This document shows, piece by piece, positions 1 through 64,000 of a stretch of DNA of 64,000 nt. This stretch comes from Bordetella parapertussis. Its GTDB lineage: Bacteria; Acidobacteriota; Terriglobia; Bryobacterales; Bryobacteraceae. Position 1 is the stretch's first letter. Each line of letters starts with the position of its first letter. The translations under genes were made by a program, and so were the position numbers. Below the pieces are notes generated by a model. It did not search any database, was not told the origin of the DNA, and saw nothing but the letters and a program-made list of their open reading frames with translations. The stretch lies in assembly GCA_943328975.2 (NCBI GenBank), contig CALQCC020000015.1:1-64000 (forward strand). Direction: 5' to 3'.

Positions 1-1
1 G

Positions 2-736
2 GTCGATAGCGAGCATAACGGCGCGCATCAATGCTTGCGCGGCGGGCGCGACGGCGTCACCAAACTCATCCTAACGGCGTCCGGCGGGCCCTTTCGTGAA
101 ACGCCGCGCGAGCAGCTCGCATCTGTATCTGTAGAGCAAGCTTTAAACCATCCAACCTGGAAAATGGGGCAGAGAATTACGATCGATTCCGCCACCTTGA
201 TGAACAAGGGATTTGAAGTGATCGAGGCCTGCTGGCTGTTCGACTTCCAGCCGAAGGAAGTGGATGTGGTTGTGCACCCGGAATCGAAGGTCCACGCGAT
301 GGTGGAATACGTGGACGGCAGCGTGATCGCTCAAGTGTGCGCGACCGATATGCGGATGCCCATCCAATACGCGATGACTTACCCGGAACGCGCCGCCGCG
401 CCGGTACCGCGCATCAATTGGCGCGAGACTTCGCGCTGGAACTTTTATGCTCCCGATTTTGAAAAGTTTCCGTTGTTGAGCCTAGCCTACCAAGCTCAGG
501 AAGCGGGCGGAGCGGCCACTGCAATCTTGAACGCGGCCGATGAGATCGCCGTGGCGGAGTTTTTGGCCGGCAAGATCCCCTTCCCAGGGATTTGGGAAAC
601 AGTAGCGGAAACGTTGGAACGGATGCCCGTGCGCGAGCCCAGTTCGATCAATGAAGTACTGGAAGTGGATCGTGAAGCGCGGCGCGTGGCAGCCGAAGTG
701 ATTGCCGGTCGAGCCGTAGTGGCGGCACGGACGTAA
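2..736 (+). CDS. dxr: 1-deoxy-D-xylulose 5-phosphate reductoisomerase (5' truncated by window)
   Basis: Dxr rearranges and reduces 1-deoxy-D-xylulose 5-phosphate to 2-C-methyl-D-erythritol 4-phosphate with NADPH, the committed step of the MEP isoprenoid pathway in the cytosol. The reading frame is open from base 2, where it already reads VDSEHN, the conserved substrate-loop motif of the family, so the true start lies upstream of the window and any internal ATG is not the start. Further family motifs follow: HPTWKMG, DSATLMNKG and VHPES, then the C-terminal helical domain. About two thirds of the usual length of roughly 390-400 residues is present. rseP begins 16 bases downstream, the common dxr-rseP order in bacteria, so the two are probably cotranscribed. 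Confidence 0.97.
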   Translation, partial: VDSEHNGAHQCLRGGRDGVTKLILTASGGPFRETPREQLASVSVEQALNHPTWKMGQRITIDSATLMNKGFEVIEACWLFDFQPKEVDVVVHPESKVHAMVEYVDGSVIAQVCATDMRMPIQYAMTYPERAAAPVPRINWRETSRWNFYAPDFEKFPLLSLAYQAQEAGGAATAILNAADEIAVAEFLAGKIPFPGIWETVAETLERMPVREPSSINEVLEVDREARRVAAEVIAGRAVVAART

Positions 737-751
737 AATAAAAGGAACAAC

Positions 752-2089
752 ATGTTAGGCGGCCTGCAAACAATCTGGTGGTTCCTGGTCCTGATCGGCG
801 TGATGATCCTGCTGCACGAGATGGGTCATTACCTGGTGGCGCGGCTCTTCGACGTCCACGTGGAAGCCTTCAGTTTCGGCTTCGGTCCGCGGTTGTTCGG
901 TTTCAAGCGCGGCGAAACCGATTTCAAGTTTTGCGCGTTCCTGCTAGGCGGATACGTGAAGATGGCCGGCGAGCAGCCGGGTGAGATTTCAGATACCAAC
1001 GTGGCGAATATGGATCCGCGTGCGTTTCCGGCGAAACCCCGATGGCAACGGCTGTGCATCATCTTTGCCGGACCGGCGGTGAACTTTGTGCTGGCGATCC
1101 TGATCTTAACCGGCCTGTTCATGTACGAGTATCCGAAGGTCTCCGATCTGCCGAACCCGGTGATCGCGACCGTAACAGCGGGCGGGGCGGCGGCGAAGGC
1201 CGGCGTGCTGGAAGGCGATCGAGTTGTAAATTTCGATGGGCTGGAAGGCCCCAACTGGGAAGCGATCCGGCGCAAGGAACTGGTGGGCGTGGGACGTATC
1301 ATCCCCGTCACGGTGCTTCGCAACGGGCAACGCGTTCAGATGAACATTACGCCGACGGTGAGCGATACGCAAGGTGGCGGCTCATCCGGGTGGAATGCGC
1401 AAATCGATGTCCAGGTGGCTGGACCCTGCTGCGGTGTGGATGCGATCGAAAAGGCGGGGCTCAAGAGCGGCGATACGTTCGTCAGTATGAACGGCCAGCC
1501 GATTCGCAGTGCCGCGAAGTTAATTGAAGTGGTGGAGAAGTCCGCAGGCGCTCCGATTCAAGTTGTGTACTTGCGCAACGGCGAACAGCATGAGACCTCA
1601 GTCACGCCGGCCTGGACAAAAGAAGACGGCACGGGCCGTTGGCGCATCGGCGCAGCGCTGCAATCACCGGTCGAATTGGTGAAGCTTCCGTTCCGCGAGG
1701 CTGCTGCCGAATCCTGGCGGCAGAACCAACAGAACGCCATGATGATTTATCGCTTCCTGCAGAGCATCGTGGAACAGCGGATGTCAGCGAGGTCCATTGA
1801 CGGTCCGATCGGTATTGCGGTGCAATCCGGTAAAGCGGCCAAAGAGGGAGCAGTATCCTTCCTCGGTCTGATGGCTGCCGTGAGTCTGAACCTGGCGGTG
1901 GTGAATTTGCTGCCGATTCCGCTGCTAGATGGCGGCGGCATCCTGATGCTGCTGATCGAAATGTTGATGCAGCGCGATCTCAGCATGCGGGTCAAAGAGG
2001 GCATTGTGAAGGTAGGCTTCGCATTCCTCATGATGGTGATTGTCTTTGTGATCTACAACGACATCTCCAAGATCCTGCCGGGCGGCTGA
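752..2089 (+). CDS. rseP: RIP zinc metalloprotease RseP (site-2 protease)
   Basis: This is an intramembrane site-2 protease that in related bacteria cleaves anti-sigma factors and signal peptides inside the inner membrane. The zinc motif HEMGH lies in the first transmembrane segment (H22, E23, H26), and the LDG motif (PIPLLDGGG, about residue 390) supplies the third metal ligand near the C-terminus. Two PDZ-like regions fill about residues 130-300, and hydrophobic segments flank them. The 445-residue length fits the family. An AAGGA ribosome site lies 7 bases before the ATG. It follows dxr directly. Whether it acts on the anti-sigma factor encoded at 22396-23214 cannot be told from sequence. 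Confidence 0.96.
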   Translation: MLGGLQTIWWFLVLIGVMILLHEMGHYLVARLFDVHVEAFSFGFGPRLFGFKRGETDFKFCAFLLGGYVKMAGEQPGEISDTNVANMDPRAFPAKPRWQRLCIIFAGPAVNFVLAILILTGLFMYEYPKVSDLPNPVIATVTAGGAAAKAGVLEGDRVVNFDGLEGPNWEAIRRKELVGVGRIIPVTVLRNGQRVQMNITPTVSDTQGGGSSGWNAQIDVQVAGPCCGVDAIEKAGLKSGDTFVSMNGQPIRSAAKLIEVVEKSAGAPIQVVYLRNGEQHETSVTPAWTKEDGTGRWRIGAALQSPVELVKLPFREAAAESWRQNQQNAMMIYRFLQSIVEQRMSARSIDGPIGIAVQSGKAAKEGAVSFLGLMAAVSLNLAVVNLLPIPLLDGGGILMLLIEMLMQRDLSMRVKEGIVKVGFAFLMMVIVFVIYNDISKILPGG

Positions 2090-2135
2090 CGCCTGTAACG
2101 CGTTTTGGATTTGAGATTCGGCTACAATCTCTTCC

Positions 2136-3026
2136 ATGACCCGTCTGTTCTCCACACTTCTTCTGCTCGCCTCCAGCGTGTTCGCGCAGAGTTCTGGCGC
2201 GGATTTCGCGCAGCATCTGGCCAACGAATACCGCATGGTTCCGAACGTCACCTATCTCACGATGGGCGGCGTCGATATCAAGCTGGATGTGTACCAGAAG
2301 CGCAACGTGACCACTCCGCAGCCGACGCTGGTTTACATGCATGGCGGATTCTGGGTGGCGGGGAACAAAGAGGCTGCGATTCTGGCGCTGGCTCCGTGGC
2401 TGGAGATGGGCTGGAATGTGGTCAACGTGGAGTATCGATTGGGCGCAGTCGCTCTGGCTCCCGCGGCGCTCGAAGACTCGCTGTGCGCGCTGCGATTCAT
2501 CGCGGCTCCGGCGCAATTGATGGCGTATAATATTGATCCGGCGAAGATCGTTGTTACTGGCGAATCGGCGGGCGGGCATTTGGCGCTTTCGCTCGGAATG
2601 ATTCCGGACAGCGCGAAGCTGGACCTGGAATGCGCTGCCACCACGCCGCTTCCGAAAGTAGCTGCGGTGATCGACTGGTACGGGATCTATGACGTGGGCG
2701 ATGTGATCGATGGACCGAACTTTCGCGCGGCGGCCGCTCGCTGGTTCGGTAGCTTGCCGAATCGCATGGAGATCGCCAAGCGCGTTTCGCCCATGACCTA
2801 CGTGCGCGCAGGCTTGCCTCCCATCATGATCATCCACGGCGATGCGGACCCCACCGTGCCGTATCCGCAGGCGGTGAAGCTGAAGGCGGACCTGGATCGG
2901 CTGAAGGTGCCGAACCAACTTGTTACGATCCCCGGCGGCGGGCACGGCAACTTCACGCCGGAGCAGCGGACTATGATCTATCGCAATATCCGGGAGTTCC
3001 TGGCGAAGAACGGACTGACGAAGTAG
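2136..3026 (+). CDS. exported alpha/beta-hydrolase (esterase/lipase, BD-FAE/HSL-like)
   Basis: This is a 296-residue serine hydrolase with an N-terminal signal peptide (residues 1-18, ending VFAQ). The oxyanion-hole motif HGG is at residues 69-71, the nucleophile elbow GESAGG places the catalytic serine at about residue 144, and the DADPTVP and GGGHGNF stretches near the C-terminus supply the likely acid and histidine. The arrangement is that of HSL/BD-FAE-type carboxylesterases; the substrate cannot be predicted. There is no Shine-Dalgarno sequence. A TACAAT box at 2123-2128 ends only 7 bases before the ATG, which suggests its own promoter and a leaderless transcript. It lies between rseP and rpsA without evident functional linkage. 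Confidence 0.85.
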   Translation: MTRLFSTLLLLASSVFAQSSGADFAQHLANEYRMVPNVTYLTMGGVDIKLDVYQKRNVTTPQPTLVYMHGGFWVAGNKEAAILALAPWLEMGWNVVNVEYRLGAVALAPAALEDSLCALRFIAAPAQLMAYNIDPAKIVVTGESAGGHLALSLGMIPDSAKLDLECAATTPLPKVAAVIDWYGIYDVGDVIDGPNFRAAAARWFGSLPNRMEIAKRVSPMTYVRAGLPPIMIIHGDADPTVPYPQAVKLKADLDRLKVPNQLVTIPGGGHGNFTPEQRTMIYRNIREFLAKNGLTK

Positions 3027-3112
3027 CGCGGCGCTGAACCGGCCTCTCGGAAGAGACCTGGAAGTGTGACACAATAACAGAGACCTGATTTTTACTCACC
3101 GGTTCTCTCGCA

Positions 3113-4801
3113 ATGACCCACGCTGATTTCCCCGATACGCCCGAGACGTCCCTAGTGGACCCTTCTTTGGAAGGTGCCGCAGATTCCTCGTTTGGCGACA
3201 TACTCTCTGAATTCGACAAAGCCCACCACACCCAGGGCGGGACGATGGAAGGCACTGTTGTCTCGGTAACCCCGGACGCGGTGTTCGTCGACATCGGCCG
3301 CAAGATGGATGGTGTCCTGCCTCCGGACCCGCGGCTGAAGCCCGGTACGAAGGTGGTGGTCTCCATCCGTGGGCGCGACGAGGATGGCACCATCCTGCTT
3401 TCCACGCTCAAGGTGGAAGTGCCCAAGGATTGGTCGGGCCTCGAGGCGGCGTTTGCCAACAAGAGCACCATCTCCGGCATCGTCACCGAAGCGGTGAAGG
3501 GTGGCTTGCGTGTCGATGTAGGCATGCGTGCGTTCATGCCGGCTTCGCGCAGCGGCGTACGCGACATGGCGGACCTGCCGAAACTGGTGGGGCAGACTAT
3601 CGAATGCCGCATCACCAAGCTCGACAAAGAAGCCGAAGACTTGGTTGTTGACCGGCGCGTCATTCTGGAAGAAGTTGAGAAGCAAGCCAAGCAGCAGGCC
3701 TTTGAAGGTCTGCAAGAAGGCGCGGTAATGCGCGGGACGATTCGTTCGCTCACCGATTTCGGCGCGTTCGTCGACCTGGGTGGCATTGACGGATTGCTGC
3801 ATATCTCCGACATGACGTATTCGCGCGGCGCCAAGCCGGCGGACATCGTCAAGGTCGGCGATCAGATGGACGTCAAGATCCTGAAGATCAGCCGCGAGAA
3901 GCGTAAGATCTCGCTGGGCATCAAGCAACTGCAGCCCGATCCGTGGGCGGCTGTGGCGGAGAAGTATCAAGTAGGTCAGCGCATCAAGGGCAAGGTCGCT
4001 CGCGTGGCCGATTTTGGCGCGTTCGTAGAACTGGAGCCGGGTCTGGAAGGCTTGATCCACGTTTCTGAGATGTCCTGGACCAAGCGCAACGTGCGCGCGG
4101 TGGACGTCGTGAAGGAAGGCGAACTGGTGGATGCCGTTGTCCTGGGCGTGAACGTCGCGGACAAACGCATCGCGTTGGGCCTGAAGCAGGCGTTGGGCGA
4201 TCCGTGGGAAGAGGCTGTCTCGAAGTACCCGTTGGGTGCGACGGCAGAAGCTCCGATTACGAGCTTGGCGCAGTTTGGCGCGTTCGTCGATCTGGGTGGC
4301 GGCATCGAAGGCATGATTCACATTGGCGACATCACCAATGAGAAGCGCTTGAATCATCCGAACGAGATGCTGAAGATGGGCCAGGTGGTGAAGGCCGTGG
4401 TGACGGAAGTCGACAAGGCTCGCCGTCGCATGCGCCTCAGCATGAAGGCTCTGGAACCGACCTCGGTGGACGAGTTCCTGGCTGAGAACAAGGTCGGGGA
4501 TGTGGTTACCGGTCGTGTCGTCGACGTGTCGGGCAAGCGCATGAAGGTCGAATTGGGCGAAGGCGTCATGGCGTTCGCGGCGATGCCGGAATCGAAGAAG
4601 GAAGCGGCTGCGGCGAACAATTCGCCGAAGGTTGATCTTTCCTCAATGACGGCGATGCTATCGAGCAAGTGGAAGTCGGGCGGCGGTGGCAGCAGTGCCA
4701 GCGAACCGGAAGGCATCCACGCCGGTCAGGTGCGCAGCTTCAAGATTTCCGCGATCGATCTGGAGAAAAAGAAGATCGACGTGGAGTTGCAGGGCGCGTA
4801 G
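3113..4801 (+). CDS. rpsA: 30S ribosomal protein S1
   Basis: Ribosomal protein S1 helps load mRNA onto the 30S subunit. The 562-residue product contains six S1/OB-fold repeats beginning at roughly residues 43, 115, 200, 287, 373 and 460, with typical strings such as TDFGAFVDLGGIDGLLHISD and ADFGAFVELEPGLEGLIHVSE. The sixth repeat is interrupted by a low-complexity insert rich in Ala, Ser and Gly (about residues 490-530). An acidic leader of about 40 residues precedes the first repeat. No good Shine-Dalgarno sequence precedes the ATG, as is common for rpsA. A strong intrinsic terminator follows at 4826-4858, so the gene is probably the end of its transcript. Confidence 0.95.
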   Translation: MTHADFPDTPETSLVDPSLEGAADSSFGDILSEFDKAHHTQGGTMEGTVVSVTPDAVFVDIGRKMDGVLPPDPRLKPGTKVVVSIRGRDEDGTILLSTLKVEVPKDWSGLEAAFANKSTISGIVTEAVKGGLRVDVGMRAFMPASRSGVRDMADLPKLVGQTIECRITKLDKEAEDLVVDRRVILEEVEKQAKQQAFEGLQEGAVMRGTIRSLTDFGAFVDLGGIDGLLHISDMTYSRGAKPADIVKVGDQMDVKILKISREKRKISLGIKQLQPDPWAAVAEKYQVGQRIKGKVARVADFGAFVELEPGLEGLIHVSEMSWTKRNVRAVDVVKEGELVDAVVLGVNVADKRIALGLKQALGDPWEEAVSKYPLGATAEAPITSLAQFGAFVDLGGGIEGMIHIGDITNEKRLNHPNEMLKMGQVVKAVVTEVDKARRRMRLSMKALEPTSVDEFLAENKVGDVVTGRVVDVSGKRMKVELGEGVMAFAAMPESKKEAAAANNSPKVDLSSMTAMLSSKWKSGGGGSSASEPEGIHAGQVRSFKISAIDLEKKKIDVELQGA

Positions 4802-4825
4802 AAAACAAGTCAGTTTCAAAAACGG

Positions 4826-4858
4826 GCGGCGGGCAGAAATGCTCGCCGCTTTTGTTTT
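4826..4858 (+). terminator. intrinsic terminator after rpsA
   Basis: A 10-bp stem (4826-4835 with 4840-4849, one G-U pair) with a GAAA tetraloop is followed by TTTTGTTTT. It sits 24 bases after the rpsA stop and separates it from the convergent CpaE-like gene. Confidence 0.88.
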
Positions 4859-4880
4859 GCGCGGGACCCCTGATTAGGGG

Positions 4881-6104
4881 CTACTTCTTCGACTTGGAGA
4901 AGAAGTAGCCCAGCAGGCCGCTGAGGCCGCCACCGCCGGCGGATTTCTTGGGCTTGTCGCTCGGTCCGTTGATGCGTTCCGCCAGTTGGGCGACTCCCTT
5001 GCCGAAAGGGGTGGAGGATGGCACGGGCTTGCCCTCCATCAGAGCTGCCTGCACGGCTTCGTAGTCGCTCGGGATGGTCTCGAAGACCTCGGTGTGGAGA
5101 GCGGTGCCGATGACGTCGCGATTGAGGCCCACGTCGCGCTGGTAGCGATTGACCACCAGGCGGGTTTTCCATTTACCGATCTTGTTGGTTTCCAGGTATG
5201 AGAGCGCACGCTGGGCGGATTGCAGGGCCGGCAGTTCGTTAGTGGTGACCAGCAGGAGATCGGTAGCGGCGCGGGCTTGGCTGAGATTCCACTCTCCGTA
5301 AACGCTGCCGGTATCGATGATCACAACATCGTAGGCATGGCGGGCGTAGTCGATGATCGGCGATGCGTCCACAAATTGCGGGATGCCTGTCACAGCGAGA
5401 TCAGGGGCCAACAGTACGTCGATTCCGTTCGAGGTGGCGACGGTGGTCTTCCATAGATCGGGATCCAGTTCGTTGCCGCGCTGCAAGACGTCCATGAAGC
5501 TGAACGACGACTTGAGCTTCAGTAGGAAAGACATGGTGCCGGCCAGGGGATCGAGGTCGGCCAACAGAATCCGCTTGGCGCCCATGCGTTTCCATTGGAA
5601 AGCCAGGTTGCAGGCCAAAGTGGTGGCTCCGCAGGCTCCTTTGGCGGGCATGACGACGATAATCTTGGCCTGCGCTTGGGCGGCGGCGCTTTCTGCGACG
5701 GGCTGCAAGCGGGCTACTTTCCCCAGGGCCGCTTCCATCTGCTCTGAAGTTACCGGTCGCAGGAGGAAGTCTGAAGCTCCGGCGCGCAAGCACTTCAGAA
5801 TGGAATCGGGATCGTTGGCGGCTAATACGGCCAGAACTTGGACTCCGCTGATGCGGGTTAGTTCGGGAAGCAACGCCAGAGCCTGCTCCGGGCTGGACGC
5901 GACATCCAGGAAGATGAGCTGGGATGGGGACGCTCCAAGCTGCTGGGGAATAGTTCGGGGCGCGGGATAAGAGCCCAGTTGGCTGAGTGGAACAGCAGTA
6001 AGATGCTGAATTAGAATCGGTTCCAGCTCTGTTACAAGGTGGCGGTCCGGACTGATTAGAACAGCCCGCCGGGGCGAGGTAACGGCGGGGTCATGTCGCT
6101 GCAT
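4881..6104 (-). CDS. CpaE/MinD-like P-loop ATPase with receiver-like N-terminus
   Basis: This 407-residue protein resembles CpaE/TadZ pilus-assembly ATPases. The N-terminal 140 residues form a receiver-like fold (LIFLDVASS, then SDFLLRP in the position of the conserved lysine loop). From about residue 145 comes a ParA/MinD-type domain with a deviant Walker A motif (KGACGATT), a LLADLDP switch and VVIIDTGS. The C-terminus is a Gly- and Lys-rich tail. In the family these proteins localise type IV/Tad pili to the cell pole. No other tad/cpa genes are in the window, so the role here is inferred from homology only. It is transcribed divergently from the LuxR-type regulator at 6276, sharing a 171-base intergenic region. 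Confidence 0.8.
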   Translation of the reverse strand: MQRHDPAVTSPRRAVLISPDRHLVTELEPILIQHLTAVPLSQLGSYPAPRTIPQQLGASPSQLIFLDVASSPEQALALLPELTRISGVQVLAVLAANDPDSILKCLRAGASDFLLRPVTSEQMEAALGKVARLQPVAESAAAQAQAKIIVVMPAKGACGATTLACNLAFQWKRMGAKRILLADLDPLAGTMSFLLKLKSSFSFMDVLQRGNELDPDLWKTTVATSNGIDVLLAPDLAVTGIPQFVDASPIIDYARHAYDVVIIDTGSVYGEWNLSQARAATDLLLVTTNELPALQSAQRALSYLETNKIGKWKTRLVVNRYQRDVGLNRDVIGTALHTEVFETIPSDYEAVQAALMEGKPVPSSTPFGKGVAQLAERINGPSDKPKKSAGGGGLSGLLGYFFSKSKK

Positions 6105-6197
6105 GGTGTCGTCCGGGACAAATCTGAGAAAGTTTCAAAGAAGTTATTCGACTAATCCAGATCATATCATGAGAGTCCTCCGGGCTTCACCGTACTA

Positions 6198-6267
6198 AGG
6201 CTTCATAGGCACGAAAAATCGGCTAAGGGGGAGGTATCTCTCACCGATAAGGAACTAGCGACAGCCT
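6198..6267 (+). promoter_or_regulatory. structured 5' leader before the LuxR-type regulator (candidate regulatory RNA)
   Basis: Three nested pairings can be drawn by eye: AGGCT (6198-6202) with AGCCT (6263-6267), ATCGG (6218-6222) with CCGAT (6244-6248), and GGGAG (6229-6233) with CTCTC (6238-6242, one wobble) closing a GTAT loop. The last outer pair ends 8 bases before the ATG at 6276. It does not match the cyclic-di-GMP riboswitch consensus closely enough to be named. Confidence 0.4.
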
Positions 6268-6275
6268 AAACCAAC

Positions 6276-6977
6276 ATGACGACACCAATTGGAATCAACC
6301 AAATCCGTAACCTGGGCATCGTGCCTTCAGAGGACGCGCCCCGGACCATCTCGATCTGCGACACGCAGCCGGTGACCGCCGAGGGGGTGCGAACGCTGTT
6401 GGCCGGGGCGGAGGACTTGAAATTCGACAAGGCCTGGGAGTCTCCTCAGCAGGCATCCCAACGGATGAACGAACAGGCTCCGGATGTTTTGATCCTGGAT
6501 AAAGGGTTCGGCATGCAGGCGGTTCTGGACTGGTTGGGAGAATGGAAGTCTAGTCCGGGGTATTCGGCCAAGGTGGGGATCGTGGTTTGGGGCGTATCGG
6601 TGACCGAGGCGGAGGCGCTTCGCTTCTTGCAGGCGGGTGCGCGGGGAATCCTGCGTAAGACTGCGGGGGTGGTAGCGGTGCTTTCGTGTCTGCGGGCGGT
6701 TGCCGCCGGGCGCAGCTGGATGGAGGATTGTGTATTTCGCGAGAACGGTCGCGCGGACCGCTATCCGCGTAGCGAATTGACCGCGCGAGAGCAGCAGGTT
6801 CTGGAACTGGTGGAGCAGGGTTACAAGAACAAAGAAATTGCCTCGGACCTGGGTATCCGGCCTGGCACGGTCAAGATCCATCTGAAACACATCTTCGAAA
6901 AAACCGGAGTGCGTGGGCGTTACGGCTTGGCCTTGAGCGGACTGCGCGATCGGGGCTTGGTATCCTTGCCGGTCTAA
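6276..6977 (+). CDS. LuxR/FixJ-family response regulator
   Basis: This 233-residue regulator has a receiver domain at about residues 25-150 and a NarL/LuxR helix-turn-helix from about 165 (SELTAREQQVLELVEQG, then NKEIASDLGI and GTVKIHLKHIF). The likely phosphoacceptor is D75 in LILDKGF, and a lysine occurs in the GILRKTAG loop. The acidic pocket at the first strand is reduced to ICDTQP, so phosphorylation is plausible but not certain. No sensor kinase is adjacent. The gene has no clear Shine-Dalgarno sequence and a structured leader, and is divergent from the CpaE-like gene, which it may control; that link is inference. Confidence 0.88.
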   Translation: MTTPIGINQIRNLGIVPSEDAPRTISICDTQPVTAEGVRTLLAGAEDLKFDKAWESPQQASQRMNEQAPDVLILDKGFGMQAVLDWLGEWKSSPGYSAKVGIVVWGVSVTEAEALRFLQAGARGILRKTAGVVAVLSCLRAVAAGRSWMEDCVFRENGRADRYPRSELTAREQQVLELVEQGYKNKEIASDLGIRPGTVKIHLKHIFEKTGVRGRYGLALSGLRDRGLVSLPV

Positions 6978-7015
6978 CGAACCGGCAGTTCGCGCGGTGA
7001 TATAGTGATGTTGAC

Positions 7016-8680
7016 GTGCGAACAATCATACTTGCAATTACGCTGGTGTCCAGTTGCGCCTTCGCTCAAAGCCCTCTGATCAAAGTCCTGTCAGAGGAAC
7101 TCGACCGCAACTTCACGTATCTGAAACAGAATGGACAGCCTGCGCCCTATTTCATGGGCTACGAGGTTGCCGAAAACGATACGGACGTGATTATCGCGAG
7201 CGAGGGCTCCATTGATCAACAGGATCATAGCCACTCCCGCTATCTGGATGTCACCATTCGGATGGGTACGCCGACCTTCGACAACTATCATGTGACGCAG
7301 GGTCAACGGGCGCGTTTCACTTCCGCGACTCCGATCGCGCTGAGCGACGATCCAGATTCGATCCGGCGCACGGTGTGGCTGGCTACGGATCGCGTGTATC
7401 GCTCGGGCTCGCAGCGGCTGATTCGTCTGCAGGCGGATGAGAAATTGCGCACCGCGGCGCTCGATTCCTCGGACGATTTTTCCAAAGAAGAAGCCCAGGT
7501 ATACGCCAACGATCCTCCGCAGATCAAGTTCGATGCGGCGGCGTGGGCGACGCGGCTGAAGCGCCTTTCGGCCGCATTTGCCCAGTTTCCTGGAGCATTG
7601 AACTCCAGCGTGCAACTGGAAAGCCGGGAACTGACGCAGACGCTGGTCACCACTGAAGGTACGCGTTTGCTGCATGGCCGGCCCTTCGCGCGATTAATTA
7701 TTTTCGCGCGCGGCAAGGCCGCCGATGGAATGGATCTGCAAACCATGGAGAGCTTCGAATCCGACGATGCCTCCAAGCTGCCTTCTGACGCGGAGATTTT
7801 GGCCGCTGTTCGCAAGGCAGGTGCCAATCTGACAGGCTTGCTCAATGCGCCGTTGTCCGATCCATATGTAGGTCCCGCGATTCTCTCTGGCCGCGCTTCA
7901 GGCGTGCTGTTCCATGAAATTTTCGGGCACCGCATTGAAGGCCATCGCCAGAAGGATGAGGCTGAAGGCCAGACCTTCACCAAGGCGATCAACACCGCGG
8001 TGCTGCCTCCATTCCTAAGCGTGATCTTCGACCCGACGCGCAAAACTTATGGGGATGTCACGCTGAATGGCTATTTCCAATATGACGACGAAGGTGTCCG
8101 CGCGAGGAAAGTAACGGTTGTCGAAAGCGGCATCCTGAAAACGTTCCTGATGTCGCGTTCGCCTGTGGACGGCTTTCCCGCCTCCAACGGACACGGTCGC
8201 CGGTCGCCCGGCAACGAAGTGGTCTCGCGGCAATCGAACCTGATTGTGGAATCGAGCAAAGCAGTCAGCGATGCCGAACTGCGCCGCTTGTTGATCGAAG
8301 ACGTGAAGCGCCAGAACAAGCCTTACGGTCTGTTCTTCGACCAGGTGACGGGAGGCTACACCACCACCGGTCGCCAAGGATTGCAGGCGTTCACCGTGAT
8401 TCCACTGGTGGTCTTCCGCGTTTACGCCGATGGCCGCCCAGACGAAATGATCCGAGGGGTGGACATCGTGGGTACGCCGCTGGCTAGCTTCAGCAAGATC
8501 ACGGCCACCTCTGATAAGAGCGAGGTGTTCAACGGCATCTGCGGAGCGGAATCGGGCAACGTGCCGGTCTCCGCGATTTCGCCGGCCCTGCTGGTCTCTG
8601 AAATTGAAGTGCAACGCAAGGAGCGCTCGCAGGACCGGCCTCCGTACCTTTCTCGTCCGACCGAAGGGGCGGGCCAATGA
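7016..8680 (+). CDS. exported TldD-like metallopeptidase
   Basis: This is a 554-residue TldD/PmbA-family protein with an N-terminal signal peptide (residues 1-17, cut near CAFAQ). The zinc motif HEIFGH is at residues 300-305, followed by H310, and GICGAESGNVPVSAISPALL near the C-terminus supplies the conserved cysteine region. In E. coli, TldD with TldE forms a cytosolic protease that processes microcins and antitoxins; export of the pair here would be a departure from that model. The start is GTG at 7016, in frame with the signal peptide; a TATAGT box at 7001-7006 ends 9 bases upstream and there is no Shine-Dalgarno sequence. Its stop overlaps the next gene by ATGA. Confidence 0.87.
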   Translation: MRTIILAITLVSSCAFAQSPLIKVLSEELDRNFTYLKQNGQPAPYFMGYEVAENDTDVIIASEGSIDQQDHSHSRYLDVTIRMGTPTFDNYHVTQGQRARFTSATPIALSDDPDSIRRTVWLATDRVYRSGSQRLIRLQADEKLRTAALDSSDDFSKEEAQVYANDPPQIKFDAAAWATRLKRLSAAFAQFPGALNSSVQLESRELTQTLVTTEGTRLLHGRPFARLIIFARGKAADGMDLQTMESFESDDASKLPSDAEILAAVRKAGANLTGLLNAPLSDPYVGPAILSGRASGVLFHEIFGHRIEGHRQKDEAEGQTFTKAINTAVLPPFLSVIFDPTRKTYGDVTLNGYFQYDDEGVRARKVTVVESGILKTFLMSRSPVDGFPASNGHGRRSPGNEVVSRQSNLIVESSKAVSDAELRRLLIEDVKRQNKPYGLFFDQVTGGYTTTGRQGLQAFTVIPLVVFRVYADGRPDEMIRGVDIVGTPLASFSKITATSDKSEVFNGICGAESGNVPVSAISPALLVSEIEVQRKERSQDRPPYLSRPTEGAGQ

Positions 8681-10467
8681 AGAACCTACTACGAGCCTCA
8701 GTCTTGGTTGCGGGTCTGGGCGCATCCTCTGCCTTTGTACTTTCGCAAACACTGCAGTTGCCCGCGGTTGCCGCTGACGAAGTATTGCTGCGCGCGATGC
8801 GCGACGAGATGGCTCGCACGGCCCAGTTGAATGTGGTCGGCGGGAAGGACGCGCCGTACTACGTCTCCTACACGGTTTCTGACGCCGATTCGATTCACAT
8901 CGGATCCAATCTAGGCGCGGCGGTCAGCGTGGACCGGAACGCCTTCCGGTCGCCGGCGATTGAGATGCGTGTGGGCGACTATACGTCGGACAATACGGGA
9001 CACGTGCAGTCTGGGGCCTACTCGGGTACGCGCTTGGACGGCGACTGGCCGCTCGACGCCAACTACTTGAGTCTGCGTAATTCCCTGTGGCTGGCCACGG
9101 ACCGTGCGTTCAAGACGGGGCTGGAGTCCATTTCCCGCAAGCGTGCTTCGCAGAGCAACGCCGCCGTGGATGCGAACCCGCTGCCGAATTTCTCCAAAGT
9201 GGAGCCCATCGTTAGCATCCCGAAGCTCACCTTGTCGAAGATCGACGAGGCATTCTGGACGGGGCGCGCGAACCGGCTGTCGGCAGTGTTCAAGCGTTAT
9301 CCTGACGTGCTGTCGTCCGCTGCTGAAGTGCAGGCGATGACTGGCATCACGACGATGTTGACCTCCGAGGGTACGATGATCCGTTATGAAGACGGCATCG
9401 GCTGGGCCATCGGTAAAGCAGAAGCGCAAGCGGCCGACGGCATGGTGGTCCACGATGCGGTTTCCATTCAGGCGTTGACGATGGACGCGCTGGTGCCGGA
9501 AGCCGACATGTTGCGCGGCTTCACCGAAGTGGCCGAGAACGTTCGAGCCTTGGCGAAGGCTCCCGCGGCCACGGCGTACACTGGGCCTGTACTCTTCGAG
9601 CCGCGCGCCGCTGCCCAGTTGCTGGCGCAGTTGTTGGGCGACAATCTTCGCATTCCGCGCCGGCCGCTGACCAATCCGGGTCAGGCCGCGAACATACTGC
9701 CGAGCGAACTTGAGAGCCGCTTGAACGCTCGGGTGTTGCCGGATTTCTTCGACGTAGTCGACGACCCCACACAGCGCACGCTCGATGGGAAACCATTGGT
9801 CGGCTTCTATGAATTCGATCTGGAGGGTGTTCGTCCCAAGGCCGTCAATATTATCCAAAAGGGAGTGATGAAGAACTTCCTGACCACTCGTACTCCTGTG
9901 ACTGGATTCCCCACGTCAAACGGGCACGCGCGCTTGCCGGGAAACTTCGGCGGAAAGTCCGCTGCCATCGGCAACCTGTTCGTGAAGGCGAGCGAGAGCA
10001 CTCCGCTGGCCGGATTGAAGCAGCAACTCGCGACGATGGTGACGCAGTTGAACAAGCCTTATGGCATCTTAATTCGCAAGTTGGATTTCCCGTACGCGGG
10101 TTCCGGTGGCGAGCTGCAGGCTCTCGCGCAAGCGAACGCGCAAGCCGGTGGAGCCGCGCGGCCGGTGAGTCCTCCGTTGCTGGTGTATCGCGTGTATCCG
10201 GACGGCCGCGAGGAGTTGGTGCGTGGGTTGCGCTTCCACGGACTTTCCGCACGATCGCTGCGCGACGTGATGGCGGCATCGCAGGAGACTGCGGTGTTCG
10301 AATACGTCAATACCACCACGCCTCTGGCGCTGCTGGGCAGCGGAGGCTATTTGTCTCCCACGTCCGTCATCGCACCGGGCCTGCTGTTCGAGGAACTCGA
10401 ATTCGACGTGCCGCAGGAGCAGTTGCCGAAACCGCCTACGGTTCCGCCGCCGCCCATGCAGCCGTAA
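8677..10467 (+). CDS. exported TldE/PmbA-like protein lacking the zinc motif
   Basis: This 596-residue protein is homologous to its upstream neighbour over most of its length: an N-terminal signal sequence ending near AFVLSQ, a LWLATDRA block, and a VTGFPTSNGHAR block equivalent to VDGFPASNGHGR. Where the neighbour has HEIFGH it reads EPRAAAQLLAQ, and the C-terminal cysteine region is replaced by LLGSGGYLSPTSV. It therefore lacks all predicted zinc ligands, as TldE does relative to TldD. The C-terminal tail is proline-rich. It starts within the stop of the TldD-like gene (ATGA), so translation is probably coupled and a heteromeric complex is likely. Confidence 0.83.
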   Translation: MKNLLRASVLVAGLGASSAFVLSQTLQLPAVAADEVLLRAMRDEMARTAQLNVVGGKDAPYYVSYTVSDADSIHIGSNLGAAVSVDRNAFRSPAIEMRVGDYTSDNTGHVQSGAYSGTRLDGDWPLDANYLSLRNSLWLATDRAFKTGLESISRKRASQSNAAVDANPLPNFSKVEPIVSIPKLTLSKIDEAFWTGRANRLSAVFKRYPDVLSSAAEVQAMTGITTMLTSEGTMIRYEDGIGWAIGKAEAQAADGMVVHDAVSIQALTMDALVPEADMLRGFTEVAENVRALAKAPAATAYTGPVLFEPRAAAQLLAQLLGDNLRIPRRPLTNPGQAANILPSELESRLNARVLPDFFDVVDDPTQRTLDGKPLVGFYEFDLEGVRPKAVNIIQKGVMKNFLTTRTPVTGFPTSNGHARLPGNFGGKSAAIGNLFVKASESTPLAGLKQQLATMVTQLNKPYGILIRKLDFPYAGSGGELQALAQANAQAGGAARPVSPPLLVYRVYPDGREELVRGLRFHGLSARSLRDVMAASQETAVFEYVNTTTPLALLGSGGYLSPTSVIAPGLLFEELEFDVPQEQLPKPPTVPPPPMQP

Positions 10468-10473
10468 TCAGAG

Positions 10474-12792
10474 ATGCCGCGTCGCCTAAGTCGCACCCTA
10501 TTCCGCGAGATCTTCGTCAGCGCGGTGCTGGGGTGCGTTCTCTTTACATCCGTACTGTTCCTGTTTCTGTCGCGACCTCTATTTGAGTTCGTGGTGCGGA
10601 ATCCTGGGCCGTGGAAGACGATTGCTCGGCTGTTCTCTTTGGTGCTGCCGCAGGCGTTACCGTACACCATCCCGCTGGGAGTGTTGGTGGGGACGCTGCT
10701 CGCGCTGAGTCGCATGTCCGCCGATGGCGAAGTGACGGCCATGCGCGCCGCTGGAGTTCCTGGACGCCGCGTAGCTCCCGCCGTGCTGGCCTTTGCGTTT
10801 CTGGCGATGGCGGTTACTGCGGCTTCCACGGTGTGGCTCTCTCCGTGGTCGGTTCGCGAAGGCTACCGGTTGCGGAACATCCTGATCGAGACGCAGCTGA
10901 ACGCCGACATTCAACCGCGCTATTTCGAAGAGCGTTTCCCGAACACCGTCGTCTACGTGCGCGACATCGTGCAAGGGTCCACCACCTTGTGGAAGCAGAT
11001 CTTTCTTGCGGATGTGAAACCATCCGCCGAGCGCGGCGACATTCCTGCCGTCACGCTGGCATCGGAAGCGATCGCGCAACCGGATCTGCCCCGTAATCGC
11101 ATCCAACTCACGTTGAAGAACAGCAGTACCTACGAGGCGAACAAAGACGTCGAGAAGTATCAGATCCAGAGCACTCCGCAAACCGATCAGGCGTTGGAGG
11201 CGCAGAAGCCGCCGGAGGTGCGTCCCACGCGTCCCACCGTCGAAATGGACACGCCGCCGCTCTACAAAGCCGCTTACAAAGATGCGGAGACGGATGCGAG
11301 CCGTTTACTCGAAATGCGAATTGAGTTGCATCAGCGACTAACGATGCCGTTCGCCTGTCTGGTGCTCGCGCTGGCCGGAATCCCGCTAGGGTTGAGTTCG
11401 CGACGTCGAGGCAAGTCTCCCGCAGTAGTGCTCACCGTGGCGCTGGCATTCGTGTACTACATCAGCCTGATCGGCGCGATCAGTATGGCGCGGCAGCGAA
11501 CGCTTCCCGTGGAAGTCGCCATGTGGTTACCCACGATTGGATTCGCGCTGCTCGGTGTGTTCTTGCTGGCGCGTCTGGAACGTCCAGGCAGCCGGGATTA
11601 TCTCGATATCTTTGCTTCGTTGTTCCGAAAGCCATCGTTTGCGGGAGATGGGCAGAAGCTGTTGCCTCGGCTGCAACTGCGCCGCCTGCCGCTGGTTCCC
11701 CAGGTGATTGACGCGCACATCACGTCGCGTTTTCTGTTCTACTTCGTGCTGTGGCTAGTCAGCTTCATCCTCTTGCTGGATATCTTCACCTTCTTCGAAC
11801 TGGGCAGCGACATCCTGCGCAACCAGATTCCGTTGGCGAAGGTCGGGGAGTACATCTTCTTCCTGACGCCGCGCTGGATCTATGAATTAACGCCGGTGAG
11901 CGTCCTGGTCAGCGTGTTGGTCGTGCTCGGCGTGCTCTCAAAGGACAACGAAGTCACGGCGTTCAAAGCCTGCGGAGTGAGCGTGTATCGGCTGGCGTTC
12001 CCCTTGCTGCTGACGAGTCTGTTGCTGAGCGCCGGGCTATTCGCGTTCAATCACTATGTGGTGCCCGATGCCGATCGCCGACAGAATGCTCTGCGTGCGG
12101 AGATCAAGGGCAAGCCTGCGCAGACGTTCTTGAATCCAGGCCAAAAGTGGATCTACGGGATGGGCGATCGTATCTACTACTATCGCTACTACGACAAAGA
12201 AGAGAACGTCATGCTGGGCGTGAACGTATTCGAGTTGGACCCCGCGACGTTCCGCCTCAAGCGACACATCTCGGCGGAACGGGCGCGGTGGGAGCCAGCC
12301 TTGGCCGCATGGGTTTTCCAGAATGGCTGGAGCCGCGATATGAAGGGCAGCACGTTCGGTCCGCTGGATAATTTCACCGGGCAAACGCGCGTCTTCGCGG
12401 AGCTAGCAGAGACACCCGACTACTTCCTGAAGGAAGATATTCAGTCGCAGCAGATGAACTACAAGGAACTGCAAGTCTACATCGATGAATTGCAGCAGAG
12501 CGGTTTCGATACAACGCGGCTGCGCGTTCAGTATTTCAAGAAATTCTCGGTGCCGCTGTTCGCGTTCATTTTGGCACTAGTCAGTGTGCCGTTCGGCCTC
12601 AGTGCCGGCAATCGCGGAGCCATGGCGGGGGTCGGCGTCAGCTTCGGAATCTACATCGCGTATTCCACGATGCAGCAGCTCTTTGAACAGGTGGGGAACT
12701 TGGGCCAATTGCCTGCGGACATCGCAGCGTGGTCTCCGGACGCGGTATTTTCGTTGGCCGGACTTTATTTTTTGGCACGGGTACGGAGCTAA
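10474..12792 (+). CDS. lptFG: fused LptF-LptG lipopolysaccharide export permease
   Basis: LptF and LptG are the two inner-membrane permeases that, with the LptB ATPase, extract LPS and pass it to LptC. Here both lie in one 772-residue chain. Residues 1-370 form one YjgP/YjgQ unit: transmembrane segments, a coupling-helix region with DGEVTAMRAAGVPG, a periplasmic beta-jellyroll and further transmembrane segments. Residues 390-772 form a second unit with the matching motif DNEVTAFKACGVSV and a closing membrane block VPFGLSAGNRGAMAG. The junction (about 370-395) is a short basic cytosolic linker. Single LptF or LptG proteins are about 350-400 residues, so this is a full fusion. It follows the TldE-like gene by 6 bases. 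Confidence 0.92.
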   Translation: MPRRLSRTLFREIFVSAVLGCVLFTSVLFLFLSRPLFEFVVRNPGPWKTIARLFSLVLPQALPYTIPLGVLVGTLLALSRMSADGEVTAMRAAGVPGRRVAPAVLAFAFLAMAVTAASTVWLSPWSVREGYRLRNILIETQLNADIQPRYFEERFPNTVVYVRDIVQGSTTLWKQIFLADVKPSAERGDIPAVTLASEAIAQPDLPRNRIQLTLKNSSTYEANKDVEKYQIQSTPQTDQALEAQKPPEVRPTRPTVEMDTPPLYKAAYKDAETDASRLLEMRIELHQRLTMPFACLVLALAGIPLGLSSRRRGKSPAVVLTVALAFVYYISLIGAISMARQRTLPVEVAMWLPTIGFALLGVFLLARLERPGSRDYLDIFASLFRKPSFAGDGQKLLPRLQLRRLPLVPQVIDAHITSRFLFYFVLWLVSFILLLDIFTFFELGSDILRNQIPLAKVGEYIFFLTPRWIYELTPVSVLVSVLVVLGVLSKDNEVTAFKACGVSVYRLAFPLLLTSLLLSAGLFAFNHYVVPDADRRQNALRAEIKGKPAQTFLNPGQKWIYGMGDRIYYYRYYDKEENVMLGVNVFELDPATFRLKRHISAERARWEPALAAWVFQNGWSRDMKGSTFGPLDNFTGQTRVFAELAETPDYFLKEDIQSQQMNYKELQVYIDELQQSGFDTTRLRVQYFKKFSVPLFAFILALVSVPFGLSAGNRGAMAGVGVSFGIYIAYSTMQQLFEQVGNLGQLPADIAAWSPDAVFSLAGLYFLARVRS

Positions 12793-12794
12793 GG

Positions 12795-13544
12795 TTGCAG
12801 AACTACAAACTGACGTTGGAGTATGACGGGTCGAAGTATTCGGGCTGGCAGGATCAGACAAACGCTCGCACGGTGCAAGGCGAGTTGAAGCAGGCCGCGC
12901 AGGAAGTGTTCGGCGGCGAGATTGAGGTGCAAGGCTCGGGTCGCACGGACGCGGGAGTGCACGCGGTGGGGCAGGTAGCGCACGTGAAGGTGCAGCGGAC
13001 ATCGCGGCTCAAGTCGCATGAAATCCTGCGCGCGTTGAACGACCGGCTGCCGTCGAGTGTGGCGGTGCTGGAATGCGAAGAGGCTCCGCCACGTTTTCAT
13101 GCTCGGCACTCGGCGGTCTCGCGGGCGTATTTTTATCAGATCTCGACGCGCAAGGCCGCGTTGTCGAAAAAATTCGTCTGGTGGATCAAAGAGCCGCTCA
13201 ACGTGGAACGCATGCAGCAAGCGGCGGCGCTGATTCCTGGTCGGCACGACTTCGACGCGTTCCGCGCGGCGGACAAGTCGAAACCAGATGAGTCGACCAT
13301 CGTCGTGGTGGAGTCCGCCGAGATCGCGGTTGACGAGAACCTGATCGTGTTTCGGATTGAGGCGTCGCACTTCTTGTGGAAGATGGTCCGCAGGCTCACG
13401 GGCACGCTGGTCAAGGTGGGTTTGGGCGAGGTGAGCGTCGAGGAGTTTCAGTCGCTGTTGAACGGGAAGAAGAATCCCAAGCTGGATATCGCCGCGTGGA
13501 CTGCTCCGGCGTCGGGGCTGTTCTTGGAGTCGGTGCAGTACTAA
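12795..13544 (+). CDS. truA: tRNA pseudouridine(38-40) synthase TruA
   Basis: TruA isomerises uridines 38-40 in the anticodon arm of many tRNAs. The catalytic aspartate is in GSGRTDAGVHA, and other family blocks include LTLEYDGSKYSGWQ at the N-terminus and FLWKMVRRLTG near the C-terminus. The start is TTG at 12795: the frame stays open to an upstream ATG at 12729, but that adds 22 residues unlike the family and lies wholly inside lptFG, while GGAG at 12785-12788 is well placed for the TTG. This gives 249 residues, a normal length. It lies 2 bases after the lptFG stop, and its own stop overlaps the stop of the convergent gene by 4 bases. Confidence 0.93.
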   Translation: MQNYKLTLEYDGSKYSGWQDQTNARTVQGELKQAAQEVFGGEIEVQGSGRTDAGVHAVGQVAHVKVQRTSRLKSHEILRALNDRLPSSVAVLECEEAPPRFHARHSAVSRAYFYQISTRKAALSKKFVWWIKEPLNVERMQQAAALIPGRHDFDAFRAADKSKPDESTIVVVESAEIAVDENLIVFRIEASHFLWKMVRRLTGTLVKVGLGEVSVEEFQSLLNGKKNPKLDIAAWTAPASGLFLESVQY

Positions 13545-13828
13545 CTTACGAAACCCTTCCACGTGGCGCCGCGCTCATCGCGCAGGGTCACGGCTTCGCC
13601 TTCGGCAATCCCGACCAGTGACTTGCCCTTGCCGCTGCGGAAACGATAAATCACGGTATTGTCGTGATTGCGCGTCGCGGAACCCATCCACACGTTGCCG
13701 TATTCGTCCTTGAGGCGGATATTGTCGCCATGGCCGTAGCCTGCGACGCGGGTCTTCGTCTTCTCTTCTTCCAGATGAAAATAGCCGCCGGGTTGCGAGG
13801 TCAAGCGGCGCTGGTTGGTGAAGATCAT
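13541..13828 (-). CDS. small conserved-looking protein with an internal repeat
   Basis: This is a 95-residue protein of unknown function. It contains two copies of a motif G-x-x-(I/V)-x-L-(K/R)-D-E-x-G-x-x-W-x-G, at residues 34-49 and 77-92, that look like two halves of a small beta-barrel or tandem SH3/KOW-like folds. There is no signal peptide or membrane segment. The ATG at 13828 is preferred over one 21 codons upstream, because the extra residues are hydrophobic and overlap the putative promoter of dtd. The gene is convergent with truA (4-base stop overlap) and divergent from dtd. No family is recognised. Confidence 0.65.
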   Translation of the reverse strand: MIFTNQRRLTSQPGGYFHLEEEKTKTRVAGYGHGDNIRLKDEYGNVWMGSATRNHDNTVIYRFRSGKGKSLVGIAEGEAVTLRDERGATWKGFVS

Positions 13829-13894
13829 CGGCTTTATTATCCTGCAGAGAGAAAGTACTAGCGATAGGGTGTCTCCCTTATTTAGACTCATGTA

Positions 13895-14350
13895 ATGCGA
13901 GCAGTTGTGCAGCGAGTTACTTACGCAAAGGTCGAGGTTGATGGGGTTGCCGTCGGAGCAATTGGGCCCGGCTTGCTGGTCTTGTTGGGCGTGGCGAAGG
14001 GCGATGTCGAGGCGGATGCGGACTATCTTGCAATGAAGATCTCGCAGCTGCGCATCTTTTCGGATGAGGCCGGGAAGATGAACCGGAGCGTGATCGAAGT
14101 CGGTGGGTCGATGTTAGCGGTCTCGCAGTTCACGCTCTATGGGGATTGCCGCAAAGGCAGGCGGCCGGGATTCGATGCGGCGGCTCCACCGGAGGAAGCG
14201 CGGGCACTGTACGAACATTTTGTCGGCGCGGTCCGGGCGACAGGTCTTCGCGTGGAGACGGGCGTATTTCAGGCCGACATGGCGGTGAGTTTACTTAACG
14301 ATGGTCCGGTGACGCTGATTGTGGAAAGCCCCAGTCGAAGCGGGCAATGA
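13895..14350 (+). CDS. dtd: D-aminoacyl-tRNA deacylase
   Basis: Dtd hydrolyses D-amino acids (and mischarged glycine) from tRNA, protecting translation. Family signatures are the N-terminal MRAVVQRV, the SQFTLYGD motif containing the proofreading Ser-Gln pair, the [13 protein letters not shown] loop and the closing NDGPVTL. The 151-residue length is normal. There is no Shine-Dalgarno sequence; a TAGACT box at 13883-13888 ends 6 bases before the ATG. The last 56 bases overlap the end of the convergent cbiO gene on the other strand. Confidence 0.95.
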
Positions 14351-14972
14351 TGTCGTCGACGGGACCTTCTGCGACAACGCGGCCTTGATCGAAGAAGACG
14401 GCGCGCGTGGCTAAGGCTCGGGCGAAGGGGACGTCGTGGGTGACCAGTAGCTTGGCTTGCGGCAGTTCGCGCAACAGCTTGGCGAGTTCACGTTCGGCGG
14501 GCGGGTCCAGGAACGTGGTGGGTTCGTCGAAGACTAGAAGATCCGGTTCCATGGCGAGGACTCCGGCGATCGCGACTCGGCGTTTCTCGCCGGCACTCAG
14601 GTGATAGGGCGCCTTTGCCGCAGCTCGCGACATGCCTACGCGCTCCAGAGCTTGCATGCCTCGCACGCGGGATTCCTCAGCGGTGAAGCCTTGATTCAGC
14701 GGTCCGAAGGCGGCATCTTCGAGGACCGTGGGCATGAAGAGTTGGTCGTCCGAGTTTTGGAAGACCAAGCCGACTTTCCCATTCACGGTGACGGAGCCTT
14801 CGCCTTTGAGCAATCCATTCAGGTGAAGAACGAACGTCGTTTTGCCGGAGCCGTTGGGTCCGAAGAGTGCGACGCATTCTCCGGCCTGCATTTGGAAGTC
14901 GACGCCGCGCAGGGCTTCGGTGCCGTCGGGGTAGCGATAGCGCAGACCGCTCACGTTTACCAAGAGGTTCAT
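14295..14972 (-). CDS. cbiO: cobalt/nickel ECF transporter ATP-binding protein
   Basis: This is the ATPase of an energy-coupling-factor metal transporter. It has a Walker A motif GPNGSGKTT, a Q-loop region [13 protein letters not shown], the ABC signature LSAGEKRR (with the alanine seen in this subfamily), Walker [10 protein letters not shown] and a switch histidine in LLVTHDVP. At 225 residues it is compact for the family. The start overlaps the stop of cbiQ by ATGA, so cbiM-cbiQ-cbiO form one operon on this strand. Its 3' end overlaps dtd by 56 bases. Substrate (cobalt or nickel) is not settled by this subunit. Confidence 0.93.
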
Positions 14973-15565
14973 GACAACCTGCCGGAATAGCCGCGCGCGA
15001 GCATGGCTCGATGAACGGCCTCCGCTCGTTGCCAGCTGCGTGCGAAGAGGACGCCGACCGCTCCGGTGGCGGCGGAGAAGCGGAAGCCTCCGCGAGCTCG
15101 TGCGGCGGCGCTCATGGTTTGGGCTTCTTCCGCGATGACGAAAAGGTAGCGGTACACGAACTGGAGTATCGAGATGAGCGCGGCTGGGACGTGCCAGGAA
15201 TGTAGTGCCGCGGTCCAGGCGGGGAAGGGCGTGGTGGCGGCGAACAGCAGAGCGGCCAGCGCAGAAAGGTAGCTCTTCGCGAGCAGCGTTAGTGCGCGTG
15301 TTGAGTCACCGGATAGCCAGGCGATGGCGGCGAGAGTGAGACTGAACGGAAGAACCAGTGCGGCTCGTTTCAGCAGTCCGCGCGCAGGTAGCTTCGAGAT
15401 TCGCGCGGCCAGCAGTAGGATCACCGCAACGATCACGAGACTCTGCGCGTGAGACAGTGAGATGCCGACCAGAAGCAGTAGGAGCGCCGCTAGCTTGGTG
15501 CGCGCGTCGATGGCGTGGATGGGGCTGGCGCGGTGGCTCCACTGGTCCAGTAGAAGATGGCGCAC
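14969..15565 (-). CDS. cbiQ: cobalt/nickel ECF transporter transmembrane subunit
   Basis: This is the T-component that couples the CbiO ATPase to the substrate-binding CbiM subunit. The 198-residue protein has about five hydrophobic segments, and the characteristic coupling motif near ARARGGFRFSAATG links to the ATPase. It begins with HLLLDQWSHRASPIHAIDARTK, matching the family N-terminus. A GTG at 15565, placed 2 bases after the cbiM stop and preceded by AGAGG, is the preferred start; an ATG at 15595 would add ten residues and overlap cbiM. The 3' end overlaps cbiO by ATGA. Confidence 0.9.
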   Translation of the reverse strand: MRHLLLDQWSHRASPIHAIDARTKLAALLLLLVGISLSHAQSLVIVAVILLLAARISKLPARGLLKRAALVLPFSLTLAAIAWLSGDSTRALTLLAKSYLSALAALLFAATTPFPAWTAALHSWHVPAALISILQFVYRYLFVIAEEAQTMSAAARARGGFRFSAATGAVGVLFARSWQRAEAVHRAMLARGYSGRLS

Positions 15566-15567
15566 GG

Positions 15568-16461
15568 CTAGCGCCTCTTTCCACCCAGCGCGCAAATCGC
15601 GTAGGTGAATGCCAAGCCGATCATGCCCGCTGCGGGTCTACCCAGCCATCCTAGGTCGAGTCCCGTGAACTCATATCCGGCTAGCGGCGCATGGGCCCAG
15701 GATGGCTCGGCTTCGAGGCCGATGCCTTTTGCCAGATGCTGCAATCCGTCGGGGGCGGCGGAGGCGATCCAGACACCTCCTGTGACTAACAACAACGCGA
15801 CGCTGGCGAACGTAGCGCGTGCGGGAAACGAGACGTGGGTTTTTGCGCGTAGCGAATGCGGGCTGAGGCGCTCGATGGCTCGGACAGCGCCTACGGTGAT
15901 GGCGCCCTCGAGCGCTGCGGTAATGCCGAACAGCGCGAGAGCGATCCACAGTGGACGTCCGGTGATGGCGACGCCGGATAGGCTCAACTGCCACAGGACC
16001 AGCGAACTGCTGCCGAGGACGCTCAAAGCTCCGCCGAGAAATACAGGGACGGTGCCACGTCCCCATAAGCGAGTAGGCAGGTAGCCCACGACGACTCCGG
16101 CCAGCGCCATATTAAAAACGTTCGCGCCGAGGACGAGCACTCCTCCGTCTTGGAAGAGCAACGCCTGTAGGATGAGGACGGCTGTGAGTACGAGCGCGGC
16201 CGCTGCTGGGCCCAGCACGATTGCTAGCAGCGAGCCTCCCAGCAAGTGTCCGCTAGCGCCCAAGCCCACTGGAAAGTTGATCATTTGCGCCGCGAAAACA
16301 AACGCTCCCATGATGCCCAGCAGCGGAATGCGCCCGGTGTCTTGCGGTGCCTGGGGATCGGGCCGGCTCGCGCGATGGGCCACCCAACCGACCGCGGATA
16401 CGCTGACGGCATCCAGCGTGAGCCATACGGGCGGGGTCAGGAATCCATCAGGGATGTGCAT
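15568..16461 (-). CDS. cbiM: cobalt/nickel ECF transporter substrate-binding membrane protein with C-terminal CbiN/NikN-like domain
   Basis: CbiM/NikM binds the metal ion through its N-terminus, and the sequence begins MHIPDGFL, the metal-binding signature (Met1, His2 and nearby groups). Six or so transmembrane segments fill residues 10-205. After a linker, residues about 215-297 carry another pair of membrane segments around a PDGLQHLAKGIG stretch, which resembles the separate CbiN or fused NikN domain. The whole is 297 residues. A TATAGT box lies 8 bases upstream of the ATG without a Shine-Dalgarno sequence. No cobalamin riboswitch fits in the 61 bases between this gene and acpS. Confidence 0.9.
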   Translation of the reverse strand: MHIPDGFLTPPVWLTLDAVSVSAVGWVAHRASRPDPQAPQDTGRIPLLGIMGAFVFAAQMINFPVGLGASGHLLGGSLLAIVLGPAAAALVLTAVLILQALLFQDGGVLVLGANVFNMALAGVVVGYLPTRLWGRGTVPVFLGGALSVLGSSSLVLWQLSLSGVAITGRPLWIALALFGITAALEGAITVGAVRAIERLSPHSLRAKTHVSFPARATFASVALLLVTGGVWIASAAPDGLQHLAKGIGLEAEPSWAHAPLAGYEFTGLDLGWLGRPAAGMIGLAFTYAICALGGKRR

Positions 16462-16522
16462 GCGGGAATACTATAGGTAACATGGTTTGTTCGTTCTTAG
16501 CAGCACGGCAAAGGGGATCCGA

Positions 16523-16903
16523 GTGATCGTAGGGACCGGCGTGGACTTGTGTGAAGTGGACCGGATTCAGAAGGCGGTGGATTCCGCACACGGAGCGCGG
16601 CTGGTGGAGCGCGTATTCACCGCTCGTGAAATTGCCTATGCGCAGCGCAAGGCGAGTCCCTATGAGCGTTACGCGGCACGCTTCGCTGCAAAAGAGGCAG
16701 GCATGAAGGCGCTGGGCACGGGGTGGCGCGACGGCATTACATGGCACGATTTGGAAGTGATCAACCTTCCTTCGGGTCGCCCGACGTTGCAGTTGCAGGG
16801 CCGGGCCGCGGAGATCGCGGCCAAGCTAAAGGTGCGCAATATCTCGCTTTCGATTACGCACACGGCGCAGCAAGCGATGGCGATGGTGATTCTGGAAGAC
16901 TAG
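16523..16903 (+). CDS. acpS: holo-[acyl-carrier-protein] synthase
   Basis: AcpS transfers the 4'-phosphopantetheine arm of CoA to apo-acyl carrier protein, enabling fatty-acid synthesis. Signatures are GTGVDLCEVDRI (metal-binding aspartate) and RFAAKEAGMKALGTGW (catalytic glutamate/lysine). The GTG at 16523 is chosen because AAGGGG lies 6 bases upstream and because it gives 126 residues starting just before the first beta strand; an ATG at 16487 would add an unrelated N-terminus. The gene is divergent from cbiM, and its stop overlaps that of the AhpD-like gene by 4 bases. Confidence 0.93.
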   Translation: MIVGTGVDLCEVDRIQKAVDSAHGARLVERVFTAREIAYAQRKASPYERYAARFAAKEAGMKALGTGWRDGITWHDLEVINLPSGRPTLQLQGRAAEIAAKLKVRNISLSITHTAQQAMAMVILED

Positions 16904-17292
16904 CGAAATCGCTCGTCGGTTTCGATTTGATAGCCGGCAACCAGGCGGTTATTCGCGTTGGCGAAGCCGACGATGGCGATCAATTCCTTCAGTTGCCCAT
17001 CCGTCATGCCCTTGCCGCGCGCGCTGGCTGTGTGCGAGGCGACGCAATAGCCGCACTGGTTGGTGATACTGACGGCGAGGTAGACCAGCTCCGATGTTAG
17101 CGGGTCCAGGTGGGTGTCACCCATAAGTTCTTTAGCGGTGTCCCAAGTGCGGCGCAGAGTAGCCGGATCGTGCGCGATCGCCTTCCAGAAATTGTTGACC
17201 CAGTCAGTCTTGCGCGTAGCCATGATGTCGTCATAGACAGCGCGCACTTCGGGCGAAGCTTCGGTGTATTCGATGAGTCCCAGGGTTGCCAT
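16900..17292 (-). CDS. AhpD-like/carboxymuconolactone decarboxylase-family protein
   Basis: This 130-residue protein carries the CGYCVASH motif (CxxC followed by a histidine), the redox centre of AhpD-type alkylhydroperoxidases. The surrounding helices fit the CMD fold (PLTSELVYLAVSITNQ and ELIAIVGFANANNRL). In AhpD the pair reduces peroxiredoxin via lipoyl adducts. The ATG at 17292 is preferred over an upstream one that would extend into the peroxiredoxin gene. It is the last gene of a probable three-gene operon with the peroxiredoxin (22 bases upstream) and the unknown gene at 17903, which supports a peroxide-reduction role. Confidence 0.87.
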   Translation of the reverse strand: MATLGLIEYTEASPEVRAVYDDIMATRKTDWVNNFWKAIAHDPATLRRTWDTAKELMGDTHLDPLTSELVYLAVSITNQCGYCVASHTASARGKGMTDGQLKELIAIVGFANANNRLVAGYQIETDERFR

Positions 17293-17314
17293 ATACGTAG
17301 TGTACGGCGATTCG

Positions 17315-17899
17315 CTAGCGCGGACGTCGATTCGCAGCCTCAATCCATTCGAGCACTGCGGGAGGATTCGCTGTTGGCGGAAAGATCGGGTAGAACACCT
17401 TCTCGATGACTCCTTGCCGGGCGATGAGCGTTAAGCGCTTCAACAGTTTAGTTCCCGCGGGACTAAATGTGGGCAGCCGTAAAGCGACACCGAAAGCGAG
17501 GTCTGAATCGCTGAGTATTTCAAAAGGGAGTTCCAGTCGCTGCTTGGCTTCGCGCTGGTAGCCGGTAGTCTGCGTGCTGAGCCCAAAGACTGCCGCGCCT
17601 TCGTGAGTGAGTTGCTGATGCAAATCCCGGAACAAACAACTTTGCGGAGTGCAGCCGCGCGCGCCCGGAATTTGATCCCAATCGTCTGGCAGCGCTACGC
17701 CCGGTGCGCCGGTGAGGGGATAACAATAGACCACCACCCAACGCTCGTCCAAGTTTTCCCAACGTGCCAGATTGATAGGGGTGCCTGCCGTTGATTGCAG
17801 TTCCACGTCGGGAAGCGTGAGGCCGAGCAGGTGGTCACACGCGCCTTCATCCACCGGCACGGGGAGATTGTCGGGCAGTTGATAGAGGTTCGCCGACAT
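17315..17899 (-). CDS. peroxiredoxin (AhpC/TSA-like, redoxin family)
   Basis: This 194-residue thioredoxin-fold protein has a peroxidatic region GARGCTPQSCLFRD, with the first cysteine of GCTPQSC as the probable peroxidatic residue and the second five positions on, the arrangement of several Prx-like redoxins. The VVYCYPLTGAPG strand-loop replaces the usual YFYPKD motif. The C-terminal half reads LPFEILSDSDLAFGVALRLPTF, as in peroxiredoxins. It would reduce peroxides at the expense of a thiol donor; the AhpD-like protein encoded downstream is a likely partner. The ATG at 17899 lies 3 bases after the stop of the upstream gene, so they are cotranscribed. Confidence 0.85.
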   Translation of the reverse strand: MSANLYQLPDNLPVPVDEGACDHLLGLTLPDVELQSTAGTPINLARWENLDERWVVVYCYPLTGAPGVALPDDWDQIPGARGCTPQSCLFRDLHQQLTHEGAAVFGLSTQTTGYQREAKQRLELPFEILSDSDLAFGVALRLPTFSPAGTKLLKRLTLIARQGVIEKVFYPIFPPTANPPAVLEWIEAANRRPR

Positions 17900-17902
17900 C
17901 CG

Positions 17903-18406
17903 CTAGTTGCGGGTGGCTTGCGGCTCCGTGCGGCCCGCGAGCGGCTTTACGACGCTGCCACCGCACACGCCGACGCCGGTGTTGAGTAGCGCGTTGAGGA
18001 AGTTGTAGAGGACGCCGTAGATGGTCTGCTCCGTCACCGGAGCCTTGTTCGGCAGGCGGAAGGTGATCGGAAGTTCTTTGTTGATCTGGATGCGGATGGC
18101 GTTGGGCAACGCCCGACCAGTGCGATCTTTCTGATTGGCAACGTGGATGGGCGTTTGCAGCACGGCGCCGGATACGCCGTCGACGTAGAACTGGCAGCGA
18201 GAGAACCAGCCGAGGTTGGCCGGGTCCGCCGCGTCGAACAGCAACAGCGGAGCTTGACGGCCTTCCGCGTTGAGATCAAGGATCATGCAACGGTCGTGGT
18301 TTTCGAGTTTGAATTCAAACCCCGCCTGGCGCGCGATGTTTTCGACGAATTCGGTGTCTAGCTCCAGCAACAGAAGCTTGTGACGGCCTGCTTGTAAGAC
18401 TTGCAT
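17903..18406 (-). CDS. protein of unknown function upstream of the peroxiredoxin
   Basis: This 167-residue protein is not recognised. There is no signal peptide or clear membrane segment. It contains five cysteines scattered through the chain, including a VGVCGGSVV stretch near the C-terminus, and an RCMILDLNAEGRQAPLLLFDA block that reads like beta strands of an alpha/beta protein. It is the first gene of the likely operon with a peroxiredoxin and an AhpD-like protein, so a part in redox or peroxide handling is possible by context only. Confidence 0.6.
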   Translation of the reverse strand: MQVLQAGRHKLLLLELDTEFVENIARQAGFEFKLENHDRCMILDLNAEGRQAPLLLFDAADPANLGWFSRCQFYVDGVSGAVLQTPIHVANQKDRTGRALPNAIRIQINKELPITFRLPNKAPVTEQTIYGVLYNFLNALLNTGVGVCGGSVVKPLAGRTEPQATRN

Positions 18407-18430
18407 CCGGTTTCCAGTCTAGCAGGGTGG

Positions 18431-18462
18431 AAAAGAAACGACCGCCCGTGAAGGCGGCCGTT
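18431..18462 (-). terminator. intrinsic terminator of the pnt-amidohydrolase operon
   Basis: Read on the minus strand, a 10-bp stem (AACGGCCGCC with GGCGGTCGTT, one G-U) closes a TTCACG loop and is followed by TCTTTT. It lies 26 bases after the amidohydrolase stop. Confidence 0.85.
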
Positions 18463-18487
18463 CCCTGCTGATGCTTTGAGTTCCTGC

Positions 18488-19486
18488 TTATTTATGCTTC
18501 AAGAAGTTCTCCGCGTTGGTGCGGTAGATCTTCTCTTTTGTCGCGGCGCTCAGGTCCAGCGATTCGATCACGCGGATCGTCTCACGGATGTAGAGGCCGG
18601 GGGACGGCTCGAACGGTACGTCGCTGGCGAACATCACCATGTCCTCGCCGAAGAACTCCAGGCCGCACTTGGTGCCGGCGGTTGCTCCAAACAACGCGGT
18701 ATCGGCGCGGAACATGCGGAAGTAATCGATGGGGCGCTTCTTCAACTGCTTCAGGATGACGGTGTAATCTTCGTCGGAGGTGCGCGAACCGAGTGCATCC
18801 CAGCCGTAACCGACGCGTCCTTCAAAATACGGAGCCATCGCGCCCATGTGGTGGGTCAGCAACTTCAGGTTCGGCCAGCGGTCAAAGAAGCCGGAGAACA
18901 CCATGCGCGCCATCGCCGCGCTGGTTTCATAGGGCCAGCCGAAGGTCCACCAGATTTCGTACTTGGATTTGGCCTCGGTCTTGTAGTCGGGCATGCTCGC
19001 TCCGCGAGCGGGATGCATCCAGATGCCGATTTCACGTTTGACCATCGTGTCGAAGAACTCGGTCAGCTCGGGGCCATCGAGAGGCGCACCATTTACGTTA
19101 GTGAAGATCTGCACGCCGCTTGCGCCGAGGGTATCGACCGCGCGCAGAGCTTCCTTGGTGATTTCGTCCGGGTTGTTCATCGGCAGAGACGCGATGAACG
19201 TCGGGAACCGCTTGGGGTACTTCTGGCACAACTCGGCCATGCCGTCGTTGGCTAGCCGCGCGATGTCGGGGGTCTGCTGCGGAGTGCCCAGCGCTTCGAT
19301 GGTAGGTGCGGGTAACGAAATTACCTGGCAGTAGTCGCCGAACTCGTCCATGATTTTGAAACGCACGTCCAGGTTGACGATGCTCGGCATGTTTTTTACG
19401 CGTTTGCCGATGTCCGGAAGGCCGTTCTCGATGTATTTATCGAAGAAGGTCTGAGGGAAAATATGATTGAAGATATCGATTTTCAC
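18488..19486 (-). CDS. amidohydrolase-family protein (ACMSD/LigW-like decarboxylase or hydrolase)
   Basis: This 332-residue TIM-barrel protein belongs to the amidohydrolase-2 group that includes aminocarboxymuconate-semialdehyde decarboxylase. Expected metal residues are partly present: WMHPA (about residue 175), LLTHHMGAM (about 225) and FASDVPFEP (about 290). The N-terminal metal motif, usually HxH or ExH, reads FNHIF here, so the first ligand is Asn or absent. Substrate is unknown. Its ATG is 1 base beyond the pntB stop, so it belongs to the transhydrogenase operon, and a strong terminator follows it. Why a decarboxylase-like enzyme would follow pntB is not obvious. Confidence 0.82.
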   Translation of the reverse strand: MKIDIFNHIFPQTFFDKYIENGLPDIGKRVKNMPSIVNLDVRFKIMDEFGDYCQVISLPAPTIEALGTPQQTPDIARLANDGMAELCQKYPKRFPTFIASLPMNNPDEITKEALRAVDTLGASGVQIFTNVNGAPLDGPELTEFFDTMVKREIGIWMHPARGASMPDYKTEAKSKYEIWWTFGWPYETSAAMARMVFSGFFDRWPNLKLLTHHMGAMAPYFEGRVGYGWDALGSRTSDEDYTVILKQLKKRPIDYFRMFRADTALFGATAGTKCGLEFFGEDMVMFASDVPFEPSPGLYIRETIRVIESLDLSAATKEKIYRTNAENFLKHK

Positions 19487-19487
19487 G

Positions 19488-20858
19488 TTAATGAGATCCT
19501 TGTAGCTCTTTCACGATGCCAGCGACGAAGCCTTTAGCGTCGCCGAATAGCATCTGGGTTTTGGGCATGTAGTACAGTTCGTTGTCAATGCCGGCGAAGC
19601 CGACGCCCATGCTTCGCTTGATCACCATTACGGTTCGGGCTTTGTCGGCGTCCAAGATCGGAGTGCCGTAGATGGGGCTGGTTTTATCGGTACGTGCGAG
19701 CGGGTTCACGACGTCATTCGCGCCGATCACCAACGCGACGTCGGTATTGGGGAAGTCGCCGTTGATTTCATCCATCTCGAGCAGTTTATCGTAGGGGATG
19801 TCGGCCTCGGCCAGCAACACGTTCATGTGTCCAGGCATGCGTCCGGCGACGGGATGAATCGCGAAGCGGACGTCGCAGCCCTTCTTCGTGAGGATGTCGT
19901 ACAGCTCGCGGACTTTGTGCTGCGCTTGTGCGACGGCCATCCCGTAGCCAGGAATAATGATGACGCTTTGGGCGTTTTCCAGAATCGCAGCGGCGTCTTC
20001 CGGCGAAGCGGAACGCACCGGGCGGGCTTCCACTTTGCCGGCGGCACCCGCGGCCACTTGTCCGAAAGCTCCGAACAAAACGTTCGAAAACGACCGGTTC
20101 ATGGCCTTGCACATGATGATGGAGAGGATCAGGCCGGCGGCTCCGTTCAGCGCGCCTGCGATGATGAGCAGGCGGTTGTCGAGCACGAAGCCCATGGCTG
20201 CCGCCGCGACGCCCGCGTAAGAATTGAGCAGCGCGATCACGGTGGGCATATCCGCGCCGCCGATCGGGATCACGAGGAAGATGCCGAATGCCAGGGACAG
20301 CGCGATAAAGGCCGGGAACATCCACGGCGCAGAGACGCCGAAGACCATCATTACCACCAATATGATCGCGGCAGTTGCGGCTCCCAGGCTGACGAAGTTC
20401 TGGCCTGGATACGTGAGAGGACGGCCGGGCATCAACTCCTGCAGTTTCGCAAACGCGATGATGGAGGCGGTGGTGGTGAGGAAGCCGAGGAAGGTTTCCG
20501 TGCCGAGGGCGGCCATGGTGAAGCCCGTCGGAGATTTTTCGTAAAACTCAGCCGTTCCGATGAGCGCCGAAGCCACTGCGCCGAACGCGTGCGACAGCGC
20601 CGTCAACTGCGGGACCGAGGTCATCGGCGTTTTGTAGGCCAGCGGAATGCCGATGGCTCCACCAATCGCGAGTCCCAGGAAAATGAGGTGGTAGTTGGCG
20701 TCCACGCGCATGATCGTGCCGACAACGGCCAGCACCATGCCGATTTCGCCAATGATGACGCCGCGCCGCGCGGTGGAAGGATGATTCATCCACTTGACGG
20801 CCATAATGAAGCCGACGGATGCGAGCAGGTAAATAGCTGGAAGAATGGTCTCGATCAT
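19488..20858 (-). CDS. pntB: NAD(P) transhydrogenase subunit beta
   Basis: PntB contains the proton channel and the NADP(H)-binding dIII domain of the membrane transhydrogenase, which drives hydride transfer from NADH to NADP+ with the proton gradient. About residues 1-255 hold eight or nine transmembrane segments. The C-terminal 180 residues are the dIII domain with GYGMAVAQAQHKV, the nucleotide-binding GIxxGMxxx-type loop, and RSMGVGFAGIDNELYY. The 456-residue length is standard. Its start overlaps the stop of the preceding 98-residue subunit by ATGA. Confidence 0.96.
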   Translation of the reverse strand: MIETILPAIYLLASVGFIMAVKWMNHPSTARRGVIIGEIGMVLAVVGTIMRVDANYHLIFLGLAIGGAIGIPLAYKTPMTSVPQLTALSHAFGAVASALIGTAEFYEKSPTGFTMAALGTETFLGFLTTTASIIAFAKLQELMPGRPLTYPGQNFVSLGAATAAIILVVMMVFGVSAPWMFPAFIALSLAFGIFLVIPIGGADMPTVIALLNSYAGVAAAAMGFVLDNRLLIIAGALNGAAGLILSIIMCKAMNRSFSNVLFGAFGQVAAGAAGKVEARPVRSASPEDAAAILENAQSVIIIPGYGMAVAQAQHKVRELYDILTKKGCDVRFAIHPVAGRMPGHMNVLLAEADIPYDKLLEMDEINGDFPNTDVALVIGANDVVNPLARTDKTSPIYGTPILDADKARTVMVIKRSMGVGFAGIDNELYYMPKTQMLFGDAKGFVAGIVKELQGSH

Positions 20859-21151
20859 TTCTCGCCCGGCCCCCGCTTCTTGAACATCTTCAGCATGCGG
20901 TCTGTGATCAAGTACCCCGCAAACACGTTAAGGCTCGCGCAAACCACGGCGGCGAAGCCCAGCCATTTTGTCATCTCGCTGGCGTCTTTCTGTCCGGTGA
21001 CTAAGATCGCGCCCACCACTGCGATGGCGGAGATCGCGTTCGATAGCGACATCAGCGGCGTGTGCAGCAGAGGTGAAACTTTCTTGACCAATTCAAAGCC
21101 CAGAAACGCGGCCAGCATGAACACGTACAATCCGATTTCGTAGGACTGCAT
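20855..21151 (-). CDS. pntAB: NAD(P) transhydrogenase subunit alpha, membrane part
   Basis: In many bacteria the alpha subunit is split: this 98-residue piece is the membrane part (dIIa) with three transmembrane segments. The FLGFELVKKVSPLLHTPLMS motif, including the HTPLMS string that packs at the proton channel, is diagnostic. It overlaps pntB by ATGA and follows the soluble alpha part by 2 bases, giving the usual order soluble alpha, membrane alpha, beta. Confidence 0.95.
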   Translation of the reverse strand: MQSYEIGLYVFMLAAFLGFELVKKVSPLLHTPLMSLSNAISAIAVVGAILVTGQKDASEMTKWLGFAAVVCASLNVFAGYLITDRMLKMFKKRGPGEK

Positions 21152-21153
21152 AC

Positions 21154-22317
21154 TTAGGCTTTCCCTCCGGCGATTGCTTCTTTTACGCGGGTGTTGGTGA
21201 CTTGGCCTGCGTGTGTCACCAACGTCTCCGCGACAATGTCGTCTTCCGGGATGGTTTCCAGCGGTAGGAATCCTGCGAGGTGCTTCAGGAATGTCACCAC
21301 GTTGGCGGAAAACATCTGGCTGGCATGATACGGAGCCATCGACGCAAAGTTCGTGGGGCCGACCACGGTGACACCGTTGTGGCGCACCACTTGGTCGGGT
21401 TTGGTGAGTTCGCAGTTGCCGCCGCGCACCGCCGCGATGTCGACAATCACGGAACCGGGCGCCATGGCCTCGACCATCTCTTTTGTTACCAGGATGGGAG
21501 CCTTCTTGCCGGGGACCGCCGCCGTAGTGATGACGACATCGTGTTCCTTGATGACGTTCAGCATCAGTTCGCGTTGGCGTTTGTAGAACGCCTCGTCCAT
21601 AGCCTTGGCGTACCCGCCCGCACCCTCGGCCTGGCTGCCTTCGACGTCCAGCGTGACAAACTTCGCGCCTACACTGACAATTTGATCTTTCACGGCGCTG
21701 CGCACGTCGTAGGCGCTCACGACCGAGCCCAAGCGTTTCGCCGTCGCGATGGCTTGCAATCCAGCGACGCCCGCACCGATCACGAATACCTTGGCGGGAG
21801 TCAACGTGCCTGCGGCGGTCATCAGCATCGGGAAGATTCGCGGCAATGTGGTCGCGGCCAGCAGCACCGATTCATAGCCGGAGATGGTCGCTAGCGAACT
21901 CAACACGTCCATGCTCTGCGCTCGCGTCGTTCGCGGAATCAACTCCAGCGCGAAGTACGAAACCCCCGCGGCCGCCAGGTCCTGGGCTTCCTTGAGCGCC
22001 GTGAGCGGTTCGCCGAGCCCCAGCACGATCTGGCCCTTGCGCATGTACTGCAAGTCCGCACGCCCGGCGTCAGGATTCGCCCCGACACTGCGGAACTGAG
22101 CGAGAACGTCGCATTGGGCAAGAATCTCCTGCCGCGACGCGAGTGTCGCCCCTTTCGCCGTGTACTGGTCATCGGTGTAGCCTGCTTCGGCGCCTGCCGA
22201 TGGCTCCACCATCACCGTCATCTCCGCTTTTTTTAGAACTTCCACGGAACGCGGCACAATGGCCACACACCGTTCTCCCGGGAAGGTCTCTTTTAGGACC
22301 CCAACTATTCTAGGCAC
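21154..22317 (-). CDS. pntA: NAD(P) transhydrogenase subunit alpha, soluble NAD(H)-binding part
   Basis: This is the dI domain, a 387-residue alanine-dehydrogenase-like protein that binds NAD(H). It begins VGVLKETFPGERCVAIVP, has a KVFVIGAGVAGLQAIATAKRLG Rossmann loop and the mobile RQD-loop region around YMRKGQIVLGL. The start is GTG with GGAG 5 bases upstream. It is the first gene of the four-gene operon pntA-pntAB-pntB-amidohydrolase. A 13-base stretch around its start codon is identical to one around the carB start. Confidence 0.95.
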   Translation of the reverse strand: MPRIVGVLKETFPGERCVAIVPRSVEVLKKAEMTVMVEPSAGAEAGYTDDQYTAKGATLASRQEILAQCDVLAQFRSVGANPDAGRADLQYMRKGQIVLGLGEPLTALKEAQDLAAAGVSYFALELIPRTTRAQSMDVLSSLATISGYESVLLAATTLPRIFPMLMTAAGTLTPAKVFVIGAGVAGLQAIATAKRLGSVVSAYDVRSAVKDQIVSVGAKFVTLDVEGSQAEGAGGYAKAMDEAFYKRQRELMLNVIKEHDVVITTAAVPGKKAPILVTKEMVEAMAPGSVIVDIAAVRGGNCELTKPDQVVRHNGVTVVGPTNFASMAPYHASQMFSANVVTFLKHLAGFLPLETIPEDDIVAETLVTHAGQVTNTRVKEAIAGGKA

Positions 22318-22395
22318 TAGCGCTCCGCACCGACGAGGTGAATGATTTTAGGAATCCTTGATGATACCGCAACTGCGGGGTGTGGGGCCTTGGCC

Positions 22396-23214
22396 TTACG
22401 GCTCCCAGGGCGTGTCTTTTGTGAAGGCCCGGTGACTGGCCATGGGCTCTTGCGTTTGGAAGTATTTCTTGTACGCGGCAATCCAATTGGAAGAGATGTC
22501 GTGCTGCGCCGTGGCCAGACTGATCTTGTTGTCGCACACTAACTGGTGCAGTCGATCTTCCAACGCGTCTTTCACGTGCGCGTTCCATTCCGAAACGCCA
22601 TAGGGCTGCGGCCAGTAGTTGCGAGGATCGTCCGCACCGCCGAGCTCTGGCGCGATCAAGTAGTCCAGTTCGTAGTCACGGGGTCGCGGCCGGTCAATGC
22701 CGTAGTGGTCAAACACCTGGCGTCCCACCTTTGCGGGAATGATGCGGGCCTCGGTGGCGGGTATCCGGCAAACCTGCTCTTGCGAGATCTGCACGGTGGC
22801 TCCTGGAGTCAGTGTTGGGTCGGGCACTAAACGGAATTGTTGCCGTGAGACTTGCACGATCCCGACGACGAATAAGATCGCCGTGAGTCCCGCCATCGCC
22901 CCTCCGGCATAGGCGAGTCGGTTTCCCACCAGGAAATAATCCGCGAACCGGTCATTCCAGGTGGGAGCCGGTTGCGCTGCGAGTTCGGCCAACCGTGCAC
23001 GCAGCATGGCGCGCGGAGCTTCCGCCGGTGGAGGTACCACTGTCTCCTGATGCGCCTGCACGAAATCCGTGATGGCGTCCTCGATCTCTTTCATCTGCGT
23101 CCGGCATGTCCAGCACGCTGCCAGATGCTCGCGGATCTCTTCCGCGCGGCTGCTGCTCAGTTCGCCGTCGGCGGCCGCCACGAGTTCGCTGTGTGGAATA
23201 TGCGCGTTCTTCAT
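22396..23214 (-). CDS. zinc-finger anti-sigma factor with a C-terminal degenerate HNH-like domain
   Basis: This 272-residue protein starts with a ZAS-type zinc finger (residues about 8-40, His followed by HLAACWTC, an H-x3-C-x2-C pattern), as in anti-sigma factors that hold ECF sigma factors. One transmembrane segment lies at about 97-120. The periplasmic part ends with a domain (about 180-265) reading ELDYLIAPELGG, WPQPY, a long helix and NWIAAYKKYF. That resembles a small HNH-nuclease-like family whose members read DHLI at the same site; here the catalytic histidine position is Tyr. It overlaps the sigma gene by ATGA and follows it in the operon. Confidence 0.82.
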   Translation of the reverse strand: MKNAHIPHSELVAAADGELSSSRAEEIREHLAACWTCRTQMKEIEDAITDFVQAHQETVVPPPAEAPRAMLRARLAELAAQPAPTWNDRFADYFLVGNRLAYAGGAMAGLTAILFVVGIVQVSRQQFRLVPDPTLTPGATVQISQEQVCRIPATEARIIPAKVGRQVFDHYGIDRPRPRDYELDYLIAPELGGADDPRNYWPQPYGVSEWNAHVKDALEDRLHQLVCDNKISLATAQHDISSNWIAAYKKYFQTQEPMASHRAFTKDTPWEP

Positions 23215-23771
23215 GTGTTTCGATCCGCCCTGCTGAGTTTGTCTAGCGACCGTTCCAGTGATTGCGCCACTGCACCCAATGACATGCTGAGCACCTCCAC
23301 GATCTCCCGATACCGCAAGCCTTCCGCGCGAAGAAAGAGGCAGCGCCGGTCTTGTTCGGGCAGCGCTCGCACAACGGCCATCAACTTGATGTTACGTTGG
23401 CGGTTTGCAGCTTGTTGTTCCGGGTTGAGCGCCGTGTCCGCGGGTGCCAGCTCTTCGATCCCTGCAGTAGGTGCTTTCCGGATCGCCTGGCACCGCTTCA
23501 GTCCCAGGTTGTGGGCCACGCGAAAGACCCAGGCTTGCAGGTTGGTGCGCGGCTTCTCGCTCCGCAGATGGAGGAACAGAGCGAGGAACACCTCCTGCAC
23601 TACTTCTTCAGAATCGTGGGCGGCCAAGCCGAAGGACCCCAGGTAACGCAAGAGCGGCGCGCGCAAGAGGTCGAAGAGATCGGTGACCTCGACTTCCAGC
23701 GGCGTAGGACCGCTCTCGCGCCCGGCCGTGGCCAGCGTCGAAAGTGCGGTATCGGTGGAGTGCGCGTGCAT
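23211..23771 (-). CDS. ECF-type RNA polymerase sigma factor
   Basis: This 186-residue sigma-70-family factor has region 2 around DSEEVVQEVFLALFLHLR and LQAWVFRVAHNLGLKRCQ, and region 4 around LPEQDRRCLFLRAEGLRYREIVEVLSMSLGAVAQSLERS. The ATG at 23771 is chosen because upstream codons run into the divergent TonB-receptor gene and have no resemblance to sigma factors. It is followed directly by its anti-sigma factor, so the pair is an autoregulated module. The divergent TonB-dependent receptor across a 91-base gap is a likely target; that is inference from position. Confidence 0.92.
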   Translation of the reverse strand: MHAHSTDTALSTLATAGRESGPTPLEVEVTDLFDLLRAPLLRYLGSFGLAAHDSEEVVQEVFLALFLHLRSEKPRTNLQAWVFRVAHNLGLKRCQAIRKAPTAGIEELAPADTALNPEQQAANRQRNIKLMAVVRALPEQDRRCLFLRAEGLRYREIVEVLSMSLGAVAQSLERSLDKLSRADRNT

Positions 23772-23802
23772 GCTCTTATAGATAGAGAGATTCCTTCGAT
23801 CG

Positions 23803-23834
23803 AACTTTTGTTCACAGAAAGTCTGAACAAAGTT
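23803..23834. promoter_or_regulatory. inverted repeat between the sigma gene and the TonB-receptor gene
   Basis: AACTTTTGTTCA (23803-23814) and TGAACAAAGTT (23824-23834) form an 11-bp inverted repeat with one bulged T and a 9-base spacer. It lies in the 91-base divergent region and could be an operator for either gene or a leader hairpin of the sigma transcript. Confidence 0.5.
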
Positions 23835-23862
23835 GTCCGGGTCGGAATATCCAAAGTATAAA

Positions 23863-26592
23863 ATGTCTCGTCTCTCTATTCTCTCCTGTATTGCTGCCGT
23901 ACTGGCCGCGGCCGCATTGGCCCAGACCGGCCAGATCCAGATCGAGGTCAAGGATCCTTCCGGGGCCACCGCCGTAGCGTCCGGAACACTGTCCCGGCTT
24001 TCAGCGGGTGTCGTCCAGAGCTATGAAACCGATGGTCAGGGTCACTATACATTCAGCGGGCTCGTGATGGGACGGTATCGACTGGAAGTGGTGGCCTCGG
24101 GCTTTGGTACGCAAGCGTTGCTTGTGGACGTGGATTCAGACACGCCGGTGACATTGCCCGTGGCGTTATCGGTCGGCTCCGAGACGACGCGGGTGGATGT
24201 GATTGCGTCGACACCGCTGCCGGGCGTCGAACTTTTGCTGGAGCAAATTCCGTCCCCAGTCCAAACCGTCACTGCTGCGGATCTGTTGCGTAGCGGTGCG
24301 GTCAGCATCTCAGATGTCTTGAACCAGCGACTCAATAGCGTGTTCCTAAATGAAGTCAACGGCAACTCCTTCCAGCCCGACGTGAACTATCGCGGTTACA
24401 CCGCGTCACCCTTGCTGGGCACCCCGCAGGGCATCTCCATCTACATGGACGGCGTGCGGATGAACCAGCCGTTCGGCGATGTAGTGAGCTGGGATCTGCT
24501 TCCACGCATCGCCATCGCGGAGACGACGTTGATTCCGGGTTCTGATCCATTGTTCGGATTGAACACGCTGGGCGGCGCACTCTCGATCCGCACAAAAGAC
24601 GGTTACACCAATCCGGGCAACACGCTCCAGATCGCCGGTGGAAACTTCAGCCGACGCACAGCCGACTTGGAACATGGCGGCTCGAAAGGCCGCTTGAACT
24701 GGTATGGCGCGGGCAGCCTTTTCTTTGAAGAAGGTTGGCGCGAGGCCTCCCCTTCGAATGTTCGCCAGTTCATCGGTAAGGTGGGCTGGCAGGGGGCGAA
24801 GACCATGTTGGGTGCGACAGCCATCTATGCAAACAACCAACTCAACGGAGGCGGGCTGCAGGAACAAGGATTCCTGGCGCGCGACTACGCGAGCCTTTAT
24901 ACCAAGCCCGATGTGAGTGGTAATCGCTCGCCATTCTTGAATTTCACAGGCCGGCATTCATTGAACGAACACCTCACGTTCTCCGGTAACGCCTACTACC
25001 GCTACATCAGCACGCGCACCTTCAACGCGGATATCAATGAAGATTCGCTGGATCAATCTTTGTACCAACCCGGAGCCGCGGAACGATCCGCCTTGGCGGC
25101 GGCTGGATACACCGGTGTTCCGGCCAGTGGAGCGACCGCTGCCAACACGCCGTTTCCCTTCTGGCGCTGTATTGGCAACGGCTTGCTCAATGACGAGCCA
25201 GCCGAGAAGTGCAACGGACTGCTCAACCGCACGCAGAGCCAGCAACACAACGCTGGTTTTTCCGCGCAGATGACTTGGCTCACGTCCCCCGTCGGATCCA
25301 ATCACAACCAGTTCACCGCGGGCGGCGCTTGGGATCGAAGCGGCGTGAACTTCCTGTTGAACTCCCAACTTGGGTTTCTGAATCCGGACCGCAGCATCGC
25401 CCCCATCCAATCCTTCGGCGATGGCCAGAATGGCGGCGACGTGGATGGCGAGCCGTATGACTCCCGTGTCGATCTGCATGGCACGATCCGCACTGGCAGC
25501 TTATACGCAACCAACACCATCTCTCTCGGCCGCATGTGGAATGTCACCCTATCGGGCCGCTACAACCGCACCACCATCAACAATACCGACCGTATCCGTC
25601 CTGGCGGCGGAGCGGGGTCACTCGACGGGCAACATATGTTTGACCGATTCAATCCAGCCCTTGGCGTTACGTTTAATCCCACGGCGCTGCTCAATACTTA
25701 CGTTCGCTACAGCGAGGCCAATCGCGCGCCGACTTCGATCGAGCTTGGTTGCGCTGACCCCGACGTTCCCTGTAAGTTGCCGAACGCGATGGCGGGTGAT
25801 CCTCCCTTGAAACAAGTGGTCGCGAAGACCTGGGAGGCGGGCTATCGCGGTTCTATTGAAGGCCGCGCGAAGTGGAGCGTGGGTTGGTTCCGCGCCGAAA
25901 ATCGCAACGACATTATGTTCGTCTCGTCTCCGCAGAGCGGCTACGGTTACTTCAAGAACTTCGGCAAGACCCGCCGCCAGGGATTGGAACTGGACCTCGA
26001 CACAGAGATCCGCCGGGTGAATCTCGGTTTCGGCTATACGCTGCTCGACGCGACGTTCCAGAGCCCTGAGGAGGTGAACGGCATCGGCAACAGCAGCAAC
26101 ACCGAAGCACTGTCCGGTCGCAAGGGCCTAGAAAGCACCATCGACATCACTCCGGGCAATCGTGTTCCCTTGACGCCGCGCCACATGGGCAAGGCCTTCG
26201 CCGACATTCAGGTGACGAAGAAGTTCACGGCCAACATCAGCATGATGGCCTTTGGCAGCTCCTACGCGCGCGGCAACGAAAATAATCAGCACGCGGCCGA
26301 CGGAGTCTACTACCTGGGTCCCGGGAAATCGGGCGGTTACGCGATCGTCAACTTCGGCGCTCGCTATCAGTGGAGCAAGCGGGTGCAGCTATTCGGGCAG
26401 ATGAACAACGTACTGGACCGGCACTACACAAGCGCCGCCCAGTTGGGTCCGACGGGTTTCGACAACAACGGCAATTTTGTTGCGCGACCTTTACCCGTCG
26501 CCAACAACGGCGAGTTTCCTGTACGTCAATCGACGTTCTACGCACCCGGTGCTCCTCGCACTGTGTGGGGCGGAATTCGCATTCAGTTCTAG
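23863..26592 (+). CDS. TonB-dependent outer-membrane receptor with carboxypeptidase-regulatory-like N-terminus
   Basis: This is a 909-residue outer-membrane receptor. Residues 1-21 are a signal peptide (ending ALAQ). A carboxypeptidase-D-regulatory-like beta domain (about 25-105) precedes a plug domain with [29 protein letters not shown] and [29 protein letters not shown]. The rest is a beta-barrel ending in aromatic-rich strands (VWGGIRIQF with the C-terminal Phe). The substrate is unknown; in related Acidobacteria such receptors often take up carbohydrates. The ATG at 23863 is used because it directly precedes the signal peptide; an earlier in-frame ATG adds 10 residues. It is divergent from an ECF sigma/anti-sigma pair, a frequent regulatory arrangement. 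Confidence 0.92.
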
Positions 26593-26608
26593 CGCGTCCG
26601 GTGCCGGT

Positions 26609-26720
26609 TGTGGTCCAATAAAAGTTACCCCCGACCCTGGAGGCAACACCCGCTTGAGCACAGCAGTCCTCGCCCTGGAAGATGGAACCGTCTTCGAGGG
26701 AAGTAGTTTTGGTGCGCCCG
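26609..26720 (+). repeat. direct repeat copy A: leader and first codons of carA
   Basis: About 112 bases covering the carA leader, its GGAGG site, TTG start and first 22 or so codons recur without gaps at 28911-29022, 2302 bases downstream, with roughly four of five bases identical over the first 92. Confidence 0.85.
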
Positions 26721-27787
26721 TCGAACGCACGGGAGAAGTCGTTTTCAATACGTCCATCACCGGCTATCAGGAGATCTTCACCGATCCCTCCTATACCGGG
26801 CAGATCGTCGTTTTGACGGCCCCGCAGATCGGTAATTACGGAGCCGCCGAAGTTGATAACGAATCCGCCCGGCCGTTCATCGAAGGCCTCTGCGTGCGGG
26901 AATTCTCGCCGCTGGCCAGCAACTGGCGTGCGGACGAATCGGCGCAGGAATTCCTGACCAAGGCCGGCGTGCCTGTGATCTCCGGGATCGATACGCGTGC
27001 ATTGGTGCTGCATCTCCGGTCGCGCGGTGTGATGCGCGGCGTGCTTTCTACGTTGACCACCGATACGGCCGCGCTGGTGGAACGTGCCAGGCAGTCTCCA
27101 TCGATGGCTGGTCTCGATCTGGCGACGCGTGTCTCCACTAAGGAGAGCTACGGGTGGACCGAGCCCGTCGTCGGGTGCTCGCCTTCGGAAGATTTCGGCC
27201 CAGCAGCCGAGCAGAAATATCACGTCGTCGCTTACGACTTCGGCATCAAACGCAATATCCTTCGCCGCCTGGCCCATGTGGGCTGCCGGCTGACCGTAGT
27301 GCCTGCGGGAACATCGGCAGCCGACGTTCTGGCGCTGAAACCCAACGGGGTGTTTCTCTCCAACGGTCCCGGTGATCCCGAGCCGCTGCTCTCCGGTCCC
27401 GCCGTCGAGATCCGCAAGCTGATCGGCAAGGTCCCCATGTTCGGCATCTGCCTGGGACATCAGATTCTCGGTCTCGCCCTCGGTGGCAAGACCTTCAAGC
27501 TCAAGTTCGGACATCGCGGTGGAAATCATCCCGTGCTGAACAAACTGACCGGTCACGTCGAGATCACGGCGCAAAACCACGGGTTTGCAGTGGACCCGGA
27601 TTCGCTCAACGCCAACGATCTGGAGTTGACGCACATCAACCTGAACGATCAGACGCTGGAAGGCTTCCGCCACAAGAGCCATCCATTGTTCTGCGTCCAG
27701 TATCACCCCGAGGCCGCCCCCGGCCCGCACGATTCGTTGTACTTGTTCGACGACTTCGTGAAGCTGATGGCAGAGCGCTCGAAGTAG
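26654..27787 (+). CDS. carA: carbamoyl-phosphate synthase small (glutamine-hydrolysing) subunit
   Basis: CarA hydrolyses glutamine and passes ammonia to CarB for carbamoyl phosphate, feeding pyrimidine and arginine synthesis. The N-terminal half has FNTSITGYQEIFTDPSY, and the C-terminal half is a class I glutamine amidotransferase with FGICLGHQILGLALGG (nucleophilic Cys) and FCVQYHPEAAPGPHD (His/Glu). The start is TTG at 26654 with GGAGG 10 bases upstream, giving 377 residues, the usual length; an ATG at 26477 would overlap the receptor gene and add foreign sequence. Two genes on the other strand separate it from carB, which is unusual because the pair is often adjacent. The leader region is duplicated before carB. 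Confidence 0.95.
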   Translation: MSTAVLALEDGTVFEGSSFGAPVERTGEVVFNTSITGYQEIFTDPSYTGQIVVLTAPQIGNYGAAEVDNESARPFIEGLCVREFSPLASNWRADESAQEFLTKAGVPVISGIDTRALVLHLRSRGVMRGVLSTLTTDTAALVERARQSPSMAGLDLATRVSTKESYGWTEPVVGCSPSEDFGPAAEQKYHVVAYDFGIKRNILRRLAHVGCRLTVVPAGTSAADVLALKPNGVFLSNGPGDPEPLLSGPAVEIRKLIGKVPMFGICLGHQILGLALGGKTFKLKFGHRGGNHPVLNKLTGHVEITAQNHGFAVDPDSLNANDLELTHINLNDQTLEGFRHKSHPLFCVQYHPEAAPGPHDSLYLFDDFVKLMAERSK

Positions 27788-27790
27788 CGA

Positions 27791-28447
27791 TTACCGGAGT
27801 CGCTCTTCCAGCCACGGATCGCCGCGCATGTGGTAGCCGCCTTCTTCCCAGAAGCCCGCTTTGTCATGCTCACGGAATTCGAGTCCGGCCACCCACTTCG
27901 CGCTCTTCCATGCGTACAACTGCGGCACGATCAACCGAGCGGGACCGCCATGCTCCGCTGTCAGTGGTTCGCCGTCATGCGTGAAAGCCACCAACGCGTC
28001 ATCGGCGAGGAAGTGTTCCATGGGGAGGTTGGTGGTCCAGCCATAGTCGTGTCCGTAGACTAAGACGAACTTCGCTCTCGCCGGTGCGCCGCCCACCTGG
28101 CGGAGGATCTCATGGACCGATACGCCTTCCCACACGTTCCCGAGCCGTGACCAGCGCGTGACGCAGTGGAAGTCGGCGAAGACTTTCACCCGCGGCAAGG
28201 CTTGAAATTGTTCCCAGTTCCACGTGACAGGCTTCTCAATCAGGCCCTGGACGGTGAAGGTCCATTTCGCCAAGTCGATGTTAGGAGCGCCAGATGCATC
28301 CAGGATGGGCCATTTCAACGTCCGCGATTGGTGGGGCGGGATCCGCTCGCTCCGCCGCGTATCCGGGCTGATGATAACGCCCTCGCCGGCATCGTCGGGC
28401 GTGGGGACATCGGGTCCTTGTAGTTTTGACGAATCCATTCCAAACAT
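27791..28447 (-). CDS. sulfite-oxidase-like molybdopterin oxidoreductase
   Basis: This 218-residue protein is of the sulfite oxidase/YedY-type molybdopterin fold. The presumed Mo-ligating cysteine is C95 in ADFHCVTRWS, followed by the family strings GHDYGWTTNLP and GGPARLIVPQLYAWKSAKWV. It lacks the dimerisation and heme domains of true sulfite oxidases and shows no twin-arginine signal, so it is likely cytosolic. The substrate is unknown. A second ATG three codons in (28438) is an equally possible start. It sits, with the lipoprotein gene, on the opposite strand between carA and carB, ending 3 bases from the carA stop. Confidence 0.87.
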   Translation of the reverse strand: MFGMDSSKLQGPDVPTPDDAGEGVIISPDTRRSERIPPHQSRTLKWPILDASGAPNIDLAKWTFTVQGLIEKPVTWNWEQFQALPRVKVFADFHCVTRWSRLGNVWEGVSVHEILRQVGGAPARAKFVLVYGHDYGWTTNLPMEHFLADDALVAFTHDGEPLTAEHGGPARLIVPQLYAWKSAKWVAGLEFREHDKAGFWEEGGYHMRGDPWLEERLR

Positions 28448-28460
28448 AGGCGCTGAGAAT

Positions 28461-28883
28461 CTATATCTTATCGAGTTCCACTTCGAGGCCGATCACCTTG
28501 CCCCCGGCGATGCGCAGCCAGAGCCATGGCTCGAGCTGCATGCGGCCGTCGCCAGCGAAGTTGGATGCTCCAATCATGGCGGTAACGGTCTTCAGATCCA
28601 CGTCATTCGTCGTGCGAATGTAGGGCCGAGCTTCGGGGCAAATCTTGGCGGCTTTCTGCGCGAACGGCAGCAGAGTGTTGCTGAGCGGCTCGGCGTCCTT
28701 GCTGCTGATTTCTTCCTTGTACGCGCTGGCGAGTGCATCCGGGGATTTACAGCTGCCCCCGTCGATTCCAGTGGGCTTGCCCAGTAGTCCTACAACCTTG
28801 GTGAAATCGGGCCGCAACGTCGCGCGGCACGAAGAAAAGGCGAGGACGACCGCAAGCACGAGAAGGGTCGTGGGCTGGCGCAT
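28461..28883 (-). CDS. putative lipoprotein of unknown function
   Basis: This 140-residue protein has a short hydrophobic N-terminus with a lipobox-like LAFSSC (cysteine at about residue 19), so it is probably an exported lipoprotein. The mature part has two further cysteines (GGSCKSP and AAKICPEA) that could form a disulfide. No family is recognised. It is followed 13 bases later by the molybdopterin oxidoreductase gene on the same strand, so the two may be cotranscribed. Confidence 0.62.
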   Translation of the reverse strand: MRQPTTLLVLAVVLAFSSCRATLRPDFTKVVGLLGKPTGIDGGSCKSPDALASAYKEEISSKDAEPLSNTLLPFAQKAAKICPEARPYIRTTNDVDLKTVTAMIGASNFAGDGRMQLEPWLWLRIAGGKVIGLEVELDKI

Positions 28884-28910
28884 GGTTTAGCTTAACAGCG
28901 CGCGTCCTAC

Positions 28911-29022
28911 TGTGGTCAAATAGAAGTTACCCCCGAATCTGGAGGCACCACCCGATTGAACCAAGCAGCCCTCGCCCTGGGAGACACGCACGTCTTCATG
29001 GGGATCCGTTTTTGTGTGTCCA
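28911..29022 (+). repeat. direct repeat copy B: carA-start duplicate upstream of carB
   Basis: This is the second copy of the carA leader and early coding region, aligned without gaps at an offset of 2302 bases. It keeps the GGAGG (28941-28945) and TTG (28956) at identical spacing. See the leader ORF at 28956-29048. Confidence 0.85.
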
Positions 29023-29047
29023 CTCATCCCATGGAGGCCGTTAGCTA

Positions 29048-29048
<1 letters not shown>
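28956..29048 (+). other. candidate leader ORF derived from the carA N-terminus, ending on the carB start
   Basis: From the TTG at 28956 a frame of 30 codons reads LNQAALALGDTHVF and onward, clearly the counterpart of the carA start LSTAVLALEDGTVF. It stays open until TAG at 29046-29048, whose G is the first base of the carB GTG. It retains the carA-type ribosome site. It may be a translated leader peptide coupled to carB, or simply a decayed fragment that has happened to stay open. Confidence 0.5.
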
Positions 29049-32311
<3,263 letters not shown>

Positions 32312-32319
32312 CGCAAGTA

Positions 32320-33717
32320 TTAGCCGCGCGGTACCAGTCGAATCATGCTCAGTGTCACGCTGAACGTGCGCGGGTCGGTCGGCACTTGCCAAGTTGGCGA
32401 GGCGTGGATCTCAATCGTATATTCATCCGCATCCGGCAAATCGGCTTCCAGGATGTAAAGGCCCGTACGGTCAATCGTAAACGTCTGCACCGGCGTGCCG
32501 TTGACCACGATGCGGATCTCGCCCGGTACACTCTGCTGCTGAGCATGTGCTCGAATGCGCAAGCGCTGCGGACCCGGTTTGACGCGGCGTAGGCGGGCAT
32601 CCGCTCGCGCCCCGATCCAGCGGTACTTGTTGCCGTGGACGCCTTCCAGCGGATACCAGTCACCGAGCAACCGTTGTTCATGCCCGGGCAGTGAGAAGTC
32701 GATGATGTCATCGCGTTCGCCCGGGTAGAGTTCGGCTCGGTCGGCCGAGGGCAGCAGGTTATAGACTTCCTCTTCGTTTTGCGCCGCGTACCCACAGGCC
32801 GCGCAATGAAGCGTCGCCGCCGGATCCAAGGCTAGGCTCTCCTTGCAATCGGGGCAGCGTAACAGTGTCTCAAAATGTTCTAGCGAAGACTCTGGAGGCG
32901 GCGTGCCAGCCTTCTTGCAGATGCCCGCCAGCGTTCCGCCGAGCCAGCGAGCCGCGCGCGCGTTCGACAGAGCCGCACGCTTCACGATGCGCTCCCCCCA
33001 GCCGCGTTCCGGAACGAACGCGTCATACTCTTGCGCGACAAAATATTTCTTCGCGATTGCGTCCCATTCCCGCAATCCCATCGTGTGGTTCTGACGGATG
33101 CCGAAGCTCTCTTCCTGATGTGCTCCGATGACGTCTCGAACCAGATACCCCAGCAGGCCCCAATCGAAAAGCTTGCGCTCCCAAGGCTTCATGGAATCGT
33201 AGTAGGGGCAGCGATAGAGCCGCAGCGAAAGCTTCCGCAGCAGCGGCTCTTCCGCGAACAAGAATACGCCACCCGGTTGCAGCACGCGCGCGACTTCACG
33301 GAACACGGCCTCGATATCCATGAACTGGCTCAGCGTTTGAAACGTGCAGACGAAGCGCAGCGACGCATCGGCAAAGGGTAAATTGACCCCGTCGCCAGCC
33401 AAGCGGATCGGAGCCTTGGTCAATCCCCAAGCCTCCATCAAGTGGCGCCCGTGCCGCAGCGAGTCGGCGGAAATGTCGAGAGCAAACCCGCTTGCTCCGA
33501 ACTCATTCGCTAACATGTAGCTGGTATGTCCCGCATTGGCGCCGATTTCGAGGAACGGCGTCATCGACCCAATGAACGCCGCGTGTTTGCGGATCACGGT
33601 CGCGCGGCGCGTGTTCTCCTCCGCGTAGATGCGGAGGTTCGTCTCGGGCTCGCCGAATGAAGCGAAGTTGTGAAACTCCACTTGTGCGCGTTTGACTGAA
33701 AAGGGCTGGGCTTCCAT
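32320..33717 (-). CDS. fused SAM-dependent methyltransferase with Trm112-like zinc ribbon and C-terminal beta domain
   Basis: This 465-residue protein has a class I methyltransferase domain (about residues 45-170; SAM loop FLEIGANAGHTSYML and the acidic ALDISADSLRHGRHL). At about 285-325 is a zinc ribbon of the Trm112/UPF0434 kind (RCPDCKESL and HCAACGYAA, two CxxC pairs). The final 120 residues look like a jellyroll or carbohydrate-binding-like beta domain (PGPQRLRIRAHAQQQ to the end). The substrate is unknown; the combination suggests modification of a lipid, glycan or polypeptide rather than tRNA. It lies between carB and the DUF2891 gene, whose stop touches its start. Confidence 0.78.
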   Translation of the reverse strand: MEAQPFSVKRAQVEFHNFASFGEPETNLRIYAEENTRRATVIRKHAAFIGSMTPFLEIGANAGHTSYMLANEFGASGFALDISADSLRHGRHLMEAWGLTKAPIRLAGDGVNLPFADASLRFVCTFQTLSQFMDIEAVFREVARVLQPGGVFLFAEEPLLRKLSLRLYRCPYYDSMKPWERKLFDWGLLGYLVRDVIGAHQEESFGIRQNHTMGLREWDAIAKKYFVAQEYDAFVPERGWGERIVKRAALSNARAARWLGGTLAGICKKAGTPPPESSLEHFETLLRCPDCKESLALDPAATLHCAACGYAAQNEEEVYNLLPSADRAELYPGERDDIIDFSLPGHEQRLLGDWYPLEGVHGNKYRWIGARADARLRRVKPGPQRLRIRAHAQQQSVPGEIRIVVNGTPVQTFTIDRTGLYILEADLPDADEYTIEIHASPTWQVPTDPRTFSVTLSMIRLVPRG

Positions 33718-35615
<1,898 letters not shown>

Positions 35616-35650
35616 TAAGAGGGTCTCTACGGCCCTCATTTCCATTCGAT

Positions 35651-35694
35651 AAAAAGCGGCGGCCCTGCTCATCTCAGGTGCCGCCGTTTTTTTT
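35651..35694. terminator. bidirectional intrinsic terminator between mdh and the NtrC-type regulator
   Basis: GCGGCGGC and GCCGCCG arms enclose a long loop, with eight T's following on the plus strand and CTTTTT on the minus strand. It can end both convergent transcripts. Confidence 0.88.
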
Positions 35695-35704
35695 AGTGGA
35701 AGAG

Positions 35705-37027
35705 CTACTCGATTCCCATTTGCGCGAGCCGATAACGCAACGCGTTGCGCGTTAATCCCAACAATCGGGCCGCTTGGCTTTTATTCCCGTTCGCGCGCTT
35801 GATCGCTTCGCGCAGGATCGACTGCTCGAATTGATCCAGTGTCATGCCCTCCGGTAAGAAATGATCCCCCTCCGCCGCAGGCCGAGCTCGCTGGCCCATC
35901 TCAATGCGGACATCGTTCGCTTCTAAGCGTGGGCTCGGAGCCAGTAGGATGCTGCGCTCCAACACGTTCTCCAGTTCGCGAACATTGCCAGGCCAGTGGT
36001 AGCTTGTCAGCCGCTCGATCGCGCCCTCGCTAATCTCACCTCCGAACTTGTGTGCGAAGTGTTCCGCCAGGAACGGGATGTCTTCCTTGCGTTCGCGCAA
36101 CGGTGGGATGTTGATCGGCACTACGTTGAGGCGGTAGTAGAGATCTTCGCGAAACGTGCCTTGTTCCAGCGCAGCCCGCAGGTCCACGTTCGTCGCCGCG
36201 ATCACACGCACGTCCGTCTGCATCGTCTTGTTGCTACCCAGGCGTTCGAACTCGCGGTCCTGCAAAACGCGCAGCAGCTTTACCTGCACCGACGCAGGCA
36301 CGTCGCCAATTTCATCCAGGAACACCGTGCCGGTGTTAGCTTGTTCGAACTTTCCAGGCTTCGATACGTTCGCTCCGGTGAAGGCGCCCTTCTCGTAACC
36401 GAACAACTCGCTCTCCATCAAGTTTTCCGGGATAGCGGTGCAGTTGATCTTGACGAACGGCCTGTCTTTGCGCGGTGAATGCTGATGGATTGCGCGCGCA
36501 ATCATATCCTTGCCAACGCCACTCTCGCCGCAAAGTAGAACCGTCGCCCGGGTGCCCGCGATGCGCTCCACCGTCCCAAAGATTTCCTGCATCGCCCCGC
36601 TGCGCCCGACGATATTTTGGAACTGATACCGCTGCCCCAGCGCTTCCCGCAGGTCCCGATTTTCGTCGCGTAGCTTACGGACTTCGAGCGCCTTCTCCAC
36701 GACCACCGTCAGATGGTCCAGCGAAAACGGCTTCGGCAGAAAATCGACCGCACCCTGCTTCATGGCTTGCACGGCGACTTCGACGGTTCCGAATGCAGAC
36801 ATCACAATCACCGGCACATTGGAATTCTGCGCGCGCAATTGTTCCATCATCGCGAGGCCGTCCATCCCCGGTAGCTTCAGATCGGTCAACACTAAGTCGA
36901 CATCGCCAGCATGCTTCAGCGCTTCTTCCGCAGTGCCAGCCGCTTTCACCTCGAATCCGCACGAGGACAAGTGCAGTCCAAGCACACGCCGCTGTTTCTC
37001 TTCGTCTTCGATAACCAGAATCCTCAC
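35705..37027 (-). CDS. sigma-54-dependent response regulator (NtrC/ZraR-like)
   Basis: This 440-residue regulator has three domains. A receiver (residues 1-120) carries phosphoacceptor D49 in VLTDLKLPG and a lysine in FLPKPF. An AAA+ sigma-54-activation domain (about 140-370) has Walker A GESGVGKD, the sigma-54 contact loop GAFTGA and the arginine-finger region. A Fis-type helix-turn-helix ends the chain ([21 protein letters not shown]). It would activate sigma-54 promoters on phosphorylation. Its GTG start follows the histidine-kinase stop with no gap, so the two form a two-component operon. Confidence 0.95.
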
Positions 37028-38245
37028 TCAATCCCCCATGGGCAAACGAATCAAAAAAACGCTGCCCTCGCCCAGCGTGCTGTCCACGCTGATTTCCCCG
37101 CCGTGCTCTTCCACAATCTTCGACACCACGGCCAAGCCCAACCCCACGCCCTCGGCCTTCGTCGTGAAGAAGGGATTAAAAACGCTCTCCAGGTTCTTCT
37201 TCTCAATGCCTGAACCGCGGTCGATCACCGAGATCCACACCGCATCCCCGGAGCGCTGCGTCTTCACCGTGACCACTCCGCCGGTTGGACTCGCTTGCGC
37301 CGCGTTGGTCAACAGGTTCAACATCACCTGCTCCATCATGGCCCCATCGAAACGTAACGGCGGAACATCCGGTGAATAATTCTTGAACACAGACACGCTG
37401 GGCCCCGATCTGTGAAACCGCTCAATCGCCCGATCCAGCATGGCATGGATGTCGCCCTTCTCTAACTGCAAAGAGCGTGGTCGAGCAAAATCGAGGAAGC
37501 GTGTGATGAGAGCTCCCGTGCGATCCACTTCCTCTGTAATGTTCGCGGCCATCTCTTTCGCGATCTCGTTTTCTGGAGCCACTCGCCGAGCCAACATCTC
37601 CGCCGAGCTTCGCATCGTCGCTAGCGGATTCCGCAGTTCGTGCGCGAGCCCCGCCGTCAACTGTCCCAGTGCAGCCAAGCGATCGGCGCGCCGGACGTCG
37701 GCTTCGGCATTCTTCAAACTCGCGTTGGCTTGAGCAAGTTCCGCCGCTGTGACTTGGAGCTTTTGTGCCTCGATCCGATTCTGATGCGCCAACTGGTTTG
37801 TCAGAAACCCGACCACGGGCAGGAACAACACGCGCAGGATCAATTCTCCGACTTGATCGGGCGGGAGATACTGATTGCGTGATTCGAGCAAACCGAGAAA
37901 CGAAAGGTACACGCCGCAAGCAGTAACCGTGGCCGCCGTCGTCCCCAGCAGACCGAAACTAGTGGCGGCCGAAATCACAGGCAGAAACAAGACCAAGTAG
38001 AAGCTGCTCCCGATGCCACCACCGAAATAGAGCAGCGGATAACACAGTGCCAGTTTCAGGACCACCGAAGGCACCGCCCCGATGCGCGGTTCCAATACCT
38101 GTACGATGCCGAGCGCTCCAAGCAGTGTCAACACCACGGGGTCACGCTCGGGTCCGAACGCCGCCAGCGCCGTGAAAAAAAGCAGCCACACAAAATCTTG
38201 CGGTCGGACATGGGCGGACCAGAGACGGAGCATGGGCACTTTCAT
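37028..38245 (-). CDS. membrane sensor histidine kinase, partner of the NtrC-type regulator
   Basis: This 405-residue kinase has about five transmembrane segments in its first 175 residues, a short coiled-coil linker (AAELAQANASLKNAEADVRRADR), an H-box with the phosphoacceptor histidine in GLAHELRNPLA, then a catalytic ATPase domain with NLLTNAAQA, DRGSGIE and GLGLAVV motifs. No periplasmic sensing domain is evident, so the signal is likely read in the membrane. The ATG at 38245 is preferred because the next upstream one (38308) overlaps the start of the divergent S46 peptidase. Confidence 0.92.
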   Translation of the reverse strand: MKVPMLRLWSAHVRPQDFVWLLFFTALAAFGPERDPVVLTLLGALGIVQVLEPRIGAVPSVVLKLALCYPLLYFGGGIGSSFYLVLFLPVISAATSFGLLGTTAATVTACGVYLSFLGLLESRNQYLPPDQVGELILRVLFLPVVGFLTNQLAHQNRIEAQKLQVTAAELAQANASLKNAEADVRRADRLAALGQLTAGLAHELRNPLATMRSSAEMLARRVAPENEIAKEMAANITEEVDRTGALITRFLDFARPRSLQLEKGDIHAMLDRAIERFHRSGPSVSVFKNYSPDVPPLRFDGAMMEQVMLNLLTNAAQASPTGGVVTVKTQRSGDAVWISVIDRGSGIEKKNLESVFNPFFTTKAEGVGLGLAVVSKIVEEHGGEISVDSTLGEGSVFLIRLPMGD

Positions 38246-38286
38246 TCTACTGATGGCTGCCGGCGCTCTGGAGTTACCATAAATAA

Positions 38287-40350
38287 ATGAAACCAGTACT
38301 GGCCGCACTTGGCAGCGCTTTTCTTCTGTTCACCGTCGCTCATGCCGATGAGGGCATGTGGACATTTGACAACCCTCCCACCAGGCAGCTTCAGGAAAAA
38401 TACAACTTCACGCTGACACCGCAGTGGCTGGATCATGTGCGGCTTTCGAGCGTGCGCTTGAACGACGGTGGCTCCGGATCTTTCGTGAGCCCGAACGGCT
38501 TGCTGCTGACGAACCATCATGTGGCACGGGGGCAACTCCAGAAGAACTCGACCGCGCAGCACGATTACATGCAGACCGGCTTTCTGGCCGCGACGTCTGA
38601 GGAAGAAATGAAGTCGTCGGATTTGGAAGTCAACGTTCTGGTGTCGATGGAGAACGTAACTCAACGTGTGCAGGACGGACTCAAGGGTGCCCGCAACGCC
38701 GAAGAAGAATTCGCCAAGCGCAAGGACGTCATCGCCGCGATCGAGCGGGACTCACTGGAAAAGACCGGTTTTCGCTCGGATGTCGTGACGCTCTACCAAG
38801 GCGGCGAGTATTGGCTGTATCGCTACAAGAAGTACACCGACGTGCGGCTAGTGTTCGCACCAGAGCAGCAAATCGCCTTCTACGGTGGCGATCCCGATAA
38901 TTTTACGTATCCCCGCTATGACCTCGACATGGCACTGTTCCGCGTGTATGAGAATAACCAGCCGATCCAGAGTAAAGACTTTTTGAAGTGGAATCCGAAG
39001 GGTGCGGCCGACAACGAGTTGGTCTTTGTCAGTGGACATCCGGGTTCCACCGCGCGTTTGGACACGCTCGCGCAACTGGAAGCGGAACGCGATCTGTACG
39101 AGCCCTCCACCTTGAAGATCCTGAAGAATCGGATCGACACGCTGCGCAAATATTCGGCAGTGAGTGCGGAGGCTTCCCGGCAAGCAGGGTCCACCATCTT
39201 CAGCTTGGAGAATTCACAGAAGGCGTACATCGGTCGGTTGAAGGGCCTGCAGGATGCGACGGTGATGAACGCGAAACGCGCCGATGAGGCCGCCTTCAAA
39301 GCCAAGGTGAATGCGAACCCGCAGTGGAAGGCGGCGTATGGCAAGGCTTGGGATCAGATTGCGGCAGCCGAGAAGAAGTCTGAGACGCGATTCAAGGAGC
39401 AATATTTCCACGGGCTCTATTCGCAATACGCGAACCTGGCGCAGCAGATCGTGCAGTACGTCGCGGAGATCAAGAAGCCGGACGGTCAACGGCTCGCCGG
39501 ATATCACGAGGCGCAGCTCGAATCCCTGCGACTTTCGTTGTTCTCGCCGGCGCCGATTTATCCGGAGATGGAGATCGCTCGCATGACGGGTGCTCTGGAA
39601 CTGGACCTCGCCGAAGCCGGTCCGAACGACCCCTGGGTGAAGTTGGTGCTCGGCGGGAAGACGCCTCGGGCCGCGGCGGAGGCGTTCGTTAAGGGCACCA
39701 AACTGGGCGACGCCGAATTCCGGAAGAAGCTGGTCGAGGGCGGGGAATCCGCCATCGCGGCCTCGGACGACACGATGATCGTCCTGGCTCGCAAGCTGGA
39801 CCCGATCCGGCGCGAATTGATCAAGTGGACCGAAGACAACGTCGATAGCGTGGTGCAACGCGCGGGCGAGCAACTGGGCAAGGCTCGGTTTGCGGCGTTT
39901 GGGAAGACCACCTTCCCCGACGCGACGTTCACCTTGCGGCTGTCTTACGGCAAAGTCCAGAGCTACCCGATGAACGGGACCATCGCTCCGCCGCTGACCA
40001 CGTTCTACGGTCTGTATGATCGCAACGCCAGCTTCTCGAACAAAGCTCCGTTCGATCTGCCACAGCGCTGGATCGATGGACGTAGCAAGCTGGAGCTTTC
40101 GACGCCGATCAACTTCGTCACCACCAACGACATTATTGGTGGCAACTCGGGTTCGCCGGTGATCAATGGCGCGGGCGAAATCGTGGGGCTGATCTTCGAC
40201 GGCAATATCGAGAGCCTGGTGGGAGACTTCGTCTACGAAGGCGGAGCGAATCGCGCCGTCGCGGTCCACACGGGCGGGATGACGGAAGCTCTGCGCAAGC
40301 TATACGGCGCCGAAAAGCTCGCGAACGAGCTGCTGACCGGGACACGCTGA
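38287..40350 (+). CDS. S46-family exported dipeptidyl-peptidase-like serine protease
   Basis: This 687-residue enzyme is related to DPP7/DPP11, which release dipeptides from the N-terminus of peptides in the periplasm. A signal peptide covers residues 1-20 (ending VAHA). The catalytic histidine lies in LLLTNHHVA (about residue 77), and the catalytic serine in GGNSGSPVINGAGEIVGLIFDGN near residue 620. The length is typical. There is no Shine-Dalgarno sequence close by; a TACCAT box ends 6 bases before the ATG. It is divergent from the two-component operon and followed by a terminator. Confidence 0.92.
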   Translation: MKPVLAALGSAFLLFTVAHADEGMWTFDNPPTRQLQEKYNFTLTPQWLDHVRLSSVRLNDGGSGSFVSPNGLLLTNHHVARGQLQKNSTAQHDYMQTGFLAATSEEEMKSSDLEVNVLVSMENVTQRVQDGLKGARNAEEEFAKRKDVIAAIERDSLEKTGFRSDVVTLYQGGEYWLYRYKKYTDVRLVFAPEQQIAFYGGDPDNFTYPRYDLDMALFRVYENNQPIQSKDFLKWNPKGAADNELVFVSGHPGSTARLDTLAQLEAERDLYEPSTLKILKNRIDTLRKYSAVSAEASRQAGSTIFSLENSQKAYIGRLKGLQDATVMNAKRADEAAFKAKVNANPQWKAAYGKAWDQIAAAEKKSETRFKEQYFHGLYSQYANLAQQIVQYVAEIKKPDGQRLAGYHEAQLESLRLSLFSPAPIYPEMEIARMTGALELDLAEAGPNDPWVKLVLGGKTPRAAAEAFVKGTKLGDAEFRKKLVEGGESAIAASDDTMIVLARKLDPIRRELIKWTEDNVDSVVQRAGEQLGKARFAAFGKTTFPDATFTLRLSYGKVQSYPMNGTIAPPLTTFYGLYDRNASFSNKAPFDLPQRWIDGRSKLELSTPINFVTTNDIIGGNSGSPVINGAGEIVGLIFDGNIESLVGDFVYEGGANRAVAVHTGGMTEALRKLYGAEKLANELLTGTR

Positions 40351-40352
40351 AC

Positions 40353-40385
40353 AAAAGGGTGGAGCCCGAAAGCTCCACCCTTATC
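40353..40385. terminator. intrinsic terminator between the S46 peptidase and the TPR gene
   Basis: An 11-bp perfect stem (AAGGGTGGAGC, 40355-40365, with its complement at 40372-40382) closes a CCGAAA loop. The better T-tract (TTTTGTTC) is on the minus strand, ending the TPR transcript; the plus-strand tail is only TTAT. Confidence 0.8.
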
Positions 40386-40408
40386 CAGTTGTCCAGTTTG
40401 AGATGCGA

Positions 40409-42082
40409 TTACGCTTGAGCCGGAACTTCGGTCTGCGCCACGGAATCGACGCGGGGAGCGAAATACCCACAAGCCAATTCCGGCTTCAGATCCAGTGCGC
40501 GGATCCAGCAATCCCGAGCGCGATCGGTTGCGCCGGCTGCTTCCAGCGCGTGACCCAGGTTGAGCAGGGCTTCAGCGAAGTTCGGTTCCTTCTTGAGCGC
40601 GGCTTCGTAGAAGCTGATGGCTTGGTTTGATTCGCCCAACTGCTGCGACAGAACACCGCAGTTGTACAGAATGTCGCAAGACGGCTCGCCGTGTTCCAGC
40701 AAGCGCGTATAGTGGCCCAGCGCTTCCTGCGGCTTCTGCAACTGCAGTGCGATCTCGGCCAAACCTTGTAAGGCGTCGGCGTGGTTCGGATGCTGCGCCA
40801 GCAAATCGCTGAGGACGCGATGAGCGTCATCATATTGGCCTAGCTTGGAGTACGCGATGCTCAGATTGACCTGCGCTTCAGGCCAGTCGGCGCGCTTTTC
40901 CAGGCAAGCCTTGAAGGCCGCCGCGCCACCCTGTGCGTCGTCACGTTCCAGGCGCAAGTAGCCCAGCCGGAACCAGGCAGTCTCTGCCGAAGGGTTACGG
41001 TCGACCAACTTTGCGTACAAATCTTCGGCTTCGCCGCCATGCTGCTGCCGCTCGGCGATCCAGGCCATCTGCAACCGCAGATCGTCCCGATCCGGGAGCA
41101 GTGCGCTGGCCCGTTCAAAGGCCGCCTGAGCTTCTTCCAGCTTGTCCGCTTGCTCGTACGCCACACCCAGATTCAGATGCACCGCCGGGCTGTCAGGACG
41201 AAGCTGCGCCGCGCGGGTGTAGGCCTGGACCGATTCCTCAAGCCGTCCCGACTTCTGGCAGGCAACGCCGTAATTGAACCAGTGGTCGTGTGATTCCGGA
41301 GCTAGAACGGTCAAGCGCTTCGTGTGTTCGGCTGCCGTTTTCGCATCGTCGCGAGAGAAGGCCGCAGCGGCCAACCCTTCGAGGGCGGGCACGGAGTCCG
41401 GACGCAGTTCGAGCAAGCGCTGGGAGTACTTCTCCACCACTGCATAATCCTTACGCTGCAGGCCGATGCCGATCATGTTCACGATCGGGTCCTGCGCGTC
41501 GGGAGTCAGTTCCAGCAGGCGCTCATAACAAGCGGCCGCTTCATCGAATTCCCAACCCATTTGCAGCGAGACGGCTTCCCCGAACATCGCCGCCGCCGAC
41601 TTGGGAGCCACGGCGAGCGTAGCGCGGAATTCCTTGAGCGCTTCGGTGGGCTTGTTCAGGCGCAACAAGCATGTGCCTGCCGCGACTTGTGCGTTAATGT
41701 TTTTCGGGTCCAGTTCCTGGGCCGCGCGAAACGCCACCAGGGCGTCGGCGAAGCGCTCCAGGTTGTACAGGCTCAAGCCCGTAACCACTTGAATGTCGGC
41801 GCTGGCGGGACGCAATACCGCTAGACGCTTGTAGCTCTCAGCTGCTTCTTCAAAACGGTTCAGCTCGAAGTAGATCTGTCCACGCGCCGCCAGAATTTCG
41901 GCGGGATGTCCGCCTGCCTTCTCGGCGACGTCCAGGGATTTGAGGGCGTTCTCCCGGTCGTTCTTTAAGTGATAGGAGACCGCCCGTCCCAAATGCCGCA
42001 GCGAGTTTTCCAGTGAGGAGTTGGGGGAGGTTGCTCCAGCCAGCGGCGGAGTGGAAGTTGGTAGCGTGCTTTGAGTTGACAT
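40409..42082 (-). CDS. tetratricopeptide-repeat protein
   Basis: This 557-residue protein consists almost wholly of TPR units (from about residue 30 to 540; repeats such as AEILAARGQIYFELNRFEEAAESYKR and HADALQGLAEIALQLQKPQEALGHYTR). There is no signal peptide or membrane segment, and the first 25 residues are low-complexity Ser/Thr/Pro. It should be a protein-interaction scaffold. It follows the large zinc-finger hypothetical gene by 67 bases on the same strand and may be in its operon. No partner is recognisable. Confidence 0.88.
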   Translation of the reverse strand: MSTQSTLPTSTPPLAGATSPNSSLENSLRHLGRAVSYHLKNDRENALKSLDVAEKAGGHPAEILAARGQIYFELNRFEEAAESYKRLAVLRPASADIQVVTGLSLYNLERFADALVAFRAAQELDPKNINAQVAAGTCLLRLNKPTEALKEFRATLAVAPKSAAAMFGEAVSLQMGWEFDEAAACYERLLELTPDAQDPIVNMIGIGLQRKDYAVVEKYSQRLLELRPDSVPALEGLAAAAFSRDDAKTAAEHTKRLTVLAPESHDHWFNYGVACQKSGRLEESVQAYTRAAQLRPDSPAVHLNLGVAYEQADKLEEAQAAFERASALLPDRDDLRLQMAWIAERQQHGGEAEDLYAKLVDRNPSAETAWFRLGYLRLERDDAQGGAAAFKACLEKRADWPEAQVNLSIAYSKLGQYDDAHRVLSDLLAQHPNHADALQGLAEIALQLQKPQEALGHYTRLLEHGEPSCDILYNCGVLSQQLGESNQAISFYEAALKKEPNFAEALLNLGHALEAAGATDRARDCWIRALDLKPELACGYFAPRVDSVAQTEVPAQA

Positions 42083-42149
42083 TTGAGTGACTCGTCCTTC
42101 GATTGCGTATTTCGATTACTGCGTTTCGGTTCTATGCCGACTAGGGCTC

Positions 42150-44450
42150 TTAACGTAAGCCTCTGCCCTTGGCATGACCATCGGCACTTCTGTTCTTACT
42201 CTGTAGACCCGCGCGGCCCGGGCCAAAGCGCCGTACTGTTGCTACGGCTCCCGGAGTTGACCGCCCAGCTTGCTGATACTCGTTTTCCGGAAGAATTCGA
42301 GCAGAATTCATGCCCTTGGGCTGTGGCCAAGCTAAATAGTCGGCCGGATGAATACGAGTCGCTTCCGGCCTTGCCAAGACGGGCAGTCCAGAGAGATCCT
42401 GTCGCTTCTCGATCCGGATACGAGGCACTTCCTGGAACGCTGGGTGCATCACGGGCGTACTGGCTTGTAGATATCGATCCGGCATGCGCAGCGGCAATTT
42501 GGGGAACGGGCCAAGCGCGCGATACCCGGTATGCCGGACGCGCGGTAGCCGCCAGACTCCGTTGGGCGATTGCGCTACATAACGTTGTTCATCCGCCAAG
42601 GCGGCCGGTGCCAGCGCGAACTGGGACGGCGGCATCACCACAATGGCCACCGGACTGTACCGCACAGGGCCAGTCTGCCTGACGATGCCACTGATTTCGT
42701 GGTCCGCCAAAGCCACCGGTGAGGCCGAGCCATACCGGCCTAACGCAGGGGCTGGACCTGGGATGGCCAGCCGATGAGAAATGCTCGGTCCGCTCTGAGA
42801 TGCTTCCATCGCGGGAGCCGGAGTCGCCGCTGCCGGTCTCTGGCCGGGCTGAAGAGAAAGTTGATATGAGGGGCTGCTTGCCGCTTCCAAACGGGCCTGC
42901 TTGTACGGCAGCAACGGTCGAACCTGAATGTCCAGGGCTGTAAGAGTAGGACGCAAAGTAACTAGCGGTCCCACTTCGAATTTCACTGCATCCGTTCGGG
43001 GGACAGACCAGCCTTGCCGCGGCCGTTGCCCGGAAGACTCGAGTCCGGCGTTGACTTGAAGGCGGAAATCTTTAATCCGCGGCGACCCGCCGAAGGTATC
43101 CACATTCGCAAAGCGCACCGGTTCGCCGTCCACGCGCGGGGTATCCAGCCACGGCTTGGGTTGAGAATCTTCCCATCCAAAAGTTGGACCGGTGTGGCTG
43201 AAATGAGGCGCGAACCAACGCGCCACAGGGCTCTGCACGGTTCCAGGGAGTTCCTCCCAACCGCTCGAAGTCTCGGAGGCCGAAATCGGATTGAGAAGCT
43301 GCCTGGGTTGAACCTCTGGCATGGCCACCTGGGGAACGGCGAACGTTGGTGTCCAATTCCAACCGGTGGGCTGTGGAAGAGCGTACGAAGACTCTGGCGG
43401 TGTGGGGCCTTCCGGTGTCCCCAAGTCCAGTTGCTTGGCCACCAGGCCTAGCCCCGGCATCTGAGGTGTGGCAAATCGCAGTATGGAAATCGCGGCTCCC
43501 GCCAATGCGACATTGCTCAGGGTAGGGTCGGTCAGCGCGAACTGTGGGCCGCTGGCTTCGTCAAAGGTGAAGGAAGACGCTTGCGCCCGGATCTCGGTCC
43601 GCACACGTGCGGCCTGTTCCAGACGATTCTCTACCAACCGGAATCCGGCTTGAATGGCTTCGCCCATGTTCGTAAACAGGGGCTGCCCAGCCGCATATTC
43701 CGCAGCGTATTCGCTTTGGATCAAAACCTCGATGGATCCCGGCTGGACGAGCAGCGCCCGGTATTGCGTCAAGCGTGCAGGAAATACGTCCTGAATCTCG
43801 CTCGCCGTGTATGAGTTTCGGAGGCGGGCCACGCCAATTTCCAAGTGCGGCAGTTCAGCGTCCGCATCACTTAGCAGCTCCATGGGTTCTGGAGCCTTCA
43901 CGCCGAGCAACTCACGCCAGCCCGCCGCCGGTGGAATCCCCGAAGCTAGTTTGCCGGCCTTCCAAGTGCGCACATCGCTGGGCTCGCTGTGAAACGCGGG
44001 CATGCTCCATGCCGGCGATGCTTTTCCCCAGGTTTCCGACAAGGAGAAACCCGCCAGGTGGTCTTCGACAGTCTCGAACTCTCTCGGTTCAATGGCGGTC
44101 TGCGCTAGGTACGGCGCCATCGGATAATCCGGCTCGAACGCAGTGCGTGCCGCGGGAGCGAGCTCCTCGGTCGTCACGTGCGGTTCGCGTTCCTGCAACG
44201 CGACAGCCGTTTGCGGCTCTGGATTCGCTGCGGGCGTCGCGATTGGTCGCAGCTTCGGGGTCGACTTCGGAAGTGCCGGTGGGCGCTCCGTATTGGGCTT
44301 CTCCGTCACAGAAGCGGCCAGGCGTTCTAAGGCGAACTCTGCCTGCTGCGCCGAATACTGGTCCAGATGCTCGACGGAACAAAACTGTTCCCCGCGCAGC
44401 CGGCGCATCAGGCTCAAGGGTTTGTGACAATAATCGCAGTTGGTAGCCAC
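42150..44450 (-). CDS. large protein of unknown function with N-terminal FCS-type zinc finger
   Basis: This 766-residue protein starts with a small zinc finger (residues about 5-30: CDYCHKPL, then FCSVEHLDQY), a C-x2-C ... C-x3-H pattern like TRASH/MYM fingers. The rest is proline-, glutamine- and alanine-rich and probably disordered, with a moderately hydrophobic stretch at about 315-345 (ALTDPTLSNVALAGAAISIL). No enzymatic motif is visible. The GTG start at 44450 has a GAGAGAG ribosome site. It is the first gene of a pair with the TPR protein and divergent from the HAD hydrolase. Although long frames exist on the other strand, this one has coherent protein features. Confidence 0.7.
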   Translation of the reverse strand: MATNCDYCHKPLSLMRRLRGEQFCSVEHLDQYSAQQAEFALERLAASVTEKPNTERPPALPKSTPKLRPIATPAANPEPQTAVALQEREPHVTTEELAPAARTAFEPDYPMAPYLAQTAIEPREFETVEDHLAGFSLSETWGKASPAWSMPAFHSEPSDVRTWKAGKLASGIPPAAGWRELLGVKAPEPMELLSDADAELPHLEIGVARLRNSYTASEIQDVFPARLTQYRALLVQPGSIEVLIQSEYAAEYAAGQPLFTNMGEAIQAGFRLVENRLEQAARVRTEIRAQASSFTFDEASGPQFALTDPTLSNVALAGAAISILRFATPQMPGLGLVAKQLDLGTPEGPTPPESSYALPQPTGWNWTPTFAVPQVAMPEVQPRQLLNPISASETSSGWEELPGTVQSPVARWFAPHFSHTGPTFGWEDSQPKPWLDTPRVDGEPVRFANVDTFGGSPRIKDFRLQVNAGLESSGQRPRQGWSVPRTDAVKFEVGPLVTLRPTLTALDIQVRPLLPYKQARLEAASSPSYQLSLQPGQRPAAATPAPAMEASQSGPSISHRLAIPGPAPALGRYGSASPVALADHEISGIVRQTGPVRYSPVAIVVMPPSQFALAPAALADEQRYVAQSPNGVWRLPRVRHTGYRALGPFPKLPLRMPDRYLQASTPVMHPAFQEVPRIRIEKRQDLSGLPVLARPEATRIHPADYLAWPQPKGMNSARILPENEYQQAGRSTPGAVATVRRFGPGRAGLQSKNRSADGHAKGRGLR

Positions 44451-44586
44451 GGATCTCTCTCACTTAGGAATTCGGCAGAACAGTCCTAAGGCTTCAGATC
44501 CAACTAAGGGGATTTATCGAGAGGGATTCCCCCTATTCGAGGATTTCTGGATGCTCGTTTGCGGGTACCGGGTATCATGAAAACTG

Positions 44587-45279
44587 ATGCGTCGCGACCC
44601 GCCACAGGCGTTAGTCCTATTTGATATCGATGGAACTCTGCTGCGCCGCGCCGGACCGCATCATCGCCAAGCCTTGATCGATGCTGTGCGCAAGACCACC
44701 GGCCTCGAGACGAATCTCCAAAATGTACCCGTCGCCGGCATGCTGGATCGGGATATTCTGACCGCGATGCTGCGCGAAGCCGGAGCCTCGGCCGCTCTCA
44801 TCCGCCGTCACATGCCCGCCCTGGTGGAGTTAGCCCAGCGCCTCTACACGCGCTCCTGCCCCGACCTGCGGGCCAAGGTCTGCCCCGGTGCCCGGATGCT
44901 GCTCTACAAGCTCTGGAGGCGCGGTGTGCCCACGGGGCTGGTCACTGGGAACTTGACCCGCATCGGCTGGAAGAAGATGGAGCGCGCTGGGCTCAAACGC
45001 TATCTGCGCTTCGGAGCGTTCGCCGAACTGGCCCGCGACCGGGCTGGACTGGTCGATATCGCTATCCGCCACGCCCGCCGCGAGCGCTGGATCGACCGCC
45101 ACAGCCCGATCGCGCTCATCGGAGATCACCCCAATGACATTCGCGCCGCGCGAGCCAACGGCGTCCGCTCTATCGCCGTAGCTACGGGTGTAATTGGAGC
45201 AGAAGAACTGGCGACGCACACCCCGGATATTCTGGTCCCGGATTTGCGCGCCTTGGAATGGGAGGCTTTGTTCGGATGA
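44587..45279 (+). CDS. HAD-superfamily hydrolase (phosphoglycolate-phosphatase-like)
   Basis: This 230-residue phosphatase-like protein has the HAD motifs FDIDGTLL (nucleophile and acid/base aspartates), LVTGN (motif II), a lysine in the following helix and IGDHPNDIRAARANG (motif IV). The helical cap after motif I resembles phosphoglycolate phosphatase. The substrate is unknown. There is no Shine-Dalgarno sequence; a TATCAT box ends 8 bases before the ATG. Its stop overlaps the start of the next gene (ATGA), so the two are coupled. Confidence 0.9.
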   Translation: MRRDPPQALVLFDIDGTLLRRAGPHHRQALIDAVRKTTGLETNLQNVPVAGMLDRDILTAMLREAGASAALIRRHMPALVELAQRLYTRSCPDLRAKVCPGARMLLYKLWRRGVPTGLVTGNLTRIGWKKMERAGLKRYLRFGAFAELARDRAGLVDIAIRHARRERWIDRHSPIALIGDHPNDIRAARANGVRSIAVATGVIGAEELATHTPDILVPDLRALEWEALFG

Positions 45280-45626
45280 AATACGTCGTGTGCCTGCTGG
45301 CGCTGGTGTTATGCGGCTGTGCCGAGCCCACCGTGGAACCCGGCCTCAAGGCCATCGTAGGTGGACGGCTAGAGACCTCGCTTGACGCCGAGCCCATCCC
45401 CTATTCAGTGATCATCATCGTAGGAGGGAAGATCCGCGCGCTGGGTCCGCAAGCCTCCACGCCCGTGCCCAAGGGAGCGGAAACAATCGCCGCGAAAGGG
45501 AAGGTGATCCGCCCGATGCCATATGACGCAAAACTGGCCCCGGGCGGACCGGCGAACTTGATGCTGTTGAACGCGGAGTCCGGTGCTCCAGACTCCATCA
45601 TGAGGGACGGGGAGTGGTTGAAGTAA
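45276..45626 (+). CDS. miniature lipoprotein made only of the amidohydrolase composite beta domain
   Basis: This 116-residue protein has a lipobox (LVLCGC, cysteine at about residue 15). The following segment reads like the N-terminal beta strands of an imidazolonepropionase-type amidohydrolase (AIVGGRLETSLDAEPIP, VIIIVGGKIRALGP, VPKGAETIAAKGKVI), and the last 40 residues like the C-terminal strands (PGGPANLMLLNAESG and RDGEWL). The whole catalytic TIM barrel between them is absent. It starts inside the stop of the HAD gene. It could be a relict, or a domesticated binding module; no metal ligands remain. Confidence 0.68.
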   Translation: MKYVVCLLALVLCGCAEPTVEPGLKAIVGGRLETSLDAEPIPYSVIIIVGGKIRALGPQASTPVPKGAETIAAKGKVIRPMPYDAKLAPGGPANLMLLNAESGAPDSIMRDGEWLK

Positions 45627-45639
45627 GGAACGGAGACCT

Positions 45640-47112
45640 ATGGGGCTAGAACAAATTTGTGAGATTGTTCATTCCGCGACGCAGGACGCTTGGGCGGAAA
45701 GAAACAAGGCTGCTTTTGATGCCCTATTCGGTGGTCAGGAAGGACGCTACTCCAAGCAAGCATCCAAGGGTGTCACCCTTCGAGCTCCGGAAATGCCTCC
45801 TGATTCAGGAGTCTCCTTCGCGGCTTATATTCATCCGTCGAATCCAACTTCAGGTGCCTACAGCGGGTTGTCGTTTGTGGTTTTCCCTGTGCCCGGTGAG
45901 CCCTGCCTCATTGGGTTGGGAGTTGGTACACAAGGGCTGAGTCCAGACGAAACGATTCTTGGGCGACCCGGACATTCCCGTAAGGCTCAGGCCATTTGTG
46001 CCTGGCTGAATCGAGAGTATGGCAACGGTAGTTTCGTGGCTTGGGCTAAGCAGGACGCAACGCGGACCGATATTGGCGTGCCGGACGAAATACGAAAGGC
46101 TTGGCCCGCGTACAAGAACGTCTTTGATCGTTACGGCAAGGAAATGTATGCTCTGTATCGGCCGACGGACAATCGGGCTGGAACGGAAGCAGCGACGACA
46201 GCATTGCTTGACCTTCTGTTCGAGGAGAGGGGGTACCCGCCCCTCGCCGCGTACCAAGAAGACTATGGTTCGATACGAGCTAAGTGGTTCGAATACTTGA
46301 TGCCCGGGGTATCGCGCCCCGATGTGGCTAACCTGCTGGCTACGCGACGATATGTGATAGTACAAGGGCCACCTGGAACCGGCAAGACAATGATGGCAAC
46401 CGAACTTCTTGAAGAAGAATACGGGGGCCGGGGGCGTACTATCCAATTCCACCCCAACACGACCTACGAGAATTTCATCGGCGGGTTGGCTCCGGAAAGT
46501 GCGGGGAACGATTTAGGATTCCGGTTTTCACCCGTCCCGGGTCTTCTTATGGACACGGCCGCGCAGGCTCAAGCAGATCCAGCGCACAACTACCTTCTTC
46601 ATATTGACGAAATCAACCGCACGGACTTGGGCAAGGTTCTGGGAGAGGCAATCTTTCTGTTGGAGCCGGGGACTTCGGCAGAACGGAGAATTGACCTCCC
46701 GCATGATTTCGGCCCACCGTTTCATCGCAAGTTTTCCTTGCCCAAGAATTTGCACATACTTGGCACGATGAACAGCGCCGATCGCAGCATTGCGATCGTG
46801 GACGTTGCTGTTCGTAGACGCTTCGCGTTTGTATCCTTGTGGCCGCGAATGAGCGTCGTCGAGAAGCATGGCTGCTCAACAATGCAAGAGGCATTCCGGG
46901 AGCTACTTTCCCTCTTTGTCGAGCACTCTAGTGACGATGCTTTTTCACTGATCCCAGGGCACTCTTATTTCCTGGAGCAAGACGAGAAGCGTGCCAGGCA
47001 GAGTCTCGCGGTGAACCTCGCGCCTCTCCTTGAGGAATATCTTGCGCAGGGGTACGTTGCTGGCTTCGCCGAACCTATCCGAGCCTATCTTCAGAAACTG
47101 CGGAGCATGTGA
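45640..47112 (+). CDS. mcrB: McrB-like AAA+ GTPase of a modification-dependent restriction system
   Basis: This 490-residue protein has an N-terminal region of about 200 residues, resembling MrcB-type N-terminal domains that recognise DNA, then an AAA+ motor with Walker A GPPGTGKT (residues 243-250), Walker B LLHIDEINR and the McrB-specific GTMNSADRS signature. McrB assembles into rings that translocate DNA with GTP. The following gene, overlapping by GTGA, encodes a McrC-like nuclease. Codon choice is looser and GC slightly lower than in neighbouring genes, consistent with acquisition by transfer, though no mobile-element remnants are visible. A CGGAG site precedes the ATG. Confidence 0.9.
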   Translation: MGLEQICEIVHSATQDAWAERNKAAFDALFGGQEGRYSKQASKGVTLRAPEMPPDSGVSFAAYIHPSNPTSGAYSGLSFVVFPVPGEPCLIGLGVGTQGLSPDETILGRPGHSRKAQAICAWLNREYGNGSFVAWAKQDATRTDIGVPDEIRKAWPAYKNVFDRYGKEMYALYRPTDNRAGTEAATTALLDLLFEERGYPPLAAYQEDYGSIRAKWFEYLMPGVSRPDVANLLATRRYVIVQGPPGTGKTMMATELLEEEYGGRGRTIQFHPNTTYENFIGGLAPESAGNDLGFRFSPVPGLLMDTAAQAQADPAHNYLLHIDEINRTDLGKVLGEAIFLLEPGTSAERRIDLPHDFGPPFHRKFSLPKNLHILGTMNSADRSIAIVDVAVRRRFAFVSLWPRMSVVEKHGCSTMQEAFRELLSLFVEHSSDDAFSLIPGHSYFLEQDEKRARQSLAVNLAPLLEEYLAQGYVAGFAEPIRAYLQKLRSM

Positions 47113-48587
47113 CTCGTCCTCGCACAAGCCGTGTTCGAACGACCGCACCCCTGACGGCACCGCAGCGGGCGAATGAGGTCTGCCTTGAAGTCCAAGACCA
47201 CTCGACGGTAAGAAGGTCAGCGATTGACTTTTTTCAGCTGCGCCAGTTGGGCGATCCAAAGACAATGGCAACCCGAGCTGCCAGATTGACGGATCAATTT
47301 GTAACGCAAAATCGTTCCTCATCGGCGTTGCTGGATGTTAAGATTGAGCCGCATTACGACGGCAGCGATGTCCGACTAGTCATTCATTCAGGGAGCAAGG
47401 TTGGTGCAATACCTCTTGTTTCCCCGACTACGGGCCGGACCGATTACGGTCTGGTAGTTCAGCCTAGATTTCCGTGGGCCGGGATTGGGCCCATGCTAGC
47501 GGAGATGGGTTGGCGGGTTAGTCCAACTCCGCTTCGATTGCCGCTACTCCATCGGTCGGAGCGTCGCGTCCCCGGGTGGGTTTTGTCGGTCATGATTCTA
47601 GCCCGCCTCAAGGCACTGCTGGATACATTAGATCGGCGATTTGAACTTGTCACGGAAAATCGCAGAGCACCCCGCGGGGCAGTCCATTGGGCAACGTATG
47701 CGACACAGCGCTTGCCAAATGCGAACTTCCTGTCGATCCCCTGTACTTACCCGGATCTTCAGGATGATCGTCTGCTCAAAGGCGCAATTCGCTATACCCT
47801 TGAACGTCAATTACGTTCGTTAGAGACGCAGCGCGAACACGGCGCGTTTGTTCATCGCTTGATAGATCTCGGCCAACAGCTAATGTCCAAGGTTCAGCAG
47901 TTCCCGATGCACGTTCCATCGTCGACGGCACTCGCTGGATGGATGCGTCGCCCAATGCGAACAAACCCATTTGTGGATGGCCTCCAGGCCATTGAATGGA
48001 CCATTGGAGACAGGGGCTTAGCGGGATCGAGTGACCTCGATGGGATCCCTTGGATCATGCCCATGGATGGTTTTTTTGAGGCATGGGTTGAGACAGTCTT
48101 TCGACTCGTTGCGCAGCGTGCAGGTGGTCAGATGCGCGTTGGGCGCAAACGCGAGACCACTCATCCGATCAACTGGGACCCTCCCTACCTTGGTTCGCAG
48201 CGGTCACTGATCCCAGACATCTGGGTCGAATGGGAGTCCACCACATTGATTGTGGATGCGAAGTACAAACGGCATTGGGAAGAACTACAGGAGCATTCCT
48301 GGGGAAATCTAGAGGAGGGACTTCGCGAGCGGCATCGAGCCGACCTGCTTCAGGTACTCGCCTACGCCAACCTTGCCAGGACTCCAAGGGTGATTGCGTG
48401 CCTTACCTACCCCTGTTCGCCCAGCAGTTGGGCGTCATTGCGCGATCGCGGCAGGCTGATCCATAAGGCGGAGCTAACGATGGGGTCCCGATCTGTCCAC
48501 CTTTGGTTGACCGCAGTCCCAATGGCGGCAAAGGCCGAAGAGATTGCCCTCCCGCTGATAGACAGTATTGTTGCCTTGTTAATTTGA
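47109..48587 (+). CDS. mcrC: McrC-like (DUF2357-type) restriction nuclease
   Basis: This 492-residue protein is the partner of the McrB-like motor. The C-terminal third has a PD-(D/E)xK nuclease core (SLIPDIWVEWESTTLIVDAKYKRHW, with the Asp and DAKYK lysine), and the central part resembles the DUF2357/McrC N-terminal region. It starts at GTG 47109 within the mcrB stop, typical of mcrBC. Together they would cut DNA bearing modified bases. The start and end of the pair are flanked by unrelated genes, and no specificity subunit is near. Confidence 0.87.
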   Translation: MTRPRTSRVRTTAPLTAPQRANEVCLEVQDHSTVRRSAIDFFQLRQLGDPKTMATRAARLTDQFVTQNRSSSALLDVKIEPHYDGSDVRLVIHSGSKVGAIPLVSPTTGRTDYGLVVQPRFPWAGIGPMLAEMGWRVSPTPLRLPLLHRSERRVPGWVLSVMILARLKALLDTLDRRFELVTENRRAPRGAVHWATYATQRLPNANFLSIPCTYPDLQDDRLLKGAIRYTLERQLRSLETQREHGAFVHRLIDLGQQLMSKVQQFPMHVPSSTALAGWMRRPMRTNPFVDGLQAIEWTIGDRGLAGSSDLDGIPWIMPMDGFFEAWVETVFRLVAQRAGGQMRVGRKRETTHPINWDPPYLGSQRSLIPDIWVEWESTTLIVDAKYKRHWEELQEHSWGNLEEGLRERHRADLLQVLAYANLARTPRVIACLTYPCSPSSWASLRDRGRLIHKAELTMGSRSVHLWLTAVPMAAKAEEIALPLIDSIVALLI

Positions 48588-48610
48588 TCGGAAGACTCTT
48601 CGGGAATGCG

Positions 48611-48650
48611 AAACAGAAAAGGCCGCGTCTCTGAACAGAGACGCGGCCCG
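48611..48650 (-). terminator. intrinsic terminator after tig
   Basis: A 12-13 bp perfect stem (48621-48633 with 48636-48648) is followed on the minus strand by TTTTCTGTTTC. It terminates tig and is not placed to serve the McrBC transcript on the plus strand. Confidence 0.85.
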
Positions 48651-48665
48651 GGAGAACCGAACTTC

Positions 48666-49937
48666 CTACGCCTTCGCTGGTGCTTCCTTGCGAGCGTGCT
48701 CGAACAACAGCCGCAGCGTTTTATCCGTGCGGATGTGCCCTGCGATGCGGGCTAGGCCGCCTTCTTTTTGCAGCTTGCCGCGCACGATGGCGACGGCTTC
48801 ACGTTGCCCACGGGCGATGCGGCCCACTTCGGCGTCGATCTCTTCCTGCGTGGCGGAGATGTTTTCACGTTCGCTGATCTTATCCAGCAGCAGCGACGCT
48901 TTCACATCGCGCGCGGCGCGGGCGGATTGCGATTCCTTCACCTTGGCCCAGTCCAGCTTCAACTGGCTGGGGTCCATGCCCTGAGCCGCAAGCTGGCGCA
49001 ACTGGCTGTCGATGTTGATTTCGATCTGGCGATCCAAGTACGCTTCCGGGATGGGGAAGTCGTGGCTGTCGACCAGTTTGTCGAGGAGCTGGTGCTTGGC
49101 CGCTTCCTGAGCTTGATGTTCGCGCTCGCGGAAGATGGTCTTGCGAACCGTTTCCTTGAATTCGTCCAGGGTCTGGAAGTCGCCCAGGTCCTTGGCGAAA
49201 TCGTCGTTTAACTCGGGGAGCTCTTGGCGGCGAACCGCCTTCACCACGGCCTTGAAGCGCACGGTGCGCCCGGCCAGCGTGGCCCGGTCGTAGTCTTCCG
49301 GATAGACGATGTCGAACTCGCGAACGTCATCGGGAGCAGCTCCGCGAAGGTTCTCGCTGAAAGCCGGCAGCGTTGCTTCGTCACCGATCTTCATCATGAG
49401 TTCGTCTTGCGAAATCTTTTCGTCCACGCCGGAAACGCTTTCGAGCGAGACGACGGCATAGTCGCCATCGACTAACGCGCGCGGTTCCTCGTTGACGTAT
49501 TCGGCCTTCTGGTTGCGAACTCCCTCAATGCGTTCGTTGATGTCGGCATCGCTGACTTCCGGCTCACTATAAGTGACCGTGACGCCGCGATATTCGCCCA
49601 ATTCCACATTCGGCGCGACTTCAAACTCCGCCTTGAAGCGAATCGGTTCGCCCGCGTGGAAGTGCACGTCGACCACGTTGGGCTTGCCCACCACCTGCAG
49701 GCCTTCCTTCGCGGCAGTCTCGTGGAAGAAGCGCGGGATCACCGCCTCGATCACGTCCTGATTGATCTCGCTAGCGAATTTCGTTTTCACCAGGCTCAAG
49801 GGCGCTTTGCCGGGACGGAATCCGGGCAGGCGGACCTTCTGTTGAATATTAGCGACAACGCGCTCAGTTTCCTTCTCGACGTCCTCCACAGGGACGGTAA
49901 TTTCGAGGGAATGCTTGCATCCTTCGATCAGGGCCAC
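48666..49937 (-). CDS. tig: trigger factor
   Basis: Trigger factor is the ribosome-associated chaperone that meets nascent chains at the exit tunnel. The 423-residue protein has the ribosome-binding signature GFRPGKAPLSLVK near residue 40, a central FKBP-like PPIase domain (about 150-235) and the C-terminal helical arms. The GTG start at 49937 has a GGAG site. It follows metK on the same strand by 88 bases. The region is usually tig-clpP-clpX in bacteria; here it is metK-tig, ending in a terminator. Confidence 0.95.
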   Translation of the reverse strand: MALIEGCKHSLEITVPVEDVEKETERVVANIQQKVRLPGFRPGKAPLSLVKTKFASEINQDVIEAVIPRFFHETAAKEGLQVVGKPNVVDVHFHAGEPIRFKAEFEVAPNVELGEYRGVTVTYSEPEVSDADINERIEGVRNQKAEYVNEEPRALVDGDYAVVSLESVSGVDEKISQDELMMKIGDEATLPAFSENLRGAAPDDVREFDIVYPEDYDRATLAGRTVRFKAVVKAVRRQELPELNDDFAKDLGDFQTLDEFKETVRKTIFREREHQAQEAAKHQLLDKLVDSHDFPIPEAYLDRQIEINIDSQLRQLAAQGMDPSQLKLDWAKVKESQSARAARDVKASLLLDKISERENISATQEEIDAEVGRIARGQREAVAIVRGKLQKEGGLARIAGHIRTDKTLRLLFEHARKEAPAKA

Positions 49938-49968
49938 AGTTAGATCTCCAATTCGAGCTTAAAACGTT

Positions 49969-49995
49969 TGGCGCGGCGGAGTTCCCGCCGCGCCA
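49969..49995. other. perfect hairpin between metK and tig
   Basis: An 11-bp perfect stem (TGGCGCGGCGG, 49969-49979, with its complement at 49985-49995) closes an AGTTC loop. Neither side has a T-tract directly after it, so it may be a pause or processing site rather than a classical terminator. Confidence 0.5.
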
Positions 49996-50025
49996 GTAAA
50001 TACATACAAAGGATTAACGAACTTC

Positions 50026-51180
50026 CTACGCCTTCGCGGCAGCGGCCTTCAAGGCTTCAGCCTTGTCGGTTGCTTCCCACGTAAAGCCCGCGCCGGTGCG
50101 GCCGAAGTGGCCGTAGTACGACGTCGGACGGAAGATCGGGCGACGTAGCTTCAACGTTTCAATCATGCCCTTGGGGGTCATGTTGAAGTTGGCACGCACA
50201 ATGGCCACCAACTGTTCTTCGTTGAGCTTGCTGGTGCCGAAGGAGTTGACGGCGACCGAAACCGGTTCCGCAACGCCGATGGCATACGCGAGCTGCACTT
50301 CCACGCGCTTGGCGAGGCCCGCCGCGACGATGTTCTTCGCAATGTAGCGAGCGAAGTAGCATGCCGAACGGTCCACCTTTGTGGGGTCCTTGCCGGAGAA
50401 CGCACCGCCACCGTGACGGCCCATGCCGCCGTAGGTGTCGACGATGATCTTGCGACCGGTCAAACCGGTGTCGCCGTGCGGACCGCCGATAACGAAACGG
50501 CCGGTCGGGTTGATGTGATACTTCGTGTTTGCGTCGACCATGTTCGCAGGGATGATCGGGTCGATCACGTGCTTGCGGACATCGGCGCGGAGCTGTTCAG
50601 TGGTGACATCGTCATCGTGCTGGGTGGAGATAACCACAGCTTCGATGCGCTTCGGCACGTCGCCGTCATACTCGACAGAGACCTGGCTCTTTGCATCCGG
50701 ACGCAGGTAGGTGAGAACACCTGTGCGGCGGATCTTGCTCTGCTGTTCCACCAACTTGTGGGACAACATGATCGGCAGGGGCATCAATTCTTCGGTTTCG
50801 TCGCAAGCGTAGCCAAACATCAGGCCTTGGTCGCCCGCGCCGCCCGTATCCACACCCATCGCGATATCCGGCGATTGCGTCTGGATGAGGTTCACGATGC
50901 CGCACGTCTTGGAATCGTAGCCCATCTTGGCATCCGTGAAGCCGATCGACGCGATGACTTCGCGAGCAATCTTCGGAATGTCCAGAACGGCAGTCGTCGT
51001 AATTTCGCCGGAGACAATGCAAAGCCCTGTAGTAACCAAGGTCTCGCAAGCCACGCGGCCCGTCGGGTCGACGGAAAGTACCGCGTCCAGAACGGCGTCG
51101 GATACTTGATCCGCCATCTTATCGGGGTGGCCTTCGCTCACCGATTCCGACGTGAAAATATGTCTAACTTTGTCAGCCAC
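50026..51180 (-). CDS. metK: S-adenosylmethionine synthetase
   Basis: MetK makes S-adenosylmethionine from methionine and ATP. The 384-residue protein has the N-terminal [23 protein letters not shown], the [12 protein letters not shown] loop and the C-terminal [17 protein letters not shown], all diagnostic. The GTG start at 51180 has GGAGG 10 bases upstream. Its leader (51219-51254) is structured, with an apparent TATAGT box just upstream. It lies downstream of a DinB and a methyltransferase gene on the same strand, but has its own promoter-like region. Confidence 0.96.
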
Positions 51181-51218
51181 TTGGTGGGATCCTCCAGGGA
51201 TTTTACTTCTCGGTCAAA

Positions 51219-51254
51219 TTTGGGTGACCTTCAGGAAGGCGTTGGAAACCCAAA
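51219..51254 (-). promoter_or_regulatory. structured leader of metK (possible regulatory RNA)
   Basis: On the metK strand, TTTGGGT and ACCCAAA (plus 51248-51254 and 51219-51225) form a 7-bp outer stem, and CCTTC/GAAGG an inner hairpin. A TATAGT box lies at plus 51261-51266, so the transcript would begin at about the first stem base. No known SAM riboswitch consensus is recognised. Confidence 0.45.
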
Positions 51255-51335
51255 CGAACCACTATAGCATGGGTTCGTCCTGGCTTTACTATTTTCTGGA
51301 AGGCTATTATTATCAATGGTTTGGCTGCCGCAATC

Positions 51336-51818
51336 CTAGCGGCTTAGCGCGGCTTTGATCCGGGCCAGGTGATGATAACTGTGGCGCACCGCATGGTCCT
51401 CCAGCAGGAACTGGCAGGTCAGCGGAGCATCACTATTGAGCGACACCTCCGCGGCCCGATCGAGTTGGTCATCCCTTAAGGTGCGAATCGCGTCCGCCGC
51501 TGCCGCACTATTGCTCGCCAGCAAGGCCAGGGTGTCTTCTTTAGAGACGCCGTCATTCTCCATCGCATGTTTCGCGTTCATCGTGTCCACGACATCCCAA
51601 CTCACGCCTGCGACCGGCTGGCCTGAGGCGAGCAACTGCGCCAGATGGATCTCGATCGGATACACGCTGGCGACGTGGTGCACCACCACGCCCACTTTGC
51701 GTCCGTCATGCGGAACGCGCGTCTGCCACTCTGCCTCAGATAGCGTGGCCGCAAATGCCGCGAGGGCCGCTGCGCCGGCCTCAAGACGAGCCGCAAGCGC
51801 TTCAGATCGATTGTTCAT
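51336..51818 (-). CDS. DinB-family protein
   Basis: This 160-residue four-helix protein is DinB-like, a family often acting as metal-dependent thiol (bacillithiol or mycothiol) transferases or of unknown role. The conserved histidines that bind metal appear as VVHHVASVYP near residue 47, NAKHAMEN and the C-terminal HAVRHSYHHLARI. Its start overlaps the stop of the upstream methyltransferase (ATGA), so the two are coupled. The substrate is unknown. Confidence 0.82.
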   Translation of the reverse strand: MNNRSEALAARLEAGAAALAAFAATLSEAEWQTRVPHDGRKVGVVVHHVASVYPIEIHLAQLLASGQPVAGVSWDVVDTMNAKHAMENDGVSKEDTLALLASNSAAAADAIRTLRDDQLDRAAEVSLNSDAPLTCQFLLEDHAVRHSYHHLARIKAALSR

Positions 51819-52630
51819 AGGGACACCGTCACTCGCAAGAAGGTAGCAGGGATGGACGTGCCGCCGCCAGCGGCCGTATTCTGCGCTTTGGCGAGTTCCA
51901 CAAGTTGGTTGCGCAGGTCGTCCACTTTACCGTTCTTCTCTGCCGCCTCGAACGCGTTCATGGTCGGACCGTAGAATTGCCGGAAGGATTCGATGACGTC
52001 CTCTGGGCTCTTATCCGGCGATACGAAGCGGAACGTGTCCTTGACCATGGAGATCTTCTCTTTCGGTACCCCGGCCTGACCGAACCGCTCGACGATGTGC
52101 GTATCCACGCCCCACGTCATCGGACTGATGAAGCCTTCCGGAGGCGGAGGCGTAAACGCAGAACTGATCTTCAGGAGCTGCGACACGAACGAAGTCGGAT
52201 CGTTCGGAATCCAGTTCCCCATCACCACGCGGCCGCCCGGCTTCGTCACCCGGACCATCTCTCTGGCAACGTCAAAAGGCCTGGGCGCAAACATCGCCCC
52301 GAACACAGAGAGCGTCAGATCGAACGAATCGTCTGCGACCCGATCCAAGTTGCAGGCATCGCCTTCTTGAAAGGTGAGGTTCTTGAGCCCCGCCGCCGCC
52401 GCGCGTTTGTTCCCTGCGTCTACCAGGTTCCTGGCAATGTCGATTCCAGTAACGTCCGCTCCTAGGACGGCGAGAGGCAGAGCCGTGGTGCCATCCCCGC
52501 AGCCCAGATCCAGGACCCGCAGCGGTGTCTGGATCCCCAGAGACTTCGCGACCGCTTCCCCGGACTCACGCATCCACGCGGCGATCTCGGTAAAGTCGCC
52601 CTTTTCCCACAACGCCTTATTCGGATTCAT
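51815..52630 (-). CDS. class I SAM-dependent methyltransferase
   Basis: This 271-residue methyltransferase has the SAM loop LRVLDLGCGDGTTALPLA, an acid at TGIDIARNLV, EGDACNLD (motif III-like) and the VTKPGGRVVMGNW strand. This is the UbiE/MenG-like group of small-molecule methyltransferases, but the substrate is unknown. The ATG at 52630 has AAGGAG 6 bases upstream; an earlier in-frame ATG would overlap the kinase gene. It is cotranscribed with the DinB-like gene. Confidence 0.88.
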   Translation of the reverse strand: MNPNKALWEKGDFTEIAAWMRESGEAVAKSLGIQTPLRVLDLGCGDGTTALPLAVLGADVTGIDIARNLVDAGNKRAAAAGLKNLTFQEGDACNLDRVADDSFDLTLSVFGAMFAPRPFDVAREMVRVTKPGGRVVMGNWIPNDPTSFVSQLLKISSAFTPPPPEGFISPMTWGVDTHIVERFGQAGVPKEKISMVKDTFRFVSPDKSPEDVIESFRQFYGPTMNAFEAAEKNGKVDDLRNQLVELAKAQNTAAGGGTSIPATFLRVTVSL

Positions 52631-52691
52631 ACTCGCTCCTTTCAACTCCGTATTGTCGTCCTCGGGAAGCGTGCAGCAAAGGGGGGCGCGG

Positions 52692-55346
52692 CTACTTCTC
52701 CAACGGCACTTTCTTGCGCAGGTCGTCGAACCAGTTGAGGATGATGTGGAGCTCACTGTTATCCGCCGTCGTGGCGGCGGGCTTGAGCATGAGGAAGCGC
52801 TTGCCGTCGGGGTGGACGTCGTAGTTGGAGGAGACTTTCTCGAACAGCATCTTGGGCGTCCCGGCGCGGAAGGCGGGGGCGAGTTCGGTGTCCACAGCCA
52901 TCATCTTCGCTCCGCTGCGGAAGAAGAGTTCGCGGCCGTTGCGGTTCCAGCGGGGCTGGGTGCCTCCGTCGGTGGAGACTTGCGATTTGCCGCCGGGGCC
53001 GGGGAAGGGGGAGACGTAGACTTCGTTGCGGCCGCTCTCATTCGATTGGTAGGCCACCCATTTGCCGTCGGGCGAGAACTGGAATTCGGCACGTAGGAAG
53101 CGGTTGTCGAGGAAGGGCTGGGGCTTGGCCGTCTTGGGATCGCCGCCCAAGGGGAGCACCCAGACGTCGTTGCCGGTCGCTCCGATGACGAACTTGCCAT
53201 CCGGGGAGACCGAGGTGGGTACCGGTCCCGGACCCTCGTCCATCAACGTAACCGGCTGGCCGCTGCCGTCGGTGGCCAAGGACGCGATTGACCCGCGGAC
53301 CCCGACTACGCCAGGAGACGAGGCGTAGATGAGCCGCCGGCTGTCTGGAGTCCACACCGGACTCCCATTGGCTCTATCAAAAGTAAGCCGGGAGGTGGTT
53401 CCCCGCATCAAGTCGAGCAGCCAGAGATGTCGGTCGATGGTCTGCCCGGCCTCGAATACATCGAACGCAACACGCCCGCCGTCGGGAGAGACGCGGGGGC
53501 TGGCAAAGTTGCGGACGGTGGCGGACACCGGCTGCTCGGTTCCCTGTCGGTCTACCCAGGTCAGGGTAGCGGGATTTCCCAAAGTGACCGATCCGGTGCC
53601 GCCGGGATAGGCCACCGTGCCGGTGCGCGAAAAGCCTGCACCCATTAGCACCGCTAGGTTTCGCATGCCCTCCAGAACCGGTGCTGCGGGGCCCACCTTC
53701 AGCGTGCTGGCGTCGAAGGCTGCGGCGAACAGGAACCCATTGTGAGCATAGACCAGATGGCCGATGCCTGGTCGTGAGCCCGAGGGAACGAACCTTGCTT
53801 CGCCAGCGCTCTCCAGCAAGACTCTCCTCTCGCCCGTCTTGGCATCCACGGCGATGATAGGCACCTCGTTAATCCCACCCTTGGCGGTGAGCAGGAAGGC
53901 CAGAACATGGGCGGCACCCGGCAACGAGCTCGGCGCGCCAAACTGGATTTCACCTTTGGTGGGATCTACTTTGCCGATCAGCACAGGTTGGCCACCCGAA
54001 TCCGGGATACGGCTAATGCTCGGGCCAGGAAGCAGGAAATTGCCGTCCTCACCCCAGCTTAATGGTGTCGCACCGGGCAGTCCGGTGGCGACGGTTAAGG
54101 GTGCACCGCCAGCCAAGGGGATTTTCTTCAACTGGAACGGCCCTGCTCCAGTGTAAAACGCGAGCCATTGTCCATCAGGGGAAAAGGTCGGGAAGCGTCC
54201 GCCCTCTGTTCCGGGAATTGATTTGACCAGCGGGTCATCCATGGTTCGGAGATAGATGTGGTCCAAGGATGCGGAGGCCCACGCAATGCGCGACCCGTCG
54301 GAGCTGACCGCGATGGGCTGGGCGGCGATGCCTTGCGGTGTGGCGGTGACGAAGTGGGTGATGGGACGCCGTTCGGCGGGCGCGGGCTTGAGCCAGCCCC
54401 ACAGTCCGACGGCGGCGAGCGCGGTCATTGCTACCGTGGCTGCGATCCACAGGAAGGGTTTCTTGGCTTCGACGGGGACGGGTGGCGGCGGCGCGGGCTC
54501 GGGTTGCGAGGCTCGGGTGAGGGCGATGCGGGCTTCGCCGATGTCGCGCAGGCGGGTCTTTACGTCGCGGTCGAGGCAGCGTTGCAGCAACTGGCGCAGC
54601 GGGCCGGCGGGGATTTTTTCGAACTCGATGGGCGCGCGCAGGACGTCGGCCAGAATGTGGGATACGCTCTCGCCGGTGAAGAGGCGCTGTCCGGTGAGCA
54701 TTTCCCAGAGGACGACGCCGAAGCTCCAGATGTCGGCGCGCTTGTCGACGGGTTTGCCGGCGGCTTGCTCGGGGGACATGTAGGCGGCGGTGCCCATGAT
54801 GGTGCCGGCCGCAGTCGCTCCCATGGTTAGCGTGGGCGATTCGGAGCCGGGTTGGTGAGACGTGTCGCGAGCTCCGGCTTGGATGGCGGTGGCTAGGCCG
54901 AAGTCGAGCACCTTGGTCGGCGCGTCGTGGGGGGCTTTGACGTTGGCGGGTTTGAGGTCGCGATGGACCACTCCCTTGTCGTGCGCGGCTTCCAGGGCGG
55001 CGATGATTTGCTGGGCGATGGCGATCGTCTCTTCCAGTGGCAACGCTCCCAATTTGAGCCGGTCGCCAAGCGTGTCGCCTTCGACCAGTTCCATCACGAT
55101 GGCGAGGTCTTCGCGCCCGTAGATGGTGGCGATGTTCGGATGATTCAGCGCAGCTAGGACCTTGGCTTCGCGTTCAAAGCGAGCCAGCCGGTCGGGGTCG
55201 CGGGAGAATTGCTGGGACAAAACCTTGATGGCGACTTCGCGGTCAAGCTTGGGATCGTGGGCTCGGTAGACCTCGCCCATGCCTCCGCGGCCCAGCACGC
55301 CGAGGATAGAATAGTGCGCGACACGGTCGCCAACGGAGAGAGGCAT
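52692..55346 (-). CDS. serine/threonine protein kinase with C-terminal PD40/TolB-like beta-propeller
   Basis: This 884-residue protein has an N-terminal Hanks-type kinase (residues 10-275) with GRGGMGEVYRA, the catalytic lysine K41 in VAIKVL, HRDLKPAN (D130) and DFGLA (D148). A transmembrane segment lies at about 290-312. The C-terminal 560 residues hold tandem PD40/WD40-like repeats (FSPDGQWLAF, VSPDGGRVAFD, WTPDSRRLIYAS) that form a propeller outside the membrane. Such kinases are abundant in Acidobacteria. The ATG is not preceded by a Shine-Dalgarno sequence; a TAAATT box ends 6 bases upstream, overlapping a perfect palindrome. Confidence 0.93.
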   Translation of the reverse strand: MPLSVGDRVAHYSILGVLGRGGMGEVYRAHDPKLDREVAIKVLSQQFSRDPDRLARFEREAKVLAALNHPNIATIYGREDLAIVMELVEGDTLGDRLKLGALPLEETIAIAQQIIAALEAAHDKGVVHRDLKPANVKAPHDAPTKVLDFGLATAIQAGARDTSHQPGSESPTLTMGATAAGTIMGTAAYMSPEQAAGKPVDKRADIWSFGVVLWEMLTGQRLFTGESVSHILADVLRAPIEFEKIPAGPLRQLLQRCLDRDVKTRLRDIGEARIALTRASQPEPAPPPPVPVEAKKPFLWIAATVAMTALAAVGLWGWLKPAPAERRPITHFVTATPQGIAAQPIAVSSDGSRIAWASASLDHIYLRTMDDPLVKSIPGTEGGRFPTFSPDGQWLAFYTGAGPFQLKKIPLAGGAPLTVATGLPGATPLSWGEDGNFLLPGPSISRIPDSGGQPVLIGKVDPTKGEIQFGAPSSLPGAAHVLAFLLTAKGGINEVPIIAVDAKTGERRVLLESAGEARFVPSGSRPGIGHLVYAHNGFLFAAAFDASTLKVGPAAPVLEGMRNLAVLMGAGFSRTGTVAYPGGTGSVTLGNPATLTWVDRQGTEQPVSATVRNFASPRVSPDGGRVAFDVFEAGQTIDRHLWLLDLMRGTTSRLTFDRANGSPVWTPDSRRLIYASSPGVVGVRGSIASLATDGSGQPVTLMDEGPGPVPTSVSPDGKFVIGATGNDVWVLPLGGDPKTAKPQPFLDNRFLRAEFQFSPDGKWVAYQSNESGRNEVYVSPFPGPGGKSQVSTDGGTQPRWNRNGRELFFRSGAKMMAVDTELAPAFRAGTPKMLFEKVSSNYDVHPDGKRFLMLKPAATTADNSELHIILNWFDDLRKKVPLEK

Positions 55347-55347
55347 A

Positions 55348-55367
55348 CGAGTAATTTAGTTTACTCG
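55348..55367. promoter_or_regulatory. 20-bp palindrome at the kinase promoter
   Basis: CGAGTAA (55348-55354) and TTACTCG (55361-55367) are perfect inverted arms around a 6-base centre, starting 1 base upstream of the kinase start codon. The probable -10 box TAAATT lies inside it, so a repressor bound here would block transcription. Confidence 0.5.
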
Positions 55368-55394
55368 ATGAAAGGAAGGAAAAGGGGTGAGTTG

Positions 55395-55472
55395 TGGTCG
55401 GGCTGCCGGGATTTGAACCCGGGACCTCTTGCACCCCAAGCAAGCGCGCTAGCCAGGCTGCGCTACAGCCCG
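55395..55472 (-). tRNA. tRNA-Pro (anticodon GGG)
   Basis: Read on the minus strand, the acceptor stem CGGGCTG pairs perfectly with CAGCCCG, followed by discriminator A and an encoded CCA (55395-55397). The D stem GCGC/GCGC, anticodon stem CTTGC/GCAAG with loop TTGGGGT (anticodon GGG), variable AGGTC, and T arm CCGGG-TTCAAAT-CCCGG are all intact, 75 bases without CCA. Confidence 0.96.
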
Positions 55473-55530
55473 AAACCATTTCAGCTTACCACTTACAGGT
55501 CCTGTCACGATACTATCTGGAGAGGATTGT

Positions 55531-55677
55531 ATGGAAAAAGACGGCGTGCGCGTTTGTGATGGGTGTGGGCTCCGGATCCCCTCGATGTCGAAACTGGCTG
55601 TCAAAGAAGGCGGCCGCGACCTTTGTTTGCAGTGCCAAATCAAAGATGCGCAGATCAATAAAGGACTGAAGCACTAA
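55531..55677 (+). CDS. 48-residue zinc-ribbon protein, coupled to the M28 peptidase gene
   Basis: This small gene encodes 48 residues with two CxxC pairs (VCDGCG and LCLQC) spaced like a zinc ribbon, in a basic, hydrophilic chain. A GGAGAGG ribosome site lies 5 bases before the ATG. Its TAA stop overlaps the ATG of the peptidase gene by one base (TAATG), so translation is coupled. It has no recognised family and no signal peptide, unlike its exported neighbour. It could bind nucleic acid or a metal. Confidence 0.65.
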   Translation: MEKDGVRVCDGCGLRIPSMSKLAVKEGGRDLCLQCQIKDAQINKGLKH

Positions 55678-57317
55678 TGAAACGCAAGTTCTCCTTCGTA
55701 CTGATGGCGATGTTGATCGGCGCGGCGTGCAGCAATCCCGCGCAGTCCCAGATGGCGGAAGTCTCCGGAGAACGCATCCGAGCGCATGTGAAGTTCCTCG
55801 CGAGCGACCTCCTCGAAGGGCGCTCCCCCGGTTCGCGCGGCGGGGATTTGGCGACGAACTACATCGCGACCCAGTTCGCGCTGATCGGCGCGAAGCCGCT
55901 CGGCGACAATGGCACTTACTTCCAGAAGTTCGAACTGGTGGGCGTGGCTCCGCAGACAACCTCGCAGTTGTCGGCGATCCCGGCTACGGGCGCGGCCATT
56001 CATTTCCGCTGGCTGGACGATTTTGTCGGAGTGACGCAGCGGCAGATCCCGAACGCCGAGTTCGATGCCGAAGCGGTGTTTGTAGGACACGGCATCGTTG
56101 CGCCGGAGTATCAATGGGACGACTACAAAGGAGTGGACGTGAAGGGCAAGGTCGTCGTGTTCTTCACTGGCGAGCCGCCGTCCACCGATCCGAAGTTCTT
56201 TACGGGTCCCGCGCTGACCTACTACGGTCGCTGGACCTACAAGTTCGAAGAAGCCACGCGGCACGGAGCCGTGGCGGCGCTGATCATTCATACCGAGCCG
56301 ACCGCGAGCTACGGCTGGCAGACGGTGCGCGGGTCCTGGGGGACCGAAGAGCAAGAGGTCGCGCTCGCGAAAGACCAGTACGCAATGGCGTTCGCCGGCT
56401 GGATGACCAAGGATATGGGCGACCAGATCGGTGCGTTGATGGGGATGACGGCGGATCAAATGCTCGCCGCAGCCGACCAGCGCGGATTCCAGGCCAAGCC
56501 GCTGCCGGTCCACATTCAGGGCAAGGTTCCCGCCGTCGTGCGGACCGTGAGCACCAGCAACGTAGTCGCGCGTGTCGAAGGCAGCGATCCGAAGTTGAAG
56601 GAAGAAGCCGTCGTGTTCAGCGCGCACTGGGACCACCTCGGCGTCGGAGAAGCCATCAACGGCGATCCGATCTACAACGGAGCCGCCGATAACGGCACCG
56701 GCACCGGCATGCTGCTGGAAATGGCCCGAGCCTGGGCCGAGCTACCGCAGAAGCCTCGCCGGTCCGCGATCTTCGTGGCTGCCGGCGCAGAAGAGCAGGG
56801 ACTCCGCGGGTCGTTCTTCTGGGGCCAGCACTCCTCGATTCCCGCGGGCAAAATCGCCGCAGCCCTGAATTTCGATATGTTCCTGCCGTTCGGCCGAGCC
56901 AGCGACGTAACCGTAAATGGAGCCGAGCGCACCTCGTTCTTCCCGGTCGTGGAAGCCGCCGCCAAGCGCATGGGCCTGACGATCAGCCCCGATGCGCGCC
57001 CATCGGCAGGCCTTTACTACCGCTCTGACCATTTCTCCTTCGCCCGCGTCGGTATCCCGGCGTTCTCGGTGGAAGGTGGCGAAAAATTCGTCGGCAAGCC
57101 CGAAGAATTCGGCAAGCAGGCGATTAAAGAGTTCACCGAAAAACGCTACCACCAGCCCGCGGACGAATACAAAGATGACTGGGACTTCGCCGGAATGGAG
57201 CAGTACTCCCAGTTCGGCCTCCTGATCGGCCTCGATGTCGCTAACCAAGACGCCCTCCCCACCTGGCGCCCCGGCGACGAATTCCTAGCCGCCCGCCAAG
57301 CCAGCGGCGTGAAATAG
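55677..57317 (+). CDS. M28-family exported zinc aminopeptidase with PA domain
   Basis: This 546-residue protein has an N-terminal signal sequence with an LIGAAC lipobox-like end, a PA-domain region (about 130-260) and an M28 peptidase core with zinc ligands in FSAHWDHLG (His, Asp) and GAADNGTGTGMLLEMARA, the catalytic glutamates in AAGAEEQGLRGS, and a distal histidine in RSDHFSFARVGIPAFSVEGG. It would release N-terminal amino acids from peptides outside the cytoplasm. It is coupled to the preceding 48-residue zinc-ribbon gene. Confidence 0.9.
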   Translation: MKRKFSFVLMAMLIGAACSNPAQSQMAEVSGERIRAHVKFLASDLLEGRSPGSRGGDLATNYIATQFALIGAKPLGDNGTYFQKFELVGVAPQTTSQLSAIPATGAAIHFRWLDDFVGVTQRQIPNAEFDAEAVFVGHGIVAPEYQWDDYKGVDVKGKVVVFFTGEPPSTDPKFFTGPALTYYGRWTYKFEEATRHGAVAALIIHTEPTASYGWQTVRGSWGTEEQEVALAKDQYAMAFAGWMTKDMGDQIGALMGMTADQMLAAADQRGFQAKPLPVHIQGKVPAVVRTVSTSNVVARVEGSDPKLKEEAVVFSAHWDHLGVGEAINGDPIYNGAADNGTGTGMLLEMARAWAELPQKPRRSAIFVAAGAEEQGLRGSFFWGQHSSIPAGKIAAALNFDMFLPFGRASDVTVNGAERTSFFPVVEAAAKRMGLTISPDARPSAGLYYRSDHFSFARVGIPAFSVEGGEKFVGKPEEFGKQAIKEFTEKRYHQPADEYKDDWDFAGMEQYSQFGLLIGLDVANQDALPTWRPGDEFLAARQASGVK

Positions 57318-57460
57318 TTAGGGTGTCAGAGACCGAATCTCGGCCCTTCCTAGTACCAGTGCGCCTGTCGGCCCCTCGATTCCAGCCACACTACCTGTAG
57401 TGTCTCGGTCGCGCCGCCAGGGCGAAGAAAACGCGCAAGTCTACTATTTTCAAGAGGCCT

Positions 57461-57491
57461 ATTGCGTTAAATGGGATCTCCACCCTATACT
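57461..57491 (+). promoter_or_regulatory. candidate promoter of the dcw cluster
   Basis: TTGCGT (57461-57466) and TATACT (57486-57491) are separated by 19 bases, or 18 if the -35 is read one base later. This would start transcription near 57498, about 26 bases before mraZ. Confidence 0.5.
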
Positions 57492-57503
57492 GATGATTCC
57501 CCG

Positions 57504-57529
57504 GTGGTGGGAAGTGGAGAATAGTGGTA
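57504..57529 (+). promoter_or_regulatory. candidate MraZ operator (three GTGG repeats)
   Basis: GTGG occurs at 57504, 57514 and 57524, exactly 10 bases apart, reading TGGTG, TGGAG and TGGTA with 5-base spacers. MraZ is known to bind three TGGGN direct repeats spaced by 5 bases; here the third base of the triplet is followed by T or A rather than G. The last repeat covers the GTG start codon. Confidence 0.45.
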
Positions 57530-58009
57530 GATCAGACCAAAGTCGCGCGTCGCTTGAGCCCTCCCCAGGGCCATTTGCAAGCCTCAGTCGATGACAAGGG
57601 TCGGTTGAACACTCCCACGGCCGCGCAGGAGTACTTTGCCGCGCACGGGGTAGAAGAATTCTTTGTTACGACGCTCGACGAACGCATAGCCCTAATATAC
57701 CCCCTTTCCGTTTGGTTGCAACACATCGAACGCATGGCGGCGACTCCGGGTAAAGCGGCGACCGCGCAGCGCCTCTCGTTCATCGGAAACGGGAACGGCG
57801 CGGAAGTGAAGTTGGATAAGACCGGCCGTATTCTGCTGCCCTCCAACTTGCGAGCGAAGATCGGCTTGGAAAAGCAGTCGGTTTTTTTGGCGTTCTATGG
57901 CGGTTACGCGAAGTTGATGACCAAGGCCGTCTACGACGCTGAAAACCAGGCCGCGAAGTCGTATCTGGCGGACGACTTGGCCGCCCTGCGAGACGAAGGT
58001 TTGTATTAG
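57524..58009 (+). CDS. mraZ: transcriptional regulator MraZ
   Basis: MraZ is an AbrB-like regulator that represses the division and cell-wall cluster. The 161-residue protein has the two homologous halves, each with a DDKGRLNTP or DKTGRILLPSNLR strand-loop typical of MraZ and an FFVTTLDERIALIYP strand between them. The start is GTG at 57524 with GTGGAG 4 bases upstream; a short N-terminal extension precedes the first motif. It is the first gene of the dcw cluster and precedes rsmH by 9 bases. Confidence 0.93.
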   Translation: MVDQTKVARRLSPPQGHLQASVDDKGRLNTPTAAQEYFAAHGVEEFFVTTLDERIALIYPLSVWLQHIERMAATPGKAATAQRLSFIGNGNGAEVKLDKTGRILLPSNLRAKIGLEKQSVFLAFYGGYAKLMTKAVYDAENQAAKSYLADDLAALRDEGLY

Positions 58010-58018
58010 AGGCTATGC

Positions 58019-58936
58019 ATGCACGTTCCAGTAATGTTGGCGGAGTGCCTGGAGTACTTGGCGCTGAAGCCGGACGGCGTGTATCTGGACGCAACAACGG
58101 GGCTTGGTGGGCACACGGGGGCCATCGCGCGCAGGTTAACGACAGGGGTGTTGTTAGCCTGCGATCGCGATGCAGAAAGTTTGGAACTAGCGCGAGCAGC
58201 GACACTCGACTGCGCACCGCGCATCCGGTTTCATCAGAGTTTGTTTTCGCGGCTGGGAGATGTACTTACAGAAGAGAAGATCCCGCAACTGGACGGACTA
58301 TTAGTGGATTTAGGGGTCTCCAAGTACCAGCTAACAACCGGCGAGAGAGGTTTCTCGCTGATGGCGGACGGTCCCCTGGACATGCGGATGAACCGCGATG
58401 TTCAGGGGACTGCTGCCGACCTGTGCAACTTTTTAGCAGAGAAGGAACTCGCGAACTTGATCTACGAGTACGGCGAGGAAAGGAGGAGCAGACAGATAGC
58501 AAGAGCAATCGTGCGGGCACGGCCGATACATTCCACCGGTCAACTGGCCAAGCTGATCGAGGGGGTCGTGTCCCGTACGGGAAAAATACATCCCGCAACG
58601 CAGACTTTCATGGCGTTACGGATTGTAGTGAATCGCGAATTCGAAGAGTTGGACGCGTTGTTAGAGAGCATACCGCGGCTAGTAAAGCCCGGTGGGAGGA
58701 CGGTCATGCTCACGTTCCACTCCACGGAAGATCGCAAGGTAAAGCATGCATTTCAGGCCATGGCGAAGGAAGGGCGAGCTCGGTTGCTCACCAAACACGT
58801 CGTCAAGCCTGGCGAACAGGAAACCCGGGACAACCCGCCCTCGCGCAGCGCCAAGCTACGCGCGGTCGAGCTTCTGAGCACAGAATCGGAATTGTCCGCA
58901 TCGCGAGTCGGGGATAAAGCAAGATGGCAACGTTAG
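58019..58936 (+). CDS. rsmH: 16S rRNA (cytosine(1402)-N(4))-methyltransferase
   Basis: RsmH (MraW) methylates C1402 in 16S rRNA. The 305-residue protein has the N-terminal MHVPVMLAECLEYL, SAM loop DATTGLGGHTGAIA, LDGLLVDLGVSKYQL and the C-terminal GGRTVMLTFHSTEDRKVKHAF, all diagnostic. An AGAGG site lies 6 bases before the ATG at 58019. Codon use is unlike its neighbours: TTA Leu, ATA Ile and AGA/AGG Arg codons are frequent, including AGG-AGG-AGC-AGA in one run. Its 3' end overlaps ftsL by 13 bases. Confidence 0.96.
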   Translation: MHVPVMLAECLEYLALKPDGVYLDATTGLGGHTGAIARRLTTGVLLACDRDAESLELARAATLDCAPRIRFHQSLFSRLGDVLTEEKIPQLDGLLVDLGVSKYQLTTGERGFSLMADGPLDMRMNRDVQGTAADLCNFLAEKELANLIYEYGEERRSRQIARAIVRARPIHSTGQLAKLIEGVVSRTGKIHPATQTFMALRIVVNREFEELDALLESIPRLVKPGGRTVMLTFHSTEDRKVKHAFQAMAKEGRARLLTKHVVKPGEQETRDNPPSRSAKLRAVELLSTESELSASRVGDKARWQR

Positions 58937-59421
58937 CAACTAGATTGAGTCAATTTATGGGACGGGACGCCGAGCAGGCAGAGACTGCGTCCGCACCGGC
59001 CGGCAATGAGGGCACGCGCATTCGTCCTTTTGCCAATGAAGATATTTACTTCTTTGTGAAGCACATCGATAACACGGCGGTGATCCGCGCGGTGGACCCC
59101 GCCTCGGAACGCGCCAGTTGGAAGATGATCGGCGCGGCCGCTGTAGCGGCGATGCTGTTGATCGGCGTTCTGATGCCGAAGGGCTACGGCGTGCTCGCTG
59201 GCTACAAGATTCAGTCGCTGCGTCAGGAAAATAAGGAGCTGCTGGGTGAAAAGGCTGCGCTGGAGCTCGAAGAGACCAGCTTGATGAGCCCTGAGCGTAT
59301 GGCCATCCTGGCCAAGCAGCAGCAGTTTATCGATCCCGCGGCGGAGCACATTGTGTACCTGCCGGGTCAGTCCGGCGACACAGAGTTCGCCTCGGCCACA
59401 CCCGTTGGCGCTTCCAAGTAA
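58924..59421 (+). CDS. ftsL: FtsL-like cell-division protein
   Basis: FtsL is a small divisome protein that links FtsQB to FtsWI. The 165-residue protein has a long cytosolic N-terminus of about 70 residues, one transmembrane segment (about 75-93, IGAAAVAAMLLIGVLM), then a coiled-coil (YKIQSLRQENKELLGEKAALELEE) and a short LxxPERMA-type motif with a C-terminal tail. Sequence is diverse in this family; position between rsmH and ftsI supports the call. It starts inside the end of rsmH. Confidence 0.85.
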   Translation: MATLATRLSQFMGRDAEQAETASAPAGNEGTRIRPFANEDIYFFVKHIDNTAVIRAVDPASERASWKMIGAAAVAAMLLIGVLMPKGYGVLAGYKIQSLRQENKELLGEKAALELEETSLMSPERMAILAKQQQFIDPAAEHIVYLPGQSGDTEFASATPVGASK

Positions 59422-59436
59422 GTCCAGGTCTTTACC

Positions 59437-61641
59437 ATGCAGTTGAACGAATCCACGCGGCGCTTGCAGTGGCTCCTTTGGGGCTTGGTGTTGTGGGCTG
59501 GGCTGTTGTTTGGCCGATTGGTATGGCTGCAGGTGATCCGGCATGAAGATCTCTTAGCGCAAGCTGAGAATCAGCAACAACGCGTTGTTGAGCTTCCGGC
59601 CTTGCGCGGGTCGATCTTCGATCGCACCGGTCAGCCGTTGGCCAAGACTCTGGAAGCGGATTCAGTGGTCGTAGATCCGCAGAAGATCAAGGACGCTCCT
59701 CAAGCAGCCATTCTCTTGGCGGATGCATTGGGCCTGGATCGCAAGCAACTGTTGCTCAAAATCGAAACGTCGAAATTGCGTGGCAGTCACTTCCTGTGGG
59801 TGGCCCGCAAGTTGACGCCGCAAGAATCTCAACGCGTCCGTGTGTTGAAGTTCGCGGGGCTGGAGTTCCGCAAGGAAATGCGGCGCTACTATCCGCGCAC
59901 CACTCTGGCAGCGCATCTGTTGGGTGCGACTGGGTTCGTTAAAGCGGACGACGCCTCCGAACACGGCAACGGTGGCTTGGAGCTGACGTTCGACAAGGAT
60001 CTGGGTGGAAAACCAGGCGAAGCTCGCCTCTTTACCGATTCCCGGCAGAATTCCTACGATCAAACGGTATTGCGCGAGTCCGTGCCGGGCGCCGACCTGA
60101 CGCTCACCATCGATCCGAACTTGCAGTTCCGGGCGGAGCAGGAATTGCAGGCTGCCGTGCTTGCGAGTGGTGCAAACGGGGGCTCGGTCGTGGTCATGGA
60201 TCCCTATACGGGTGACGTCCTGGCGATGGCCAACTACCCCACCTTCGATCCGAATCTGAAGCCGGAACGTGGCGAGGCAGCATTGCGGGCGCGGCAGAAT
60301 CTAGCAGTAACGCGGACGTATGAGCCGGGCAGCGTCTTCAAAGTCATCACCTTGGCTGCCGCCTTGGAGAAGACATCGCTTCGGCCCGAGTCCATCATCG
60401 ATTGCGGTAACGGGCAGCTCAACCTATTCGGACGAGTGATCCATGATCATGACCGCTACTCATCCTTGAGCATGGCCGGGGTGTTGGCGCATTCCAGCAA
60501 CATCGGAGCCATCCGCATTGCTCTGGCCACCGGCAATCAAAACTTCTACGACTATCAGAAGCTGTTCGGCTTCGGCTCAAAGACCGGCGTTCCACTGCCC
60601 GGTGAAACTGCCGGCATCCTATGGCCAGTAGAGAAGTGGACCAAAAGCTCCATTGGATCCTTGGCGATGGGGCATGAGATTGGTGTAACGTCCATGCAGT
60701 TGGCGCGCGCGGGTTCGGTGATCGCCAATGGCGGGCTGATGGTGAAGCCGCGGTTGGTGTTGTCCAAGCAACGCGCTGGCCAGGAACCGGAACGCACTCC
60801 GCAAGAACAAGCCGTGCGTATTTTGAAGCCGGAGACGGCCATTCTGATGCGGCAGATGATGGAAGGCGTAGTGCTGGAAGGCACTGGCCGCAAGGCTGTG
60901 TTGCAGGGCTACACGTCGGCTGGCAAGACCGGCTCGGCGCAGGTATACGATCCAGTTACGAAGACCTACACGCATACCTACAACGCAAGTTTCTTGGGGT
61001 TCGCGCCCGTGGGTAACCCTCGCGTGGTTATCGCGGTGTCTTTGCATGGCACTGGCGGCGGGTCGGCTGGCTTCGGCGGCGCGCGCGCGGCTCCAGTGTT
61101 CCGGGAAGTGGCGCTCAGCGCCCTGCGGATGTTGGATGTACCCAAGGATTTGCCAGACAAGGAATTGCCGGAGCGCATTCTGCGTGCCGCCTCTTCTGCG
61201 AAAAGCGAGAGCGATCTCGCCGCAGTGGGCGACAATGACGCATTTGTCGCCATGGCCGCGGCCCAAGCGGCCGCTGAAGAGACCTCCCCCGGTTTTGTGT
61301 ACGACTCGGATATCGCCCCTGCGAAGGCGCGCAAGTCCGATGCTGTGCACTCAAAAGTTGTATCCTCCATCACTCAGCCGCTGGCGCGTGGAGGGGCTTC
61401 TGTTTCAACAGGAGACTCCGCCACGAGCCAGCGGCCTTTTTTTACGGAGGAGCCGCGCTCAGTCATTGGTGCGGCCGTGCCCGATTTTCGCGGCATGACG
61501 ACGCGTGCTGTATTGCAAGAATCTACGGCGAGCGGCGTGCCGGTAGAAACCATCGGTAGTGGTATGGCCGTGAAGCAAGATCCGCCACCCGGCTCCGCTC
61601 TGCGGCCCGGCGTGACAGTAAAGGTGCTCTTTGGGCGATGA
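59437..61641 (+). CDS. ftsI: peptidoglycan D,D-transpeptidase FtsI with PASTA domain
   Basis: FtsI (PBP3) crosslinks septal peptidoglycan. The 734-residue protein has an N-terminal transmembrane segment, a pedestal/dimerisation domain, and a transpeptidase domain with GSVFK (SxxK), SSN in LAHSSNIGA and KTGSAQ (KTG). The C-terminal 60 residues form a PASTA domain (AVPDFRGMTTRAVLQ to the end), a linker of about 100 residues separating them. A terminator-like hairpin lies in the DNA of that linker. The end overlaps murE by ATGA. Confidence 0.95.
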   Translation: MQLNESTRRLQWLLWGLVLWAGLLFGRLVWLQVIRHEDLLAQAENQQQRVVELPALRGSIFDRTGQPLAKTLEADSVVVDPQKIKDAPQAAILLADALGLDRKQLLLKIETSKLRGSHFLWVARKLTPQESQRVRVLKFAGLEFRKEMRRYYPRTTLAAHLLGATGFVKADDASEHGNGGLELTFDKDLGGKPGEARLFTDSRQNSYDQTVLRESVPGADLTLTIDPNLQFRAEQELQAAVLASGANGGSVVVMDPYTGDVLAMANYPTFDPNLKPERGEAALRARQNLAVTRTYEPGSVFKVITLAAALEKTSLRPESIIDCGNGQLNLFGRVIHDHDRYSSLSMAGVLAHSSNIGAIRIALATGNQNFYDYQKLFGFGSKTGVPLPGETAGILWPVEKWTKSSIGSLAMGHEIGVTSMQLARAGSVIANGGLMVKPRLVLSKQRAGQEPERTPQEQAVRILKPETAILMRQMMEGVVLEGTGRKAVLQGYTSAGKTGSAQVYDPVTKTYTHTYNASFLGFAPVGNPRVVIAVSLHGTGGGSAGFGGARAAPVFREVALSALRMLDVPKDLPDKELPERILRAASSAKSESDLAAVGDNDAFVAMAAAQAAAEETSPGFVYDSDIAPAKARKSDAVHSKVVSSITQPLARGGASVSTGDSATSQRPFFTEEPRSVIGAAVPDFRGMTTRAVLQESTASGVPVETIGSGMAVKQDPPPGSALRPGVTVKVLFGR
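61377..61443 (+). other. terminator-like hairpin inside ftsI
   Basis: GCCGCTGGC (61377-61385) pairs with GCCAGCGGC (61427-61435), with a further GTGG/CCAC pairing inside, and is followed directly by seven T's (61437-61443). It has the layout of an intrinsic terminator but lies in the reading frame of ftsI, in the linker before the PASTA domain. Confidence 0.6.
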
Positions 61642-63143
61642 AACTCGGCACACTGTTGGCGGGAGTGCAGTTGCGAAAGCCGCTTTCGTACCTTCACGAA
61701 GAATTGGAAGTTACTGGACTGGAGTATGACTCGCGGCGCGTAGAACCAGGCTTTCTGTTCTTTGCGTTCGAAGGCGCGCGCGAAGATGGTCGGCGCTTTG
61801 CCCAAGATGCACTCTCGCGCGGCGCGGTAGCCGTAGTCAGCGATTCCCCTCGGCCGTTAGGCTTCCAGGGGCCGTGGATTGAAGTGGAGCACGGGCGGCG
61901 CGCCATGTCGGCTGCTTCGCGCGTCTTCTATAATCAGCCCGATAAGCGCGTCCATTTCACTGGCGTCACCGGCACGAACGGCAAGACGACGACTTCCTAT
62001 TTAATCGAAGCAATTCTCCGCGAGGCTGGGAAGATTACCGGTCTGGTGGGAACCATCGAGTATCGCATCGCGGGCAAAGCACGGCCTGCGGTGAATACCA
62101 CCCCGGAGTCGTTGGACTTGGCTCGCATGGCTTCCGCCGTGTCCGATGCTGGCGGAACGCACCTGATCTCTGAAGTCTCTTCGCACGCGCTGGAGTTAGG
62201 GCGCGTGGATGGTTTCTTCTTCCATACGGCCGTGCTCACCAACGTCAGCCGCGATCACCTCGACTTTCACCAGACCATGGAAGCCTACACGGCAGCCAAG
62301 CGCATGTTGTTTGTGCCCAAGCACGGACCGGCGCCCAAGTGGGTGGTGCTGAACGCAGACGACGCGGCCGCCAAGGGAATGGAGCCGCCTGCACCCACCA
62401 ACGTGATCTGGTACAGCGCGGAACACGATGCAGCCTTGCGTGCTGAAGGCATCCGCCTGGGCTTTGGTGGGCTGAGTTTTGATCTAGTTTGGAAGGATCA
62501 GCGCCAGGAGATCACCTCGCCGTTGGTTGGAATGTTTAACGTGTCGAATATTCTGGCCGCCGTGGCCGTGGGAATCAGTTATGAGATTCCGCTGGACGCT
62601 ATCGCACGTGGAATCGCCTCCTGCGGCGCGGTCCCCGGACGCTTTGAACGTGTGGATTGCGGTCAGCCGTTTCTCGTAGTTGTAGATTACGCCCACACCG
62701 ACGATGCTCTTCGCAACGTGATTGGCACGGCGCGTGGATTAGTGTCCGGCGAGAAGGGCCGCGTGATTACGCTGTTCGGCTGCGGCGGAGACCGCGACCG
62801 CACCAAGCGTCCTTTGATGGGTATGGCCGCCGCGGAATTGAGTGATTTCGTAGTGCTCACCTCCGACAACCCTCGTTCTGAAGATCCACTCGGAATCATG
62901 AACGACGCGATGGTCGGGCTGGGCCGCTTCGATACACCCTATATGGCGGAGCCGGATCGCGAGAAGGCGATTCGTTTGGTGCTGGAACAAGCTCGGCCGG
63001 GTGACGTTGTTCTGCTGGCGGGCAAGGGTCACGAAACGACCCAGGTCTTAAAGACCGAGACGATTCACTTCGATGATCGTGAAATCGCGAGGGGCGTTCT
63101 AGGATCGCTGGGTTACTCCCGCAAGGAGTCCAAGCAAAAATGA
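61638..63143 (+). CDS. murE: UDP-N-acetylmuramoyl-L-alanyl-D-glutamate--meso-diaminopimelate ligase
   Basis: MurE adds the third amino acid to the peptidoglycan stem peptide. The 501-residue protein has the P-loop GVTGTNGKTTTSYL, the carbamylated-lysine region and the LTSDNPRSEDP motif whose DNPR string selects meso-diaminopimelate. An ATG at 61638 lies within the ftsI stop. It overlaps murF by ATGA. Confidence 0.96.
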   Translation: MKLGTLLAGVQLRKPLSYLHEELEVTGLEYDSRRVEPGFLFFAFEGAREDGRRFAQDALSRGAVAVVSDSPRPLGFQGPWIEVEHGRRAMSAASRVFYNQPDKRVHFTGVTGTNGKTTTSYLIEAILREAGKITGLVGTIEYRIAGKARPAVNTTPESLDLARMASAVSDAGGTHLISEVSSHALELGRVDGFFFHTAVLTNVSRDHLDFHQTMEAYTAAKRMLFVPKHGPAPKWVVLNADDAAAKGMEPPAPTNVIWYSAEHDAALRAEGIRLGFGGLSFDLVWKDQRQEITSPLVGMFNVSNILAAVAVGISYEIPLDAIARGIASCGAVPGRFERVDCGQPFLVVVDYAHTDDALRNVIGTARGLVSGEKGRVITLFGCGGDRDRTKRPLMGMAAAELSDFVVLTSDNPRSEDPLGIMNDAMVGLGRFDTPYMAEPDREKAIRLVLEQARPGDVVLLAGKGHETTQVLKTETIHFDDREIARGVLGSLGYSRKESKQK

Positions 63144-64000
63144 ATCGACCGCTGCGTTGGGTAGCGGACAAGTTAGGCATTGCGATGGAAACGGATGCGC
63201 TAGCAACTGGATGGAGCGTGGATACGCGCACCCTCGCGCCAGGTGATGTGTTCTTCGCGCTGCGCGGACCCAATCACGATGGCAATGCCCACGTCGCACA
63301 GGCTTTGGCACAGGGTGCAGTAGCAGCGGTTGCGGATGGTCCCTTGGACGTCAATGGGCCTGTGATTCTTGTACAAGATTCGCTGGTAGCGTTGCAGCAG
63401 TTGGCGTCGGAAGCTCGACAAGAGTGGGCGGGGGATGTGGTTGGAGTGACGGGCAGTGCAGGGAAGACAACGACAAAGGATCTTGTCGCCGGGATGATCT
63501 CGGAGAAATTGCAGACCGAAAAGACGCAGGGCAATCTCAATAATCACATCGGACTACCGCTGTCGTTGTTGCGTTTGAATGAAAACGCGCGCGTCGCAGT
63601 ATTGGAGATGGGGATGAACCACGCGGGCGAGATTCGCGCCTTGGCCGCGATCGCGCGTCCCAACGTCGGAGTCGTCACCAACGTTGGCTGGGCGCATATC
63701 GAAAGCTTCGATTCCATCGACGGCATCGCGGCCGCCAAGCGCGAACTCATTGAAGAGCTGGGTCCGCAAGGCGTAGCGGTGTTGAACGCCGATGATGACC
63801 GCGTGGCCGCCTTCGCCAAGAACCATGCAGGCCGCACGATTCTCTACGGTCAATCTCCCGAGGCAGACGTTCGTGCCGAAGACGTGCAGTATTCCTTAGA
63901 TGGCGTTCGCTTCCGCGTCGGCCCGACGAATTTTGAAACATCGCTTACCGGTCGCCATAGCGTGTCGAACATTCTTGCCGGCATCGCCACGGCATCCATC
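63140..64000 (+). CDS. murF: UDP-MurNAc-tripeptide--D-alanyl-D-alanine ligase (3' truncated by window)
   Basis: MurF adds D-Ala-D-Ala to complete the stem peptide. The frame opens at ATG 63140 inside the murE stop and runs off the window after 287 codons. The N-terminal domain has SVDTRTLAPGDVFFALRGPNHDG, the P-loop VVGVTGSAGKTTTKDLV, the QGNLNNHIGLPLSLL substrate loop and VLEMGMNHAGEI. About 60% of the usual 450 residues is present. Confidence 0.96.
   Translation, partial: MNRPLRWVADKLGIAMETDALATGWSVDTRTLAPGDVFFALRGPNHDGNAHVAQALAQGAVAAVADGPLDVNGPVILVQDSLVALQQLASEARQEWAGDVVGVTGSAGKTTTKDLVAGMISEKLQTEKTQGNLNNHIGLPLSLLRLNENARVAVLEMGMNHAGEIRALAAIARPNVGVVTNVGWAHIESFDSIDGIAAAKRELIEELGPQGVAVLNADDDRVAAFAKNHAGRTILYGQSPEADVRAEDVQYSLDGVRFRVGPTNFETSLTGRHSVSNILAGIATASI

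Follow-up and report, generated by a model that had tools for sequence, protein, structure and literature searches.

The carA–carB operon is split in the 64,000-nucleotide stretch of DNA analysed here (the window, genome G000), and carB has, with a somewhat better than even chance, kept the initiation hairpin, the ribosome site and the stop–start coupling of carA by means of a retained miniature carA in front of it. This explanation is based on homology between the carA start and a short sequence upstream of carB, the ancestral gene order, constraint at the DNA level and a hairpin present in the carA genes of the family. A promoter in the copied sequence, translation of the miniature ORF, coupling to carB and the role of the hairpin in holding the ribosome are the parts that we infer from these observations.

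An earlier note on this DNA had described a gap-free copy of the carA start upstream of carB, and our realignment confirms it. Specifically, positions 26609–26720 align with 28911–29022 without gaps; 19 of the first 92 bases differ, as counted in the note, and 27 of all 112, and the similarity dies away beyond about 26720/29022. It is not due to chance, because the BLAST E-value within the genome is 1.8e-17 and a covariance model of carA starts recognizes the copy (28931–29030) with E = 4.8e-11. The model, which finds the carA start itself (26629–26728) with E = 2e-24, was trained on carA starts including those of the window and of genome G001, and the copies were left out of the training. Its next match in the window, with an E-value of 0.006, falls on the strand opposite the carA hairpin. 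When the 23-base leader motif was searched for across the 4.34-Mb assembly with up to three mismatches, no place besides the carA leader and the copy was found.

The layout given in the earlier note was likewise reproduced. GGAGG stands 10 nt upstream of TTG in both carA and the copy, the leader ORF is open for 30 codons, its stop codon TAG (29046–29048) shares its G with the carB start codon GTG (29048–29050), and two genes on the opposite strand part carA from carB (Table 1). A promoter role of the extended −10-like motif in the carA leader is suggested by its by-eye likeness to a motif before other carA genes; a sigma-70 scan found a promoter neither for the carA leader nor for the copy. 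On the minus strand a 460-codon open frame (26348–27730) runs antisense to most of carA, and is probably a by-product of codon bias.

Table 1. Features of the carA–carB region; positions are those of the window.
Feature	Position	Strand	Evidence
carA 5′ leader with extended −10-like motif TGG-TCCAAT (26611–26619) and GGAGG (26639–26643)	26609–26653	+	By-eye likeness to motif before many genus and family carA genes
carA, TTG start; CPSase small chain and GATase	26654–27787	+	Pfam PF00988, PF00117
Hairpin in carA codons 7–16 (GCC CTG GAA GAT GGA ACC GTC TTC GAG GGA)	26672–26701	+	Synonymous constraint and covariation, 103 family sequences
Inserted molybdopterin-binding oxidoreductase gene (Oxidored_molyb)	27791–28447	−	Pfam PF00174
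Inserted small lipoprotein-like gene	28461–28883	−	No Pfam match
Copy of carA leader with extended −10-like TGG-TCAAAT (28913–28921) and GGAGG (28941–28945)	28911–28955	+	39 of 45 bases match the carA leader
Putative mini-carA leader ORF, 30 codons, TTG to TAG	28956–29048	+	Sequence and relatives
Hairpin equivalent in the copy	28974–29003	+	Upper stem of 6 bp and lower CCC/GGG pairs retained; 2 of 11 consensus pairs gone
Putative carA 3′-end remnant: ATGGAGG (carB ribosome site 29033–29037) and TAG overlapping the carB start by 1 base	29031–29048	+	Frame and place as in carA ends of relatives
carB, GTG start	29048–32311	+	Pfam CPSase_L domains

The first codons of carA contain a stem-loop that is conserved as RNA structure, and the copy retains it in altered form. 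In an alignment of 19 carA and 18 carB sequences of the genus, third-position identity is 0.744 in carA codons 1–12 and 0.719 in codons 13–24, while later 12-codon windows of the gene range from 0.375 to 0.643 (mean about 0.53). The first 30 codons of carB (0.570) are similar to the remaining carB. Codon choice in 77 carA sequences departs strongly from the background as far as codon 22 or 23 and matches it thereafter.

On the family level we used 103 carA starts together with 14 from the same order; a carA match was present in 178 of the 200 family genomes. The stem GCCCU-g-GAAGAC / GUCUUC-g-AGGGC forms on average 10.66 of its 11 pairs in the 103 sequences, as compared to 9.19 after synonymous resampling at background codon frequencies (2000 draws, maximum 9.53; z 15.9). 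The minimum free energy of the hairpin is −20.3 in the same sequences and −14.5 under resampling. A thinned set (72 of the 77 sequences, below 70% third-position identity) gave 10.71 versus 9.19 pairs and z 13.3; both z-values are overstated by the relatedness of the sequences, also in the thinned set. Codon choice follows the pairing where the code leaves freedom, since the Ala7 codon is GCC or GCT in all 103 sequences (downstream, about 40% of alanine codons are GCG) and the third base of codon 13 is C or T in 102 of them.

Moreover, the codons for Leu8 and Glu15 covary. CTG-GAG occurs 76 times, TTG/TTA-GAA 11, CTG-GAA three and TTG/TTA-GAG two times (Fisher 5e-10), and this is the top mutual-information pair of the region. 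On a tree of the 92 sequences whose residue 15 is Glu, C–G/U–A covariation is borne out by 5.6 of 7 independent contrasts and contradicted by 0.1 (median p 0.03, range 0.03–0.22); for a control pair of two Glu codons 1.6 contrasts agree versus 0.6. A second pair, Asp10 with residue 13, did not reach significance on the tree. In an alignment of 46 of the 103 sequences (A1), cells changed on both sides number 7 as compared to 1.2 in shuffles, with none of 500 shuffles reaching 7, and the covariation score exceeds all shuffles. Two of the five measures in this alignment are unexceptional, namely the count of pairs with both partners changed (119 of 500 shuffles) and that of pair types (371 of 500).

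Counted from the first base of TTG, the hairpin starts 18 nt downstream. TTG is the carA start codon in 101 of the 103 family sequences as assigned by a script favouring the start aligned with that of the window. The 14 same-order sequences from outside the family start with ATG (nine), GTG (three) or TTG (two) and have a mean of 7.9 of 11 pairs; 28 sequences of the class and phylum have a mean of 8.3 pairs, and their ATG lies one codon inside the alignment. The stem is partly complete outside the family, so that the protein dictates much of it, leaving a family excess of about 1.5 pairs. The genome of the window belongs to the Acidobacteriota, and the family with the conserved hairpin is probably Bryobacteraceae. 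An Rfam search of 26500–29150 gave three matches up to E 5, each below half its gathering score.

Turning to the gene order, carA is located within 250 bases upstream of carB in 18 of the 19 same-genus loci fetched out of 22 relatives searched, counting a few in which one of the genes is truncated at a contig end. The gap is 110 and 245 nt in two of these 18. The sole exception is G001, where carA and carB are split as in the window and the copy is present as well. Adjacency would most simply be ancestral, since a near relative, G008 (adjacent to G001 in carB score), retains the flanks of the window around an unsplit pair, in the order TonB receptor, carA, carB, methyltransferase. Between carA and the copy lie two opposite-strand genes in the window and one in G001. 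The small lipoprotein-like gene has matches in two of 23 genus genomes (G000 and G001) and the oxidoreductase gene in eight, its own included. In both G001 and G008 the oxidoreductase gene is found on a different contig from carA, and therefore it joined the locus of the window separately.

The leader ORF is in the frame of carA and looks like a mini-carA, i.e. about 23 first codons of carA fused in frame to a carA-like end. The 3′ end of the copy reads ATGGAGGCCGTTAGCTAG followed by TG in the window and TTGATGGAGGTCCGCTAA followed by ATG in G001; the carA end of G008 reads AAGCTCATGGAGGAGTCCAAGTAA followed by ATG. Both copies contain ATGGAGG. Among the carA ends of 17 unsplit relatives ATGGAG is present in 11 and GGAGG in seven, including G008, so that GGAGG at this place is not general, and the intact carA genes of G000 and G001 end in LMA (ATGGC..) without ATGGAG. 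Such a short 3′ piece would say little if taken alone; frame, place and the touching stop appear to carry the case. The leader ORF runs for 30 codons in the window and 29 in G001, and its stop touches the carB start in both (TAGTG and TAAATG, respectively). The arrangement is that of a coupled leader ORF, with the stop overlapping or abutting the downstream start and a ribosome site inside the ORF; the distance from this GGAGG to the carB start is 10 versus 8 nt in the two copies. The mini-carA would have arisen either from a second carA that lost its middle or through insertion of a carA start into the final codons of carA.

The earlier note had offered two alternatives, loss of an old carA in front of carB or retention of the copy as a coupled leader peptide, and each is part of the answer. 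The gene order in the genus speaks for a former carA at this place, and the remnant has been retained and is not decaying. Frameshifts and decay were looked for in G001, the only other copy-bearing genome found, and were not seen. Note that the copy is known from two genomes only, both of them drafts. A comparison of the two shows four differences within the first 66 bases of the mini-ORF, while the fourfold-site divergence is 0.487 in carA and 0.504 in carB. Four or fewer differences have a probability of 4.6e-14 if the fourfold value of 0.487 applies, and of 0.008 if the divergence of carA as a whole, 0.171, is taken. In carA itself, eight of the first 66 bases differ.

All four differences in these 22 codons change the amino acid and there are no changes at about 17 silent sites. 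Few differences, all of them replacements, therefore mean that it is the DNA or RNA rather than the peptide that is conserved, and that selection on the copy acts on nucleotides. The parts kept are the ribosome site, the TTG, the hairpin and the stop–start junction. Of the coupled leader peptide proposed in the earlier note, the retention is upheld and the peptide is not. The excess of silent changes characteristic of a regulatory leader peptide was not found between the two genomes (0 silent, 4 replacement). We consider it very improbable that the product acts as a peptide, by stalling or signalling: the frame has remained open in both genomes, but its residues have been replaced at every difference and the tails differ.

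It could also be argued that duplication merely supplied carB with promoter and ribosome site, and that the codons behind are a decaying passenger. The part of the window's copy upstream of TTG is the one most similar to carA, and with opposite-strand genes in between carB probably depends on a promoter of its own. A passenger, however, would hardly differ less than the leader that it follows, and window and G001 differ at 8 of 45 bases in the leader and at 4 of 66 behind the TTG. Promoter capture alone thus seems unlikely to us, with perhaps one chance in five. A dead relic of duplication, alike in the two genomes by chance or by recent transfer between the two lineages, is much less probable. 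The restriction to two genomes fits it, and a repeated carA start in another family genome, G066 (described below), suggests that such duplications occur; conservation by chance under the fourfold divergence has P = 5e-14. With regard to transfer, the flanks have diverged: the lipoprotein-like proteins are 65% identical and the first 317 amino acids of carB 94%. Since the flanking genes have diverged on both sides, any transfer would have been confined to a short stretch.

Both copies have lost 2 of the 11 consensus pairs of the hairpin. Local folds of 42 bases have energies of −14.9 (window) and −16.5 (G001) kcal/mol in the copies and −17.9 and −9.1 kcal/mol, respectively, in the carA genes. 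In G001 the copy therefore folds better than the genome's own carA. The carA start of G001 (L039, 8674, minus strand) has a weak hairpin with CTG-GAA and GAC-ATC mismatches. When the longer leader is folded, the minimum free energy fold of the window is another structure, and the G001 copy retains the hairpin. Sequestration of the SD sequence by the CCCCC run or by CCUC (codons 5–6) was found inconsistently, in some folds only, and was rejected.

Behind the carA hairpin and outside of it, at 26708–26716 (codons 19–21), lies TTTGGTGCG, which is present in 80 of 103 family and none of 14 same-order sequences and contains TTT and GGT, codons that are less common otherwise. The copies read GTTTTTGTGTG in its place. 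Pairing of TTTGGTGCG with upstream sequence showed no covariation and no clear partner. The motif resembles the RNA polymerase pause consensus, and in known hairpin pauses the hairpin is 11–12 nt from the pause. Hairpin and T-rich motif ending in TGCG/TGTG could accordingly form a pause or attenuation leader, where stalling of RNA polymerase would adjust carA and carB to the nucleotide supply, as in pyrBI or the Pseudomonas carA leader. G−10, T−3, G−2, C−1 and G+1 are found at the motif in 70 of 103 carA sequences, and both copies retain G−10, T−3, G−2, T−1 and G+1. In P. aeruginosa, moreover, the pyrimidine response requires a stem-loop of the carA leader (PMC4997734). On the other hand, position −10 is C in 23 of 103, the spacing of about 14 nt exceeds that of the known pauses, and a simple scan of 28911–29050 found no plus-strand terminator-like site of the kind that a pyrBI-type attenuator would have. 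On balance we regard the pause leader as improbable, at roughly one chance in eight.

We return to the split operon with a retained mini-carA. Before G000 and G001 diverged, an inserted opposite-strand sequence would have split carA from carB in their ancestor, leaving carB behind a shortened carA copy consisting of the two ends only. Transcription would begin shortly downstream of the copied extended −10-like site, and ribosomes would load at the GGAGG of the copied leader and initiate at the weak UUG (28956). The reach of the ribosome is about 15–19 nt. The hairpin, 18 nt on, would thus border on the initiating 30S subunit and could hold it on UUG as a 'starting block'; the same is proposed for carA itself. 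Having translated 30 codons, the ribosome would stop at TAG and reach carB via the second GGAGG and the overlapping GTG. As an outcome, the expression signals of carB would match those of carA.

We propose a UUG with a starting block for both genes because a hairpin directly in front of the 30S subunit positioned at UUG fits the picture drawn for E. coli fepA and bamA, in which early-coding stem-loops activate initiation (Jagodnik et al. 2017, as reviewed in PMC7769764). What differs here is that the hairpin is kept family-wide by synonymous codons, goes together with a UUG start and has been copied before another gene; activation is putative. E. coli carA also begins with TTG (PMC6245113). 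The ORF resembles that of iraD (PMC5574718) in its position, being a short ORF directly before the main gene and translationally coupled to it in iraD, but here it appears to be built from the two ends of the former upstream gene of carB. The Pseudomonas carA leader (leader peptide and stem-loop; Kwon 1994, as cited in PMC4997734) is also a leader structure at carbamoyl-phosphate synthase genes, yet it lies upstream of carA, whereas here the structure is inside carA and copied before carB. The Polynucleobacter carA motif (PMC8632094) is likewise a hairpin RNA linked to carA, but it is located upstream of the ribosome site, in beta-proteobacteria, with little covariation. Vibrio cholerae CarZ exerts post-transcriptional control at the front of carA and shares the place of action; it is a trans-acting sRNA from the carAB 3′ end that pairs with the 5′ UTR (PMC7398697). 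A carA coding-start hairpin or a mini-carA was described in none of the matches listed in our literature search, which covered open-licence papers.

In more general terms, the carA coding start may contain a regulatory RNA element throughout the family, so important that the split operon kept a copy of it, relieved of its coding role, before carB; we give this a chance slightly short of even. If true, nature would have run an experiment here in which constraint on the RNA is separated from that on the protein. The hairpin would lie within an essential metabolic gene and be kept family-wide together with a UUG start. Whether early coding hairpins aid weak start codons would become directly testable, and the split operon would exemplify how coupled expression may be kept.

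A covariance-model search of 23 genus genomes (E ≤ 0.1) gave no sign of a regulon: it found carA starts in 21 of them, both copies and otherwise weak matches with E of at least 0.007. In 200 family genomes, model R1 (E ≤ 0.001) had a match in 179 and at least two matches in eight, i.e. G000, G001, G066, G084, G107, G132, G136 and G150. Of the last six, regions were fetched for G066, G084, G107, G136 and, at one of its two places, G132, so that the family may hold further copies. In the fetched regions, G084 has two contigs that are 90% alike, and in G107 and G136 the carA starts are cut at contig ends. In G066 the carA start region occurs as two 233-bp repeats of 99% identity (L310:5029–5261 and 7203–7435), 2.17 kb apart and 60 bp from the contig end, possibly a fresh duplication or an assembly effect.
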